DNA from: Thermoanaerobaculales bacterium
Lineage (GTDB): Bacteria; Acidobacteriota; Thermoanaerobaculia; Thermoanaerobaculales; Sulfomarinibacteraceae
Length of the DNA: 64,000 nucleotides
Direction of reading: 5' to 3'
Assembly (NCBI GenBank): GCA_029287235.1
Contig: JARFRM010000040.1
Coordinates: forward strand, 1 to 64,000
Part shown: positions 1 to 64,000 of the stretch, one piece after another
Position numbering within the stretch: position 1 is the stretch's first letter
How the letters are laid out: every line of letters starts with the position of its first letter
Made by a program: the position numbers and the translations under genes
Notes under the pieces: model-generated
Databases searched by the model: none
What the model was told of the DNA's origin: nothing
Seen by the model: the letters and a program-made list of their open reading frames with translations, nothing else

Positions 1-136
1 CTGCTGAATTAATAAAGGTCATGAATGCAGTGTACGGCTTCCGGTCGGTTCAGCGGTCAAGCGGGGCCTGGGGCGGCTGAACGGTTGGTTTGGCGGTTGA
101 GCGGTTAACTAGTTCTGCAAAGCGGTGCCTGACACC
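1..136. repeat. Dispersed repeat, copy 1 (truncated by window start), ending in GGTGCCTGACACC
   Basis: ctgctgaattaataaaggtcatgaatgcagtgtacggcttccgg...gcggtgcctgacacctttac is almost identical to 3890-4031. Confidence 0.85.
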
Positions 137-180
137 TTTACTATTTATTGCATTCTTTTCGGCATCGATGATGGTAAAGG

Positions 181-1464
181 TCAGGGCACGGCTGCACTCC
201 AAGCGGAGGTGTCCCCGGATTCGAAATCATCTTTGAATACGGCTTGAGTGAACACGTAGGCCGCACCGTCGTTCCCACCGATCATTTGAGGTGCGCCTAC
301 GACGATGATCGGACCGCTGATCGACGCCGATTGACCGAACTCGTCGCTTCCTGCCCCGTCGGCCGCTACCAGCTTCTGCACCTCGCCCCAGTTGTTCGCC
401 CCGCCATGATTGCGGTTGAACACATACACCGCGCCGGCATCGGAACCGAGGTCATCTTCAAAGGGGGCCGTCGCCACCAGCCACCCCCCCGAAACGCTCA
501 CCCACCATCCCAGCGCGTCATAGAACTCTCCATCCGAGGCCATTGCTTTCGCCACTTCACCCCAGTTGTTCGGGCCGCCGTGGTTACGCTCAAAGACGTA
601 CACGGCCCCGACCAGCGGCTGACCGACGAGACCGGGGTCGCCATAGGCCGCGACCACCACCGTGTCACCATCGATGGCGACCGAATTGCCAAAGGACTGG
701 TTGGCGACTGCGTCGGATGAGGTCAGCCGATTGACCTGACCCCAGGCGTTGGATCCGCCCTGGTTGCGTTCGAAGAGGTAGAGGCAACCAAGGCCGCTAT
801 CGTATGCGGAAGCTCCCACCGCCAGGAGATCTCCGTCAAGCGCCACAGCTGTTCCGAAGAAATCGGTCAAGTGGGGCAGCGGCGGATCCGGGTTCTCGAT
901 CCGAACGACCTCACCCCAGTTGCCCACTCCGCCGTGGTTTCTCTCAAAAATATAGACTGTGCCATGGTTGTTATTGTTGCCCATAGCCCCAACCGCGATC
1001 GTGTCACCGCCGATGGCGACTGCGCGACCAAAATCGTTGTACGTGGCCGCGTTCGAGGCTGTGAGCCTGGCCGATTCCCCCCAGGCGTTCGTACCACCAT
1101 CGTGACGGGAAAACACGTAAGCCGCTCCGGTGTCCCAATCCTCGTACTTATCTCCGACGACCGCGGTGTCGCCGTCGATGGCGGCGGCTCCACCGAACCC
1201 ATCCACTAACGGGGAGGACGGAACGAGTTCGGTGAGCTCCAACCAGCCGTTCGGTTCACCCGGATCCCGCACGAAGATCCAGGCAGCGTGTTGATCCTCT
1301 GCACCGATCACCACTGTGTCGCCGCTGATGGACACGGCACCTCCGAAGTTGGCCGATACGCTGAGATCCTCAGCAACAAGTTTCGCGGTCTGCTCGAAGA
1401 CCTGAGCCGCAGCCGGAATGGCAATTGCGATCGACACGAACAGGGTTAAGATCCGAGACGTCAT
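181..1464 (-). CDS. Secreted FG-GAP repeat beta-propeller protein with C-terminal DDFESGDTSAWSAAVP tail
   Basis: Signal peptide MTSRILTLFVSIAIAIPAAAQ; repeated 'FGxAVAIDGDTxVVGA...G(A)AYVFxRNxGGxNxWGE' units. Confidence 0.85.
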   Translation of the reverse strand: MTSRILTLFVSIAIAIPAAAQVFEQTAKLVAEDLSVSANFGGAVSISGDTVVIGAEDQHAAWIFVRDPGEPNGWLELTELVPSSPLVDGFGGAAAIDGDTAVVGDKYEDWDTGAAYVFSRHDGGTNAWGESARLTASNAATYNDFGRAVAIGGDTIAVGAMGNNNNHGTVYIFERNHGGVGNWGEVVRIENPDPPLPHLTDFFGTAVALDGDLLAVGASAYDSGLGCLYLFERNQGGSNAWGQVNRLTSSDAVANQSFGNSVAIDGDTVVVAAYGDPGLVGQPLVGAVYVFERNHGGPNNWGEVAKAMASDGEFYDALGWWVSVSGGWLVATAPFEDDLGSDAGAVYVFNRNHGGANNWGEVQKLVAADGAGSDEFGQSASISGPIIVVGAPQMIGGNDGAAYVFTQAVFKDDFESGDTSAWSAAVP

Positions 1465-1603
1465 TTGGACCTCCTTCACCGGTTGCGATTCTTCCCGACA
1501 TCGGTCGGGATCGAAGGTGAAAAATCTGTTCCAGCCCGCCGCTCGACTCCAAGGGCACCGGAGTGAGGCCTCCTGGCGACAGAAACCACGGCCCCTCTTC
1601 TTG

Positions 1604-3508
1604 TCACGGCGTTCGTCTTCCAGAGACCCGGCGAGGAGCGGGCCTCACCGGCCCGTACCCAGGGCAGCCCGACGTAGAGAAGATCTCAAAGCCGGCATCC
1701 TTCTCGGTTACGAAGACCCGCCCCCCCGACTCCGCGACACCCCGGGGTACCCACGGTAAGGGCCAGCCACCATACGGCGAGGGCGAATCGTAGAACCCCA
1801 CCGCGACCGGAGAGGACGGCGTGCTCACATCGACAACAGCCAGGCCGCCCACGCTCGCCACATATGCAAACCCTCCGGAAACCTCGATCCCAAGGGGCGA
1901 TGGTGCGATGACAGTTGCCACCTCCGCGGGTTGGGTGGGCGTGCTCACGTCGATCACAAGAAAGCCGGTGCCCACCAGAACGTAGGCGTACTCATCGGAG
2001 ACCGCGACGCTATTGACATGCCACGTCGAGTAATCGTACGACTCCACTTCAGTCGGCGAGGACGGCGTACTCACGTCGATGACCAATAGACCGCTTTCGG
2101 TTACCACGTAGGCGTAGCCTCCGGAAACCGCGACGCCTTCGAGGATGACCGTGTCTACGAACCCCACCTCTGCAGGTTGTGAGGGTGTGCCGACGTCAAT
2201 CACCCTCAGGCCGAGACCGTAATCCGCTACATAGGCATACGCACCATCGACCGCGACCCCCATGGCACTCTCTATCGTCTCGATGAATCCAACTTCGATG
2301 GGCGCCACGGGCGTGCTCACATCGATCACCCGCAAGCCCCCAGAATTGGCAGCCAGATACGCGTAGTCCTCAGATACCGCCACGGCTACGGGGTCTCCTG
2401 GAGTGTCTACGAACCCCACCTCTACGGGAGCCGAAGGCGTGCTCACGTCAATCACCCGTAGACCTCTGGAGCGCGCAGCCAAGTATGCAAAGTCGCCCAA
2501 CACAGCGACGTCCCAGAAATTGGCCGCAGTATCGTATGACCCTATTGCAGCCGGGGAGGATGGGGTGCTCACGTCCATCACTACGAGGCCGTGGCCGCCC
2601 ATCGCAAGGTAAACGTTGTCCCCAGAGACTACGACATCTCCCGTAGCGCCAGAGGTACTGGCGGAACCCACCACGAATGGGTTAAACGAAACTCCGATGT
2701 CGATCACCAAAAGACCAGGGCGGCCGTTAGCAACGTACGCATATCTGCCATCAACGTCGACGGCATTGCCGGGCGTGTCGACGATACCGATCTGTGCGGG
2801 TTGCGATGGCGTGCTCACGTCAATCACCCAGAATTGGGAGCCCACAACGTATAGAAGATCGCCCGAAACAGCGACGCCAAAAATAGCTGACATGGGTCGT
2901 GACGCCACTATAGCCGGCGATGAAGGTATGGTCACATCAATAACCAAAAGAAGATCGTCGACGGCGTCTGAAACGTACGCATACCCGCCCGAGACCGCTA
3001 CGTCCGAGACGGCGCCCGGCGTGTCGAGGAAACCGATCTCAATCGGAAACGACGGCGTGCTGATATCGATCACCCGAAGGCCTCCGGAGCCGTCAGCGAC
3101 ATACGCATAGCCGCCCAAAATGGCGACGTCGACGGCAAATCCGGGTGTATCGACGAAACCGACATCCACGGGTTGCGATGGCGTGCTCACGTCGATCACG
3201 CGCAAGCCGGCGAAACCAAGTGTGATGAAGACGTACTTACCGGACACTTCGATACCGTGCAATTCGTCCGGGGCAACCACGGTTCCGACCGACTGCGGCG
3301 AGGCCGGGTTCGAAACATCAGCGACGACCAGAACCCTGCCGCTTCCGAAATAGGTGAATTCCCCTGACACCGCGACCGCATTTGCCTGGCCGTACGCCCA
3401 CTGGCCCACGCGCTCAGGACAGTTCTCCGCGAAACCGGACGCAGTGGCCACGCAGAGACAAATCCCTAGAACAGCTGCAAACCGAGTCAAGCGCCCGAGG
3501 TTCTCCAT
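1604..3508 (-). CDS. Secreted LVIVD-repeat protein
   Basis: Many ~45 aa repeats 'LRVIDVSTPSxPxEVGFVDTPGxAxxVAVSGxYAYVA'; signal peptide from MENLGRLTRFAAVLGICLCVATASG. Confidence 0.85.
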   Translation of the reverse strand: MENLGRLTRFAAVLGICLCVATASGFAENCPERVGQWAYGQANAVAVSGEFTYFGSGRVLVVADVSNPASPQSVGTVVAPDELHGIEVSGKYVFITLGFAGLRVIDVSTPSQPVDVGFVDTPGFAVDVAILGGYAYVADGSGGLRVIDISTPSFPIEIGFLDTPGAVSDVAVSGGYAYVSDAVDDLLLVIDVTIPSSPAIVASRPMSAIFGVAVSGDLLYVVGSQFWVIDVSTPSQPAQIGIVDTPGNAVDVDGRYAYVANGRPGLLVIDIGVSFNPFVVGSASTSGATGDVVVSGDNVYLAMGGHGLVVMDVSTPSSPAAIGSYDTAANFWDVAVLGDFAYLAARSRGLRVIDVSTPSAPVEVGFVDTPGDPVAVAVSEDYAYLAANSGGLRVIDVSTPVAPIEVGFIETIESAMGVAVDGAYAYVADYGLGLRVIDVGTPSQPAEVGFVDTVILEGVAVSGGYAYVVTESGLLVIDVSTPSSPTEVESYDYSTWHVNSVAVSDEYAYVLVGTGFLVIDVSTPTQPAEVATVIAPSPLGIEVSGGFAYVASVGGLAVVDVSTPSSPVAVGFYDSPSPYGGWPLPWVPRGVAESGGRVFVTEKDAGFEIFSTSGCPGYGPVRPAPRRVSGRRTP

Positions 3509-3634
3509 GGACTCCCCCTTCGATTCCAGATCTTCTCGTTCATTCCGTGTTTGTCTCAGGATACATCTCAAGACTCGGATTGTCATGTGGATAGTCTGCG
3601 GACGATGGAAATCAGGCGCACAGAGGTCAGACAT

Positions 3635-3866
3635 ATGACAACACATCTAGTGGTTCTACCTGATGCCTATCCCTGTTCTTCCGGCACCTTTCGCCCGGTC
3701 TACAGAGAACGAACTACGGCGCGACGTCCGACCAGCTCCCGGTGTCACCGCTCTCGAAACCGTCGGCAAACAGCGTTTCTTCAGAGATCCTCATATCGCG
3801 GAAAATGATGCCGAGGGGCTCGATCGGTCCGTCATCCACGGTCCAGTGAAAAACAGTCAAGCCCGT
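3635..3866 (-). pseudogene. Duplicated 3' fragment of the Kelch protein gene (C-terminal part only)
   Basis: Nearly identical to 4037-4268; encodes 'TGLTVFHWTVDDGPIEPLGIIFRDMRISEETLFADGFESGDTGSWSDVAP' without the upstream gene. Confidence 0.85.
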
Positions 3867-4036
3867 AATTAATGGTGCCCGGCACCGATCTGCTGAATTA
3901 ATAAAGGTCATGAATGCAGTGTACGGCTTCCGGTCGGTTCAGCGGTCAAGCGGGGCCTGGGGTGGCTGAACGGTTGGTTTGGCGGTTGAGCGGTTAACTA
4001 GTTCTGCAAAGCGGTGCCTGGCACCTTTACCTTTAC
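3867..4036. repeat. Dispersed repeat, copy 2, bounded by GGTGCCCGGCACC and GGTGCCTGGCACC palindromes; possible REP/MITE-like element
   Basis: Palindromes at 3874-3886 and 4013-4025; internal sequence matches 1-136; sits between duplicated Kelch 3' ends. Confidence 0.7.
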
Positions 4037-4115
4037 ATGACAACGCATCTAGTGGTTCGACCTGATGCCTGTCCTTGTTCTTCCGGCACCTTTCGCCCGG
4101 TTTGCAGAGAACGAA

Positions 4116-5723
4116 CTACGGCGCGACGTCCGACCAGCTCCCGGTGTCACCGCTCTCGAAACCGTCGGCAACCAGCGTTTCTTCAGAGATCCTCATATCG
4201 CGGAATATGATGCCGAGGGGCTCCATCGGCCCGTCATCCACGGTCCAGTGAAAAACAGTCAAGCCCGTGAAGTTGTAAATGCCCAGGGCGTCCAGGATGT
4301 CGAGAGACACGAGCGCGTCTCCGCCGTACGTCACCGAGTAGTTGGCGGCGAACTGATCGAAGACCCCGGTTTGGTTGATCGGCACCCCAACCGGAAAGTC
4401 GACGCTTGTCGCCACGAAGAAGCCATCGACCACCGGGTCGTTGTCACGGAGCACGAAGTACGGTGTCAGCCCGGGGGGAAACGGGTCCTGCAGGCTCATC
4501 ACGGTGGTGCCGAGGGTCAACACGAATGACGCCGGGTCAATGACGTAACCTCGGGTTGGGTAGGTCGTGCTGTCGATGAAGACGTCGGGGTCGAGGAGGA
4601 AGGTCATCACCACCTGATCCCCGGGGTTCACGTCGCCCAGGGGAGGAGCGGTGATCTGGTTGAATTCGACGACGCCGAACGCGGTCACCTCGACCGTCTC
4701 TATCTGCCCCACCGGGCTCACGAAGTCGGAGCTCTCGGCGTCCACCTGGAATGCTGCCGCCCAACCGGCACCCTTGTAGAGAACACCGTTGGCGTCATCC
4801 TGGGCCGCGGCAAAGGTGCGGCTGCCTGAGACCAGCGAGTTGCCGGGGGTCCAGGCGCCGCCGGTTCCGGTGCTCAGGTCGTACTCCTCGACCGACGTCA
4901 GGTAACTCAACCAGCCACCCCCGCCGACCGCCAGCTTGCCCTCGTAGGTCCACATGCGGGCGCCGCCGCGGGCCGTGGTGAGAGGCGGCATCGTGGTCCA
5001 CGAGTCGGCCACCGGGTCGTATCGGTAGACCCCAGCAGAGTCGGTGGTCGCGTTGCGCATGCCCGCGTAGAACAGGTAGCCGTCCGCCATGATGGCGTCA
5101 CCATATGCCCCGGTTTCGGGTGCGGCCGCACCGGTGGTCCAGCGCGAGCCGGTGGCCGCTGCCGGATCGTAGATGTAGGTCGCGTCCGTGTAGATTCCGC
5201 CGGCGGACCCCCCGACCACGTAGAGCTTACCTTCGTGCGAGGCGCAGGCCGGGCCCGAAAGCCCCACCGGCATCGGGTCGCCGGCCAGAGTCTCCCACGT
5301 GTCGGTGGCCGTATGGTAGACCTGCAGAGTGTCGAGGTAGAGGACGCCGGTGTAGCCGCCCGGGACGTAGATGTCGGCGCCGATCACCGCAGCACACAGA
5401 TTTGACGCCGGCGTCGGCATGAGGGCGTTCGTGTCGTCCCACATCATGGAGACGGGGTCGTACTCCTGGATGTAGCCGTCCCGCGGCTCGCCGCCGATGA
5501 CATAGAATCGGTCGCCAACCACGGCTCCAGCAGGGCGCGAAACTCCGTGGAGGCAGGCCGGCAGCGCGACCCACGGGTCGCTCCGGGTGACGGCTGTGCC
5601 GTGGGTGCCGACCACCGGCGGGGTGCTGAATCCGGTGCCGTTGTCCGCCTCGGATGCGCTCATGGGCACCGCAACTGACAGGGCCAACGCAAACACTGCC
5701 GCAAGATCCAATCTGGTCCTCAT
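4116..5723 (-). CDS. Secreted Kelch-repeat beta-propeller protein with C-terminal ADGFESGDTGSWSDVAP tail
   Basis: Kelch-type repeats (VVGDRFYVIGGEPRDGYIQEYDPVSMMW; GKLYVVGGSAGGIYTDATYIYDP); signal peptide. Confidence 0.8.
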   Translation of the reverse strand: MRTRLDLAAVFALALSVAVPMSASEADNGTGFSTPPVVGTHGTAVTRSDPWVALPACLHGVSRPAGAVVGDRFYVIGGEPRDGYIQEYDPVSMMWDDTNALMPTPASNLCAAVIGADIYVPGGYTGVLYLDTLQVYHTATDTWETLAGDPMPVGLSGPACASHEGKLYVVGGSAGGIYTDATYIYDPAAATGSRWTTGAAAPETGAYGDAIMADGYLFYAGMRNATTDSAGVYRYDPVADSWTTMPPLTTARGGARMWTYEGKLAVGGGGWLSYLTSVEEYDLSTGTGGAWTPGNSLVSGSRTFAAAQDDANGVLYKGAGWAAAFQVDAESSDFVSPVGQIETVEVTAFGVVEFNQITAPPLGDVNPGDQVVMTFLLDPDVFIDSTTYPTRGYVIDPASFVLTLGTTVMSLQDPFPPGLTPYFVLRDNDPVVDGFFVATSVDFPVGVPINQTGVFDQFAANYSVTYGGDALVSLDILDALGIYNFTGLTVFHWTVDDGPMEPLGIIFRDMRISEETLVADGFESGDTGSWSDVAP

Positions 5724-6238
5724 GTTCGAATCCTCCTTACCCGGTCGCAATGACCGGTCCAAGACCCCACCCAGGGCCCGAAAAATCCGCCGTCGAGATG
5801 ACAATTCACGGGGCGAATGAGCCGGAAAATATCGACGACATTACCACACACCGGGGGTTTCAGGCCGATTCCGCATCGGCGAAATGGGTGCCGAACAGCG
5901 TTACGAAAGGGTACACGTCGTTCCGGTTCGATCCGGTTCAGCTCGGAGGTGGGTCATGGGTCGTCGACATCGGTTTCGGCGCCGGTGGACCTCGGGTTCC
6001 GCTTCGGTAGAGGGAAGGTGTGTCGGAGTGCGGAGGACACGGCTGCGGAGTCACGCAGGTCAGGCCCCGGGATTGGATTCCGCGGATCTTCGAGGCGGAA
6101 AACCGGAACTCCATGGACAGACGGGCTCCACTCCTGAATGAAGAAACCCCATCTTGAGCCGCCTGCAAGAAATCGGCGCCATCCGGGCGGGGATTTACCC
6201 CGCCCTACGGAATGAATCTCAGGGAGTGGTCTGTCCCC

Positions 6239-9200
6239 TCACGGCACAACATGCGACCAGCGCGAGGTGTCACCGATGTCGAACCCGTCGGCGAAGATGC
6301 GGTACGGGTCCGGAAGGACATCGTTGATGTCGGTGGATTCGTTGTTTGCGAGATCGGGATCGACCACGCCATTACCTGCCTGAGCGAACACTTCGGCGGT
6401 GTTCGAACATTGGCCGTAGGCGGCCACGACGGTGCAGGTGGCGAGGAACGTCGCGGAGGTCCCGACGGGAAGATCGACCCCGTTGTCGATGTCGCCCGTG
6501 CTGCCGGCGGGACACCATGCGCCGGGATCCGCGGTGCAGGTCCACTCACAATTGGCCAGGCACAATGGGAAGAGGTCGATGACCGGCGAGCCCGGCGCAT
6601 CGCTCGGGCCGGCGTTGGTCACCACGATGGTGTAGGTGGTGGGTTGGTTTTCGAAGACCTCGGTCGTACCGTCGTCCTTGTCGATGCTCAGATCGGCGAG
6701 GGGGGTCAGGGTGTCGGTGTCGATGTCGGTGTTGTTCGCCAAATTGGGATCGGCGACACCCGCCGGCGGGGTGGCGCTCACCGTGTTGACCAGATCACCG
6801 CCGGCCGCCGGGTCGACGAGGCAGACGGCGGTGTAGTCGAGCCGGGCGCCCACGGGCAGATCCACCGTGTCCGAGATGTCGCCGGCCACGGGCCCGGAAG
6901 TGCAGACGCCTCCCGAGGTACCGACGCAGGTCCAGCTGCAGCCCGTCAACTCGGGCGGAAAGACATCGCCGACCGTGGCGCCGAGGGCGTCGTCGGGTCC
7001 GCCATTGGTGACGACTATGTCGTAGGTGACGGTGGTCCCGGGTACGACCTCACTCTGTCCGTCGGTCACGGTAACCGCCAGGTCGGAGCGGTCGAGGGTG
7101 GTGGTGTAGAAGTAGACGGCGCCGTAACCCATTGGAAGGAAATCCTCCAACAAGGCCGAAACCAGGAGGCCGTCGGGCGTGTCTTCAACCGATATTCCAA
7201 ATCGGGCGCCCAATTCAATGGGAGATCCATGAAGCGCCTGATTCTCCGTCCAGATCGAGCCGGCGCGGTCAAAAACATAGGCTGCGCCCGCGGCCGTGAG
7301 CGACATGAACGTCCAGCCTGGCGATCCGACGGCGGCCATGTCACCCGAAACGGCCACGCTGGTACCGAACAGGCTGCCCGCATTCGGGTAGGTTTCCGTC
7401 AGTCGTTGCTGCTCGCTCCAGACACCGCCGGTTTCGACAAAGACGTGTGCGGCTCCGGAGCCGGCTTGACCGGAGATCTCGGTGTGATACGCACCGGTGA
7501 TCAGCGTTGCTCCGTCCCGGGCGACCGAGATGCCGAAACCGCTGTCGTCCTGCGGGTCGGCAGCTGTGAGCTTTTGTCCCTCGGTCCAGACCGATCCCAT
7601 ACGGCTGAAGAGCACGACGGCTCCGGCGTCGTCACCGGCGTCGTCGTCGCCGGTGGCACCGGCGGCGAGGAAATCACCCGTGAGTGCGACCGAAACGCCG
7701 AATTCGTCCCCCGCTTCCAGATCGGCGGGCTCCAGGATCGCGTCCTCCGACCACACCGATCCGCCCCGGGTCCAGAGGTAGACACCGCCACCTCCGCTCC
7801 TCCCGGGACTGCCGACCATCACGGTGTCACCGTCGATGGCCACGTCCTCTCCGAACCGATAGCCGTCCGCCCCGTCGCTCGGCTCGAGGCGCTGTTGGAG
7901 CTCCCACACCGGGCCGGAGATGGTCGAGGTGAGGACAAAGACATAGGCGACGCCGGCGACGTGAAAGCCGCTGATCTGGCCCAGGGGAGCTCCGACGACG
8001 ATGCTGCCGCCGTTGATGGCCACGGCAACGCCGAACGAGTCGTTGAATTGCCATCCCATCTGGGAGAGCAGCTCCTGCTGGAAGATCCACTCGTCGCCGT
8101 CACGAACAAAGACCTGGACGCTGCGCCACTCGCTGTCGGGCACCCCGACCACCATGGTGTCGCCGTCCACCGCGATGTCACGACCGAATCTCTGCGTGAA
8201 GAGGCCGAAACCCCACTGACCGTAAAGGCTGTCCTGCTGGCCCCAAGAGTCGCCGTCGTCGAAGAAGAGCTGAGCCGAGCCGGTGTTTTCGATGGTCCGC
8301 ACCTCGTCCATGGGCGCCCCGATCAGGGTGTACGATCCATTGAGGGCGACCGAGGAACCGAAGGAGTCCGAGATCGCACCGTCCGGGTCGATGATTTTCT
8401 GATCCTCGATCCAGACGCCGGTGACAGGTTTGAAGAAGTAAGCCGAACCCGCATCGATGCCGAGGGCTCCCAGGTTGTCTTCCGGGGCGCCGATGACGGC
8501 GCCTCCAAGGCTGCTGACGGACACGGCCGCCCCGAACCGGTCGCCGTTGGCGGCATCTCCGGCGGTCAGTTTGGCCGCCTGGGTCCACGATGAGCCGGCC
8601 CCGGTGAAGAGATAGGCCGAGCCGGCGTCCGTGCCCGCGGCGTGGTTGTCGTCGGGGGCGCCGACGAGCACCCGGGAGATCGCCACGCTCACCGCGGCGC
8701 CGAAGTGATCCGACCCGGAGGCGTCGCTTGCCGTCAGGTCTGCTGTCTGGGACCAGCTCCCGCCGCTGCGGGTAAAGACGTAGGCTCGCCCGGCGTCAGT
8801 CCACAAAAGCACATCGCGATCAGGCGCACCGACCACGGCGGTGTCGGCGAACACATCCACCGCCGCGCCGAAGTGATCTTCGGCGGACTGATAACCCGGC
8901 GTCAACCGCTGCTCGAGGAACCACGTGTCGGCCACCAGGGTGAAGACAAAGGCCGAACCGGTCTCATTCGGCTCACCGAATCTGGTGTCGTCGGGAGCTC
9001 CGCCGATGATGGTGTCGCCCGACATCGCCACCGAGGCGCCGTAGTGGGTGTCACCGAGGTAGCTGACGTGATACACGGTCAGCTCCTGCTCGAGCTCCCA
9101 GATGCCCGCAGCCGACCGGCGAAAGACGCAGATGGCCCCCTCCTCGTACCACACCGAGCTCACCGAGATCCGAGCCCCGGGATCGCCGATGGCGATGACG

Positions 9201-9532
9201 TCGCCCGAGATCGCCACCGCGTGGCCGAAGGTGTTGTACTCCACGTCGAACGGGTTGCCGCTGTAGTCCGGTGGCAACAGCTCGGCCTCGAGCTCCCAGC
9301 CGTCCGGCCCGTAGACGAAGACAAAGGCGTCGTTGGTGCCGGGAGCACCCACCACGGCCCGAACTCCGTCCATGGCCACCGAGGTGCCGAGGAGAGCATC
9401 GGGCTCGAGCGAGCCCACGGGCCCGAGCTTGTCGGTGAGTGCGTAGAGCGGGTCCTGGGCCCCGGCGTTGCCGGCGGTCATGACGGAAGCAAGCACGAGG
9501 ACGGCGACTAAAGACGTGTTCAATCGTGACAT
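6239..9532 (-). CDS. Large secreted FG-GAP repeat protein with two DUF11-like repeats and C-terminal ADGFDIGDTSRWSHVVP tail
   Basis: Repeats 'DxFGxSVAxxGDTxVVGAP'; DUF11-like 'VTVTDGQSEVVPGTTVTYDIVVTNGGPDDALGATVGDVFPPEL' repeated twice. Confidence 0.85.
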   Translation of the reverse strand: MSRLNTSLVAVLVLASVMTAGNAGAQDPLYALTDKLGPVGSLEPDALLGTSVAMDGVRAVVGAPGTNDAFVFVYGPDGWELEAELLPPDYSGNPFDVEYNTFGHAVAISGDVIAIGDPGARISVSSVWYEEGAICVFRRSAAGIWELEQELTVYHVSYLGDTHYGASVAMSGDTIIGGAPDDTRFGEPNETGSAFVFTLVADTWFLEQRLTPGYQSAEDHFGAAVDVFADTAVVGAPDRDVLLWTDAGRAYVFTRSGGSWSQTADLTASDASGSDHFGAAVSVAISRVLVGAPDDNHAAGTDAGSAYLFTGAGSSWTQAAKLTAGDAANGDRFGAAVSVSSLGGAVIGAPEDNLGALGIDAGSAYFFKPVTGVWIEDQKIIDPDGAISDSFGSSVALNGSYTLIGAPMDEVRTIENTGSAQLFFDDGDSWGQQDSLYGQWGFGLFTQRFGRDIAVDGDTMVVGVPDSEWRSVQVFVRDGDEWIFQQELLSQMGWQFNDSFGVAVAINGGSIVVGAPLGQISGFHVAGVAYVFVLTSTISGPVWELQQRLEPSDGADGYRFGEDVAIDGDTVMVGSPGRSGGGGVYLWTRGGSVWSEDAILEPADLEAGDEFGVSVALTGDFLAAGATGDDDAGDDAGAVVLFSRMGSVWTEGQKLTAADPQDDSGFGISVARDGATLITGAYHTEISGQAGSGAAHVFVETGGVWSEQQRLTETYPNAGSLFGTSVAVSGDMAAVGSPGWTFMSLTAAGAAYVFDRAGSIWTENQALHGSPIELGARFGISVEDTPDGLLVSALLEDFLPMGYGAVYFYTTTLDRSDLAVTVTDGQSEVVPGTTVTYDIVVTNGGPDDALGATVGDVFPPELTGCSWTCVGTSGGVCTSGPVAGDISDTVDLPVGARLDYTAVCLVDPAAGGDLVNTVSATPPAGVADPNLANNTDIDTDTLTPLADLSIDKDDGTTEVFENQPTTYTIVVTNAGPSDAPGSPVIDLFPLCLANCEWTCTADPGAWCPAGSTGDIDNGVDLPVGTSATFLATCTVVAAYGQCSNTAEVFAQAGNGVVDPDLANNESTDINDVLPDPYRIFADGFDIGDTSRWSHVVP

Positions 9533-9553
9533 GGAGCTTCTCCCTTACATGAT

Positions 9554-9751
9554 CAAACGACAACCGCCCCGAAAGCGCACAGGGTTGCCATGCTGGGCCG
9601 CGGCATCGACTGCAGCGATGACGCCGTCCTCACCGAGGTGACGGGTTCGGACGAGGAATCCCGCACGATCGATCGCGACGCGTACCTCGATCTCGTGAAG
9701 GATGTCTTCGGGATCGACCTTCCCGCGTTGCCACCTCTGACGGTAGCGTAG
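9554..9751 (+). pseudogene. Possible C-terminal remnant of an arylamine N-acetyltransferase
   Basis: Open frame TTTAPKAHRVAMLGRGIDCSDDAVLTEVTGSDEESRTIDRDAYLDLVKDVFGIDLPALPPLTVA* resembles a NAT C-terminus; no N-terminal part upstream. Confidence 0.35.
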
Positions 9752-9796
9752 CCCACACCGTTCCGCCGAGAACGGTGCCGGAACGCCGTCACCCGA

Positions 9797-9980
9797 CTAG
9801 CCCAACCTTCTCACCAATTTTCGTCACGAGGGCGTCGAGGCGCTGTGCACAGCTGGGATTTCTCATCTTCGGGCGCGGAGGCGTACTCTGCAGTACGTTG
9901 AGCACACGGAGATGAGAAATCACAGCTGGGTGCTGTGCATCGTCGGCCGCAGTAGGAAATTGGTGAGAAGGTCGGGCTAG
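9797..9980. repeat. 184 bp imperfect palindrome (long inverted repeat)
   Basis: ctagcccaaccttctcaccaattttc...ctgtgcacagctgggatttctcatctt / gagatgagaaatcacagctgggtgctgtgca...gaaattggtgagaaggtcgggctag, centred on gtactctgcagtac. Confidence 0.85.
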
Positions 9981-10132
9981 GGTTCACAATCCTGTAATTT
10001 TTCACCCGAGGATCGTGTTGAACCCACTGACGAGGCGGGTTCCTGTGGTAACTTCACCGACGCGAACCGCAAAGAAACCGCGATCAACCGCATATAACGA
10101 ACGGGAATCACGACATCAAAGGGAGCTGACAT

Positions 10133-10705
10133 ATGAAGAAAACACTCGGATTGCTCATCGTCCTCGGCCTGGCGGCCACCCCGGCGCTGGCGCAGAAGGT
10201 CAACATCGACTACGCCCGCGACTTCGACTTCAGCGGACCGGAGACCTTCCAGTACGTCAACACCGAAGAATCCAACGCCTCCAACCCGATGATGGCCGAT
10301 CGCATCGAGTCCATGATCAAGGCGAAATTGAAGGCCGGCGGCGCCACCGAAGTCACCGAGAACCCCGACCTCTTCATCACCTATCACATCACCACCGAGC
10401 AGCAGACCTCGTACACGACCACCAGCTTCGGCTATGGCGGCTACGGTCCCGGTTGGGGCGGTTGGGGCGGCTATGGCTACGGCGGCATGGGCGGTATGAC
10501 ATCGTCCCAAACAACCGCCAGGAACTACACCGTCGGAACCCTCATCATCGATGCCTACGACAGCACGGACAAGAAGATGATCTGGCGCGCCACCGGTGAA
10601 GTCACCGTCAAGGACAAGCCCGAGAAGCAGATCAAACAGATCGAGAAGATCCTCAACAAGATCGGCAAGAAGTGGGCAAAAATCCTCGCGGACAAGGGCA
10701 AGTAA
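10133..10705 (+). CDS. DUF4136 domain-containing protein
   Basis: Signal peptide; 'VNIDYARDFDFSGPETFQYV...DLFITYHITTEQQTSYTT...GTLIIDAYDSTDKKMIWRATGEV' architecture. Confidence 0.8.
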   Translation: MKKTLGLLIVLGLAATPALAQKVNIDYARDFDFSGPETFQYVNTEESNASNPMMADRIESMIKAKLKAGGATEVTENPDLFITYHITTEQQTSYTTTSFGYGGYGPGWGGWGGYGYGGMGGMTSSQTTARNYTVGTLIIDAYDSTDKKMIWRATGEVTVKDKPEKQIKQIEKILNKIGKKWAKILADKGK

Positions 10706-10728
10706 GCGCTCGCCACGAGCAGATTTCA

Positions 10729-10754
10729 ACACCCGGCCTCGGCCGGGTGTTTTT
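10729..10754 (+). terminator. Rho-independent terminator downstream of the DUF4136 gene
   Basis: acacccggcctcggccgggtgt hairpin followed by ttttt. Confidence 0.85.
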
Positions 10755-10809
10755 GTGCCGTCACCCGTCTTCGGCCTCCCTCCACAGAACCGTAGGCGGG
10801 TCTCTTCAG

Positions 10810-11010
10810 TTCCCGCCTCAGAGCCGATCCACCGCAGTTTCACCGCAAAGATCGCCAAGAACAAACAGAACATCGCCTATCGACCCATCGCCCCACCTCG
10901 GCCACTCTCAATTGCGATGCCCTTGCGCCCCTTGCGCCCTTGCGGTTCAACCCTGCGATGGCTGCGATGAAATCTTCGGACATCTGCGCGATCTGCGGTT
11001 TCTCCCGGGA
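10810..11010. repeat. Modular intergenic repeat (copy at 10.8 kb)
   Basis: caattgcgatgcccttgcgccccttgcgcccttgcggtt and catctgcgcgatctgcggt modules shared with 24.6, 32.9 and 52.4 kb regions. Confidence 0.65.
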
Positions 11011-11200
11011 GGGAGGGGGAACTGTCAACCGTCGACTTCTCGATCTGTCCGGAAGCGACCGACACAGCCTTCTGCGACGCCGGAATCCACCAAAAATTGA
11101 CCCCGGTCAAGGTGAGACTCACCCCGCTCCAGCATGGTTTCACTGTGGTATCGTCCAGAGACCAACATCGAGATCGAAAAGCCTTGCGGGAGGGTGAAGG

Positions 11201-12529
11201 ATGCGAAACATCAGCCTGATCGTGGGAATCTGCCTCGTATTTTCAATCGGTGCCTTCGCTGCAGAGGACCCAAAGGTCGCCGGCGCGTGCATGACGTGCC
11301 ACAAGGAGAAGTCGCCCGGACTGTACAAGCAGTGGTTCGACTCCGAGCACGCCGCCCACAGCGTCACCTGTCTGGGTTGCCACCAGGCGAAGAAGGGCGA
11401 CGCCGATGCCTTCTCCCACTACGACGCCACGATTGCAACCCTGGTGACCCCGGCAGATTGCGGCCGCTGCCACCCCAAAGAGGCCGAGGAGGTCGGCAAC
11501 TCCTACCACGCATCGGCGGGCAAGATCCTCGACTCTGCCGACGCCTATCTCGCCCATGTCGCCGCCGGCGACCCGGTCGCCGTTCTCGGCTGCGAGAGTT
11601 GCCACGGGGGCAAGGTCGAGATCGACAAGTCCAGCCCTAACAAGCTCGCCCGCCGGAGCTGGCCGAACTCGGGCATCGGCCGGATCAACCCGGACGGATC
11701 GCTGGGTTCGTGCAACGCCTGCCACACCCGGCACAGCTTCGCCAAGGCCCAGGCTCGGCAACCGGAAGCGTGCTCCAAGTGCCACCTCGGTCCCGACCAC
11801 CCCCAGAAGGAGGTCTACGAGGAGTCCAAGCACGGCAACACCTACTTCACCAACGAAGAGCTCATGAACCTCAAGGCGGACTCGTGGGTGGTCGGTGTCG
11901 ACTACGCGGCGGCGCCGACCTGCGCCTCGTGCCATATGTCGGCCACCAAGACCCAGGGCATCACCCACGATGTCGGTCAGCGCATTGCCTGGACCCTTCG
12001 TCCGCCGATCTCCAAGCACAAGGACAATCACGAGGTCAAACGCGCCAACATGCAGGATGTCTGCACCGCGTGTCACACCAGGACCTTCACCGACGGCCAT
12101 TTCTATCAGTTCGATGCGTCGGTCCGGCTCTACAACGAGAAGTTCGCCAAACCCGCCACCGATCTCATGAAGCTGGTCCGCGAGAAGAAGCTTCTGGAAA
12201 ACCCCGCCGCCTTCTCCAACAAGATCGAGTGGACCTACTGGGAGCTCTGGCACCACGAGGGTCGTCGCGCCCGCCACGGCGCCGCCATGATGGGCCCGGA
12301 CTACACCTGGTGGCACGGCTTCTACGACATCGCCCAACACTTCTACTTCAAGCTGCTCCCGCAGGCTCGAGATCTCGGTGACCCGGATGTTGACGCCTTT
12401 GTCGACCAGATCCTGTCCAGCGACCCCATGCACAAGTGGGTTCGCGAGCAGACCGAAGATCTGAAGAAACAGATCCGCGCCGGTGAGATGCAGAAGATCT
12501 ACACGAGGTTCTTCGAAGCCGAGGAGTGA
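11201..12529 (+). CDS. Octaheme c-type cytochrome, hydroxylamine oxidoreductase (HAO)-like family
   Basis: Eight CXXCH motifs (CMTCH, CLGCH, CGRCH, CESCH, CNACH, CSKCH, CASCH, CTACH), signal peptide, HAO-like 'CNACHTRHSFAKAQARQPEACSKCHLGPDHP' and 'HHEGRRARHGAAMMGPDYTWWHGFYD'. Confidence 0.85.
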   Translation: MRNISLIVGICLVFSIGAFAAEDPKVAGACMTCHKEKSPGLYKQWFDSEHAAHSVTCLGCHQAKKGDADAFSHYDATIATLVTPADCGRCHPKEAEEVGNSYHASAGKILDSADAYLAHVAAGDPVAVLGCESCHGGKVEIDKSSPNKLARRSWPNSGIGRINPDGSLGSCNACHTRHSFAKAQARQPEACSKCHLGPDHPQKEVYEESKHGNTYFTNEELMNLKADSWVVGVDYAAAPTCASCHMSATKTQGITHDVGQRIAWTLRPPISKHKDNHEVKRANMQDVCTACHTRTFTDGHFYQFDASVRLYNEKFAKPATDLMKLVREKKLLENPAAFSNKIEWTYWELWHHEGRRARHGAAMMGPDYTWWHGFYDIAQHFYFKLLPQARDLGDPDVDAFVDQILSSDPMHKWVREQTEDLKKQIRAGEMQKIYTRFFEAEE

Positions 12530-12531
12530 GC

Positions 12532-14022
12532 ATGCTTCGCAGCTACCTCGACTTCGTCCGAGCGGTCTCCCTCGACCGCCTCGGCCGGGTGGGCGTCATC
12601 CTCGTCACCACGTCGTTCGTGAGCTTCATGGTGATGCAGGTGGGGATGCTCCTCGGCGTCGTCACCAACGCCTATGTCGGGCTCATCGTCTACCTGCTGT
12701 TTCCGGTCCTCTTCGTTCTCGGGCTGGCCATCATCCCGTTGGCCTGGTACCGGCAGCGCAAACGCACCGGCAAGAGCATCGATGAACTGTTGGAACAGAG
12801 CTTCGGGCCGGAAGGTGTCCAGGGCAGGGCTGCCGGGTCACGCGTGTTTCGCACCGTGGCCATATTGACTCTCGCCAACGTGCTGATCCTCGGGGTGGCG
12901 AGTATCAAAATGCTTCACTTCATGGACTCGGCAGAGTTCTGCGGCACCGCCTGCCACTCGGTCATGAGCCCCGAGTGGACCACCTACCAGGCTTCCCCCC
13001 ACGCTCAGGTCGCGTGTGTCGAATGCCACGTCGGCGAAGGGATGGGCGCCCTCGTCAACTCCAAGCTCAATGGAGCCTGGCAGATGGTTTCCGCCACCTT
13101 CAACCTCTATGAACGACCCATTCCGACACCGGTGCACCAGCTTCGACCCGCGCGTGAAACATGCGAGAAGTGTCACTGGCCGGAGAAGTTCTACGGCAGC
13201 CGGCTCCAGACCAGGACCAGCTACGCGAACGACGACCAGTCCACACCTCGCTATACAACACTCAACCTCAAGATCGATCCCGGTGCGGCCGGCAACTCAG
13301 GGGTCCACTGGCACGTGGATCCCGAGAACGAGGTGCGCTACGCCTCGGTGGACGACCGGCGCGAAGAGATGATCTGGGTCGAGTCACGGCAGCCCGACGG
13401 AAGTGTCCGCCGCTTCGTCAACACCCGTTTGACGGTGCCCGACCCGGAGGCTGAGGACCTGCGAACCATGGATTGCGTCGATTGCCACAACCGCGCCACC
13501 CACATTTACGAGGAACCGGAGCGCGCGGTGGACGAGCAGATCCGCCTCGGTGCCATCAACCGCGAGCTGCCCTACATCCGTCGCGAGGCGGTGAAGGCGG
13601 TCCGAGGGGGATACCCGTCCCTCGAGGCCGCCGAGCAGGGAATCCGCGCGGGGCTCGAGAGCTTCTATCGCCGCAGCTATCCGGACAAGGTCTCGTCGTG
13701 GTACGACCGCATCGATCAGGCGGTCGAGGCGATCGTCCGAATCTGGGCCCGCAACATCCACCCCGGAATGAAGATCGGGTGGGGCGCCTACCCCAGCTTC
13801 CTCGGCCACAGCGACACCCCGGGGTGCTTCCGCTGCCACAACCGCGACATCCGGGACGCCGAGGGCCGGTGGATCTCCGACGATTGCACCCTGTGCCACT
13901 CGATCCTCGCCTATGGCGAATCCACCCCGTTCGCCTATCTCGAACCGGCCGACGAAAAGGCGCGGAACCGACCCATGCACGAGTTCCTACGGGACGAGTT
14001 CCTGACCTCGATCGAAGATTGA
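12532..14022 (+). CDS. NapC/NirT-type membrane multiheme cytochrome c
   Basis: N-terminal TM segments; CGTACH (CX3CH), CVECH, CEKCH, CVDCH, CFRCH, CTLCH; typical 'EFCGTACHSVMSPEWTTYQASPHAQVACVECHVG'. Confidence 0.85.
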   Translation: MLRSYLDFVRAVSLDRLGRVGVILVTTSFVSFMVMQVGMLLGVVTNAYVGLIVYLLFPVLFVLGLAIIPLAWYRQRKRTGKSIDELLEQSFGPEGVQGRAAGSRVFRTVAILTLANVLILGVASIKMLHFMDSAEFCGTACHSVMSPEWTTYQASPHAQVACVECHVGEGMGALVNSKLNGAWQMVSATFNLYERPIPTPVHQLRPARETCEKCHWPEKFYGSRLQTRTSYANDDQSTPRYTTLNLKIDPGAAGNSGVHWHVDPENEVRYASVDDRREEMIWVESRQPDGSVRRFVNTRLTVPDPEAEDLRTMDCVDCHNRATHIYEEPERAVDEQIRLGAINRELPYIRREAVKAVRGGYPSLEAAEQGIRAGLESFYRRSYPDKVSSWYDRIDQAVEAIVRIWARNIHPGMKIGWGAYPSFLGHSDTPGCFRCHNRDIRDAEGRWISDDCTLCHSILAYGESTPFAYLEPADEKARNRPMHEFLRDEFLTSIED

Positions 14023-14060
14023 ACCCGCCGAAGAACGGTCGGCGTCACAGGAGGATTCTG

Positions 14061-15296
14061 ATGCGAACCCACACTTGCTCGCGGCTGATCTTGATTCTGT
14101 CCGTCGCCGTCACCATGGCTGTTTCCGCGACACCGATACGCGCGGACGAGGCATCCGACAACGTCCTGGACGCCATCACCAAGGGCACATTCAAGCTCAA
14201 CCTCCGCTATCGCTACGCGGATGTCGATCAGGACGGTTTCGACAAACGCGGTCAGGCCTCGACCCTGAGGACCATGGCCGGCTACAAGACCGGCACGTGG
14301 AAGGGCCTCGAAGTCTACCTCGAGTTCGAGGACATCCGCGACATCGGCTTTGCCAACGATCACAACAACGCAGGGGCGGGATCGCTGTGGAACGGTGTCA
14401 TCGATCGACCGGTGATCCCCGATACACCCGTGACCGAGCTCAACCAGGCCTATCTCGGTTGGAGCCCCATCAAGGCGCTCCCCTTCCGTTTCGGGCTCCA
14501 GGAAATCGTCCTGGACAACTCGCGGTTCATCGGAAATGTCGGCTGGCGGCAGAACCACCAGAGCTTCGAGGCGGCCAGGGTGGCCTACGAGGGAGTCAAG
14601 AACCTCGCCCTCGGCTACTCCTACATCGGCCGGCAACACAATGTCCTCGGCGGTTCGCTGCCCATGTCATCCATGCACCTCAGCGCCGCCTACACGTTCT
14701 CGAAGATCGGCACCCTCAAGGGTTATGGGCTGCTGCTCGACTACGAACGTGAAGCCCAACAAGACCTCAACTCGACCACCTTCGGTGCCTTCTTCGACGG
14801 AAAGGCGAAGATCTCGGACGCCCTGAGCCTGATCTATCGGCTCGAGTTCGCCCGGCAGACCGACACCAACAACCCGAACAACATCAACGCCGGCTACGGC
14901 CGCGCCGATTTCGGCGTCTCCATATCGAAGGTGACCATCGCCGCGGGCTACGAGATCCTCGGTGGATCAGCCGACGACGGTCAGTTCCGAACCCCGCTTG
15001 CGACCCTGCACAAGTTCAACGGCTGGGCGGACAAGTTTCTCAACACCCCGACCAACGGTCTCCAGGACCTCTCGCTCTCCGTGACCGCAGTCCTCGGCAG
15101 GTTCAAGCTCATCGGGATCTACCACGACTTCTCCGCCGACACGGGTGGCGCCGGTTGGGGCACCGAGCTCGATGCCGCGGTGATCTACACCGCGCCCTGG
15201 AAGCAGCAATTCGCCGTCAAATACGCGGGCTACAGCGCCAAGGACCACGCCACCGACACGACGAAGTTGTGGGTGTGGACCAGCTGGGGGTTCTGA
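14061..15296 (+). CDS. Outer-membrane beta-barrel protein (alginate-export/porin-like)
   Basis: Signal peptide; amphipathic beta-strand pattern 'FKLNLRYRYADVDQDGFDKRGQASTLRTMAGYKTGTWKGLEVYLEFEDI', C-terminal aromatic F. Confidence 0.7.
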   Translation: MRTHTCSRLILILSVAVTMAVSATPIRADEASDNVLDAITKGTFKLNLRYRYADVDQDGFDKRGQASTLRTMAGYKTGTWKGLEVYLEFEDIRDIGFANDHNNAGAGSLWNGVIDRPVIPDTPVTELNQAYLGWSPIKALPFRFGLQEIVLDNSRFIGNVGWRQNHQSFEAARVAYEGVKNLALGYSYIGRQHNVLGGSLPMSSMHLSAAYTFSKIGTLKGYGLLLDYEREAQQDLNSTTFGAFFDGKAKISDALSLIYRLEFARQTDTNNPNNINAGYGRADFGVSISKVTIAAGYEILGGSADDGQFRTPLATLHKFNGWADKFLNTPTNGLQDLSLSVTAVLGRFKLIGIYHDFSADTGGAGWGTELDAAVIYTAPWKQQFAVKYAGYSAKDHATDTTKLWVWTSWGF

Positions 15297-15432
15297 TCCA
15301 ATTCAGGCCCGTCCTTTCCTCGGCCTCCGGCCGGTCTTCTCCGTGGGCGCCGATCCAGATCGACGCGGCGGCGGTTCCCGGGAGATCCGAAACGTAGATT
15401 CCGCCGGAGTGGGCACCTTCGTGAAACACCAC

Positions 15433-15592
15433 AGCCGTACCGGGTACGGTGGAATTCTCAGCCGTACCGCATTTTTCAGCCGTTTTAGCCGTACCTAGCC
15501 GTACCTTACCTAGCCGTACCTGGTACCACCTATTACGGTGATCGCTAGCCATATCTAGCCGTACCTGGTACGGTGATCGCTAGCCATACCTA
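15433..15592. repeat. Degenerate short repeat array, unit ~tAGCCGTACCt
   Basis: About nine AGCCGTACC/AGCCATACC-type units, plus acggtgatcgctagccata repeated twice. Confidence 0.75.
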
Positions 15593-15933
15593 AACCCTGT
15601 GTCGTCCTGACCTGGCAGGCGGGTCCGATGGACACACCGAAAACGGTGGTGCCCCGAGCCGCAGGGGCCGGACACAGCAAAGCAAACCCTTTGCCGACGG
15701 TAGTCCGGCCATGGTTCCGCCCCGGTCCCGGACGGTGGAACGACCCTTGCTTCAGGGGGACGAGGAAGCCGATGAGAAAACGCGGTCGTGGTGGACTCGG
15801 GGTCGCGACGGCGCGACCAACGGAGGATCACCACCGAGCACTGAGGGAAGCGAATCACGCCCCGCCGGGCGGGCGCGAATGTCGCGGACGCCGACAAAAC
15901 GGGAAACATGGGTGGCTGGAACGGGAGGACCCC

Positions 15934-16416
15934 ATGCAGCAGCTGTTTTTCATGATCCGCATCAATCATTTCGACGAACTGCGATCGATGATCGGACCCG
16001 AGCGGGCCGCCGCCGTTCAGCGCCAGGTCTTCAACGTGGTTCGCTCGGTTTGCCGCTCGTCCGACAAGGTTCTGCCCTGTCACAGGGACGAGTGCGGCGC
16101 CATCGCGTGGGTGAGCGACCCGGACGACGGGTCCCTCCTGGCAGACCGGATCCAGGAGCGTGTCCGGAGCCAGGTGTTCGATGCCGGCGACGGCTTCGAG
16201 TTCGGTCTGACGTGTTCGATCGGCTTCTCCGCGAACCCGGCGCCGGGGGCTGATCCGGATCAGGTGCTTTGGATTCGAACGGTGAAGCTCGCCCGCAGCG
16301 CGGTGGAATCCGCGTCGAGGTGCCCCGACGACGCCTGGGTCGGGCATTCTCGACGGGAGCGATCCAATCCAACCGCAATATCGGCGACGACTGCGATGAG
16401 ATCGGCGAAACAATAA
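15934..16416 (+). CDS. Stand-alone degenerate GGDEF-like domain protein
   Basis: 'RINHFDELRSMIGPERAAAVQRQVFNVV...DKVLPCHRDECGAIAWV...FGLTCSIGFSANP' follows the GGDEF fold pattern with a degenerate signature. Confidence 0.45.
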   Translation: MQQLFFMIRINHFDELRSMIGPERAAAVQRQVFNVVRSVCRSSDKVLPCHRDECGAIAWVSDPDDGSLLADRIQERVRSQVFDAGDGFEFGLTCSIGFSANPAPGADPDQVLWIRTVKLARSAVESASRCPDDAWVGHSRRERSNPTAISATTAMRSAKQ

Positions 16417-16583
16417 AGGTCGATGCCCCAGCCACTTGCTTTGATGAACTCAGGGGTCGCTCCGGATCAACTTTGAAGCAGCGCTGCGGAAGGGAATCCC
16501 GGAAACCATCCGAAGCGGAAGGACATGTCGCCTACGGCTTCATCCCCGGTGATACAATCGGTCTGTGTTTCATGGGGTGATTC

Positions 16584-19325
16584 GTGGTACGTGAGAAGGG
16601 CGCGAAAATGCGGCCCGACAGCGATGATTCTCAACTGCCAGCCGAGTCGAATCCGGGCATCGACCCCGGGTCGGCGGTTGACGCCGTCACCGGCGGCCGG
16701 GAGGCCCCCGGCACCGAAACCGATTTAAAAGGATTTCACGCCGAGCTTCGCCAGAGAAATCTGCCGATCGTTCTCTGGACCACAGTGGTTTTCAATCCGA
16801 CCTATCTCCTGTGGTCGGTCTTCGACTACTTCCTTTCTCCCGCCACCTGGGGTTTCTTCCTCATCCTTCGGGTCTGCGCAGTCGTGATCACCAGCCTGGT
16901 CACACTGGCCATCTTTCGGCTCAACCTCAGACGGTACTCGTGGGAGGGATTCTGGATCGTCTCTTTCGTTCTCTCCGCCTTCGTCGCGGTGATGCTCCCC
17001 TACTCCGGTGACGATCTCTCCCGATACATCATGGGGTTCGCGGTGATCCTCTTCGGCGCCGGTGTTCTGCCCGTCTGGCCGACTCGATGGGCGCTGACGT
17101 TCAACCTCGCAGCGGCAACGTTCGCGGTGCTCTTCTTCTCCATCACCAGGGAAGCGTCTCAGGTTGCCGCCAGCGATATCGTCACCGGTTTCTTCGTCGT
17201 GTTGACCGCTTTCGGGCTGAGCGTCGTCGCCGCGATGTTCAAATACAACCTCGCTAGACGTGACTACCAGAGTCGCGTCAAACTGGCCGCGGTGGCGCAG
17301 GCGGAGTCCGAAGCGCGACAGAACCTTGCCGAGACGTCTCATGATCTCGAGCGTGCCCTTGAACAGCTCAAGGAGCTCGACCGGCTCAAGAGCAAGTTCT
17401 TTGCAAATATCTCGCACGAGCTCAGAACACCGCTCACGTTGATCCTGGCTCCGGTCGAAGAGCTCGACAGCCGGTTTCGCGACCTTCACGACAAACAGCA
17501 GATTCGCGTCATCCGGCGCAACGCCGAACGATTGCTGGGGCTGATCAACGATCTCCTCGATCTGTCGCGCCTCGATGCAGGCGGCCTTCGTCTAAACCTT
17601 GCGGAACTCGACATCCGATCGGTGGCTGCGGCCGTCCACGAAAACAGCAGTTCCGCGGCGGTCGCCCGTGGGATCGATCTGCAGCTAGATATGGATCCGA
17701 CCGGAAGAGAGATCTGGGGCGATGCCCATCGTCTGGAGATCGTTCTCACAAACCTCGTTTCCAACGCCATCAAGTTCACCCCCGAGGGAGGACGTGTGAC
17801 GATCAGAGTGCAGGATCTGCCGGGAGCTGTCCGGATCGAGGTTACGGACGATGGGCCGGGCATTCCGCCGGATGACCTCGACCACGTCTTCGAACGGTTC
17901 TTCCAGGTCAATCCCACCGACCGCCGCCGCGGGGGCGGCGTCGGGATCGGACTCGCGCTTGCACGTGAGCTCGTCGAGCTCCACGGCGGGAGGATCTCCG
18001 TCAAGAGCGAGCCCGGGGTTCTCACCACATTCGCCGTCGACGTGCCCTATGGGCGAGGGCACATCAACCCCGAAGCGGTGGAGCGGCGGCGGCAACTCGA
18101 GCCCACACCGCCGCTCAAACGCCGCACCGAAGATCTCCTCCCCCCCCCCGTTGAAGTACCGGAGACGCCGCCTCGTGCAGCCGACCTCGCGATGGATCCG
18201 GATCAGGCGGTCGAGCAGGTGTTCTTCGAAGGCGCCCGCCGCCCGCGCATTTTGATTGTGGAGGACCACTCAGAGGTTCGTGATTTCATCAAGAACCTGC
18301 TCGAGCCGAGCTACGACCTGATGACGGCCGCGGACGGGCAGGAGGCGCTTGATCGTGTCAGGAGTGAGCTGCCGGATCTCGTCGTGTCCGACGTGATGAT
18401 GCCCGTGATGAGCGGAACCGACCTCTGCCGGGCCATCAAGAGCGATCCCAGGCTGCACGCGACACCGGTGATTCTCCTGACGGCCCGGGTCGGGTCCGAG
18501 GCCACGCTCGAAGCCTACTCCCACGGTGCCGACGATTTTGTTGCCAAACCATTCCACCCACGGGTGCTGATGGCGAGGATCCGCGCCCAACTCAAGCTGC
18601 GGGCCCTCGGAATCCACCTGGCACAGCAAGAGAAGCTCGCCGGAATCGGGACTCTCGCCGCCGGGATCCTCCATGAGGTGCGGAACCCGGTGAACGCCAT
18701 CGTCAACGCCGGCAAGGTCCTCAAGTCCTCGATGGACAAGGACTCCCCGGAAAGCGATCTCATCGAGGTCATCGTGGACGGCGGACGGAGGATCGAGGTC
18801 ATCACTTCAGCACTGAACACCCACGCCCGCCCGGCCGAGGCGGGTTTCAGCGAGAAATGCGATGTTCGGGAAGGTCTCGACTCGACTCTTCGTCTGTTGA
18901 AGCACAAGATGGACGGGGTCACCGTTCACCGAGAGTACGAGTCCGACCGCCTGGCGAAGGCCCCGGCCGGTCCCCTCAATCAAGTGTTTCTGAATCTTCT
19001 GGACAACGCTCTTCGATCAGGCACGGACACAATCCGGGTGCGTGTGGCCGATGATGGAGACGTCTTGCGGATCAGCGTGGCCGACCACGGACCCGGGGTA
19101 CCGCCCGAGGATGCCATCCGCATCTTTGATCCATTTTTCACAAAACGAGCCGACGGCACCGGAACCGGACTCGGACTCCATCTTTCCAGGCAGATCGTGG
19201 AAGAGTTCGACGGATCGCTGCAATTGGAAAACGAACCGGGAGGGGGAGCGAAATTCGACATCCGGATCCCGGTTTTCGAAACCGAATCCAAGGACCGAAC
19301 CGAGGAGGGGCTCGACCAAGGCTGA
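16584..19325 (+). CDS. Hybrid sensor histidine kinase: TM - HisKA/HATPase - REC - second HisKA/HATPase
   Basis: 'KFFANISHELRTPLTLILAPVEEL', HATPase 'DDGPGIPPDDLDHVFERFFQ', receiver 'ILIVEDHSEVRDF...VSDVMMPVMSGTDLC', second 'GIGTLAAGILHEVRNPVNAI' and 'DHGPGVPPEDAIRIFDPFFTKRADGTGTGLGL'. Confidence 0.9.
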   Translation: MVREKGAKMRPDSDDSQLPAESNPGIDPGSAVDAVTGGREAPGTETDLKGFHAELRQRNLPIVLWTTVVFNPTYLLWSVFDYFLSPATWGFFLILRVCAVVITSLVTLAIFRLNLRRYSWEGFWIVSFVLSAFVAVMLPYSGDDLSRYIMGFAVILFGAGVLPVWPTRWALTFNLAAATFAVLFFSITREASQVAASDIVTGFFVVLTAFGLSVVAAMFKYNLARRDYQSRVKLAAVAQAESEARQNLAETSHDLERALEQLKELDRLKSKFFANISHELRTPLTLILAPVEELDSRFRDLHDKQQIRVIRRNAERLLGLINDLLDLSRLDAGGLRLNLAELDIRSVAAAVHENSSSAAVARGIDLQLDMDPTGREIWGDAHRLEIVLTNLVSNAIKFTPEGGRVTIRVQDLPGAVRIEVTDDGPGIPPDDLDHVFERFFQVNPTDRRRGGGVGIGLALARELVELHGGRISVKSEPGVLTTFAVDVPYGRGHINPEAVERRRQLEPTPPLKRRTEDLLPPPVEVPETPPRAADLAMDPDQAVEQVFFEGARRPRILIVEDHSEVRDFIKNLLEPSYDLMTAADGQEALDRVRSELPDLVVSDVMMPVMSGTDLCRAIKSDPRLHATPVILLTARVGSEATLEAYSHGADDFVAKPFHPRVLMARIRAQLKLRALGIHLAQQEKLAGIGTLAAGILHEVRNPVNAIVNAGKVLKSSMDKDSPESDLIEVIVDGGRRIEVITSALNTHARPAEAGFSEKCDVREGLDSTLRLLKHKMDGVTVHREYESDRLAKAPAGPLNQVFLNLLDNALRSGTDTIRVRVADDGDVLRISVADHGPGVPPEDAIRIFDPFFTKRADGTGTGLGLHLSRQIVEEFDGSLQLENEPGGGAKFDIRIPVFETESKDRTEEGLDQG

Positions 19326-19364
19326 ACCTGCCGGCCGGTCGCATGTGACAGTAAGGGGGGCACG

Positions 19365-20837
19365 ATGACAAGGTCATACGAGAGGCTCATGGGCTCTCTT
19401 GGACGAGGGATGTTCTTCCGCCCCGAAAGGCAGCGTGTGCGTGAACTGCTGTCGCGCGACGCGCGACCAAAACTCGTGGTTGACGGCCGGCAGTTCCCGC
19501 TCTTCGACATCTCAATGAACGGGTTGTCATTCCTCTTTCCCGACAACTTCCCTGCCTGGGCCGTCGGCGACGAAACCGATGTCGCCCTTCTGCTCCACGA
19601 GGAAGAGGTCTACCACGGCGCCGCACGGGTCGCTCGAATCGAACCGGGTCCGCGAAAGGGTGCGAGGATCGGGCTCGGGCTGGTCGGGGGATTCCTCGAC
19701 CTCCCCGCCATTCGCCGAAAAGACGACGAGCGCCGTCTCGAGCAGGGTCTGCTCCACGGTCCCGGCCCACTTGAATCACGGGTGCCTCACGAGTACCAGG
19801 ATGTCGTCATGAAGATCCTGCATTTCTACCAATTCCATCGCCGCCTGCTCGACGAAACCGAGAATAGGTACCACCTGGAGGGAGCCGATGAATCGGTGAT
19901 CAACAACCTCACGGTGCACGCCGCCGATGCCCTTCGCGGTCCCTACGAGGAGCTTCAGAAGGAAGCTTCCCGAGTCGCGGTTTCGTTCGTCGGAGATCGA
20001 GAGACTCTGCTCGCCGCGAAGGAGTACACCGAAAACGTCCTGGTTCCGGTGACCTTGTGTGCTCCGCTCAACCGACGGGCCTACACAAAACCCCTTGGCT
20101 ACCCGGGAGACTACCAGGTGATGCTCCACTACTACGCGAACTCCTTCGAGGGAGACAGCGTCTTCGCAAAGGTGCTGCACAAGTTCGCGGTCGAGCATCC
20201 CCTGTCCAACGGCGTCCGCACCCGGAAAGACCTCATGATCGAGATGATGAATCATGAACATCAAAGGGTCATCGAGCGAGACGGCGATGACCCTGAGTTC
20301 CGAGTCGCCAACCTGGGATGTGGTCCGGCCCGCGAGATCTCCGACTTCATTTCGACCAACAAAACCTGGCCGGGGCGGGTGCTGTGGACGCTCATCGACC
20401 AGGAGGAGCGGGCGCTCAGTGTCGCCTACCGAACGAGTCAGGCGGAAATCAGCAAGTGGAATTCCGCCGGAGAGCTCTTTCTGTTAAATCTCTCCTTCGT
20501 GCAGTTGCTGAGCGAGGGCGTCCCGCTCCAGGAACCGGGCACTCAGGATTTTGTCTTCTCAACCGGTCTTTTCGACTACATTCGCGAATCTCGCGCCCAA
20601 ACTTTGATTCGCGCCCTCTACGATCTGCTGGCCGATGGAGGTCTGCTGGCCATCGGCAGCGCCCGTGCACCACAGGAGATGTTCTGGAGCGCCGAGTTTC
20701 TGGTTGACTGGACCATCCTCTACCGAACCCGGGATGAGATGCTCCGTCTGGCGGCCCTGCTCCCGGAAAGCGCCGAGGTCGATGTTGTTCTGGAACCTGG
20801 AGAAGCCTACTACTTCCTGACGATTCGCAAGCGCTGA
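19365..20837 (+). CDS. PilZ-like domain fused to a class I SAM-dependent methyltransferase
   Basis: N-term 'ARPKLVVDGRQFPLFDISMNGLSFLF'; C-term 'FRVANLGCGPAREISDFI...DFVFSTGLFDYIRESRAQTLIRALYDLLADGGLLAIGSA'. Confidence 0.65.
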   Translation: MTRSYERLMGSLGRGMFFRPERQRVRELLSRDARPKLVVDGRQFPLFDISMNGLSFLFPDNFPAWAVGDETDVALLLHEEEVYHGAARVARIEPGPRKGARIGLGLVGGFLDLPAIRRKDDERRLEQGLLHGPGPLESRVPHEYQDVVMKILHFYQFHRRLLDETENRYHLEGADESVINNLTVHAADALRGPYEELQKEASRVAVSFVGDRETLLAAKEYTENVLVPVTLCAPLNRRAYTKPLGYPGDYQVMLHYYANSFEGDSVFAKVLHKFAVEHPLSNGVRTRKDLMIEMMNHEHQRVIERDGDDPEFRVANLGCGPAREISDFISTNKTWPGRVLWTLIDQEERALSVAYRTSQAEISKWNSAGELFLLNLSFVQLLSEGVPLQEPGTQDFVFSTGLFDYIRESRAQTLIRALYDLLADGGLLAIGSARAPQEMFWSAEFLVDWTILYRTRDEMLRLAALLPESAEVDVVLEPGEAYYFLTIRKR

Positions 20838-20943
20838 AATCGGGAACTCCCGAGCCGGGCCCATACGAGGTCACCGACGGCGTCAGCTCGATGTGCGACT
20901 CGAGGAGTCGGAAGAGAGCCGGGCGCGGCTCACCTCGCCGATC

Positions 20944-21303
20944 TCAGCCGGCGTCCCCGCGCCGAGCAATCGGCGACTCGGGTGGTTCTCTCCTCTCGTC
21001 CAGCAGATGCCGTATCGCGAGATACGGATGGCGCCAGATCATCCGCGGACCGGCAAACCGCATCACCTCGCGCACCCGCTCTCTCTTTTCCGATTCGTAG
21101 CAGTGGATGGGGCAGTTCGTACAAGCGGGCTTCTCACCACCGTAGGGGCAGCGATGGAGCTTGCGGTCGGCATAGTCGGCGAGCTCCGCACACCCATCAC
21201 AGAGCTGCGGGCCGCCGTGGTGGCGGCGGCAGTACATGGCCACCATGGCCCGGACCGTGGTCCGTTCCCGCCGGATGCGCGGTGATTCAGGCGTTGCGAT
21301 CAT
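20944..21303 (-). CDS. ygbA: Nitrous oxide-stimulated promoter family protein (YgbA-like)
   Basis: 'RRERTTVRAMVAMYCRRHHGGPQLCDGCAELADYADRKLHRCPYGGEKPACTNCPIHCYESEKRERVREVMRFAGPRMIWRHPYLAIRHLLD' with characteristic Cys spacing. Confidence 0.8.
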   Translation of the reverse strand: MIATPESPRIRRERTTVRAMVAMYCRRHHGGPQLCDGCAELADYADRKLHRCPYGGEKPACTNCPIHCYESEKRERVREVMRFAGPRMIWRHPYLAIRHLLDERREPPESPIARRGDAG

Positions 21304-21478
21304 CGTGTTGTTCAACATCGGGGCGCGCCCCTGCATTGCCACCCGGGACAATGCTGATATCAATTTTCTGAGTCAGCCGCATTTCCACGAAACTCACGCC
21401 GACTTCGAACAGCGGCTCTGCTATCCTCACCTCATCAGAACGGTCCTCGGACCGACACAAAAAAGGGGGAAGGAAACC

Positions 21479-23794
21479 ATGGATAACGCAGCAACGGGGC
21501 GTCTGTTCCGCCTCTTCATGCTGGTCCTCGTGATGGTCGCCATCGGTCTGCCGGCCGGTGCGCAGGAGGCCGCCGAAGAACCGGAGGACGAGGAAAGAGC
21601 CATGCCGGTGGTGATCGAGGAGATCGTCGTCACCGCACAGAGACGCGAAGAGAACATCCAGGACGTTCCGGTCGCGATGACGGCACTGCAGGGCGAGGAC
21701 CTCGAGGCCATTTCCGCTGGCGCTCCCGATGTCCGCGTCCTCTCGGGTCGAGTCCCGAGCCTCGTGATGGAGTCGTCCTTCGGCCGCGCCTTCCCGCGTT
21801 TCTACATCCGCGGTCTCGGCAACCCCGATTTCGACCTCAACGCCTCCCAGCCGGTGTCCATGATGGTCGATGAGGTTGTGCTCGAGAACCCCGTCGTCAA
21901 GGGCATGCCGCTGTTTGACATCGATCGCGTCGAGGTCCTCCGCGGTCCGCATGGCACCCTCTTCGGTCGCAACACCCCGGCCGGCGTGGTCAAGTTCGAG
22001 ACCCGGAGACCGACCCTCGGCGATCCCGGCGGGAACTTCCGCGCCTCCTTCGGCACCTTCAACACCTTTGACGTCAGCGGTGGGGTCAACGTTCCCCTGG
22101 GCGAGAAGGTCGCCATCCGCCTTTCGGCTCTCTACCAGACCCGCAACGACTGGGTCGACAACGACTACGAGGCAGGGCCGGAGGACAAGCTCGGCGGCTA
22201 CACCACCGGCGCCGGTCGGTTCCAACTGCTGTGGGCGCCCTCCGACAACTTCGACGTGTTGGTCAACCTCCACGCATGGGATGTCGACGGCACCGCCCGG
22301 ATCTTCCGCGCCAACATCCTCAAGCCGGGCGGCGGCGGCCTGGTCGACGACTTCCGCCAGGACACGGTCTACCACGACGGGATGAACTCGCAGGTCATCT
22401 CCGCCTACGGTGGATCGCTGCGCTTTGACTGGGACTTCGGCGCCGCCACGCTGACCTCGGTCACCGGCTTCGAGAAGATCGACAACATGCTCAGCCGCGG
22501 TGACATCGACGGCGGCTACGGAGCTTCGTTCATCGGCAACTACGGACCCGGGTTCATCCCCTTCCCGTCGGAGTCGGCGGACGGTATCCCCAACCTCGAT
22601 CAGCTCACCCAGGAGTTCCGGGTCGCCAGCAACGGCAACAAGGTCGTCGACTGGTTGGTGGGCGTCTTCTACTTCAACGAAGATTTCCAGGCCGACACCT
22701 TCAGTTTCGACAGCCTCGCCCCCGGCAACCCGCGGGACGGCTACGCCTTCCAAACCCAGGAAGCCACGTCCTACGCGTTCTTCGGATCCCTCGACTTCCA
22801 CCTCGGCGACAAGTGGGACCTGGTCGCGGGCATCCGCTACACGAGTGACGAAAAGGACTTCACCGCCGAGCGCCCCGATCCGACCTTCCAGCTTCCCACC
22901 ATCCAGCCCATCACCGAGAACACCGATGCCGACAACGTGAGCTGGGACCTCAGTGCAACCTACAAGGCCAACCACAACGTCAATATCTACGGCCGCATCG
23001 CCACCGGCTTCCGCGCCCCGTCCATCCAGGGCCGGATCCTCTTCGCTCCCGACTTCGCCGGTGGGCTCGACCCGGCCACGAACGGGGTTTCGGTGGCCGA
23101 CAGCGAGACGATCATCTCTTTCGAGCTCGGCGCCAAGACCATTCTGGCCCAGAACAAGCTGCGCCTCAACGTCGCCGCCTACACCTTCGAGGTCACCGAC
23201 CAGCAGATCACCGCGGTGGGCGGCGAGTTCAACACCGCCACCCTGCTCAACGCCGCCAAGACCGAGGGCTACGGTCTCGAGGCCGACATCGAGTGGACTC
23301 CCTCGCCCCACTGGCTCATGACCTTCGGAGCGAGCTACAACCCGACCAAAATCAAAGATCCGACTCTGTGGGTCGTGGCCTGCGGCGGGGGCTGCACCGT
23401 GCTCGATCCAACCCAGCCGGATCCCTCCAACCCCGATGCTTTGATCGCGCTCATCGACGGCAACTCACTGCCGCACGCCCCCGACGTCATCTTCAACGGG
23501 ATCATCAACCTACGGTCGGATCCGGTGAACAAGGGTCTTTTCGCCGCCCTCGACTGGGCCTATTACTCCAAAAAGCAGTTCATGCTCTATGAGTCGGCGG
23601 AGTTCCAGGATGACTCGCTCGAGATCGGCCTCCGTCTCGGCTACGCCTGGAACCACGCCAACTACGAAATCGCCCTCTTCAGCCGCAACCTTCTCGATGA
23701 GGAGATCGTCCGCGGCGGCATCGACTTCAACAACCTGACCGGCTTCACCAACGACCCGCGGATCATCGGGCTCGAGTTCGTCGGCCGGTTCTAA
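21479..23794 (+). CDS. TonB-dependent receptor
   Basis: Signal peptide; plug domain 'EEIVVTAQRREENIQDVPVAMTAL...VEVLRGPHGTLFGRNTPAGVVKFETRRP'; C-terminal barrel ending in F. Confidence 0.9.
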   Translation: MDNAATGRLFRLFMLVLVMVAIGLPAGAQEAAEEPEDEERAMPVVIEEIVVTAQRREENIQDVPVAMTALQGEDLEAISAGAPDVRVLSGRVPSLVMESSFGRAFPRFYIRGLGNPDFDLNASQPVSMMVDEVVLENPVVKGMPLFDIDRVEVLRGPHGTLFGRNTPAGVVKFETRRPTLGDPGGNFRASFGTFNTFDVSGGVNVPLGEKVAIRLSALYQTRNDWVDNDYEAGPEDKLGGYTTGAGRFQLLWAPSDNFDVLVNLHAWDVDGTARIFRANILKPGGGGLVDDFRQDTVYHDGMNSQVISAYGGSLRFDWDFGAATLTSVTGFEKIDNMLSRGDIDGGYGASFIGNYGPGFIPFPSESADGIPNLDQLTQEFRVASNGNKVVDWLVGVFYFNEDFQADTFSFDSLAPGNPRDGYAFQTQEATSYAFFGSLDFHLGDKWDLVAGIRYTSDEKDFTAERPDPTFQLPTIQPITENTDADNVSWDLSATYKANHNVNIYGRIATGFRAPSIQGRILFAPDFAGGLDPATNGVSVADSETIISFELGAKTILAQNKLRLNVAAYTFEVTDQQITAVGGEFNTATLLNAAKTEGYGLEADIEWTPSPHWLMTFGASYNPTKIKDPTLWVVACGGGCTVLDPTQPDPSNPDALIALIDGNSLPHAPDVIFNGIINLRSDPVNKGLFAALDWAYYSKKQFMLYESAEFQDDSLEIGLRLGYAWNHANYEIALFSRNLLDEEIVRGGIDFNNLTGFTNDPRIIGLEFVGRF

Positions 23795-23815
23795 GAATTA
23801 CGCATCACGATTCCG

Positions 23816-23849
23816 GCGCCCACTCTTCGGAGTGGGCGCTTTTGTTTTT
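23816..23849 (+). terminator. Rho-independent terminator downstream of TonB receptor
   Basis: gcgcccactcttcggagtgggcgc hairpin followed by a T-rich tract. Confidence 0.8.
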
Positions 23850-23855
23850 CCCTTT

Positions 23856-23940
23856 CTTTTTTCTTGGCCTGCCTTCTCCCTCTTCCTCATACCGTGCTTG
23901 AGTGGGGTGGCAAGAGGGAGAAGGCAGGCCAAGAAAAAAG
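23856..23940. repeat. Perfect 29 bp inverted repeat with 27 nt loop
   Basis: cttttttcttggcctgccttctccctctt (23856-23884) / aagagggagaaggcaggccaagaaaaaag (23912-23940). Confidence 0.9.
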
Positions 23941-23956
23941 GACTACAATTCACTCC

Positions 23957-24595
23957 ATGAGAACCACTTCCTTTGAAATCGACATGCAGCTCGAAGGTTG
24001 GCGCCTCTTCTGGGCGCACCTCGCGATCAAGGACGCGGACACAGCCACCCTCACGGCTCGGCGCGGGCAGGTTGCCGAAACCGCCCGCCGGCGGTTCTCC
24101 GACACCGCCGCCATCAGCGGAGACCCGACCGTGGCCGCGCTCCGCAAGCTCTTTCGGGCCGCCGGATGCGATCCAACCCGCTATCGTCCGGCTTCCGAGG
24201 CGCTGCTTCGCCGTCTCGTCAAGGGTGGCGAGCTGCCGGAGATCTCCCCCCTCGTCGATCTCAACAACTGTCTCTCGGCCGAGCTTGCGGTGCCCTGCTG
24301 CGTCATGGTCGAGGGCTCTTTCAGCGCTCCGCTCACCTGGCGCTCGGGGGTCGAGGGCGAAATCTACGAATCACTGCGCGGTCCCTTCAACCTGGAAGGC
24401 AAGCCGGTGCTCTTCGACCCGGATGGCCCCCTCGACACCCCCATTACCGGCAACGTCAGGGTCAAGGTAGAACCCGACACCGGAAAAGCGTGGCTGGTGG
24501 CCTACATGCCGGCATCGGAGCTCGATCTCGAGACCGCCGGGAACACCATCGACCGCCTCGCCGAGGGCACGGGGATCAAGATCGGAAGGAGTTGA
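23957..24595 (+). CDS. B3/B4 tRNA-binding domain protein (PheT B3/B4-like)
   Basis: 'RPASEALLRRLVKGGELPEISPLVDLNNCLSAELAVPCCVMVEG...GPFNLEGKPVLFDPDGPLDTPITGN'. Confidence 0.75.
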   Translation: MRTTSFEIDMQLEGWRLFWAHLAIKDADTATLTARRGQVAETARRRFSDTAAISGDPTVAALRKLFRAAGCDPTRYRPASEALLRRLVKGGELPEISPLVDLNNCLSAELAVPCCVMVEGSFSAPLTWRSGVEGEIYESLRGPFNLEGKPVLFDPDGPLDTPITGNVRVKVEPDTGKAWLVAYMPASELDLETAGNTIDRLAEGTGIKIGRS

Positions 24596-25042
24596 ACCAC
24601 AAGGAAGCAAGGAACGCCAGGACATCGCACCGTCGCAAACACGAAGGCTCGAAGACACGGAGGACGTTCGAAGCCATCGCAATTGGAAGTGTGAGAGGCG
24701 TCGATTGAGGGTTGTAGGACTTCGTGGGAGCGCGCTTCCGGCCGGAACGAGCCTGAAGGGCAGGCAGGGATGCCTGCCCCCACAACCATCTCAGTACTTG
24801 CGATCCTCATTGTGGGGCGGGCTTCCAGCCTGCCCTTCAGTGGCCTTCCGGAGCTTCGGACCCGCCTCGAGAACGACCGGGGGGTGACCATGAGAACGAA
24901 GACACCCTCGTCACCGATGGGCCCGATCTCTGCGTTTCAATTGCAATGGTGCGAGGTCTTCGTATCTTCGCGCCTTCGTGGTTGCGACGATGCGACGATG
25001 CGCCGTTGCGATGTCCTTGCGTCCCTTGCGCCCTTGCGGTGA
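24596..25042. repeat. Modular intergenic repeat cluster with inverted-repeat layout
   Basis: ctgaagggcaggcagggatgcctgcccccacaaccatc paired with attgtggggcgggcttccagcctgcccttcag; caccgtcgcaaacacgaagg...ccatcgcaattg paired with caattgcaatggtgcgagg...cgtggttgcgacgatg. Confidence 0.75.
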
Positions 25043-25043
25043 A

Positions 25044-26372
25044 CTACGGCTGATAGCGCTGGATCCTCGAGTTGGGCACTCGTTGGGAAAGCCGGGTCAT
25101 GCTCTCCCCCACCCTGGCTTTGATCTCGTCGAGATCGAAAGTGAGGAGTCTTCGATCACGCATGATGACCTCGCCGTTGCAGATCACCGTCCGGACATCG
25201 GACGCCCGGGTCGAATAGACCAGATTTGCGGCCGGGTCGTGAGTCGGCTGGTTGTGGGCGCCGCCGAGGTCGATGAGGATCACATCCGCCAGGAAACCCG
25301 GCGCCAGGCAACCGAGATCGTCGGGCATTCCGTAGACCTTGGCGCTTTCGCGGGTCGCGACTGTCAACGCGGCGCCCACCGGCATCGTCCGAGGGTTGCC
25401 CGACTCGTGCTTGGCCATCAGGGACATGAGCCGCAGGGACTCGAGGATGTCGAGGGTGTTGTTCGAGACGGGGCCGTCGCTGGCGAGACCCACCGGAATG
25501 CCGGCGGCGCGCATCTCGAGCACCGGCGCCGCTCCCATGGCGAGCTTGAGATAGGTCTTGGGCGCGTGCGCCACCCCGCACGGCCGATTCGCCATGAGCT
25601 CTATGTCGTCGGCGGTGACACCGCAACAGTGGGCGAGAATCGCCGGTCGATCGAGCACTCCGGAGTCCGCAAGAACCTTGATCGGAGTCCGGCCATGCGC
25701 GGCCAGGCTCGCCTCGGTCTGGCCGGCGGTCTCGGCGGCATGGATGTGGATGCCGAGATTCAACCGTTCGGCCTCCCAAGCCACCGCCGACAGAAAAGCA
25801 TCGTCACAGGTGTAGGGCGCGTGTGGAGCGAGCCAGGTTGTGATCCGGCCGTCGGCCGCGCCGCTGAACTCCTCCGCGAAAGAGACCGTTCGGTGAACTC
25901 CCTCGGTTCCCTGGCTGCCGAAGACCGCCCACCCGAGGGCTGCCCGGATCCCGGACTGCTCGACGGCAACCACCGCCCGATCCATGTGGAAGTAGTGGTC
26001 CGCCACCGCGGTGACACCGGCCGAGATCATCTCCGCCAGACCGAGCTGCATCCCCCAATAGACATCATCGGCCGTGAGGTTCGCTTCCAACGGCCAGATG
26101 TATTCGTTGAACCAGGTCTCGATGTCGACATCCTCGGCCAGACCGCGGAAAATCCCCATCGGAACATGGGCGTGAGTGTTGATGAGTCCGGGCGCAGCCA
26201 ACATCCCGGCGGCTTCGATGACCTCGAACTCCGGCACGACCTCGATTGATCCCGAGGGCTCGACGGCGGTGATTCGATCGCCCTCGACGCGGATATCGTG
26301 GTTCGTGAGAATGCTGCATGAGTCCGACTCGCATTGCAGGACATCGGCACCCCGAACCAGAAGCTCGTTCAT
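25044..26372 (-). CDS. TRZ/ATZ family amidohydrolase (5'-methylthioadenosine/S-adenosylhomocysteine deaminase-like)
   Basis: 'APGLINTHAHVPMGIFRGLAEDVDIETWFNEYIWPLE...LAPHAPYTC...GLASDGPVSNNTLDI'. Confidence 0.75.
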   Translation of the reverse strand: MNELLVRGADVLQCESDSCSILTNHDIRVEGDRITAVEPSGSIEVVPEFEVIEAAGMLAAPGLINTHAHVPMGIFRGLAEDVDIETWFNEYIWPLEANLTADDVYWGMQLGLAEMISAGVTAVADHYFHMDRAVVAVEQSGIRAALGWAVFGSQGTEGVHRTVSFAEEFSGAADGRITTWLAPHAPYTCDDAFLSAVAWEAERLNLGIHIHAAETAGQTEASLAAHGRTPIKVLADSGVLDRPAILAHCCGVTADDIELMANRPCGVAHAPKTYLKLAMGAAPVLEMRAAGIPVGLASDGPVSNNTLDILESLRLMSLMAKHESGNPRTMPVGAALTVATRESAKVYGMPDDLGCLAPGFLADVILIDLGGAHNQPTHDPAANLVYSTRASDVRTVICNGEVIMRDRRLLTFDLDEIKARVGESMTRLSQRVPNSRIQRYQP

Positions 26373-26373
26373 G

Positions 26374-26853
26374 TCAGGCCAGCGGCGCTCCCACCGACTC
26401 GGCCGACAACTCCTCGGATGTCGCCTCACGCAGCGATGCGACCGAGACCTCGAAATGGAGGGTCTGCCCAGCCAGGGGGTGGTTCCCATCGAGGGTCACC
26501 TTGTCGCCCTCGATCTCGGCGATGAGCAGATGCTGCTCACGACCATCCGGGAGCCGCGCCGCAACCACCGTCCCGACTTCCGGATCAAAGCCGAGCTGTT
26601 CTTTGGTGACCTCGACGATCTTGTCGGGTTCGTGCCTGCCATAGCCTTCGTCGGGGGGAAAAGTCACTGAAAGTTCGGATCCCACGTTGCGTCCGTCGAG
26701 GGCTTTCTCGAGCCCGGGGATCAAATTCCCGTAGCCGTGCAGATACTCCATCGGACCCCGCTCATCGGTGCTGTCGACCAGGGTGCCGTCACCCACGGTC
26801 AAGCGATAGTTGATCCCCACGACGACGTTCTTTTCGATCCGCTGGGTTGCCAT
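26374..26853 (-). CDS. slyD: FKBP-type peptidyl-prolyl isomerase, SlyD-like
   Basis: 'VVGINYRLTVGDGTLVDST...PMEYLHGYGNLIPGLEKALDGRNVGSELSVTFPPDEGYG...VTLDGNHPLAGQTLHFEVSV'. Confidence 0.85.
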   Translation of the reverse strand: MATQRIEKNVVVGINYRLTVGDGTLVDSTDERGPMEYLHGYGNLIPGLEKALDGRNVGSELSVTFPPDEGYGRHEPDKIVEVTKEQLGFDPEVGTVVAARLPDGREQHLLIAEIEGDKVTLDGNHPLAGQTLHFEVSVASLREATSEELSAESVGAPLA

Positions 26854-26900
26854 CGAGTCCTCCATCCGGCGCTGAGCGCCGATTCGTTCATCCACTCATT

Positions 26901-27860
26901 TCAGCCTTGCGGTCCGCGGACATCGGCGGATGCCCTCAGCTGGGCAATCAGGTCCGAAAGAACCTGACCGGTGCGCTGTTGGCGAAGAAGATCCTCCACC
27001 AGGGGCCGAGCCTCTTCGATGGGGACGGTCTCACCGATGGAAATCTCCTCAATCTTGATCACGTGGAATCCGAGATCGCTCTCGACCACCTCCGAGATCT
27101 CGCCGACCTTCAGGGCCCAAACCGCATCATCGAACGAAGCGACCATCTGACCGCGAACGGTAAAGCCCAGGTCACCGCCCCGCGAGGCATTCGGACCCTC
27201 CGAGAGTTCGGCGGCGAGAGCGGCAAAGTCCTCCCCCGCCATCGCCCGCTCGTGAGCCTCGGCCGCTTTCTTCCGCGCGGCCTCACGCTCTTGGGAACTC
27301 GCGTCGGACTTGACCAGAAAGAGGATGTGCCGGGGGTGGATCCTGTCCGCTTCCTTGAAGAGCTCGGGATTCTCGGCATAAAAGGTCGCGACGGTCTCTT
27401 CGGTCACCTCGAAACCCGCACCGACCTCGCCCTCGACCAGGGACTGGACCAGGTCCGCCTGCACAACCGTGTCACGAAGCTGCGAATACGTGACTCCCGC
27501 CTTGATGAGCTCGGCCTCGAGATCAGCGCGCCCGCCGGCTCCATCGGCCACGGTCTTCAGCTTCTCCTCGATTCGGACGGGATTGGGTTCAATCCCCCGC
27601 CGGCGCGCCTCCTGCGCGAGCAGGCGACTTTCAACGGCCCGCTTCATGGCGGTCCTGATGAGAATATCGCCTTTGGGATCCACACCCTGGGTCGTCAGCT
27701 CGGAGCGGATCTGCGGCAGGAGCAGGCCGATTTCCCAGGCCGAGATCGGTTCTCCGTTGACCGTCAGTGCAACCTCATCGGATCGGCGTTGGGCCGCCGC
27801 CGTCGCCACCCCACCGATCAGCAGCGCCACGACCATCACCCACTGGAAGACTCTGTGCAT
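26901..27860 (-). CDS. PpiC/SurA-type parvulin peptidyl-prolyl isomerase
   Basis: Signal peptide; 'RIHPRHILFLVKSDASSQEREAARKKAAEAHERAMAGEDFAALAAELSEGPNASRGGDLGF...VWALKVGEISEVVESDLGFHVIKIEE'. Confidence 0.85.
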   Translation of the reverse strand: MHRVFQWVMVVALLIGGVATAAAQRRSDEVALTVNGEPISAWEIGLLLPQIRSELTTQGVDPKGDILIRTAMKRAVESRLLAQEARRRGIEPNPVRIEEKLKTVADGAGGRADLEAELIKAGVTYSQLRDTVVQADLVQSLVEGEVGAGFEVTEETVATFYAENPELFKEADRIHPRHILFLVKSDASSQEREAARKKAAEAHERAMAGEDFAALAAELSEGPNASRGGDLGFTVRGQMVASFDDAVWALKVGEISEVVESDLGFHVIKIEEISIGETVPIEEARPLVEDLLRQQRTGQVLSDLIAQLRASADVRGPQG

Positions 27861-27983
27861 GGGAACTCCTCGCCGGTCAATCAAGATTGGAGGCGGTTCA
27901 TGGCGACCGGCGGCCGCGATCCACCCTTCCGGCGCCATACGGTAGCACAGTGGACGGGCCGGCTTGTGGACCAACCGACGCCG

Positions 27984-28757
27984 TCAGCGCGGCGGACGCC
28001 ATGCGGTCCGCGCCCTGGCGACCTCAAGCCCGTCTTCCTGACGCACGAGCCGGTGCCGCACCTCGAGACCGCCTTCGCCATCAACGGTCCGGCTCGACGA
28101 AACGATGGTCTGGCCATGGTGACACTCGGAGAGATAGCTGATATCGAGCTCGCTCGGCTCGTGATTCACCCACACTTGATGGGGAACCGCCTCGATCGCC
28201 CACTCCACATAGCTGGTGTTGTTGACGTGATCCGCGAGGTCGAGATCGCTGCGGCGAACGGTGAAGACAGCCTCCCGATCGGCGGGATCGGGGCCGGCCA
28301 GATTCTCCGGGCGCATGGGTTGCGAATCGATCTCGTGCCGCGCCACCGCCTCGGCGATCGCTCCCGGAAGCCGGACGGGTCGGCGGCTCTCGAGGTCGAG
28401 TACCAGCCAGATGGTGGTGGCCCCGACCATCACCTCTCCCCCCCGGTCCAGGACCTCGAATCGACGCTCGACCAAGAGGCGGTTCGCGGCCTCGGGCCAG
28501 GTCTTGACCACGATCTCGGCATCCGGTCCGGGCCACCTCTCGACCCGCAACCGCAGGTGCGAGAGAACCCAAGCCACCCCGGCCTCCCTGAGAGATTCCA
28601 CGGCGACACCGAGCTTGGCTGCGTGGGCGGTCGCCGCCTCCTGCAGCAGCTTACACAGCATGTGAACCTGCAACCGCCCGAGTGGATCGGTTTCATAAGA
28701 ACGCACTCGAAAGCGTTGCTGGTGGGTCGGGCGAGATGGGGCATTCCCGGAGATCAT
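27984..28757 (-). CDS. Acyl-ACP thioesterase family protein
   Basis: 'FRVRSYETDPLGRLQVHMLCKLLQEAATAHA...RSDLDLADHVNNTSYVEWAIEAVP' hot-dog fold pattern. Confidence 0.75.
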   Translation of the reverse strand: MISGNAPSRPTHQQRFRVRSYETDPLGRLQVHMLCKLLQEAATAHAAKLGVAVESLREAGVAWVLSHLRLRVERWPGPDAEIVVKTWPEAANRLLVERRFEVLDRGGEVMVGATTIWLVLDLESRRPVRLPGAIAEAVARHEIDSQPMRPENLAGPDPADREAVFTVRRSDLDLADHVNNTSYVEWAIEAVPHQVWVNHEPSELDISYLSECHHGQTIVSSSRTVDGEGGLEVRHRLVRQEDGLEVARARTAWRPPR

Positions 28758-29019
28758 CGCCGGCGATGCTACACCAGATCACGGCCGCTTGGCACGTCGG
28801 TTTTGCGACTCACGGGCAGGAGGGATACAGCCGGTCTTCAATCATGTTACGGGTCCTTTCCGCTATCGGTCATCGAGGCGATCACCCCAATTCCCTGTGT
28901 GACTGTATCTCGTCACGATCCCCCACGGTGTTAGAATGGGAGAATATGACACGAGTTGGCTGCAATCGGGATTCACTGCGTCCGAACCCCGGCCGGCTCG
29001 CCTGGGGCCAACCACCCTT

Positions 29020-29961
29020 ATGATCGAGGAGTTCGAAACCACCACTCCTGCGGGGCCCAAGGTCTGGGCCATCGGCGGGGGCAAGGGCGGCGTCGGCAAG
29101 TCCATCGTCACCGCCAACCTCGCGGTGGCTGTCGCCAGACGCGGCCTTCGCGTCGCCGTGATCGACGCCGATCTCGGCGGCGCCAATCTCCACACCATGG
29201 TGGGTGTGCCGTCACCCAAGGTCAATCTCGCGGATTTCATCTCCCGACGGGTCTCGACTCTTGCCGAGATCATGACGCCGACCCCGATCGACAACCTCTG
29301 GCTGATCAGCGGCGCCAAGGCCCTGCTCGAAACCGCCAACCCGAACTACGGACAGAAATTCAAGATCCTCAGCCACATCTCCAAGCTCGAGGTGGATCAC
29401 GTCTTTCTCGACCTCGGCGCTGGAACCGCGTTCAATGTCCTCGACTTCTTCCTCGTCGCCCGCAAGGGCATTCTGGTGGTGGTTCCGGAAGCGACCTCCG
29501 TTGAAAACGCCTACTTCTTCATCAAGGCGGCCTATTTCCGAAAACTCAAACGGGCTCAACCACGCGCGCAGGTCAAGGCGGCCATCGACCGGGTCATGAA
29601 CACTGAGGCGAGGAGTTCCGTTCGCACACCACGCGACTTGATGGCCCAGGTGATGATGGTGGATGCCGAGGCCGGTGCAGCGCTGATGGAGGAGGCTTCG
29701 ACCTTCAGTCCATCGGTCATCATCAACCGGGTCGAGCGCTCCGAACAGGCGCGTCTCGGAGCCGAGATGGGCTCGGCGTGCCGCGACTACTTCGGAATTC
29801 GGCTCCGGTGTCTGGGCACGCTGCCCTTCGACAATCTGGTTCGACGCTCGGTGGACGAGCGTCGCCCGGCCGTGGATGTCTACCCGCAGAGTACGTTCGC
29901 CAGTGCCATTCGACACACCGCCGAGAGCTTCACAGAACCCCCCACCGAGGAGGACGGATGA
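29020..29961 (+). CDS. MinD/ParA-family (FleN-like) ATPase
   Basis: Deviant Walker A 'GGGKGGVGKSIVTANLAVAVARRGLRVAVIDADLGGANLHTMVG'. Confidence 0.85.
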   Translation: MIEEFETTTPAGPKVWAIGGGKGGVGKSIVTANLAVAVARRGLRVAVIDADLGGANLHTMVGVPSPKVNLADFISRRVSTLAEIMTPTPIDNLWLISGAKALLETANPNYGQKFKILSHISKLEVDHVFLDLGAGTAFNVLDFFLVARKGILVVVPEATSVENAYFFIKAAYFRKLKRAQPRAQVKAAIDRVMNTEARSSVRTPRDLMAQVMMVDAEAGAALMEEASTFSPSVIINRVERSEQARLGAEMGSACRDYFGIRLRCLGTLPFDNLVRRSVDERRPAVDVYPQSTFASAIRHTAESFTEPPTEEDG

Positions 29962-30488
29962 GCCGCGCGCGGTACGAAGACTGGAAGCTGCTCGATCTCT
30001 CTCCCGGAGCCGATCTGTCGGAAGTCAACCGCGCCCTCCACTATCGCCGCGCCCTGTACCAGCCCGGTGCACTGGCGACCTACAACCTCTTCGACGAGGA
30101 CGAGCGACTCCGGATGCTCGAGCGTATCGACGAAGCGTATCGGCGCATCACCTGCAGCGAACCTCCCCCCAACCACGGGCCACAGCCGAGCCTGGTTGCA
30201 GACGAAGCCGATACTGAGGCGCCATCAGGCCCGCCGCCGGATGAGCGCTCCGAACCGGGCGCCCATATGCGCTACCATCGGCGAGCCAAGGGCCTGACCC
30301 TCGAACAGCTCGCCACCGAGACCAAGATCCGCGCAGTCCTCCTCGATCAGATCGAATCCGAGGCGGTGGACGAACTCCCTGCGGCGGTCTTCGTCCGCGG
30401 CCACGTCCTGCAGTACGCCCGGGCGCTGGGGCTCAGCGACCCCAATGAAATCGCAGCGTGGTACCTGGCAAAGCTGAAGTTGGATTGA
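29958..30488 (+). CDS. RodZ-like helix-turn-helix protein with N-terminal J-like segment
   Basis: 'MRYHRRAKGLTLEQLATETKIRAVLLDQIESEAVDELPAAVFVRGHVLQYARALGL'; start overlaps upstream stop (ATGA). Confidence 0.7.
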   Translation: MSRARYEDWKLLDLSPGADLSEVNRALHYRRALYQPGALATYNLFDEDERLRMLERIDEAYRRITCSEPPPNHGPQPSLVADEADTEAPSGPPPDERSEPGAHMRYHRRAKGLTLEQLATETKIRAVLLDQIESEAVDELPAAVFVRGHVLQYARALGLSDPNEIAAWYLAKLKLD

Positions 30489-30701
30489 GGGCTCGAGGGC
30501 TTGAGGCTCAGAGGATGCCTCTTGCGACTCCGTTCAGCCGGCAAAGGATAATCCCATTCACGTAGGCCGCGATGAAAAACTGAACGCCGTCATCGCTCTC
30601 AGTCCCGAACCGGAGCGCCTTTGTTCTGAACCCGATCATCGGTGACGTGGATCGCGGCGCCCATTGCGCCGGCAAACGACAATGGGGATTGGGGGATCAT
30701 C

Positions 30702-31943
30702 ATGCAACGAGCCATGTCGACCTTGTTCATCCTTCTGCTGGCCGCCGGCGCCGGCGCGGCGGGTATCGGCGACCGGGTCACCGCAACAGCCATCGCGCTA
30801 CCACACTCTCTCGAGGGTTCGATTGCGAGTTGGCTCACCTGGGGAAGCGGTGCGATCGGCCCCAGACTCTATCTCGTTCCGAGGTCCGACGGATCGCTCT
30901 TCCTCGGCTGGACCGACTCCTCGGGCACTGGGAGGATCAGCCTCCTCGCGGGCGCAAGCGCCACCGGCATCGACAGCTTTGCGGGTGACAAGCTCAAGGG
31001 TCTGGCGGTTCACAGCGACGGCAGCTACGCAGTCCTGCGGTGGAACTCGCCCAGCGATACCATGCGGCTCGCGAAATACAACCTCGGAGGGACCCAGCTT
31101 TTCAGCACCGTCGTCGACACGGTCAACACCGAGTTCGACGACTGGCTGGGCGATTCGCGCCTGACCTACGGTGACGGGACCTACGCCGCCTACTACACCG
31201 TATACGGCACCGGTTCGTGGATGGACGGTCACCACGGCGATCAACTGCGTTATGTCAACAGCTCGGGTTCCATCACAGGGGGGTGGGAGTGGGGCTGCTC
31301 GCACTCCATGGCCGAGCTCATCTCGTGGGACCAAGACCTCGGTTTCGTCGCACTCTGCTCTTCGGACTGTTACCCATCCAAGGGACTGGTGAGAAACAAC
31401 TCGCAGAACCTGGTGGCCTCCGACGGCAACTGTGGCGGGTTGGTGTCGCTCCAGCTCGGCCAGATGGCCGCCGGGGACGGCGAGTGGAAGGCGGTCTTCA
31501 ACGCCATGGACACGAGCTGTTGCGACGGTTTCGGGATCGGTTTTGTCCGATTCGGCGGCGCCGGGGGGATCAATCTGAGCTGGTTGACCAACACCAGCGG
31601 CACCTACGAACGCGATCCCGTCATGGCTCGACTGCCGAACGGATCCGGCGGCGATGACCGGTACCTCGTCGGTTGGAGGGTCACCAACACCGGCGAGTTT
31701 TACCTGGCGGTGGTTTCCGGCGACGGTTCGATCATTGAAGGGCCGGACGCGGTCGGCGGTGGGGGCATCGCGTGGGGCAACCGAGACGACTCCTTCCAAA
31801 GCCGTCCCGACGGCTCGGTGAGCTGGGTCTACGGCACGCCGGGCTCGTCGACGATCACCCTCTTCACCTACCGGGGGGACACAGTCTTTGCGGATGGCTT
31901 CGAGTCGGGGAGCGTGTCGAATTGGTCGAGTTCGGTTCCCTGA
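30702..31943 (+). CDS. Secreted hypothetical protein with C-terminal ADGFESGSVSNWSSSVP tail
   Basis: Signal peptide MQRAMSTLFILLLAAGAGAAG; same C-terminal tail as other secreted proteins here. Confidence 0.75.
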   Translation: MQRAMSTLFILLLAAGAGAAGIGDRVTATAIALPHSLEGSIASWLTWGSGAIGPRLYLVPRSDGSLFLGWTDSSGTGRISLLAGASATGIDSFAGDKLKGLAVHSDGSYAVLRWNSPSDTMRLAKYNLGGTQLFSTVVDTVNTEFDDWLGDSRLTYGDGTYAAYYTVYGTGSWMDGHHGDQLRYVNSSGSITGGWEWGCSHSMAELISWDQDLGFVALCSSDCYPSKGLVRNNSQNLVASDGNCGGLVSLQLGQMAAGDGEWKAVFNAMDTSCCDGFGIGFVRFGGAGGINLSWLTNTSGTYERDPVMARLPNGSGGDDRYLVGWRVTNTGEFYLAVVSGDGSIIEGPDAVGGGGIAWGNRDDSFQSRPDGSVSWVYGTPGSSTITLFTYRGDTVFADGFESGSVSNWSSSVP

Positions 31944-31962
31944 GAACGCCTACAATCGTCGC

Positions 31963-32934
31963 GTGACATTGAACAATCGCGTGAACGCACAACCACTCGT
32001 CGCCGTCACCTACGGAGAGGAGCTGGCCCGCTACGGATTCGGCCACGGCCACCCGTTCGGTTTCGATCGGCTGGGTATCTTCTGGTCGGGGATGGTCGAG
32101 CGTGGATTGACCGCCCGGGTTGATGTCGTGAAGCCGGCAACGGCCTCACGCGAAGAGATCGAGCGCTTCCATTCACGCGGGTACATCGACCAGGTGGTCC
32201 AACAGTCCATCGACGGCGAGGGCTTTCTCGACTATGGCGACACCCCGGCCTTTCCCGGGGTCTACGAAGCCGCGGCCTGGGTCGTCGGCAGCACCCTGGA
32301 TGCGGTTCGGCGCCTGATGGATGGCCGGGCCCGACACGTCTTTGTTCCCATCGCCGGGCTCCACCACGCCCGTCGCCACTCGGCCGGGGGCTTCTGCGTC
32401 TTCAACGACTGCGGCGTCGCCATCGAGCAGTTGCGGTTGCGGCACGGAGTTCGACGAATCGCCTATGTCGACATCGACGCCCACCATGGCGACGGCGTCT
32501 ACTACGCCTTCGACGATGAACCCGAGGTGTTTATCGGCGACATCCACGAGGACGGACGCTTTCTCTATCCCGGCACGGGCCGGGCCGACGAAAATGGAAC
32601 CGGCGAGGCCGAAGGCACCAAGCTCAACATTCCCCTCCCGCCGGGCGCCGGCGATCACGCGTTCTTCGATGCATGGGCGCGGGTTGAAGCCCATATCGAC
32701 GACGCCAAGCCCGAGTTCGTGATCCTCCAGTGCGGCGCTGACGGGCTCGCAGGTGACCCCCTGACCCACCTCGAGTACACGGCGGCGGCTCATCGGCGAG
32801 CCACCTCGAGGCTCTGCGAGCTCGCCGACCGCCACTGCGGGGGAAGGCTCCTCGCCCTCGGCGGCGGCGGATACAACCCAAGAGGCATCGCCGACGCGTG
32901 GTGCGCGGTTGTCGAAGCGATGCTCGAGAGGTGA
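31963..32934 (+). CDS. Histone deacetylase superfamily protein (AcuC/HDAC-like)
   Basis: 'PIAGLHHARRHSAGGFCVFNDCGVAIEQLRLRHGVRRIAYVDIDAHHGDGVYYAF...LQCGADGLAGDPL...LALGGGGYNP'. Confidence 0.9.
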   Translation: MTLNNRVNAQPLVAVTYGEELARYGFGHGHPFGFDRLGIFWSGMVERGLTARVDVVKPATASREEIERFHSRGYIDQVVQQSIDGEGFLDYGDTPAFPGVYEAAAWVVGSTLDAVRRLMDGRARHVFVPIAGLHHARRHSAGGFCVFNDCGVAIEQLRLRHGVRRIAYVDIDAHHGDGVYYAFDDEPEVFIGDIHEDGRFLYPGTGRADENGTGEAEGTKLNIPLPPGAGDHAFFDAWARVEAHIDDAKPEFVILQCGADGLAGDPLTHLEYTAAAHRRATSRLCELADRHCGGRLLALGGGGYNPRGIADAWCAVVEAMLER

Positions 32935-33180
32935 TGCTGGATAGGAGCATCGCACGAACGCTGCACCCACAGATCACGCAGATAGGCGCAGATTCGTCGC
33001 AACATCGCCCGTCGCAACCACGAAGACTCCAAGACGCGAAGGCGGCACGAAGCCATCGCAGTTGAGAGCGGGGCTCGCGTGGGCTGATGACTGCCAGACA
33101 TCGTGGTGGAGCGATTCCGATTGGGATGACTCTGAAGGGCAGGCTGGAAGCCTACCCCACAATCCATCGCAGGTCATGGT
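32935..33180. repeat. Modular intergenic repeat (copy at 33 kb)
   Basis: cacagatcacgcagataggcgcagatt; cgtcgcaaccacgaagactccaagacgcgaagg; ctgaagggcaggctggaagcctaccccacaatccatcgca. Confidence 0.75.
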
Positions 33181-33527
33181 GTTGGGTTGAGGAGGCGCCA
33201 TGTGATGGCTCGGACCTCGTCGAAGAGTCGAAGCGCGTTGGTGGCTTGGGTTACGTCGATGGCAACCGCCCCGATGAGGAGACGAAGATGCGTGTCGACC
33301 TCCTTTGCGGAGCCGTAGGCAATTCGCCAGTGGTGCAACCGATCTCTTCCTGACCGCCCGTGACCTTCAGAGAGATTGGCCGGTACGGAAGACGCAGAAC
33401 GAATGACCTGATCTGCGAGGCTCTTGAGTGGAGCAGGAACACGCATTACGAGCGAGATGGCGATGCCGGCGGCTTCGAGGGCCTTGCGGTGGGCAATGAG
33501 GCCGGTTCCTGGGAGTGGGCTGTGCAT
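33174..33527 (-). CDS. Four-helix bundle protein (S23 / 23S rRNA intervening-sequence protein family)
   Basis: 'LADQVIRSASSVPANLSEGHGRSGRDRLHHWRIAYGSAKEVDTHLRLLI'; strong SD aggaggtgatc ahead of ATG. Confidence 0.8.
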   Translation of the reverse strand: MHSPLPGTGLIAHRKALEAAGIAISLVMRVPAPLKSLADQVIRSASSVPANLSEGHGRSGRDRLHHWRIAYGSAKEVDTHLRLLIGAVAIDVTQATNALRLFDEVRAITWRLLNPTP

Positions 33528-33566
33528 GATCACCTCCTGGTTGTTCATGCTTTCCCCCAACAGCCG

Positions 33567-33634
33567 CTGAGATGGCCGATGTCAAGGGTCGCCGCCGCGG
33601 CGACTCGTCTTGCCCTTGACATCGGCCATCTCAG
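33567..33634. repeat. Perfect 22 bp inverted repeat with 24 nt loop
   Basis: ctgagatggccgatgtcaaggg (33567-33588) / cccttgacatcggccatctcag (33613-33634). Confidence 0.9.
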
Positions 33635-33723
33635 GGGCTACTCGTCGTTTCAGAACAACCAGAAGGTGATCATGCCTGCCGCTGATCCTGCCGCTGATTC
33701 TGACGCTGTCCCTGTCCCTGTCC

Positions 33724-33757
33724 CGACAATAAAGCCGCCGGTCCGAAGACCGGCGGC
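33724..33757 (-). terminator. Rho-independent terminator downstream of minus-strand TonB receptor
   Basis: Minus strand gccgccggtcttcggaccggcggc followed by tttattgt. Confidence 0.75.
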
Positions 33758-33785
33758 GGTGATTCAAAGCGAACCGCGATTTCGA

Positions 33786-35942
33786 CTAGAACCGATACCG
33801 CAGCGTCGCCCGCAGATTCCGCCCAGGCTCCGGCCTGTTGTTGTACGGCTCGTTGTAGAGCTCGTCGAAGAGGTTCTCCAGCGAGACGAGAATCCCGAGG
33901 CCGAACTTGAAGTCATATCCGCCGCGAAGATCGAAGACCGTGAAGGGTTCGGTACCGGATTCGAATCGCGGGTCGTCCGCGGGCAACCGGGTCTGCTTTC
34001 CAACGTACCGGAGATCGGCCTCGGCCCACCATGCCGTGCGCTGGTATCGAATGCCCGCGGTGACCTTCCAGGGCGGAATGGATGACAGCGGCTCGCCCGT
34101 CGTCTTGTTGTCGCCCTCGAGGTAGGCAAAGGTGCCGAAGACCGTCCACCACCTGGCGAAGATCCAATCCAGATCGAGTTCGACACCCCAGATCGTGGCC
34201 TTATCGATGTTGCGGAACTCGGAGCAATCCAACCCGGTGGCGGGATCGGGACACGTCCCGTCGGTGCGGCGGGGGTCGTCGGCATCGAGGAAGACGAACC
34301 CGATGAAGTCGGTGAGGTCGTTGTAGAAGAAGTTGAGCCCACCCGAGGCGCGGTCGTAGCGGACCTTCAACCCGGCCTCGTAGTTCCACGATGTCTCGGG
34401 GCTCAGGTTAGGATTCTGGAGGATCCACGTGTCGCCGGTACTTGCGGTGCCGGTGAACGATCGCTCCTGGACGTTCGGCGTGCGGAATCCGCGGGCGATG
34501 AGGCCCGTCAGATTGACATGATCGGTCAGGCTGTAGATCACACCGAGGTTGCCCGAAAGGGCCGAGTCGGTGGTATCGAGAGGTTCTCCGATGTATCGGT
34601 CGTCGTTCTCGTCGCTGTCGAATTTGAAGGAGTCACCGCGCAGGCCGACGTTGAAGGTCAGTTTCTCGCTCGCCGTGATGCGGTCTCCGATGTAAAGCCC
34701 GAGGCCTGTCTGCGTGCTGTCGGGCACCGCGACCGTGTCGTTGGGCGGGATCCACGGGAAATCAGGGAATTCGGTCAACGCTGTGTCGTGGAGATCGTCC
34801 TGGTAAAAGTCGAGACCGTAGGTCAGGTTGTTGATCCCGAAGGTCGAGATCCCCTGGGCGTTGAAGCCGAAGGTGGCGATCTCCGACCGGGTGTAGGAGT
34901 TCTGGGTGAAACCGGGGAACGCGAAGTTCCGGATGCTCTCCTTGTCGACGGTCTGATACCAGGCGCTCAGGCCGAGGTTCTCCAAGAAACCCATCGGGCC
35001 GGAATCCCACTTGGCCGCGAGCTTGTCGCGATCGAACTTGGGGAAGAGGATTTCGATGGGGCCCTCAAGGTCGAAGCCGGGAAAACCGATGTCCTCGGTC
35101 CGGACCACCTCGGCGTTGACCTTGAACACTCCCTGGTCGCCGGTCAGGATGCTGAAGCTGCCGTCCACCGCCGTCTGCTTCATGCCGCTGTTGGGCACGG
35201 TGTCGTCCTCGAGCGTATAGGCTGTGTAGCGGTCGTCCTCGTGCGCTCCGTCCGCAGCCTTGTAGTCGTTCACGTCCTGAATGACGCCGCCGATTTCGAA
35301 TCCCATCCGTTGTCCGGCTCCGCGCACCCGAACCTGGCCGTTCTGGGAGTCCGAAGCGGTGCCGTACTCATACGACACATTACCGTGCACCTTGAACTCC
35401 TCTGCTCCAAGATTCGGTTGACGGGTGATGATGTTGACGACACCGCCGATGGCGTCGGAGCCGTACTGGACCGCTGCCGGGCCACGCAGCACTTCGATCC
35501 GCTCGACCTCGCCGAGATTGACCAGCGCCGGCTGGATGCCGGCAAAGGTGGTCGACTCGCGGGCGTTGTTGAGCCGTTGGCCGTCGACCAGGATGAGCAC
35601 CCGGTTGGAACTCAGACCGCGGATGACAGGGATTCCTCGGAAGGGCCCCTCACCCTGGATTTCGACACCGGGGATCGTCTTGAAGAGATCGGCCATCTTC
35701 TCCGGCTGGAGCATTTCGATGTCCTCGCTCGTGATCACCGTGATCGGCGCGGGAACCTCGCTCGAGAGCTGCTCCTGCCGACCGGCCGTGACGACGATTT
35801 GATCTTCGAAAACACGGCCTTCTCTTTCAGACGCGACGGTTTCCTTCTCGTCCTCGGTCGATTCCGCTTCCTGCGCCAAGACCGGGCTCGCCAGCGGGAA
35901 CAACAAGCTGAACACAAAGATCGCACCGATCGTCTTTTTCAT
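33786..35942 (-). CDS. TonB-dependent receptor
   Basis: 'QIVVTAGRQEQLSSEVPAPITVITSEDIEMLQPEKMADLFKTIPGVEIQGEG...VEVLRGPAAVQYGSDAIGGVVNIITRQP'; C-term '...RNLRATLRYRF'. Confidence 0.92.
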   Translation of the reverse strand: MKKTIGAIFVFSLLFPLASPVLAQEAESTEDEKETVASEREGRVFEDQIVVTAGRQEQLSSEVPAPITVITSEDIEMLQPEKMADLFKTIPGVEIQGEGPFRGIPVIRGLSSNRVLILVDGQRLNNARESTTFAGIQPALVNLGEVERIEVLRGPAAVQYGSDAIGGVVNIITRQPNLGAEEFKVHGNVSYEYGTASDSQNGQVRVRGAGQRMGFEIGGVIQDVNDYKAADGAHEDDRYTAYTLEDDTVPNSGMKQTAVDGSFSILTGDQGVFKVNAEVVRTEDIGFPGFDLEGPIEILFPKFDRDKLAAKWDSGPMGFLENLGLSAWYQTVDKESIRNFAFPGFTQNSYTRSEIATFGFNAQGISTFGINNLTYGLDFYQDDLHDTALTEFPDFPWIPPNDTVAVPDSTQTGLGLYIGDRITASEKLTFNVGLRGDSFKFDSDENDDRYIGEPLDTTDSALSGNLGVIYSLTDHVNLTGLIARGFRTPNVQERSFTGTASTGDTWILQNPNLSPETSWNYEAGLKVRYDRASGGLNFFYNDLTDFIGFVFLDADDPRRTDGTCPDPATGLDCSEFRNIDKATIWGVELDLDWIFARWWTVFGTFAYLEGDNKTTGEPLSSIPPWKVTAGIRYQRTAWWAEADLRYVGKQTRLPADDPRFESGTEPFTVFDLRGGYDFKFGLGILVSLENLFDELYNEPYNNRPEPGRNLRATLRYRF

Positions 35943-36278
35943 CGAAAACCTCCAGAACTGCGCTGCGAATGAATCGCAGCTTGATTCATGACCAGATCCT
36001 AACTCGAATAAACCCTTGACCGCGGGAGTTTTACGCTGCGATGACAGTTCCAACTGATTCTGATGGGCTCATGCGCGACACACCGCAAAGGGATGTCGCT
36101 TGAGCCTCATGCATAATCCAGAGATGTCGCGGGCGGGGATCAACCGCGCCCCCTGCGTTTCTTATTGTAGTGTAGGGGTTTATCCCCTCCCGACCTGATC
36201 GCGATCCGGGTGACCGACCCTCGATGTCACCTGCAGGAGGCTCACTCGAAATCGATCGCCCGGTGTTACCCTCCAGGC

Positions 36279-37058
36279 ATGGACCTCGACGACCCCAAGG
36301 TCTTTGCTCTCTTCCTCGAGATCTACGGGACCCTACCCAGGGCGGGGCCGGGAAGCAGGGAGGACACCCTCCGAGCCCTCGCAATGGTTCCCGGCGATCC
36401 GCCTGCGACGGTGCTCGATCTCGGATGCGGACCGGGCGCCCAGACACTGGTCCTCGCCGAAGCTCTGCCTTCGGCCTCCATCATCGCCATGGATCTGACG
36501 CCGCAGATGGTCGCCGAGGCCGGTCGACGCTGCGCCGAGGCCGGACTCGGCGAGCGCGTGCAGGTGAGGCGGGGAGACATGCTGGGGCCCGTTGCACCGC
36601 CCGCGAGCCAGGATCTCGTCTGGTGTGAGGGCGCCATCTACTTCGCCGGGATCGAGAACGCGCTTCGGACCTGGAAACCGCTCCTGACACCCGACGGCAC
36701 GGTGGCATTCACCGAGCCCATCTGGCTCCAGCCCTCGCCGCCCGAGGATCTCGTGAATTGGTGGCGCGACGAGTACTCCGCCATGACCGACGAAGACGGT
36801 GTCCGAGCCGTCATCCGTTCCGCGGGCTTCGACACCATCGGTTTTTTCGCTCTCCCGGCCGTTTCCTGGTGGAACGAGTACTACGGACCCATGGAAGAAC
36901 GGGTTTCTCAGTTTCTCGAGGCGCACCCGAGCGACCCGCTCGCGGCGGAGATTGCCGGTGAAGCGACACGGGAGATCGAGACCTTCCGGTCTCACTCGGA
37001 GTTCTACAGCTACGGGTTCTTTGTGGTGCGGCCGGGACCATCAACACGACGTACGTAA
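36279..37058 (+). CDS. Class I SAM-dependent methyltransferase
   Basis: 'ATVLDLGCGPGAQTLVLAEALPSASIIAMDLTPQMVAEAGRRCAEAGL'. Confidence 0.85.
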   Translation: MDLDDPKVFALFLEIYGTLPRAGPGSREDTLRALAMVPGDPPATVLDLGCGPGAQTLVLAEALPSASIIAMDLTPQMVAEAGRRCAEAGLGERVQVRRGDMLGPVAPPASQDLVWCEGAIYFAGIENALRTWKPLLTPDGTVAFTEPIWLQPSPPEDLVNWWRDEYSAMTDEDGVRAVIRSAGFDTIGFFALPAVSWWNEYYGPMEERVSQFLEAHPSDPLAAEIAGEATREIETFRSHSEFYSYGFFVVRPGPSTRRT

Positions 37059-37071
37059 GAAGGGACGGCTC

Positions 37072-37296
37072 ATGTCTCGGAGGTTCACCTTAGTCTTCCT
37101 CTTCCTCGGGGTCGCGACAGGCGTCGGTTTCAGTGAGGAGGTAACCCCCGAAGGCCGCGCGGTGGATGCCGCCCTCACCTCGTTCCACGCGGCCGCCGCC
37201 TAAGCCGACGGCGAGCTGTACTTCAGTCTCCTGGCCGAAGACATGACCTACATCGGCACTGAAATATCCCATCTCACTGATACCATTGCCATATGA
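37072..37296 (+). pseudogene. Remnant of a secreted SnoaL/NTF2-like protein with in-frame TAA
   Basis: MSRRFTLVFLFLGVATGVGFSEEVTPEGRAVDAALTSFHAAAA*ADGELYFSLLAEDMTYIGTEIS...: reading frame continues after TAA at 37201-37203 with NTF2-like sequence. Confidence 0.5.
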
Positions 37297-38816
37297 TCTT
37301 GTCCGACGACGCCATCGAACGCATCGCGTCGAGCAGCGAGGGAAGCCTCGAAGAGGTGCCTTTCGCGGTGCTGCTCTATGCGTTGGCCAAAACCGGATGC
37401 AGCACGACTCTGGCGATTTCACGTCAAGCCCTCGTCAAGGAGATCGTGGTCGAACGCGGCGCTCCCGTCCAGTGCAGATCGAACCTGGCCCACGAAACTC
37501 TCAGCCGCTTCATGCAGAGCGGTGGACTCCTCGACGAGGCCACAGCCAACGAGTGCTTCGCCGAATCCTGCTCGCGAGGGGTGCTTTTCGGGGACGTATT
37601 GATCAGCAGGGGTCTCATCACCGCAGAGGATCTCCGAAAGGTGCTGCAGAAGAATCTCGCCAAAAAGCTCCTGGACGGTTTTTCATGGCTTCAGGGAAGC
37701 TACCGATTGTCCGACACGCCCATCCAGGTCTCCTCCGCACTCAAAGTCAACCTCGCTCAGCTCATCGTCTTCGGGGTCACCCGTTTTTCCACCCAACAGC
37801 AGGTGGATTCGTCCATCGGGCCCCTGATCGGTAAATTTCTCACCCTGAACCCGGCGCCGATCTTCGCCCTCGACGACATCAAGATGAGCCCTCGCCAACG
37901 CTCGGTCTTCGATGCCCTCGGAACCGGGGCCGCACGGATTGACGAGCTCGCCTCGACCACCGGAATCCCCTTCGAAGACCTCACTCGAATCCTCTACGCC
38001 TTCGGTCTGATCGGCGCCGTCACGACCGCCGACCGCCCGCCGGCCGAGAAACCCGCCGCCAGAGAAAAACCCCCTGCCAGGCCTGCCACGACCCCAGCGC
38101 GTGAGAACCCCGAGGCCGAAACCCCACCTGTCGACAGCCGCCGAGACGAGCTCATGGAGATGGTGCTCAACTTCCGTCGTAGGGACCCCTTCGACCTGCT
38201 TTCGGTCAACCCCGACGGCTTCGGCCACGAGGCCCACGATCGTTTCCTCGCCTTTGCAGAGAGGTTCGCGCCGTGGACCTTCCCCGACGAACTCTCCGAT
38301 GATGCGAGCCGGGTCTTTCTCGCCGGCGCCCGAGCCTACGGCGAGCTCGTCAACCCCGAACGGAGGCAGGCCCTGCTTGATCGGCGGCGCAGCCCCGATC
38401 AGAAGCGTCCAAGCGGCGCCACCAACGGCTTCCGGATCGAAACCGACACTCTCGATCCCGAGGTCCAGTTCCGCGTGGGCCGGGCCCTGATGGCCGAAGG
38501 CGACTACCGAGGCGCCCTCGAGCAATTCGGCTATGCGTCGGATCTCGATCCCCAGAACGGGGACTACCGCGCCGAGCTCGCCTACTGCCGCTATCTCTAC
38601 AACCCGCAGACAGGTGGTCCCCTGGCCATTTCCGAACTCGAGAAGGCGCTTCGAATCGACCCGAACAGCGGGCTGGCCCACTTCTATCAGGGGGAGGTCC
38701 TCCGCGAGCTGGGTCTCATCGACGAGGCAAGAAGAGCTTATCGACACGCGATCAAGCCCATGGCACCCGATCGTCGTCCCATCGATGCCCTCCAAAGCCT
38801 TCCACGAGAAAGCTAG
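37293..38816 (+). CDS. DUF4388-like N-terminal domain plus J-like and TPR-containing protein
   Basis: 'GSLEEVPFAVLLYALAKTGCSTTLAI...GVLFGDVLISRGLITAEDLRKVLQKNL'; C-terminal TPRs 'GDYRGALEQFGYASDLDPQNGDYRAELAYCRYLYNP'. Confidence 0.55.
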   Translation: MILSDDAIERIASSSEGSLEEVPFAVLLYALAKTGCSTTLAISRQALVKEIVVERGAPVQCRSNLAHETLSRFMQSGGLLDEATANECFAESCSRGVLFGDVLISRGLITAEDLRKVLQKNLAKKLLDGFSWLQGSYRLSDTPIQVSSALKVNLAQLIVFGVTRFSTQQQVDSSIGPLIGKFLTLNPAPIFALDDIKMSPRQRSVFDALGTGAARIDELASTTGIPFEDLTRILYAFGLIGAVTTADRPPAEKPAAREKPPARPATTPARENPEAETPPVDSRRDELMEMVLNFRRRDPFDLLSVNPDGFGHEAHDRFLAFAERFAPWTFPDELSDDASRVFLAGARAYGELVNPERRQALLDRRRSPDQKRPSGATNGFRIETDTLDPEVQFRVGRALMAEGDYRGALEQFGYASDLDPQNGDYRAELAYCRYLYNPQTGGPLAISELEKALRIDPNSGLAHFYQGEVLRELGLIDEARRAYRHAIKPMAPDRRPIDALQSLPRES

Positions 38817-39044
38817 TTCTCGCTCGGAAACGGTGCGTGGGCGTCAATCTCGGCGTCAGACAGCGGATGGTCCTGTCCGCATCGGGAAGAGACGAAAAGG
38901 TTGCGCGCTGAGAGACTTCTTCGGTAGTCTCTTCGAGCTGAGCCATGTCTCACAAACCCGACGAGAGTCGGGCACGACAAGAAGAGACCCGCCGATTCAC
39001 GCGTCCGAGTTCTGTCCGGTCACCGGAAAGGAACCCATCAAGCC

Positions 39045-41282
39045 TTGAGAAAGTCCCTCTTCCCATCGTTCCACAAGCTCTCGGTCCAGGAGAGGGTCCG
39101 CTCAGTCCGGGACCGAGGCCTGCTTTCGTCTCAGGACACCAAGGCTCTGCTCAATGGCGACACGGTGCTCGATGTCAACGACGCCGACAACATGATCGAG
39201 AACGTCATCGGCGTCATGGGGCTGCCCGTGGGCCTCGGCGTCAACTTTCTGATCAACGGCAAGGACTACGTCGTGCCGCTCGTCGTGGAGGAACCCTCCA
39301 TCGTTGCCGCCCTCAGTTTTGCCGCGAAGACCGCCCGCACCGCCGGTGGCTTTTCGACCTCGAGTGACGAACCCATTCTCATCGGCCAGATCCAGCTTGT
39401 TGACGTGCCGAATTCGAGCAAGGCGAGACAGGTCCTCGAGCGGCGCAAGGAGGAGGTCCTCAACCTGGCCAACAGCCTCCATCCGCGCATGGTGGCCCGC
39501 GGCGGCGGCGCCATCGACCTCGAGGTCATCCTGCACCCGGCGACCAACGCCTCGATCGAGATGCTCATCATCCATCTCCTGGTCGACACACGCAACGCCA
39601 TGGGGGCCAATCTGGTCAACACGATGTGTGAAGGCGTGGCGTCCTTCCTCGAAAGCCTGACCGGCGGCAAGGTCTTCCTGCGGATCCTGTCGAACCTCGC
39701 CGACCGGTCGCTGGTCCGGGCCAAGGTCGAGATTCCCGTCGAGGAGCTGGCCAGCAACGGCTTCGACGGAGAACAGGTGCGCAACGGGATCATCATCGCG
39801 AGCCAGTTCGCCTCCGTCGACTCCTACCGCGCCGCGACCCACAACAAGGGCATCATGAACGGAGTCGACGCAGTGGCTCTCGCCACCGGCAACGACTGGC
39901 GCGCCGTTGAAGCCGGCGTCCACGCCTTCGCCGCACGCGGTACCCACTACACCTCGCTGTCCCGCTGGACAAAGAACGAGGCGGGCGCGTTGATCGGCGA
40001 GATCGAGCTTCCCCTGCGGGTCGGCATCGTCGGCGGTCCGCTCCAGTCGAACCCCTCGGTGGCCATGAACCTGCGCCTGTCCGGGGTGTCGTCGTCCCGC
40101 GAACTCGCCGAGGTCATGGCGGCTGTCGGACTCGCCCAGAACCTCTCCGCCCTCCGCGCCCTCGTCACCGAAGGCATCCAACGCGGCCACATGACCCTGC
40201 ATGCGCGCAGCGTTGCCACCGCCGCCGGCGCGACGCCCGAGATCTTCGACTCCGTCGTTGAGCGGCTCGTGGAGTCGGGCGAAATCAAGGTCTGGAAGGC
40301 CGAGGAGATCATCGATCAGGTCAAGGTCGCGGCAGGTCGTTCCCTCGGCCACGACGAGCGCGAACAGCTGTCCGCCGGCCACGGTAAGATCATCCTCTTC
40401 GGCGAGCATGCCGTGGTCTACGGTAGTCGTGCCATCGCCGCTCCGGTTCCCCTGGCGGTCCGGGCGCGGGTGGTGGACGAGGACGAGGGTGTCTGGCTCG
40501 TCGTCCCACGTTGGGGCGTCGAGCAAAGGCTGCGGATGGACCCCTCGAAACAGCGATCCTTCGAGGTACCGGCAGCCTTGGTGCTGCGGGAGCTCAGCCT
40601 TACCGACCGCTCCATGCGGATCGAGGTCTTCTCCGAAATGCCCCGTGCAATGGGTCTCGGCGGCTCGGCGGCGGTGGCGGTGGCTATCATCCGAGCCATC
40701 GACCGACACTTCCTTCTGGATCTCTCAGACGATGAGGTCAACAATCTCGCCTATCAGTGCGAGTGCGTCGCCCATGGAACCCCGTCCGGGATCGACAACA
40801 CCGTCGCCACCTTCGGCCAACCGCTGGTCTACCGCAAGGGCGACCCGCCGGAGATCCACTCGCTGAAATTTCCACAGCCCCTCACCTTCGTCATCGGTCT
40901 GACCGGAATCGAGAGTCTGACGGCCAAGATGGTAGCTCGCGTCCGCGACGGGCGCCGGCGAAACCGCGATGTCTACGACACTATGTTCAAGGGCATCGAT
41001 GCGGTCTCCGGTCAGGCGCTCGAAGCCATCAAACAATTTGATCTCGAGCGCCTCGGTGAGCTCATGAACGTTTGCCAGGGTCTCCTCAACGGGCTCCAAG
41101 TTTCGAGCTGGGAGCTCGAGGAGCTGATCCAGATCGCCCGTGAGAGCGGCGCCCTCGGTGCCAAGCTCACCGGCGGCGGCGGCGGCGGCTCCATGATCGC
41201 GCTCTGCCCCGACAATTCGGAGGAGGTCATGGACGCCATGAAGGACGCGGGATATCAGGCGATGGAAGTGTGCATCGGCTAG
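39045..41282 (+). CDS. HMG-CoA reductase (class II-like) / mevalonate kinase fusion, copy 1
   Basis: HMGR part: 'MIENVIGVMGLPVGLGVNFLINGKDYVVPLVVEEPSIVAALS', 'NAMGANLVNTMCEGVAS', 'ATGNDWRAVEAGVHAFA', 'GHMTLHAR'; MVK part from ~residue 445: 'GKIILFGEHAVVYGSRAIAAPVPLAVRARV', 'MGLGGSAAVAVAIIRAID', 'GTPSGIDNTVATFGQPLVYRK', 'GALGAKLTGGGGGGSMIAL'. TTG start. Confidence 0.92.
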   Translation: MRKSLFPSFHKLSVQERVRSVRDRGLLSSQDTKALLNGDTVLDVNDADNMIENVIGVMGLPVGLGVNFLINGKDYVVPLVVEEPSIVAALSFAAKTARTAGGFSTSSDEPILIGQIQLVDVPNSSKARQVLERRKEEVLNLANSLHPRMVARGGGAIDLEVILHPATNASIEMLIIHLLVDTRNAMGANLVNTMCEGVASFLESLTGGKVFLRILSNLADRSLVRAKVEIPVEELASNGFDGEQVRNGIIIASQFASVDSYRAATHNKGIMNGVDAVALATGNDWRAVEAGVHAFAARGTHYTSLSRWTKNEAGALIGEIELPLRVGIVGGPLQSNPSVAMNLRLSGVSSSRELAEVMAAVGLAQNLSALRALVTEGIQRGHMTLHARSVATAAGATPEIFDSVVERLVESGEIKVWKAEEIIDQVKVAAGRSLGHDEREQLSAGHGKIILFGEHAVVYGSRAIAAPVPLAVRARVVDEDEGVWLVVPRWGVEQRLRMDPSKQRSFEVPAALVLRELSLTDRSMRIEVFSEMPRAMGLGGSAAVAVAIIRAIDRHFLLDLSDDEVNNLAYQCECVAHGTPSGIDNTVATFGQPLVYRKGDPPEIHSLKFPQPLTFVIGLTGIESLTAKMVARVRDGRRRNRDVYDTMFKGIDAVSGQALEAIKQFDLERLGELMNVCQGLLNGLQVSSWELEELIQIARESGALGAKLTGGGGGGSMIALCPDNSEEVMDAMKDAGYQAMEVCIG

Positions 41283-41404
41283 GAGCTTGCACGGGTGAGG
41301 TTCCCTCTCGCCTTTGGGATTGAGATCGGGAGTCAGCATCGTTTCGGGGGACACGATATTCTAGTCTCACCCAGAGAAGAACGTCCAATCGGAGGGAGCC
41401 CGAC

Positions 41405-42589
41405 ATGTCCCGGATTCGAGAGCACCACCGCCTCCTCGTCATGATCGGCCTCGTCACATCAGTGCAGATCGGAGCCTTGATGGTCGGCACATCGGTCTCC
41501 GCACAGACCGCCGAAGGTTGGGAGATCGAGTTCACGGGCGGGTTCGGGGATCTCACCACCGCCATGATCTGGAGCCTGGCGGAGTTCGACGGCAGTCTCT
41601 ACGCGGGCACCCATTCCGTCGGCGGTTGCAGGGTTCTCGCGCGAGGCACCTACCCGTCTCGGAGCGCCTGGGGCGTCCTCGTCTCAGACGGATGGGGCGA
41701 TGCCTCCAACCTCGCCGCCACCAGCATGGAGGAGTTCACCTACACCCTCGTCAATCCCATCACAGCCCTCTATGTGGGAACCCTCAACCACACTGACGGC
41801 GGCGAAATCTGGCAGTACAACCAGGGCGTCTGGTACCCGTTCAACGCCGCGGGTTTCGGCGACAGCAGCAACTACATGATAACCGATTTGGAGGCATTCG
41901 CCGACAAGCTCTTCGCCGGCACCGCCAACTCCACCACCGGCGCCGAGATCTGGAATTTCTCGGGAATCACGTGGTACTCAGCCATGACGGGCGGATTCGG
42001 AAACTCGGCGAACAGCCGGATTTCGTCGTTGGAGACGTTCAACGGCAAGCTCTACGCCTCGACCTTGGAGCCGGGCGGCGGCGAGATCTGGGAGAGCCCT
42101 GACGGTTTCAACTGGTCGCGAGCGATTCCCGATGGTCTTCTCGACGATAGCGGCAGCATCGGTGTGAATGCCCTCGCCTCAGCCGGGGGAGCGCTCTACG
42201 CGCTGGTCGACGGCTTGAACGGTCTTCGCGTCTGGCAAATCGCCCCCGGCACGCCGATCCAGGTCAGCACGAGCGGATTCGGCGACAGTCTCAATGACAC
42301 CAATGGAACAATGGTCTCCTTTGGTGACGAGCTCTACGTCGGAACCCAGAACATGGCGACCGGAGCCCAGATATGGAGACTCCGGGGTGGGACCTGGACC
42401 AAGGAGAACACCAACGGTTTCATCGACAGCTACAACTCCGTCGCGTTGGCGATGGCGGTGTTCGACGACAGACTCGTGGTGGGAACAATCAACACCGCCG
42501 AAGGCGCAGAGCTTTGGCGGCTCCCGGTGATTCTCGCCGATGGCTTCGAAAGCGGAGGATTCCAGGGGTGGTATCTGGCGGCGCCCTGA
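41405..42589 (+). CDS. Secreted hypothetical beta-propeller-like protein with C-terminal ADGFESGGFQGWYLAAP tail
   Basis: Signal peptide; repeated 'GGFGDSxNxxITxLExFxxKLYAGTxNxxTGAEIW' units. Confidence 0.75.
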   Translation: MSRIREHHRLLVMIGLVTSVQIGALMVGTSVSAQTAEGWEIEFTGGFGDLTTAMIWSLAEFDGSLYAGTHSVGGCRVLARGTYPSRSAWGVLVSDGWGDASNLAATSMEEFTYTLVNPITALYVGTLNHTDGGEIWQYNQGVWYPFNAAGFGDSSNYMITDLEAFADKLFAGTANSTTGAEIWNFSGITWYSAMTGGFGNSANSRISSLETFNGKLYASTLEPGGGEIWESPDGFNWSRAIPDGLLDDSGSIGVNALASAGGALYALVDGLNGLRVWQIAPGTPIQVSTSGFGDSLNDTNGTMVSFGDELYVGTQNMATGAQIWRLRGGTWTKENTNGFIDSYNSVALAMAVFDDRLVVGTINTAEGAELWRLPVILADGFESGGFQGWYLAAP

Positions 42590-42632
42590 AGAGAACCCGA
42601 GCGGCCATCTCCTGCTAAACTTTTTCTGAACG

Positions 42633-43445
42633 ATGAGCAGCAACTCACAGCGACTCCGTGAGCGCTTGCACGAAATCATCTTCGGCGCCGACACGCCATT
42701 GGGGAAAGCCTTCGATGTCGGGCTGCTGATGCTCATCATCGCCAGCGTGCTCGCGGTGATCCTCGAGAGCGTCTCGTGGATCAGCGAAGACTACGGGCCA
42801 GTTCTGCGGGCCTTCGAATGGGTCGTGACGCTGTCGTTCCTCGGTGAGTACATCCTCAGGCTCTACTGTGTCGACAAGCCGTGGCGATACGCCCGCAGCT
42901 TCTACGGCATCGTCGATCTGCTGGCCATCCTGCCCACCTTTCTCAGCCTTCTCTTTCCCGGTGCCCAGTCGTTGCTGGTCATCCGGGGCCTTCGCCTCCT
43001 GCGGGTCTTTCGAGTCCTCAAGCTCGTCCACTTCGTCGGCGAGGCGAGCCAGCTCCGGGTCGCTCTCCAGGCCAGCCTCCGCAAGATCATCGTCTTCCTC
43101 GGCGCCGTGCTGGCCATCGTGATCATCGTCGGTTCGGCCATGTACCTCATCGAGGGCGAGGAGCACGGCTTTGACAATATTCCGCTCTCCATTTACTGGG
43201 CCATCGTGACCATGACCACCGTCGGCTACGGCGACATGTCCCCCGAGACTCCGCTCGGTAAGATGCTGGCCTCGGTCATCATGATCCTCGGCTACGGCAT
43301 CATCGCGGTCCCGACCGGAATCGTCTCGGTCGAGCTCGCCGGGGCTGCTCGGATGACGGTCACCGGTCGCGCCTGCCCCGGCTGCGGCGCCCACGGCCAC
43401 GACGCCGACGCCAGGCACTGCAAGTTCTGTGGGGACGAGCTCTAG
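42633..43445 (+). CDS. Voltage-gated-type potassium channel with C-terminal zinc-ribbon-like CxxC pairs
   Basis: S4-like 'RGLRLLRVFRVLKLVHF', selectivity filter 'TMTTVGYGDMSP', C-term 'CPGCGAHGHDADARHCKFCGDEL'. Confidence 0.9.
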   Translation: MSSNSQRLRERLHEIIFGADTPLGKAFDVGLLMLIIASVLAVILESVSWISEDYGPVLRAFEWVVTLSFLGEYILRLYCVDKPWRYARSFYGIVDLLAILPTFLSLLFPGAQSLLVIRGLRLLRVFRVLKLVHFVGEASQLRVALQASLRKIIVFLGAVLAIVIIVGSAMYLIEGEEHGFDNIPLSIYWAIVTMTTVGYGDMSPETPLGKMLASVIMILGYGIIAVPTGIVSVELAGAARMTVTGRACPGCGAHGHDADARHCKFCGDEL

Positions 43446-43452
43446 CCCGAAA

Positions 43453-43596
43453 CTATTCGCGACCGGTCGTGAGATCGAGGAGAATCTCTTCTTCGTCAAT
43501 CGAGAGGCCGGCGAGGTCGACCCCGAAGTCGAACCAGCTGAGGGCGATTTCCCAGAGCTTCGGAAACAAGAGATGGGTCATGACGGTGAGTTTCAT
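43453..43596 (-). CDS. Small 47 aa ORF just downstream of the alpha/beta hydrolase gene
   Basis: MKLTVMTHLLFPKLWEIALSWFDFGVDLAGLSIDEEEILLDLTTGRE*; strong SD aggaggagat before ATG; same strand and 8 bp from upstream gene; absent from the supplied ORF track. Confidence 0.5.
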   Translation of the reverse strand: MKLTVMTHLLFPKLWEIALSWFDFGVDLAGLSIDEEEILLDLTTGRE

Positions 43597-43604
43597 ATCT
43601 CCTC

Positions 43605-44525
43605 CTAGGCCGCCGACGCGGTGTTTGTTCGAGATCTCCCTGGAGACTCGATTGACGATCTACGTTTGATGATGAAGTCAGTCGCCGCCTCGACCACGCC
43701 TTTATCGCGCAGGATCCGCCGGTGGCCGAGGCCCTCGGTCTGGAGATAACCGGCAGCGGGCATGCTCTGGGCCAAACTCTCCCCCTCCGACGCGGGCAAC
43801 TCGCAGTCGTCGGAATCGTGGATGACAAGCGTGTCGGCTTCGAAGGTCGCGGCGAGGCGAATGGGCTCAATCTCTTCCCAGCGAAAACCGATCCCATCCT
43901 CGAGGCGTTCGCGCATCCGTGCCACAACCGTCCGGCCGAACCCCGTCATGTGGCCGTACCAATCGGTCATGGTCCTGGTGTCGGCCATGGGCGAGACGGC
44001 GACGAACCTGCCCGGATCAAATCCGTGACGGGTAACGGCCAGGAGAACAGCCGTGGTACCCAACGAGTGAGCGATGACGGCGTCAACGGGTCCGATGGCG
44101 TTCACCACGGCAACCAGACCCTCGGTCAGCCTGAAGATGTTGGTTCGGCGTCCCGGCGACGCGCCATGCGCCGGGCCGTCATATGCGACGACCCGGTAGC
44201 CCGCCTCCACCAACGGCTCGACAAACGCGCCCAACTGGAGACCACGCCCGGCCCAACCGTGAACCAGCATCACAGTCCTGGGTCCGTTGCCCCAGGTCCA
44301 CGCGGCGAGATCGCCATGTCGTGAGGGCACCGAGATCCTGACGGCGCCATCGGCCCAAGCCTCCTCGCGCGGCGGTCTCTTGTGACGGAACACCGTCACA
44401 AAGAGCTGCTCCGCCGCCATCGCCGCGAGACCCGGAGCGACCCGACTCAAACCGCTCGTCAGCACCTGAATGATATTGGCACGATCGATCGTGCTTTTTT
44501 GTGAGTGAACCGCTGTAAGAGTCAT
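43605..44525 (-). CDS. Alpha/beta hydrolase
   Basis: 'RTVMLVHGWAGRGLQLGAFVEPLVEAGYRVVAYDGPAHGASPG...DAVIAHSLGTTAVLLA...LVIHDSDDCELPASEGESLAQSMPAA...LGHRRILRD'. Confidence 0.85.
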   Translation of the reverse strand: MTLTAVHSQKSTIDRANIIQVLTSGLSRVAPGLAAMAAEQLFVTVFRHKRPPREEAWADGAVRISVPSRHGDLAAWTWGNGPRTVMLVHGWAGRGLQLGAFVEPLVEAGYRVVAYDGPAHGASPGRRTNIFRLTEGLVAVVNAIGPVDAVIAHSLGTTAVLLAVTRHGFDPGRFVAVSPMADTRTMTDWYGHMTGFGRTVVARMRERLEDGIGFRWEEIEPIRLAATFEADTLVIHDSDDCELPASEGESLAQSMPAAGYLQTEGLGHRRILRDKGVVEAATDFIIKRRSSIESPGRSRTNTASAA

Positions 44526-44546
44526 TGGGATCTCCCCTCTCCTTGT

Positions 44547-45134
44547 TTATCTGGAGGATTCGATCAGCCGCTCGAAGGCCGTCCGTGCCCGTTGCCGGGC
44601 CTCGGGATCGTCGAGCAACCGATAGTAAAGATGGAACGACAGAAAGATGCCGAAGAGCTCGAAAGCGAATTGATCGGTGTCGAGATCGATTCGGAAATGG
44701 CCCTCGTCGATGGCGATCTGCGCCGCCGTTGCAATGGCCCCAACCCAGTCCCGCTGGGCCGCCACCACCGCATCGCGCACCGGACCGGGTCGGTCGTCGT
44801 ATTCATGCGACGCCGTCACGAAGGGACACCCACCGGGGGTGACCCTCCCCTCCTCCCAGGTCAGCCACTCCTCGAAGAGTGCGCGGATCCGCGGCTCACC
44901 CCGACCTACCCGGAAGGAAGGAGCGACAACGTTGTCCACAAAGCTCCGTCGAGCCGCTGCCAGCACCTGGAGTTGGAGGTCTTCCTTGGACTCGAAGTGG
45001 GCGAAAAGCCCGCTTTTGGACATCTCGGCCGACTTGGCCAGACCGCCAATGCTCAAGCCTTCGAATCCCACCTCGCTGGCGATCGCCATGGCGTGTTGGA
45101 GGATTCGATCCCTGGTGTCTTCGCCCTTGGTCAT
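44547..45134 (-). CDS. TetR/AcrR family transcriptional regulator
   Basis: 'TRDRILQHAMAIASEVGFEGLSIGGLAKSAEMSKSGLFAHFESKEDLQLQVL'. Confidence 0.9.
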   Translation of the reverse strand: MTKGEDTRDRILQHAMAIASEVGFEGLSIGGLAKSAEMSKSGLFAHFESKEDLQLQVLAAARRSFVDNVVAPSFRVGRGEPRIRALFEEWLTWEEGRVTPGGCPFVTASHEYDDRPGPVRDAVVAAQRDWVGAIATAAQIAIDEGHFRIDLDTDQFAFELFGIFLSFHLYYRLLDDPEARQRARTAFERLIESSR

Positions 45135-45273
45135 ACAGATAAATTAGTACGAACGTTCGTTTTTGTCAAGCCCCCAATCAAACCCAGCCGACGCTCAATC
45201 CAATCTGCTTCGTCACCGAAGCCGCATTCCAGATCATGGAAACACAACCGTACCAGCACGGGCTGAATCTCCG

Positions 45274-45723
45274 TCAGCGTTTGGTTTCAGTCTCGACGCC
45301 CACGCGTTTGCGCCCGAGACGAAGGACAAAGAAACTGCCGATGAGACCGGCCGCGACGATGGTTGACGCGAGCCCCGGCCGCGGATTCTCTCCGAGAGTG
45401 ACAAAAACACTGCTGAAGGCGATGGCACACCACATGACGACAAGCGTCCAGATCACCACCTTGCGCGGCATTTGGGCGCCGGCGTCGAGGTAGATGAGGA
45501 ACGGGCGAAAGAGCGGGATCCGGATCAACCGCTCCTCGAGCCACGGGCAGCTCCTGGCGAAACACCATGAGGCGCCGAGGAGAAAGATGGTCGTTGGAAG
45601 ACCGGGCAGAAAGACCCCGACCGCCCCGATGCCCACCAGGGTCACACCGCCGATCACCAGCAGCCAGCGGTGGAGCCGGCTTCGGGCAGGACGGGCTTGG
45701 GTGGGGGTCGTGGGGTGATCCAT
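45274..45723 (-). CDS. YbaN-like DUF454 family membrane protein
   Basis: 'LLVIGGVTLVGIGAVGVFLPGLPTTIFLLGASWCFARSCPWLEERLI'. Confidence 0.85.
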   Translation of the reverse strand: MDHPTTPTQARPARSRLHRWLLVIGGVTLVGIGAVGVFLPGLPTTIFLLGASWCFARSCPWLEERLIRIPLFRPFLIYLDAGAQMPRKVVIWTLVVMWCAIAFSSVFVTLGENPRPGLASTIVAAGLIGSFFVLRLGRKRVGVETETKR

Positions 45724-45843
45724 GTTCTCCAGGGCTAGGTCCAAATGAGGCGCTAGCGATCTCTTGGTCTAACGTCTCGCGGAGGCGATCATTCCTGAAC
45801 CGATCCCGACAGGTCGGCGTCTTCGGTTCGGCTCGACCCGGCG

Positions 45844-46602
45844 TCAGGTCCGGAGATACGACGCCCCGTTGACATCGATGATGGCACCGGTGGAGAACTC
45901 GGCCCCCTCCGATGCCAGGAACATGACCGCAGCAGCGACCTCTTCGGGTTTGGCGATCCGGTTGAAGGGGCTTTGGGTCGTGATGTCCTCCCACATGGGC
46001 GTATCCTGGAACCGCGCCGCCATGTCGGTGTCGACAAAACCCGGGGCCACGACGCCGACGGTGATGTTGTGCGGGGCGAGCCGCTTGGCCAGACTCTGGC
46101 TCATCGCGTTGAGACCCGCCTTGCTGGCGCCGTAGGCCGGGCCGTTGGGCTCACCGCGGAACGATCCGCGCGACGAGACGTTGACGATACGGCCACCGCC
46201 ACGCTCGATCATGTGTCGAGCCGCGCAATAGCTGACATTCGCGGGTCCCAGCAGGTTCGCGTCGATCACCCGTTTCCACGCATCCTGCCATTCTTCGTAG
46301 TCGACCTCCTCGAGAACGTGATCGACCCAGATGCCCGCGTTGTTCACCACGATGTCGAGGCCACCGAACGCGTCGATCGCCGCAGCAACGAGTCCTTCAA
46401 CGGCCTCCGGATCGGTGATATCGGCCTGCAGCATCGAGTGTCCCTCGCCATTCAGTGTCTCGAGGGTCTCTGCGGCCGCGTCGTTGTTCGAGCGGTAATT
46501 GATGGCCACTGTGGCGCCGCGATCGGCGAAACCCACGGCGCAGGCGCGACCGATGCCGCGAGAACCACCGGTAATCAGAACTCTCTTGCCGGAAAAATCC
46601 AT
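45844..46602 (-). CDS. SDR family oxidoreductase (FabG-like)
   Basis: 'KRVLITGGSRGIGRACAVGFADRGA...NNAGIW...YGASKAGLNAMSQSLAKRLAPHNITVGVVAPGFVDTDM'. Confidence 0.9.
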   Translation of the reverse strand: MDFSGKRVLITGGSRGIGRACAVGFADRGATVAINYRSNNDAAAETLETLNGEGHSMLQADITDPEAVEGLVAAAIDAFGGLDIVVNNAGIWVDHVLEEVDYEEWQDAWKRVIDANLLGPANVSYCAARHMIERGGGRIVNVSSRGSFRGEPNGPAYGASKAGLNAMSQSLAKRLAPHNITVGVVAPGFVDTDMAARFQDTPMWEDITTQSPFNRIAKPEEVAAAVMFLASEGAEFSTGAIIDVNGASYLRT

Positions 46603-46970
46603 GATTGCTCCCAAACGATCTTCACATCACAGTCAGATTCTACAGAGATACGCACGTTTGGCGTGATCGGAGTTGACTTTCTTGTCGATCTGGATAAAGT
46701 CCGACCCGCCGACACATCCATGCGGTACGGAGGGCTTCTTGCTGTGAGGAACGGTCGTTTCGAATCCAATGGGCCTGTTTCGCGGCGACTCTTCGTAATT
46801 GGAGATTCAGCGGCATAGACGGGCCAACCTCGGGGAAGACTGCCTTTCCCCCTCATTTCTCACCCTCTTTGAGGGATGCGAAACCACGGGTCTGCAAAGA
46901 GAATAATTTCGGGCGGTCGAGAGTTCTGTGTTTCGAACAAAGCAAGCGAACTCGGACCAAAGGGGCCGTG

Positions 46971-48104
46971 ATGGAAACCACCAGCCCGCAACAAACAGAC
47001 GGATCGAGCGTCAACCTCGGAGGTGGCGCGGGTCGAGCAGTGGAACGCGAGAGTGTGTGGCACGAGAATCTGCTCTTCGGCGTTTCGAGGACCTTCGCGC
47101 TGACGATTCCCCAACTCCCCGACGAGTTACGGGAGACGGTGACCAACGCCTATCTGCTGTGCCGGATCGCAGACACCATCGAGGATGATCCGCTGCTCGC
47201 TTCGGCCGAAAAGGACCGCTTTCACACCGCGTTCTTCGAGGCGGTGGAAACCGGGTGTGGGGCGGATGCATTCGCTCGGGACCTTTCGCCCCGGCTTGCA
47301 CGGAGCACCCTCGACGCGGAGGTCGAGCTGATCCGAGAAAGTTCGCGGGTACTGGAATTCACCCGCGCGCTCAAACCGCGCCAACGCCAGGCAGTTCTCC
47401 AGTGCCTCTCCACGATGGTCGAAGGCATGGGCGAATATGAACGCAACCGGGGCCTCGACGGGTTGGCGAATGTCGCCGACCTCCACCACTACTGCTACTT
47501 CGTGGCCGGTGTCGTCGGCGAGATGCTCACCGAACTCTTCTGCGACTACTCCCAGGAGATCGAAGCGAACCGGGTCCAACTCGAACCGCGCGCCATCAGC
47601 TTTGGTCTCGGTCTCCAGATGACCAATATTCTCAAGGACATATGGGACGACCACGAACACGACAGGTGCTGGCTGCCCCGCGAGGTCTTCAAGCGCCACG
47701 GCTATGACCTTCGGATGATCGCCCCGGACCACCACGGCAATACGGAGGCCTTCGCCGCATCCCTGCATGAGCTCATCGGCATCGCCCACCGTCACCTGCG
47801 GGAGGCTCTGGCCTACACGCTGGCGATTCCGAGTCACGAAACGGGGATCCGTCGTTTTCTGATCTGGGCCGTTCTCCTCGCCGTGTCCACCCTGGCGAAG
47901 ATCGCCAATCAACCGCTTTTCACCTCCGGCGCACAGGTCAAGGTCTCGCGACCGCGCGTCGGCGCCATCATCGCGGCTTCCAACACGATGATCCGCAGCA
48001 ATGGCGGGCTCACAACCCTGTTCAACACCACTGCCAAAAGGCTGCCTCTGAACACAGGATTCAGAGCACCCGTCACGATCCGGAAGGAATCGCCCACACC
48101 TTGA
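46971..48104 (+). CDS. Squalene/phytoene synthase family protein (squalene synthase-like)
   Basis: 'GVSRTFALTIPQLPDELRETVTNAYLLCRIADTIEDD...HHYCYFVAGVVGEMLTELFCDYS...FGLGLQMTNILKDIWDDHEHDRCWLP' with both Asp-rich motifs. Confidence 0.9.
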   Translation: METTSPQQTDGSSVNLGGGAGRAVERESVWHENLLFGVSRTFALTIPQLPDELRETVTNAYLLCRIADTIEDDPLLASAEKDRFHTAFFEAVETGCGADAFARDLSPRLARSTLDAEVELIRESSRVLEFTRALKPRQRQAVLQCLSTMVEGMGEYERNRGLDGLANVADLHHYCYFVAGVVGEMLTELFCDYSQEIEANRVQLEPRAISFGLGLQMTNILKDIWDDHEHDRCWLPREVFKRHGYDLRMIAPDHHGNTEAFAASLHELIGIAHRHLREALAYTLAIPSHETGIRRFLIWAVLLAVSTLAKIANQPLFTSGAQVKVSRPRVGAIIAASNTMIRSNGGLTTLFNTTAKRLPLNTGFRAPVTIRKESPTP

Positions 48105-50338
48105 CCAGCTCTGCTTTCTCATCGTTCCACAAGCTCTCTGTCCAGGAACGCGTCCGAAGCGTTCGCGACCGGGGTCTGCTGTCCTCACAGGAGTGCCGAG
48201 CCCTCGTCAACGGCGCCACCGTCCTGGATGTCAACGACGCCGACAACATGATCGAGAATGTCATCGGAGTCATGGGTCTTCCCGTCGGTCTCGGGCTCAA
48301 CTTTCTGATCAACGGCAAGGACCACGTCGTTCCCCTCGCCGTGGAGGAACCCTCCATCGTGGCCGCTCTCAGCTTCGCCGCTAAGACCGCTCGGCTTTCC
48401 GGAGGATTTACCGCCTCGAGCTCCGATCCGATCCTGATCGGTCAGATTCAGCTGGTTGATGTCCCCCACCCGACCAAGGCCCGTCAGATTCTGGAGAGCC
48501 GTAAGGACGAGGTGATCAATCTCGCCAACGGCCTCCATCCCCGGATGGTGGCTCGAGGCGGCGGCGCCGTCGATCTCGAGGTCATCCTCCACCCGGCCAC
48601 CCCGGACACCTCCGAGATGTTGGTGATCCATCTTCTCGTCGACACCCGCGACGCCATGGGCGCCAACCTCGTGAACACCATGTGCGAAGGGGTTGCTTCG
48701 TTTGTCGAGAGCCTCACCGGAGGGCGGGTCTTTCTCCGCATCCTCTCGAACCTCGCCGATCGTTCCCTGGTCCGTTCTTCGGTGAGGATTCCGGTCGAAA
48801 ATCTCGCCACCAAGGGCCGCGATGGCGAACAGGTGCGCGACGGCATCATCATCGCCAGCCAGTTTGCCGCGGTTGACCCATACCGCGCCGCGACCCACAA
48901 CAAGGGCATCATGAACGGCATCGATGCGGTTGCGCTTGCCACCGGCAACGACTGGCGCGCCGTCGAGGCCGGTGCCCACGCATTTGCCGCCCGCGGCACC
49001 CACTACACCTCGCTCTCGCGCTGGACCAAGGGCGATGACGGAGCTCTGGTCGGCGAGATCGAACTGCCACTCAGGGTCGGCATCGTCGGCGGCCCGCTCC
49101 AATCCAACCCGTCGGTCAGCATGAACCTGAGGTTGGCCAGGGTCGACTCTTCACGTGAACTCGCAGAGGTCATGGCGGCCGTCGGTCTGGCGCAGAACTT
49201 CTCGGCGCTCAGAGCCCTGGTCACCGACGGGATTCAGCGCGGCCACATGACGCTGCACGCGCGCAGCGTCGCCACGGCGGCCGGTGCAACCCCGGAGATC
49301 TTCGACTCGGTGGTGGAAAAACTGGTCGAGTCGGGCGAAATCAAGATCTGGAAGGCCGAAGAGCTCGTCACCGAGGTCAGGAATCAGATCGGCCACGGGA
49401 TGATGCACGAAGAACGCGAGGAGATGGCGGCCGGGAACGGCAAAATCATCCTCTTCGGCGAGCATGCCGTCGTCTACGGCAGCCGCGCCATCGCCGCCCC
49501 GATCCCCCTCGCGGTGCGGGCCCGGGTAGTCGACGAGGACGACGGCGTCTGGCTCGTCATCCCGCGATGGGGCGTCGAGCAGCGACTGCGAGCCAATCCC
49601 GAGAAACAGATGTCCTTCGAAGTCCCGGCGGCGCTGATCCTCCGCGAGCTCGGTCTGACCGACCGCTCCATGAGGATCGAGGTCTACTCGGAGATTCCCC
49701 GGGCCATGGGCCTGGGCGGGTCGGCCGCCGTGGCGGTGGCCATCATCCGCGCTCTGGACCGCCACTACAACCTCGAACTCACCGACGACCAGGTCAACGC
49801 CCTCGCCTATGAGTGTGAGTGCGTTGCCCACGGAACGCCCTCGGGCATCGACAACACCGTGGCGACCTTCGGAAAGCCTCTCGTATACCGCAAGGCCGAC
49901 CCACCGGTCATCCGACCGCTCGAGCTCGTCGAGCCCATCACCTTTGTCGTCGGCATGACGGGAGTCGAGGGTCTGACCGCCAAGATGGTGGCACGGGTTC
50001 GAGAGGGCCGGAATCGAAACCCGGATGTCTACGACACTGTCTTTCGCGGGATCGACGCCGTGACGCTGCAGGCCCTCGAGGCGCTCAAGACCAACGATCT
50101 CGAACGCCTGGGTGAACTCATGAACGTCTGCCAGGGACTCCTCAACGGTCTCCAGGTTTCGAGCTGGGAGCTCGAAGAGTTGATCCAGCTCGCGCGCGAG
50201 AACGGCGCCCTCGGGGCCAAGCTCACCGGCGGCGGCGGCGGCGGTTCCATGATCGCTCTCTGTCCGAACAACCCCGACCAGGTCATCGACGCGATCCAGA
50301 GCGCCGGCTACCAGGCCATGGAGGTCCGCATTGGCTGA
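48101..50338 (+). CDS. HMG-CoA reductase (class II-like) / mevalonate kinase fusion, copy 2
   Basis: Same length (745 aa) and motifs as copy 1; HMGR 'ENVIGVMGLPVGLGLNFLINGKDHVVPLAVEEPS', MVK 'GKIILFGEHAVVYGSRAIAAPIPLAVRARV', 'GALGAKLTGGGGGGSMIAL'; TTG start overlaps upstream stop. Confidence 0.92.
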   Translation: MTSSAFSSFHKLSVQERVRSVRDRGLLSSQECRALVNGATVLDVNDADNMIENVIGVMGLPVGLGLNFLINGKDHVVPLAVEEPSIVAALSFAAKTARLSGGFTASSSDPILIGQIQLVDVPHPTKARQILESRKDEVINLANGLHPRMVARGGGAVDLEVILHPATPDTSEMLVIHLLVDTRDAMGANLVNTMCEGVASFVESLTGGRVFLRILSNLADRSLVRSSVRIPVENLATKGRDGEQVRDGIIIASQFAAVDPYRAATHNKGIMNGIDAVALATGNDWRAVEAGAHAFAARGTHYTSLSRWTKGDDGALVGEIELPLRVGIVGGPLQSNPSVSMNLRLARVDSSRELAEVMAAVGLAQNFSALRALVTDGIQRGHMTLHARSVATAAGATPEIFDSVVEKLVESGEIKIWKAEELVTEVRNQIGHGMMHEEREEMAAGNGKIILFGEHAVVYGSRAIAAPIPLAVRARVVDEDDGVWLVIPRWGVEQRLRANPEKQMSFEVPAALILRELGLTDRSMRIEVYSEIPRAMGLGGSAAVAVAIIRALDRHYNLELTDDQVNALAYECECVAHGTPSGIDNTVATFGKPLVYRKADPPVIRPLELVEPITFVVGMTGVEGLTAKMVARVREGRNRNPDVYDTVFRGIDAVTLQALEALKTNDLERLGELMNVCQGLLNGLQVSSWELEELIQLARENGALGAKLTGGGGGGSMIALCPNNPDQVIDAIQSAGYQAMEVRIG

Positions 50339-50909
50339 GGCTGCGATACACCAGACCGACAAGGTGGTGTCGAGTGAGGAAGAGCCTCTCATCCTCGTTG
50401 ACCAATCCGATCGCGAAATCGGCCACCTCAGTAAGGGTGAGTGTCACGACGGAGACGGTGTGCTCCACCGCGCATTCTCGCTCTTCATCTTCAATTCAAG
50501 GGGCGAACTCCTGCTCCAGCGGCGGAGCGCCGAGAAACGTCTCTGGCCGATGTTCTGGTCGAACTCGTGCTGCAGCCACCCTCGGCGCGGTGAATCCATG
50601 GACATTGCCACCCGGCGCCGGCTCGATCAGGAACTCGGCATGGCGGCGGACTTTCATCATCTATTCACCTTTCAGTACAAGGCGCGGTACCTCGACCTGG
50701 GATCCGAGCACGAAATCTGTTGGGTCTATGTCGGGCTTTGCGACGACCCGCCACGACCCAACTCGACCGAAATTTCCGAAGTTCGATGGATCACGCCGGA
50801 CGAGCTCGACCGCGAGTTCCAGGAGCAACCCGAAACCTTCACCCCCTGGTTCGCCCAGGAATGGCCTCGCGTCCGCGATGTGTTCAGAAGGACCCTGCAT
50901 TTGACCTGA
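50331..50909 (+). CDS. idi: Isopentenyl-diphosphate delta-isomerase, type I (Nudix)
   Basis: 'GVLHRAFSLFIFNSRGELLLQRRSAEKRLWPMFWSNSCCSHPRRGES...RRLDQELGMAADFHHLFTFQYKARY...EHEICWVYVG'. Confidence 0.92.
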   Translation: MAEAAIHQTDKVVSSEEEPLILVDQSDREIGHLSKGECHDGDGVLHRAFSLFIFNSRGELLLQRRSAEKRLWPMFWSNSCCSHPRRGESMDIATRRRLDQELGMAADFHHLFTFQYKARYLDLGSEHEICWVYVGLCDDPPRPNSTEISEVRWITPDELDREFQEQPETFTPWFAQEWPRVRDVFRRTLHLT

Positions 50910-50917
50910 GGAGAACG

Positions 50918-52021
50918 ATGGGCATCCCACTGATACAACAGCTCCGCATCGGCGGATACCTGATCAAGCAGAAACTGAAGGGCCGAGACCGCTACCCCCT
51001 GGCGATGATGCTCGAGCCGCTTTTCCAGTGCAATCTCGCCTGTTCGGGCTGCGGCAAGATCGACCATCCGGAAGAGATCCTCAAGAAGCGTCTCAGCGTC
51101 GAAGAGGCCCTCGCGGCCGTGGACGAGTGCGGTGCGCCGGTGGTGTCCATCCCCGGTGGGGAACCGCTGCTTCACGATGGCATGCCCGAGATCGTCAAGG
51201 GTCTCGTGGCCCGCAAGAAATTCGTCTATCTCTGCACCAACGCCCTGCTGCTTGCACGCAAGATGGACGACTACGAACCGTCGCCCTACCTCAACTTCTC
51301 GGTCCACCTCGACGGCAACCGGAAACGCCACGATGCGTCGGTCTGCCGCGACGGCGTCTATGATCGAGCCGTCGCCGCCATCAGGAAAGCCCTTGATCGC
51401 GGGTTCCGGGTGACCATCAACTGCACCCTCTTCAACGGTGAAGACCCCGACGAGGTCGCCTCGTTCTTCGACGATGTGATGGAGATGGGAATCGAGGCGA
51501 TCACCATCTCCCCGGGCTATTCCTACAGCAGGGCGCCGCGCCAGGATGTCTTCCTCAACCGCCGTGAGAGCAAACAGCTCTTTCGCGACATCTTCAAACG
51601 AGGCGCCGAGCGCAAGAAGAAGTGGGTCTTCAATCAGTCATCCCTCTTCCTCGATTTTCTCGCCGGCAACCAGGGCTACCAGTGCACCCCGTGGTCGAAC
51701 CCGACGTACAACATCTTTGGTTGGCAAAAACCGTGTTATCTGTTGGTTGACGAGGGCTACGCCGAGACATTTGCCGAGCTCATGGAAGACACCGAGTGGG
51801 ACCACTACGGCACCGGCCGCAACCCCAAATGCGATAACTGCATGGCCCACTGCGGCTTCGAGGGAACCGCGGTCGACGATACCTTCGCCCACCCGCTCAA
51901 GGCCCTCAAGGTGGCTATCAAGGGGCCGGACACCGACACGCCCATGGTTGAAGATCCGCCGATTCAGTATCTGGACGACCACCGGAAGTCCAAGAAGCTG
52001 CCGGTCAAACAGGCAGGGTGA
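50918..52021 (+). CDS. hpnH: Adenosyl-hopene transferase HpnH (radical SAM)
   Basis: 'PLAMMLEPLFQCNLACSGCGKIDHPEEILKKRLSVEEALAAVDECGAPVVSIPGGEPLLH' (CxxxCxxC variant CNLACSGC). Confidence 0.92.
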   Translation: MGIPLIQQLRIGGYLIKQKLKGRDRYPLAMMLEPLFQCNLACSGCGKIDHPEEILKKRLSVEEALAAVDECGAPVVSIPGGEPLLHDGMPEIVKGLVARKKFVYLCTNALLLARKMDDYEPSPYLNFSVHLDGNRKRHDASVCRDGVYDRAVAAIRKALDRGFRVTINCTLFNGEDPDEVASFFDDVMEMGIEAITISPGYSYSRAPRQDVFLNRRESKQLFRDIFKRGAERKKKWVFNQSSLFLDFLAGNQGYQCTPWSNPTYNIFGWQKPCYLLVDEGYAETFAELMEDTEWDHYGTGRNPKCDNCMAHCGFEGTAVDDTFAHPLKALKVAIKGPDTDTPMVEDPPIQYLDDHRKSKKLPVKQAG

Positions 52022-52365
52022 CCTCCGCGCTTTGGCTCCTCGCGTGTGTTCCCGGGGCCCTCATCTGGCTTACCGTGCTCCTGCTGGGCTGTGTACTGGC
52101 GCTGTCGTGGGCTTTCTGGCTCCCCATTACCGGTCTCCTCGCCGGCGATCCCACCGCGCGGATCTGGGCGGTCGTGGCCATCGCGGCGATGGTCGCCGCC
52201 TATCTGCCCACCCTCCGTTTCTACGGGCTCTCCCTTCTCTGGGCATTGCTGTTGCCCCTCACCGGGACCCTCTACCTGCTGATGACCATCGACTCCGCCG
52301 TGAGCTCTGCGCGGAGAGTCCGATCTTCATGGCGGGGACGGACGTATGGAGTGGGCCCACGGTGA
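52018..52365 (+). CDS. Membrane protein resembling the C-terminal TM part of hopanoid glycosyltransferase HpnB, without a GT domain
   Basis: 'AAYLPTLRFYGLSLLWALLLPLTGTLYLLMTIDSAVSSARRVRSSWRGRTYG'; GTG start overlaps hpnH stop. Confidence 0.5.
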   Translation: MTSALWLLACVPGALIWLTVLLLGCVLALSWAFWLPITGLLAGDPTARIWAVVAIAAMVAAYLPTLRFYGLSLLWALLLPLTGTLYLLMTIDSAVSSARRVRSSWRGRTYGVGPR

Positions 52366-52369
52366 GAGA

Positions 52370-52830
52370 TTTGTGGATGCTGGATGCGGTAGCGAACATC
52401 GCACCATCGCAGGGAAGCTGCAGCCCACAGATCACACAGATAGACACAGATGCCATCGCATCTCATCCCAGGGTTGCCCGCAGATCACGCAGATCGACGC
52501 AGAAACATCTCACCGTCGCAACCACGAAGACACGAAGGAGTCGCGAAGCCATCGCAATTGGAAGTCGGCAACACGAAACTTGAAGGTCATCTGACTCCGT
52601 GGCGACGTTGTCTCGCCCGGCAAGTTTCTGAAGGGCAGGCTGGAAGCCCGCCCCACAACCATCACAGCGCTTTCGATCCGAATTGTGGGGCGGGCTGGTA
52701 CCGCCCTTACAACCATCACAAATCAGCGGCTCAGATTGAAAACAGGAGTGATGTTGCGGCGTTGTGGGGCAGGCTTCCAGCCTGCCCTTCAGTACCCTTC
52801 CGGTCCTTCGGACCCACCACGAAGTCAGGA
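52370..52830. repeat. Modular intergenic repeat cluster (copy at 52.4 kb)
   Basis: cacagatcacacagatagacacagatgcc; cgtcgcaaccacgaagacacgaaggagtcgcgaagccatcgcaattgg; ctgaagggcaggctggaagcccgccccacaaccatcaca; gttgtggggcaggcttccagcctgcccttcag. Confidence 0.8.
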
Positions 52831-53055
52831 ATCGTTGAGTCACCGATTCGCCAGACGACAGCTCGGACTTTGTTGAAGCGGCGCGGCGCGTGTCGCTGGA
52901 TCTGCCCCGGCCGCTATGGCTGAACTCTACCGCTGTCGCTGTTCCTGCCGCTGTCCCGGTCGCTCTCGCTGCCGCTGTTTCTGCCCCTGACACGGTCCCT
53001 ACACTTCGGGATCGGGATCGGGATCGGGAGATCGCAACGACCTCCTGCATATGCC

Positions 53056-53865
53056 CTATTCCCCGTCTGGATCCACAAGCGTCTGCTTCTTCACCTGCCT
53101 TCTGGTGAAGCCTGGTGCGATTGCCTGGGCGACGTAGCCCGAGGCGATCCAGCGCGGGAAGGTGAGCTCGCGTCGGCCGCGGACCAGCGCAACCATGATC
53201 TCATCGACCAGGTCTTCCGGTTCCGCCATTTGTTTCCTGGCCACAGCCGGGAGCCGCGCCAGAGCCTCGTCGTCGAAGAACGGTGTCCGAATGGCGCCGG
53301 GGAGGACGGTGAGCACATGAACCCCGGCGTCCTCCACCTCGAGCGAGAGCGAGGACGCAAGCCCGACCATGGCGTGTTTGGACGCGGCATAGGCGGTCTC
53401 CTCGGCCGGCGCGATGCGGCCCGCGACCGAGGCGATGAAGACCAGCCATCCCCGGCCGCGATCCACCATCGCCGACAGCAACGCCTTGGTGAAGTAGAGA
53501 CTCCCCAGGTAGTTGACCCGCATCATCCGCTCCATGTCATCGAGATCCCAGTCGAGGAAGTGACGGTGGTGGCCGTAGCCCGCGTTGTTGACCAGAACGT
53601 CGATGGATCCGAGCTCTTCGACCGCTCGCGTTGAAGCGGCCATGACCTGCTCGCGGTCGCCCACATCGCACGCCAGCGGGACGGCCTCCCCACCAAAGGC
53701 CCGGATCTCCTCCGCCACCTTCTCGAGCTGATCCCGGCGCCGCGCCACCAGCGCAACACGAGCACCCTTTTCGGCCATCCGAAGTGCCAGCAGACGGCCG
53801 ATTCCGCTCGAGGCGCCGGTGATGAGCACGTTCCGCCCGGAGTAATCAATCAAACGGCTCATCAT
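53056..53865 (-). CDS. SDR family oxidoreductase
   Basis: 'GRNVLITGASSGIGRLLALRMAEKGARVALVARR...NNAGYG...YAASKHAMVGLASSLSLEVEDAGVHVLTVLPGAIRTPF'. Confidence 0.9.
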   Translation of the reverse strand: MMSRLIDYSGRNVLITGASSGIGRLLALRMAEKGARVALVARRRDQLEKVAEEIRAFGGEAVPLACDVGDREQVMAASTRAVEELGSIDVLVNNAGYGHHRHFLDWDLDDMERMMRVNYLGSLYFTKALLSAMVDRGRGWLVFIASVAGRIAPAEETAYAASKHAMVGLASSLSLEVEDAGVHVLTVLPGAIRTPFFDDEALARLPAVARKQMAEPEDLVDEIMVALVRGRRELTFPRWIASGYVAQAIAPGFTRRQVKKQTLVDPDGE

Positions 53866-53870
53866 CTCCC

Positions 53871-55586
53871 TCAGCCCTCGACCTCGAGCGGCACGAAATC
53901 GAAAGTCTCCACATCCACCAGTCCGCGATCGGTGAGCTTGAGCGACGGAATCACTTCGAGGGCGACGAACGACAGGGCCATCACCGGGTCCGGGTGGGTG
54001 CAACCGCAGCTCAGGACCGCCACCGAGAGCCGGTCGAGGCGCTCGCGGACCTCGTCCAACGGCCGATCCGAAATCAAACCGGCGCGCGGGAGGGGGAGGA
54101 CCTCGAGGATCTCTGCGCCCCTGGCCACCGCCACCCCTCCCCCGATCCCGACCAGCTTGCGGATGGCCGTCCGCATGGACTCGTCGTCGCTCCCCACCAC
54201 AATGAGATTGTGATGGTCGTGGGCGATGGTTGAGGCCAGAGCGCCTTCCATTGAGCCGAACCCCTTGAGAAAACCGAGACCGATGTTGCCGGTGCCCCGA
54301 TGGCGTTCGATGACCGCGAGCTTGGCGATCCCGCGCGCAGGATCGGCCGTCAGTTCGGCATCGCGGACGGGCATCCGCTCAACAAGCGTCTCGGTGACGA
54401 TCTGGCCCGGCACCAGGCCGATGACCCGAACATCTCCCCCGGTATCGGCCACCCGTAGATCGAGGTTTTCCACATTCACCCGCAGAGGCCGAACGACTGA
54501 CCACGACCCGGCATCGACGCAACCCCATGAATCCGAAGGCCTTCCGTCACGCGCGATCTCCTCGCCGGCGACATAAACGCGTTCGGCCCTGAAGTTGTCG
54601 AGATCCGAGACGACCACCAGATCAGCGCGACGCCCCGGCACGATAACACCGCGATCATCGAGACCATAGGCCTCGGCGATGTTGACGGTGGCCATCTGGA
54701 CCGCCGTGATCGGGTCGAGATCGTGAGCAATGGCCAGACGGAGCAGGTGATCCATGTGCCCGTCATCCAGGAGATCGTCCGGGTGGCGATCGTCTGTACA
54801 GAAACCACAACGTCGACTGTTCCCTGCGGTCACCACCGGCAGCAGATCCACCAGGTTCCGCGCCCCGGTTCCCTCCCGGAGCCAGACCCGCATTCCCAGC
54901 CGCAGCTTCTCCCGAGCCTCCTCGGGTGTGATGGTTTCGTGGTCGGTGCCGATACCGGCCGCGGCGTACGCCTGCAGCCAGTCACCGGTCAGACCAGGTC
55001 CATGGCCGTCAATGGGCCGACCGGCGAAAGCGTCGATCTTGGCGTGGACACCGGGGTCGCCGAGAACGGCGCCGGGCACATTCATGACCTCGGCGAGACC
55101 GATCACACGTGGGTGGCGCGCCAGCTCGGCGAGATCATGGGCATCGAGCTCCGCCCCCGCGGTCGCCAGGTGGGTCGCCGGCACACACGACGGCGCCATG
55201 AACAGCACCGACAGCGGCAGACCTTCGGAGGCTTCGAGCATCCAGCGCACGCCGTCCATCCCGGCGACGTTGGCCACCTCGTGAGGGTCGGCCACCACCG
55301 AGGTCGTTCCCCGGGGGACCACTGTCCTGGCGTACTCCTCGGGGGTCACCATTGAGCTCTCGAGGTGGACGTGGGCATCCATGAGGCCCGGCACGAGGAT
55401 CTTGCCGGTCAGATCGATGGTCGTCGCGGCGTCTCGCGGAGGTCCCACCGAGGCGATGATCCCGTCGGCCACCGCGACATCGCCCTCGATCACCGAGGCG
55501 GAGAAGACATCGACGACCCGCCCTCCGGTGAAGACCAGATCCGCCGGTTCATCTCCCCGCGCCACCGCGAGCACTCGCAGGTTCAT
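53871..55586 (-). CDS. ade: Adenine deaminase
   Basis: 'KILVPGLMDAHVHLESSMVTPEEYARTVVPRGTTSVVADPHEVANVAGMDGVRWMLE...FCTDDRHPDDLLDDGHMDHLLR' typical of adenine deaminase. Confidence 0.92.
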   Translation of the reverse strand: MNLRVLAVARGDEPADLVFTGGRVVDVFSASVIEGDVAVADGIIASVGPPRDAATTIDLTGKILVPGLMDAHVHLESSMVTPEEYARTVVPRGTTSVVADPHEVANVAGMDGVRWMLEASEGLPLSVLFMAPSCVPATHLATAGAELDAHDLAELARHPRVIGLAEVMNVPGAVLGDPGVHAKIDAFAGRPIDGHGPGLTGDWLQAYAAAGIGTDHETITPEEAREKLRLGMRVWLREGTGARNLVDLLPVVTAGNSRRCGFCTDDRHPDDLLDDGHMDHLLRLAIAHDLDPITAVQMATVNIAEAYGLDDRGVIVPGRRADLVVVSDLDNFRAERVYVAGEEIARDGRPSDSWGCVDAGSWSVVRPLRVNVENLDLRVADTGGDVRVIGLVPGQIVTETLVERMPVRDAELTADPARGIAKLAVIERHRGTGNIGLGFLKGFGSMEGALASTIAHDHHNLIVVGSDDESMRTAIRKLVGIGGGVAVARGAEILEVLPLPRAGLISDRPLDEVRERLDRLSVAVLSCGCTHPDPVMALSFVALEVIPSLKLTDRGLVDVETFDFVPLEVEG

Positions 55587-55730
55587 CCTGATCCTTCCAG
55601 GGCTTTTCGGGCTGTCAATTCAAGCAGTGACATCCTCGACTTAGCCGCAGCTCGGGCAAGGGAAGGGTAACCTCCCCGCCAACCCGAACTTCGGCGCTCG
55701 AATTCGCCAGGCCGCCATTTGTAGCCACCA

Positions 55731-57227
55731 TCAGAACCCCCAGCCCACGCTGCCGGTGATGGTCCATTTCTTTCCGTCACCGTCGTCCACACGATACAGC
55801 AGCCCGAAGCCGATATTGGCCTGGGCGACCGGCACCCCGATCTCGAAACCGGCATATGTCCGGTTCTTCGGCACCCAACCCAGATCGCTCCAGGTCCGCA
55901 GGATCGTCAGCTTGTAGGCCACACCAATGAAGGCCGCTTTGAGGAACGTACCGCTCCGGTTTGTCTTGCCCGTCACCCGGCTCCAGCCGAGGCTCAACTT
56001 GCCGCCACCCAGGCCCGGCTCAACCTCGACGAAGGGGCCGCGGAAAATGCACGGCGTCCGGCAGTCATACGTCACCGGCTGCGAGCTCAGCATCACCGCC
56101 AACGAGGTTGAGACCACCTGTGGATAGCTCAGATGGAGCCCGCCGAGACCGAGCATTATACCGCGGCGGTCTTCGTCTTCCGAGGCAACTGCTTCCTTCA
56201 TGGTTGTCGAGCCGATGGGCTTCCGAGGAGGGGCCTCGTTCTCGACAACCTCCCGGCCAACCGGAACGGTCGCGCCGCACACCGCCTCAATCCCGAACTG
56301 GGCAGGATCCGCGAGCTTTCCCCCGGCGACTCGTTCGGCCACGATCGACCCGACCAGCGACTCCCGGTCGAGCTCCCGATACCGGCGCCGCATGGCCACG
56401 ACCTGGGGATGGTCAAGCCGATCGCAATAGCCCTCGAGCACCGGTTTGACCTTGCGCCATCGACCCTTGTTGTAGACCGACGGCTGATACGATTCGTCCC
56501 AGCGCGGGGTAACGTAGTCGCCGATATCCACCGGACGAGCGATGATCCAACGGTTGCCTTCGAGGGCCAGGACGGGGTCTTCCACGTCGCAGAGATCGCG
56601 GTAGAAGAGCAGACCCGCGTGGTTCGCCTCCAAATCCGCAATCGCCTGAACTCCTGACGCCAGTTCACCGAGAATCAGGCTTTCCTCGACCACACCACGT
56701 TGAACGGCTCTTCGCTCCGCCTCTTCGGGAGTCTCGCCGCTTGCGATCCTCCTCCGGTATGAAGCGTACTGATTCCAGCCCGACGATACGAGATGCCCCA
56801 ACTTGTCTGTGCCGAACCGCACCCCCGCAACCTCGATGGTCGGGGTGTAGGGCATCCAGGTCCCGGTGTCGATGGTGGGATGGCTGGAGTAGAGATTGGT
56901 CTGTCGGTACTTGCGCTGCTCATCGCCGCCGTCGGGGATCCGATCCACCCACTCGGAGTTCCACGCCCAGATCTGGAAATCATGCAGCAGAATAAAGCGC
57001 ATCCGGCTGCGAAAGGCCGCAGCGATCTGCCGGCAGCTCTTCGGTGGCCGATGATCGGGGAAGCTCGCGAGGGCCCGCTCGAGCTCGAGGTTGAAACGCG
57101 CATTGACCGCCTCGGTCGAATCCGCCAACGACCGCCCCCACGCCCAGTACTGATCGGTCTCCAACGCCGCCGATGAACCGGCAAGCAGCATCAGAACCGA
57201 CCCGATGAAGAGTCCCCGTAAGTTCAT
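55731..57227 (-). CDS. Secreted/envelope protein of unknown function in hopanoid cluster
   Basis: Signal peptide MNLRGLFIGSVLMLLAGSSAALE; no family recognised; start overlaps stop of hpnG. Confidence 0.7.
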   Translation of the reverse strand: MNLRGLFIGSVLMLLAGSSAALETDQYWAWGRSLADSTEAVNARFNLELERALASFPDHRPPKSCRQIAAAFRSRMRFILLHDFQIWAWNSEWVDRIPDGGDEQRKYRQTNLYSSHPTIDTGTWMPYTPTIEVAGVRFGTDKLGHLVSSGWNQYASYRRRIASGETPEEAERRAVQRGVVEESLILGELASGVQAIADLEANHAGLLFYRDLCDVEDPVLALEGNRWIIARPVDIGDYVTPRWDESYQPSVYNKGRWRKVKPVLEGYCDRLDHPQVVAMRRRYRELDRESLVGSIVAERVAGGKLADPAQFGIEAVCGATVPVGREVVENEAPPRKPIGSTTMKEAVASEDEDRRGIMLGLGGLHLSYPQVVSTSLAVMLSSQPVTYDCRTPCIFRGPFVEVEPGLGGGKLSLGWSRVTGKTNRSGTFLKAAFIGVAYKLTILRTWSDLGWVPKNRTYAGFEIGVPVAQANIGFGLLYRVDDGDGKKWTITGSVGWGF

Positions 57228-57931
57228 CGATCATCGTTATCGGCCGACATGGCCAGATCCGGCCCGGCCAGGGCCCACACCCGCCGCATGGACCGACCCG
57301 CAGCCGCGTTGGCTAATCCGAGGGCAATCAGCTTCGGCCACAAACGAGGTCGAAAGACGAGTCCGAGAACCGTCGAAACCCGAAGCCGCCCCCTGACATC
57401 GGAGACCTTCGTGACCACCTTCGGAAGTTCGTGGTCCGCCGTGTCCCCCACCGCCCGAACGACCAGCCAGGGTATTCCGGCATCCGTCGCGACCCGCCCC
57501 ACACCGGCGCTCTCCATGTCCACCGCCGCAGCTTTCCATCGCTCTCGAAGCTCACGTTTCAGACCCCGCGACCTGACCACCTCTTCGGCGTGAACCATTC
57601 GCTCCATGGACGTGGGAATCGAGTTGCCGATCTCGGCCACCAGACGTTTCCGCCAGCCCGAATCCGTCTGCAAAAGGCCTTCACCGGTGGCGACGACCGC
57701 CTCGGGTACCATCACCGTCCCCGGCTCGAGAGACGGATCCAGTCCGCCCGAGATTCCCCAGCTGACGAGCGCCGACGCGCCGCGTTCCAGGAGTCGGGTC
57801 GCCGCAGTCTCGGCCCGTATCCGGCCCATACCTCCAACCTCAATATCGACGGCTTCGTTGGTCGGCCCGATCCACCGCCGCTCAACCTCGAGAGCGGTGA
57901 CGATCCCCAGGATCGACCGGTCCCGATTCAT
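57224..57931 (-). CDS. hpnG: Hopanoid-associated nucleoside phosphorylase HpnG
   Basis: 'ILGIVTALEVERRWIG...VSWGISGGLDPSLEPGTVMVPEAVV...AAAVDMESAGVGRVATDAGIPWLVVRAVGDTADHELP'; adjacent to SHC. Confidence 0.85.
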   Translation of the reverse strand: MNRDRSILGIVTALEVERRWIGPTNEAVDIEVGGMGRIRAETAATRLLERGASALVSWGISGGLDPSLEPGTVMVPEAVVATGEGLLQTDSGWRKRLVAEIGNSIPTSMERMVHAEEVVRSRGLKRELRERWKAAAVDMESAGVGRVATDAGIPWLVVRAVGDTADHELPKVVTKVSDVRGRLRVSTVLGLVFRPRLWPKLIALGLANAAAGRSMRRVWALAGPDLAMSADNDDR

Positions 57932-59856
57932 CCCTTCGCTTCGATCGAAGCGAGAGAGTTGCGGTAGCGGGCCAACGCCCACAGCGGGAAGTACTGGGTG
58001 TAGCCGTGGTATTTGAGGTAGAACACTCGTGGGAAGCCCGGCGCCGTGAAGAACGCATCCCGCCAGCGCCCGTCCGTTTCGAGGCTATTGACGAGATACT
58101 CGGCGCCCCGACGCACCGCCTCCGAGTCGGCCCGGCCCGCCGCCATCAGACCGAGGAGCGCCCAAGCGGTCTGGAAGGCGGTGCTGGCGTCGTGGGTGCA
58201 GCTCGGCCTGGAGTCGAGATAACTGTCGTTGGTCTCGCCCCAGCCGCCGTCGGCGTGTTGCACCGATTCCAGCCAATCCACGGCCCGATCCATCATGTCG
58301 CGGGACTCGTGATCCTCAACGAACTCCAGCGCCGAAAGCACCGACCAGGTGCCATAGATGTAGTTGGTGCCCCACCGGCCGAACCACGACCCGTCGGGCT
58401 CCTGCTCCGAACGCAGATAGTCCAGCACCCGGTTCAGGCACTCCCGATCCTCGGCCCGCCCGAGTTGACCCATAAGGGCCACACAACGCGCCGAGACATC
58501 AACCGTCGGCGGATCGAGGAGCGCGCCGTGATCGGCGAAAGGGATTTCGTTGAGCGCGTAGTGGGTGTTGTCCGCGTCGAAGGCCGCGAAGCCGCCGTTG
58601 GACGACTGCATGCCCCGCAGCCAATCGGCCGCCCGTTCGATGGACCCGGTGTAGCGGTCTCGATCCACCGAGCGGTGCATGGCCCAGCCGACCACCGCGG
58701 TGTCGTCGAGGTCCGGGTAGTAGGCGTTTTCATACTGAAAGGCCCAACCGCCGCCCGCCAGGTTCCGATGATCGACCTGCCAGTCGCCGGGCTCGTCGAG
58801 AAGCTGCAGCGAACGCAGCCATTCGAGCGCCCGCCCGAGCTCCTCCCGATTCTTCTCGGCGCCGTCCTCGAGCAGCGCCAGCGCGGCGAGCCCCGTGTCC
58901 CACACGGGCGATACGCAGGGCTGGCAATATGCCGAGTCCTGATCCACAACGAGCAGATCATCGATGGCCCGGCGCGCCTGCACCATCAGAGGCTCGGCGG
59001 CGTCGTGGCCGAGAAGATCGAGCGCCATATAGGCGTTGATCATCGCCGGGAAGATGGCTCCCAAACCGCCCTCGTTGCACCGTGGGACAAACCACTCTTC
59101 AGCCTTTTTCAGCGCCCTGCGCCGGACAAAACCCGGGATCAGCGGTTCCAGAGGACGGACCATTCGTTCGACCCTGAGGATCAGCCGGTTCATGGGCGAC
59201 CTGACCGGGAAGTAGTCCCGCTCCTCCTCGGGGTCCACGGTGAAGAGTTCGCGGATGTCGACGTCAGCCGGGTTGGCCGCGCGGGCCTTGGCGGCGTAGA
59301 TCACGAAGAGGGGCACCATCACGGTCCGGGACCAGTAGGAGACCTTGTCGATGTGAAAGAAGAACCATTTCGGAAGAAGCATGATCTCCGGCGGAATGAA
59401 AGCAACGGCACTCCACGGCACCTGGCCGAAGATGGCCAGGGCGATCCGGGTGAAGACGTTCGCTCGCGCCGCTCCACCTCGCTCGAGAAGCGCTTCCCTC
59501 GCCCGCTTCATATGCGGGGCGTCGGGATCATCGCCGATCAGCTTGAGCGCGTAATAGGCCTTGACGGTGCAACTGATGTCGAGATCGCCGTCGAAATAAA
59601 GGGGCCAGCCGCCGTGCTCGGCCTGCCGCGACCTCAGGTAGCGGGCGATCTTGGCTTCGAGCTCGGGTTCTTTCTGCCCCAGATACCTCAGGAAGAGAAC
59701 GTACTCGGCGGGGATGGTGCAGTCAGCCTCGAGCTCGTAGCACCAGTGCCCATCAGGGTGCTGATCGGCGAGCAGTGCATCGCGTCCCAGTGCAACGGCA
59801 TCCACGAGATCATCCAGCGTCGTTTGTGTGGGTAGTTTCTCAATTGCTCGGGCCAT
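57928..59856 (-). CDS. shc: Squalene-hopene cyclase
   Basis: QW motifs ('QHPDGHWCYELEADCTIPAEYVL', 'QEPDGSWFGRWGTNYIYGTWSVL', 'QHADGGWGETNDSY'); catalytic 'DLDDTAVV'. Confidence 0.95.
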   Translation of the reverse strand: MARAIEKLPTQTTLDDLVDAVALGRDALLADQHPDGHWCYELEADCTIPAEYVLFLRYLGQKEPELEAKIARYLRSRQAEHGGWPLYFDGDLDISCTVKAYYALKLIGDDPDAPHMKRAREALLERGGAARANVFTRIALAIFGQVPWSAVAFIPPEIMLLPKWFFFHIDKVSYWSRTVMVPLFVIYAAKARAANPADVDIRELFTVDPEEERDYFPVRSPMNRLILRVERMVRPLEPLIPGFVRRRALKKAEEWFVPRCNEGGLGAIFPAMINAYMALDLLGHDAAEPLMVQARRAIDDLLVVDQDSAYCQPCVSPVWDTGLAALALLEDGAEKNREELGRALEWLRSLQLLDEPGDWQVDHRNLAGGGWAFQYENAYYPDLDDTAVVGWAMHRSVDRDRYTGSIERAADWLRGMQSSNGGFAAFDADNTHYALNEIPFADHGALLDPPTVDVSARCVALMGQLGRAEDRECLNRVLDYLRSEQEPDGSWFGRWGTNYIYGTWSVLSALEFVEDHESRDMMDRAVDWLESVQHADGGWGETNDSYLDSRPSCTHDASTAFQTAWALLGLMAAGRADSEAVRRGAEYLVNSLETDGRWRDAFFTAPGFPRVFYLKYHGYTQYFPLWALARYRNSLASIEAKG

Positions 59857-60143
59857 TCCCGCTGATCCCCCTGGAGATTCCGAAAACCGTCGTCCGTATC
59901 GCACCGGCGGCATCATGTGCGAGCCATGATTCTACAACCGCGGAATGATACCTGTGAGCCGATATGATGCCATCACCACGAGTTTCCGTTAGAGTCGAAA
60001 TCAGACCCCGGCATGCTATCAAAGAGATCGATGCCTACTCCCGGGACGGTGTCCCCGCACACGGCGATCCGGGTGTCGGCACGGAGGCTGATCGACAACC
60101 GTCACCGGGAGGCCAACCCGATCCTCGTGAGATAATCTCCTCC

Positions 60144-62240
60144 GTGAGAGCTCACAGTTCGATCCTGACCGGGGCCCTTTCCGCGGCGATGGCGATGCTG
60201 CTGCTCACGCCGGCGGCCGAGACTGCGGAGCCGAAGCTGCCGAAACCCAACGACCGGTGGATTGAGGTCAGAACCGCCAATTTCACCCTCTTTTCCAACG
60301 CCAACGAAAGGACGACCACGGCGGCCGGCAGCAACCTCGAACAGCTACGTGCCGTCCTGGGATCCCTCTTCGGCGGAATGAAGCTCACATCGCCGGTGCC
60401 GACCACCATCTTTGTCTTCGACCATCCGAAGTCATTCGCTCCGTACAGCCTCCTTGACGATGGAAAGGCGAAAGAGCTCGGCGGCTACTTCAGTCCCGGA
60501 CCGCTCGCCAACAACGTCGCCATCGTCGGCAACCGGTACAGCAGAGATGTCTCGTCGATCATCTACCACGAGTACATCCACTATGTGCTGAACACCAATC
60601 AGGCGGAGCTGCCCCTGTGGTTGAACGAGGGTCTCGCCGAGTTGTACTCGACCTTCGATGTCGAGGACGGTGTGGCGAGCATCGGCTACCCCATCGGAAC
60701 TCACCTCGAATGGCTCCGAAACAACCCGCTGATTCCCATGGCCGAGCTCGTCGCCATTGATCATGATTCTCCCGAGTACAACGAAGGTCATCGCCGAGGG
60801 GTCTTCTACGCCCAGTCGTGGGCTCTCACCCATATGCTGGTGATGGGCCCGCCGGAGGGTTCCAGCCGAGCCACAATCTATGCAAACCTGCTCCGGCAGG
60901 GAATCGACGACGAGGACGCCTTCCGCCAGGCGATGGGGGGAACCTACAGAGAGATCGAGAGGGAGCTCAACCACTATGTCCGCGGGAGGAAGTTCTCCTA
61001 CTCGAAACTGCCCGTCAAAGAGCAGACGACCGGCCCCTCGACCGTCACCGAGATGACCTATCCCGAGGTCCTCACCCGGTTGGGCGGGCTCCTCATGGCA
61101 TTGGGGCCCGACCGGTCCGAGTTCGCCGCCGCACACTTTGCCGCAGCCCTCCGGATCGATGAGAATTACGGGCCGGCCATCGCCGGTGTCGGACGGCTCG
61201 ATGAACTCGCCGGCCGCGATGAAGCCGCTCTCGCCCGATACCGACGTGCGGCGGAACTCGCGCCGGACGACTTCATGATCAACTACCTGCTCGGCGACGC
61301 TCTCTTCAAGCAATACGAGAGCGCCGAGTCGACCGAGGAGAAGACAGCGCTTCGGGATCAGGCGCGCGCTGCGCTGAGGCGTGCAGCAGTGCTGCGTCCG
61401 AGCTTCGCGGAAGCATGGGCGAAACTCGGCACGACCTACACCTGGGATCCCATACCCAATGACATGGGGGTCAAGGCCATGGAACACGCCCACCGCCTGC
61501 TGCCCAAACGGGGCGATGTGGGTTTCAACCTCACCCTCCTCTATCTCCGTCGGGATCGCCTCGAGGATGCGATGGAAACGGTCGCTCGTATGAGGGCTTC
61601 CGGCGTCGACCGGCAAACCGTGCGTGCGGCCGACGAGCTGACGGTTTCTCTCGAGAACCGTCGGGCCGAGGCGCTTGCTCGTGCCAGCCAGGCCGAGATC
61701 GGGGGTTCCGGCATCGAAAACGGCACCGACGGCGGGATCCAACGATCGCCGGGCGCCGCCGAGAGACAGGAGTTCACCACCCGCTACAACGAGGCCGTTG
61801 CCATGATCAACGCCGGCAAGATCGATGAGGCCATCACGCAGCTTGAAACGCTTGTGGTGGAAGCCCCCTCGGAAGATCACGTCCGCACGGCCCAGGGGCT
61901 CCTCGATCAGACCCGTGTATTCGTTTCATACAGAACACAAGCCGAGAAGGCCCTCGCCCTTTCAAACTCGGGCGAGATCGAGGCCGCCATCGAGGTTCTC
62001 GAAGCTTTGACGGGCCAGGCCCCCGATGAAATCCAGGAGGCGGAGGTCGGCCGATTCCTTGCCAAGCTCTATGCGTATCGCGATTTTCAGGTCCATTACA
62101 ACGAGGCGGTGGATCTGGTGAACACCGGTGACCTCGCCGCCGCCATCGACATTCTCGAACCTCTGGTGAATACCGCTCCCACCGCACAGCTCACCGCCAT
62201 GGCGGATGCCCTTCTGAAAGACCTGAGAAAGAGCCCTTGA
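60144..62240 (+). CDS. Secreted DUF1570-like peptidase-MA type protein with TPR repeats
   Basis: 'ANNVAIVGNRYSRDVSSIIYHEYIHYVLNTNQAELPLWLNEGLAELYSTF' (HEYIH zinc motif); TPR-rich C-terminal half. Confidence 0.7.
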   Translation: MRAHSSILTGALSAAMAMLLLTPAAETAEPKLPKPNDRWIEVRTANFTLFSNANERTTTAAGSNLEQLRAVLGSLFGGMKLTSPVPTTIFVFDHPKSFAPYSLLDDGKAKELGGYFSPGPLANNVAIVGNRYSRDVSSIIYHEYIHYVLNTNQAELPLWLNEGLAELYSTFDVEDGVASIGYPIGTHLEWLRNNPLIPMAELVAIDHDSPEYNEGHRRGVFYAQSWALTHMLVMGPPEGSSRATIYANLLRQGIDDEDAFRQAMGGTYREIERELNHYVRGRKFSYSKLPVKEQTTGPSTVTEMTYPEVLTRLGGLLMALGPDRSEFAAAHFAAALRIDENYGPAIAGVGRLDELAGRDEAALARYRRAAELAPDDFMINYLLGDALFKQYESAESTEEKTALRDQARAALRRAAVLRPSFAEAWAKLGTTYTWDPIPNDMGVKAMEHAHRLLPKRGDVGFNLTLLYLRRDRLEDAMETVARMRASGVDRQTVRAADELTVSLENRRAEALARASQAEIGGSGIENGTDGGIQRSPGAAERQEFTTRYNEAVAMINAGKIDEAITQLETLVVEAPSEDHVRTAQGLLDQTRVFVSYRTQAEKALALSNSGEIEAAIEVLEALTGQAPDEIQEAEVGRFLAKLYAYRDFQVHYNEAVDLVNTGDLAAAIDILEPLVNTAPTAQLTAMADALLKDLRKSP

Positions 62241-62441
62241 CCTAGGGAGACCGATGATGTCTAAATCGACTCTAAAGACGCGCAGACGTTTCACGCACAC
62301 CCGACGATCCTCTTCGGTGCCTCGTTTTTCCGGAAACGTCCCAGCGGATCGAAGACAAGACCAACCACATGGGCTTGCCGAGCAAACCCGAGATCACCCG
62401 GCAGATGGTGCGATGGCCGGCATCAACTCAAGGGGACGACG

Positions 62442-62942
62442 ATGGTGATTGTTGAAACAACACGATTGGAGCTTCGCGAACTGACGGTCGAAGACGCCGA
62501 GTTCATTCTCGGTCTGGTCAACGAGCCGTCGTTCCTGGCCAACATCGGCGACAAGGGCGTGCGGACGTTGGACGACGCAAAGCGGTTCATCCTCGACGGG
62601 CCCTGGAAACGCGGCCAGAGACGCGGCTACGGTCAGTTCCTCGTTGAGCTCAAGCCGGACGCGACCCCCATCGGTGTGTGTGGCCTGCTCTACCGGAATA
62701 ATCTCGGTGTCACCGATATCGGATGCGCGTTCCTGCCGGGGTTTTGGAGGCAGGGATTCGCATTCGAAGCCGCCACCGCCGTAATGAACTACGGCCGGTC
62801 GAGGCTGGGCATCGAGAAGATCGTCGGGCTGACCTCGGAAGAGAACCTCGCCTCCATCGCCTTGCTCGAGAAGTTCGGGATGAAGTTCGAGAAGACCGTC
62901 AAGATGACCGACGACGATCCCGGCACGGCACTGTATTCCTAA
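62442..62942 (+). CDS. GNAT family N-acetyltransferase (RimJ/RimL-like)
   Basis: 'ETTRLELRELTVEDAEFILGLVNEPSFL...LLYRNNLGVTDIGCAFLPGFWRQGFAFEAATAVMNYG...ENLASIALLEKFGMKFEKTV'. Confidence 0.9.
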   Translation: MVIVETTRLELRELTVEDAEFILGLVNEPSFLANIGDKGVRTLDDAKRFILDGPWKRGQRRGYGQFLVELKPDATPIGVCGLLYRNNLGVTDIGCAFLPGFWRQGFAFEAATAVMNYGRSRLGIEKIVGLTSEENLASIALLEKFGMKFEKTVKMTDDDPGTALYS

Positions 62943-63208
62943 GATTCTGTAAGCAGGTCCTTTAGGGCCCGCGACCACTTCGTCGCCATAGCAACCGGCA
63001 CCCATCGACAGATGCTTCGGAACGAAGACTAAACTGACTGATTATCGAAGAAAATGACCGAATTCGACAAAAATCGACCAAAATCTGTCTTTCTGCTACA
63101 CTCATCGCGTTCCGGGTGCGCTGCCCACTCCGTTCCTCACCAGCTGCCCTCCCATTGACCCCCGTTTCGGTGTGCGAGCGCCCGCGGACAAACCCCACTG
63201 GAAATACC

Positions 63209-64000
63209 ATGCACGAAATCTCCTTCCCCGACGTCCCCGCGGGCCTCGGCACCGTCCTCGCCGAGCGCGGCTTCACCGAGCTCACCCCTATCCAGACAGC
63301 GGTCCTGAATCCCGACGTCGCCGGCCGCGATCTGCGTATCTCGTCGCAGACCGGTTCCGGCAAGACCGTTGCTCTCGGGCTGGTTGTTGCCGAAGAGGTC
63401 GTAGAAGCCGTGAACCTGGTCAATCGCGGTCCGGTGCGCGCTCGGCCCTCGGTGGTGCTGATCGCACCCACCCGGGAGCTGGCGGTCCAGCTCACCGAAG
63501 AGCTGTCGTGGTTGTTCAAACCCCTCGGCGCGACCGTGGTGTCGCTCACGGGCGGGACCTCGCTCGGCATCGACTTTCGCGACCTCAAGCGCGACCCGCA
63601 GGTGCTCGTCGGCACCCCCGGCCGGGTGCGTGACCACCTCGAGCGTGGCAGCCTCGAGCTCGACCGGGTCAGAGTCGTCGCCCTCGACGAGGCCGATGAA
63701 ATGCTGGCCATGGGATTCGAGGAAGAGGTCTCTGCGATCCTCGATGCGACACCGGAGGATCGTCGCACCCATCTCGTCTCGGCCACCTTTCCCCCGCGAG
63801 TGAGGTCGGTGGCGGCACGCCATCAACGCGATTCGCTGATGATCGCAGGCACCACGCCCGGTGAATCCAACTCCGACATCGACTATCGAACCATGGTGGT
63901 GGCCGCAAACCAACGGCTCTCGGCGCTGGTCAACGTACTCCTCATGGAGCCCGATGCGAAGACGCTCATCTTTGTCCGAACCCGGATCGACACGACCGGG
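63209..64000 (+). CDS. DEAD-box RNA helicase (truncated by window end)
   Basis: Translated from 63209: 'MHEISFPDVPAGLGTVLAERGFTELTPIQTAVLNPDVAGRDLRISSQTGSGKTVALGL...APTRELAVQ...GTPGRVRDHL...LDEADEML...SATFPP'; open to the window edge and therefore missing from the ORF track. Confidence 0.92.
   Translation, partial: MHEISFPDVPAGLGTVLAERGFTELTPIQTAVLNPDVAGRDLRISSQTGSGKTVALGLVVAEEVVEAVNLVNRGPVRARPSVVLIAPTRELAVQLTEELSWLFKPLGATVVSLTGGTSLGIDFRDLKRDPQVLVGTPGRVRDHLERGSLELDRVRVVALDEADEMLAMGFEEEVSAILDATPEDRRTHLVSATFPPRVRSVAARHQRDSLMIAGTTPGESNSDIDYRTMVVAANQRLSALVNVLLMEPDAKTLIFVRTRIDTTG

What the first reader, a model, noticed from the sequence alone, without database searches (positions are those of the whole stretch)
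32935..33634. S23 four-helix-bundle ORF bracketed by a modular repeat and a perfect 22 bp inverted repeat
The S23-family ORF (33174-33527, strong SD) abuts a repeat block (32935-33180) on one side and a perfect 22 bp inverted repeat (33567-33588/33613-33634) on the other. S23/IVP proteins were first noted in 23S rRNA intervening sequences but occur widely with unclear function. The arrangement suggests a small element in which the ORF and repeats travel together.
Basis: partly seen in the sequence, partly recalled or inferred. Interest (0 to 1): 0.6.

Follow-up and report, generated by a model that had tools for sequence, protein, structure and literature searches.

The report
Dispersed S23 elements with palindromic heads
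A small gene of unknown function (S23 family) sits behind a large DNA hairpin, usually next to six-base repeat arrays, and this package is found in many scattered copies in two bacterial phyla, with sites where it is missing in sister species; it looks like a mobile genetic element that carries none of the usual mobility enzymes.

Summary
The S23 ORF (33174-33527, minus) is headed by a two-tier palindrome: the reported 22-bp inverted repeat extends to 27 nt, and an outer 23-nt pair overlaps the S23 start, followed by a CAG-type hexamer array. The genome holds 12 related S23 copies; nine have the palindrome and seven the 3' module block. The layout recurs in relatives and in another phylum (Myxococcota, about 34% protein identity), where some elements carry two convergent S23 genes, each with its own palindrome, between two arrays. 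A strong palindrome precedes 81/107 such S23 genes against 1/106 same-locus controls; ordinary S23 genes show neither palindrome nor array (0/33). Stem arms co-vary, almost without G-U pairs; the ORFs are under purifying selection (dN/dS 0.07-0.16); orthologous sites lack the element in sister species, including the window site. The 3' module block also occurs without S23, so the ORF and palindrome, not the whole bracket, form the unit. Reverse transcriptases and Y1 transposases do not track the copies. Best reading: an S23-encoding mobile element that uses host or trans-acting enzymes. The mechanism is inferred. No earlier description was found in the open-access library.

The parts
33174..33527 (-). 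S23 (PF05635/TIGR02436) ORF, 117 aa, four-helix bundle; an in-frame ATG at 33548 is an alternative start (124 aa, MNNQEVIM...)
   Evidence: predicted fold pLDDT 93.5, best PDB matches 2gsc and 2rld
33524..33546 (-). outer stem, S23 side: SD/start region GAACAACCAGGAGGTGATCATGC
   Evidence: inverted repeat I2, 23 nt, 96%; co-varies among copies
33653..33675 (-). outer stem, array side: inverted copy of the S23 start region
   Evidence: I2
33562..33588 (-). inner stem arm, S23 side (contains the reported 33567-33588)
   Evidence: I1; 16 of 26 pairs have changes on both sides
33613..33639 (-). inner stem arm, array side (contains the reported 33613-33634); preceded in the S23 orientation by GTAG
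   Evidence: I1
33588..33604 (-). small apical hairpin GTCGCC...GGCGAC in the loop
   Evidence: helix 3, less well conserved
33676..33724 (-). degenerate CAG-hexamer array (CAGGGA CAGGGA CAGCGT CAGAAT CAGCGG CAGGAT CAGCGG)
   Evidence: tandem repeat 33675-33708; related arrays at other copies
32966..33171 (-). 3' modular block: module A 33060-33163, module B about 33010-33052, module C about 32966-32994, separated by TGCGATGG; a genomic repeat that is not confined to S23 loci
   Evidence: 75 hits in the genome; read at 20 S23-less or truncated sites

Best explanation
This is one copy of a dispersed element family whose only conserved protein is a special branch of the S23 family. Shown: the unit is an S23 ORF directly behind a large palindrome, usually beside hexamer arrays; it is multi-copy, scattered in intergenic DNA, present or absent at orthologous sites between sister species, sometimes truncated or internally deleted, and its ORF is under purifying selection. 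Inferred: it is a mobile element. The palindrome, exposed as a single strand during replication, folds and is bound by S23 (a pentameric bundle in its solved relatives, and the fold of Avd); the bound complex is copied or joined into hexamer arrays, or DNA ends near gene 3' ends, by host replication/recombination enzymes or a trans-acting nuclease, because the element encodes no catalytic enzyme. The arrays would act as landing sites or as repeats for annealing and excision.
For: Dispersed copies: 12 in this genome, 24 matches in G007, 19 in G002. Palindrome 81/107 vs 1/106 controls; hexamer array 67/107 vs 0/74. Ordinary S23: 0/3 and 0/30. Same layout in Myxococcota, with seven of seven examined G040 copies flanked by arrays on both sides. 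Sites without the element: the L203 site is a bare array in G214 and has only short array traces in G224 and G176; the L201 site has neither element nor array in G176 and G224 but is occupied in G214; the L004 site is plain intergenic DNA in G002; the window site has no S23 in G001, while G002 has an S23 remnant in the opposite orientation. Internally deleted copies L049 and L060, 5'-truncated L010 and L015. Compensatory arms, 116 double-change cells, few G-U pairs. dN/dS 0.07-0.16. One branch, 100/99. All eight Myxococcota genomes with at least 40 array hits are S23-positive, hypergeometric p 1.4e-6. Avd-like fold.
Against: No transposition, excision product or target duplication was seen. 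Some shared losses rather than gains could explain individual sites. The arrays may be older local repeats that simply attract or tolerate insertions. Arm covariation can arise from replication template switching that perfects palindromes, without selection. Most genomes are draft or metagenome-assembled, and many copies lie at contig ends. DNA binding by S23 is not tested. 26 of 107 copies do not reach the palindrome threshold and 40 of 107 not the array threshold.
Confidence: 0.6

Rival explanations
1. The palindrome is an RNA regulatory hairpin that hides the ribosome-binding site, so S23 controls its own translation; the copies are ordinary paralogues spread by duplication.
For: The outer stem includes the SD and start codon in Acidobacteriota, and the stem includes the SD in Myxococcota; strong compensatory pairing.
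Against: G-U pairs are nearly absent while double Watson-Crick changes abound, which points to DNA-level pairing. It does not explain the flanking hexamer arrays, sites without the element or internally deleted copies without an ORF. Both ideas can hold together.
Confidence: 0.2
2. The palindromes are REP-like sequences mobilised by a Y1 (HUH) transposase acting in trans, as in TnpAREP/REP systems, and S23 is a passenger or cofactor.
For: GTAG, the REP motif (PMC8266576), precedes the inner palindrome in 17 of 54 Acidobacteriota copies; Y1 genes are common, 17 matches in this genome.
Against: G008 has 12 S23 matches and G018 four, with no Y1 match (both incomplete genomes). Thirteen Y1 loci carry no S23-type head or module apart from one 26-nt match. 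No GTAG is apparent in the Myxococcota heads. S23 is under purifying selection, unlike a passenger.
Confidence: 0.12
3. It is a retroelement: S23, like Avd, partners a reverse transcriptase that copies the element through RNA.
For: Predicted fold matches Avd and the DGR reverse-transcriptase complex (TM about 0.75); 5'-truncated copies exist.
Against: G001, G002, G007 and G008, with 6 to 24 S23 matches, have no RVT_1 match.
Confidence: 0.05
4. Plain recombination: S23 units lie between hexamer arrays and are moved only by homologous recombination among arrays, with no role for S23.
For: In the seven examined G040 copies the arrays flank both sides, on the same strand in those read; a bare array exists at the L203 orthologous site.
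Against: dN/dS 0.07-0.16 and restriction to one S23 branch imply that the protein matters; many Acidobacteriota copies have an array on one side only or none detected.
Confidence: 0.15

Closest known systems
23S rRNA intervening sequences (IVS) with an S23 ORF, e.g. Coxiella burnetii (PMC4990558)
   Same: Selfish DNA with an S23-family ORF and complementary sequences that form a stem-loop
   Different: Here the copies are intergenic and multi-copy, the palindrome lies 5' of the ORF rather than around it, hexamer arrays accompany it, and the S23 branch is separate from the ordinary S23 genes sampled
REP/TnpAREP (RAYT) systems (PMC8266576)
   Same: Dispersed intergenic palindromes tied to a gene for a small nucleic-acid protein; GTAG before some palindromes
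   Different: S23 is not an HUH enzyme; the gene itself is multi-copy and moves with its palindrome; Y1 genes do not track the copies
Avd of diversity-generating retroelements (4DWL, 8UB7; PMC10053308)
   Same: Same four-helix-bundle fold
   Different: No reverse transcriptase in several of the host genomes; template/variable repeat pairs were not searched for
Canonical S23 four-helix-bundle genes (2GSC, 2RLD)
   Same: Same Pfam family and fold
   Different: 0 of 33 examined have the palindrome or the array; separate branch of the tree

Membership tests
S23 / PF05635 / TIGR02436 protein family | Score above the curated model cut-offs and four-helix-bundle fold | tested here: met
   55.6 bits vs 33.8, 57.9 vs 24; fold match 2gsc TM 0.80
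23S rRNA intervening sequence | Located inside an rRNA gene | tested here: not met
   Lies between a histone-deacetylase-like gene and a TonB receptor gene; other copies read are intergenic
23S rRNA intervening sequence | Complementary ends bracket the ORF | tested here: not met
   Both stems lie 5' of or at the start of the ORF
REP/TnpAREP (REPtron) | Y1/HUH transposase next to cognate palindromes | tested here: not met
   13 Y1 loci lack S23-type palindromes except one 26-nt match; copies do not track Y1
REP/TnpAREP (REPtron) | GTAG before the palindrome | tested here: inconclusive
   GTAG in 17 and ATAG in 11 of 54 Acidobacteriota copies; none apparent in Myxococcota
Diversity-generating retroelement | Reverse transcriptase | tested here: not met
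   No RVT_1 match in G001, G002, G007, G008
Diversity-generating retroelement | Template/variable repeat pair with A-specific changes | not tested
   -
Transposon or insertion sequence | Encodes a transposase with catalytic motifs | tested here: not met
   The only conserved ORF is S23; convergent partner is also S23
Mobile element in general | Dispersed copies with empty orthologous sites | tested here: met
Mobile element in general | Observed movement or target-site duplication | not testable with these tools
   No strain series; array repeats hide any duplication

The most novel reading that the evidence does not exclude
S23 proteins of this branch are the active agents of a new class of bacterial mobile element: they recognise their own folded DNA palindrome and direct its insertion into, or the growth of, hexamer arrays without a conventional transposase or reverse transcriptase.
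Probability: 0.35. Interest if true: 0.92.

Novelty: categorically new. Interest (0 to 1): 0.8.

Why it matters
The role of S23 proteins has been open since they were found in rRNA intervening sequences. This gives a concrete, testable role for one branch and links them to DNA palindromes and repeat arrays. It would add a kind of mobile DNA that lacks the usual enzymes, and may help explain why these genomes fragment in assembly and carry so many short repeats.

Tried and rejected
Reverse transcriptase (PF00078) and Y1 transposase (PF01797) as partners: neither tracks copy number. Y1 flanks for cognate palindromes: one 26-nt match only. Rfam: only microRNA-precursor and riboswitch matches far below their gathering scores. 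Plasmids: six weak cyanobacterial matches; phages: none. The 3' module block as the element's fixed end: rejected, because most of its 75 hits lack S23 and other genomes have other 3' sequence. Array counts in the own order with a loose CAS-hexamer pattern: suggestive only, since the reversed-pattern control is also high in several genomes. Literature: two searches for the family by name and for S23 with repeats found no description of this layout, but the library is open-access papers only.

Full report
Observation. The S23 ORF 33174-33527 (minus) is a genuine PF05635/TIGR02436 member. The reported inverted repeat is real and part of a larger two-tier palindrome: inner arms 33562-33588/33613-33639 and outer arms 33524-33546/33653-33675, the latter overlapping the S23 start. 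The head folds as DNA with z = -9.6. Next to it lies a CAG-type hexamer array (about 33676-33724). On the other side of the ORF is a modular block, modules A-C separated by TGCGATGG. The whole lies between a histone-deacetylase-like gene and a TonB receptor gene that converge on it.

Copies in the genome. The genome has 15 S23 matches. Twelve belong to one subfamily with the window copy. Nine of the 12 have the palindromic head; two are 5'-truncated and fused directly to tandem repeats (L010, L015); one is cut by its contig end. Seven have module A directly after the stop. The modular block has 75 hits, most without S23. Two of those loci are internally deleted elements: the outer arm followed directly by the end of the S23 ORF (L049, L060).

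Relatives. Of 40 related genomes, 21 have matches, with 24 in G007 and 19 in G002; record titles place the family in Thermoanaerobaculales, Acidobacteriota. G007 has several S23 subfamilies whose outer arms differ in sequence but stay paired.

Second phylum. A Polyangiaceae record (L137) encodes an S23 at 34% identity with the same order: hexamer array, palindrome with the SD, S23, array. Its genome has nine near copies plus six matches to a convergent second S23 with its own palindrome. Arrays flank all seven copies examined. Of 237 Myxococcota genomes, 47 have matches, including one held as a single 10.3-Mb contig (G219), where arrays and more complex heads are again seen.

Statistics. An inverted-repeat score of at least 14 occurs upstream of 81/107 array-type S23 genes against 1/106 segments of the same loci and none of 107 shuffles; hexamer periodicity of at least 0.7 in 67/107 against 0/74. 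The 107 include a few ordinary S23 genes. Ordinary S23 genes: 0/3 in this genome and 0/30 in the phylum of L138. In a tree of 58 proteins the array-type S23 genes of both phyla fall on one side of a 100/99 branch; it is a long branch, the alignment is short and the rows were chosen by similarity. All eight Myxococcota genomes with at least 40 hits of a CAG-hexamer pattern are S23-positive, p 1.4e-6; relatedness among these genomes is not corrected for.

Covariation and selection. Among 20 Acidobacteriota copies, 27 of 54 pairs have changes on both sides, 116 double-change cells against 32 in shuffles, and few G-U pairs. That favours pairing at the DNA level, though template-switch correction of palindromes could also produce it. 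The Myxococcota set shows 60 double-change cells against 24 in shuffles, but the numbers of pairs and of pair types do not exceed shuffles. S23 dN/dS medians are 0.07-0.16 in four groups.

Sites without the element. Flanks of occupied sites were located in sister genomes and read. At the L203 site G214 has only an array, G224 and G176 only short array traces. At L201, G176 and G224 have neither array nor S23, while G214 has the two-S23 element. At L004, G002 has plain intergenic DNA. At the window site G001 has no S23 and no array, whereas G002 has an S23 remnant in the opposite orientation together with arrays, which suggests a repeatedly used site.

Mechanism. The element encodes no catalytic enzyme. 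Reverse transcriptases and Y1 transposases do not track it. The predicted S23 structure (pLDDT 93.5) matches solved S23 pentamers and, more weakly, Avd. I infer that S23 binds the folded palindrome and that host or trans-acting enzymes do the copying or joining, with arrays as landing or annealing sites. This step is not shown.

Comparison. It fails the location test for rRNA intervening sequences, the enzyme tests for REPtrons and diversity-generating retroelements, and the transposase test for insertion sequences. The protein family is known; the element type was not found described in the papers searched, an open-access library only.

Noticed in passing
window 24622-24840: Another copy of the modular repeat block, with an inverted partial copy beside it and no S23.
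   Followed up: partly
L002-L178 (G000, G001, G002, G007), contig ends: Many S23 copies lie within a few hundred bases of a contig end, so the palindromes and arrays probably break short-read assembly; true copy numbers may be higher.
   Followed up: no
G000, e.g. L363-L371: 17 Y1 transposase matches in this genome, more than in any of the other 39; their own palindromes were not found.
   Followed up: partly
L215 (G224:C301): The S23 start region with its SD is duplicated directly upstream of the ORF, as if by slippage or a partial copying event.
   Followed up: no
G007, L147-L158: Long degenerate GACACG/CAGGGT-type hexamer tracts fill the intergenic DNA on both sides of S23 loci.
   Followed up: no
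window 15492-15592: Short tandem repeat of CTAGC/CTAGT-containing units, unrelated to the S23 element.
   Followed up: no
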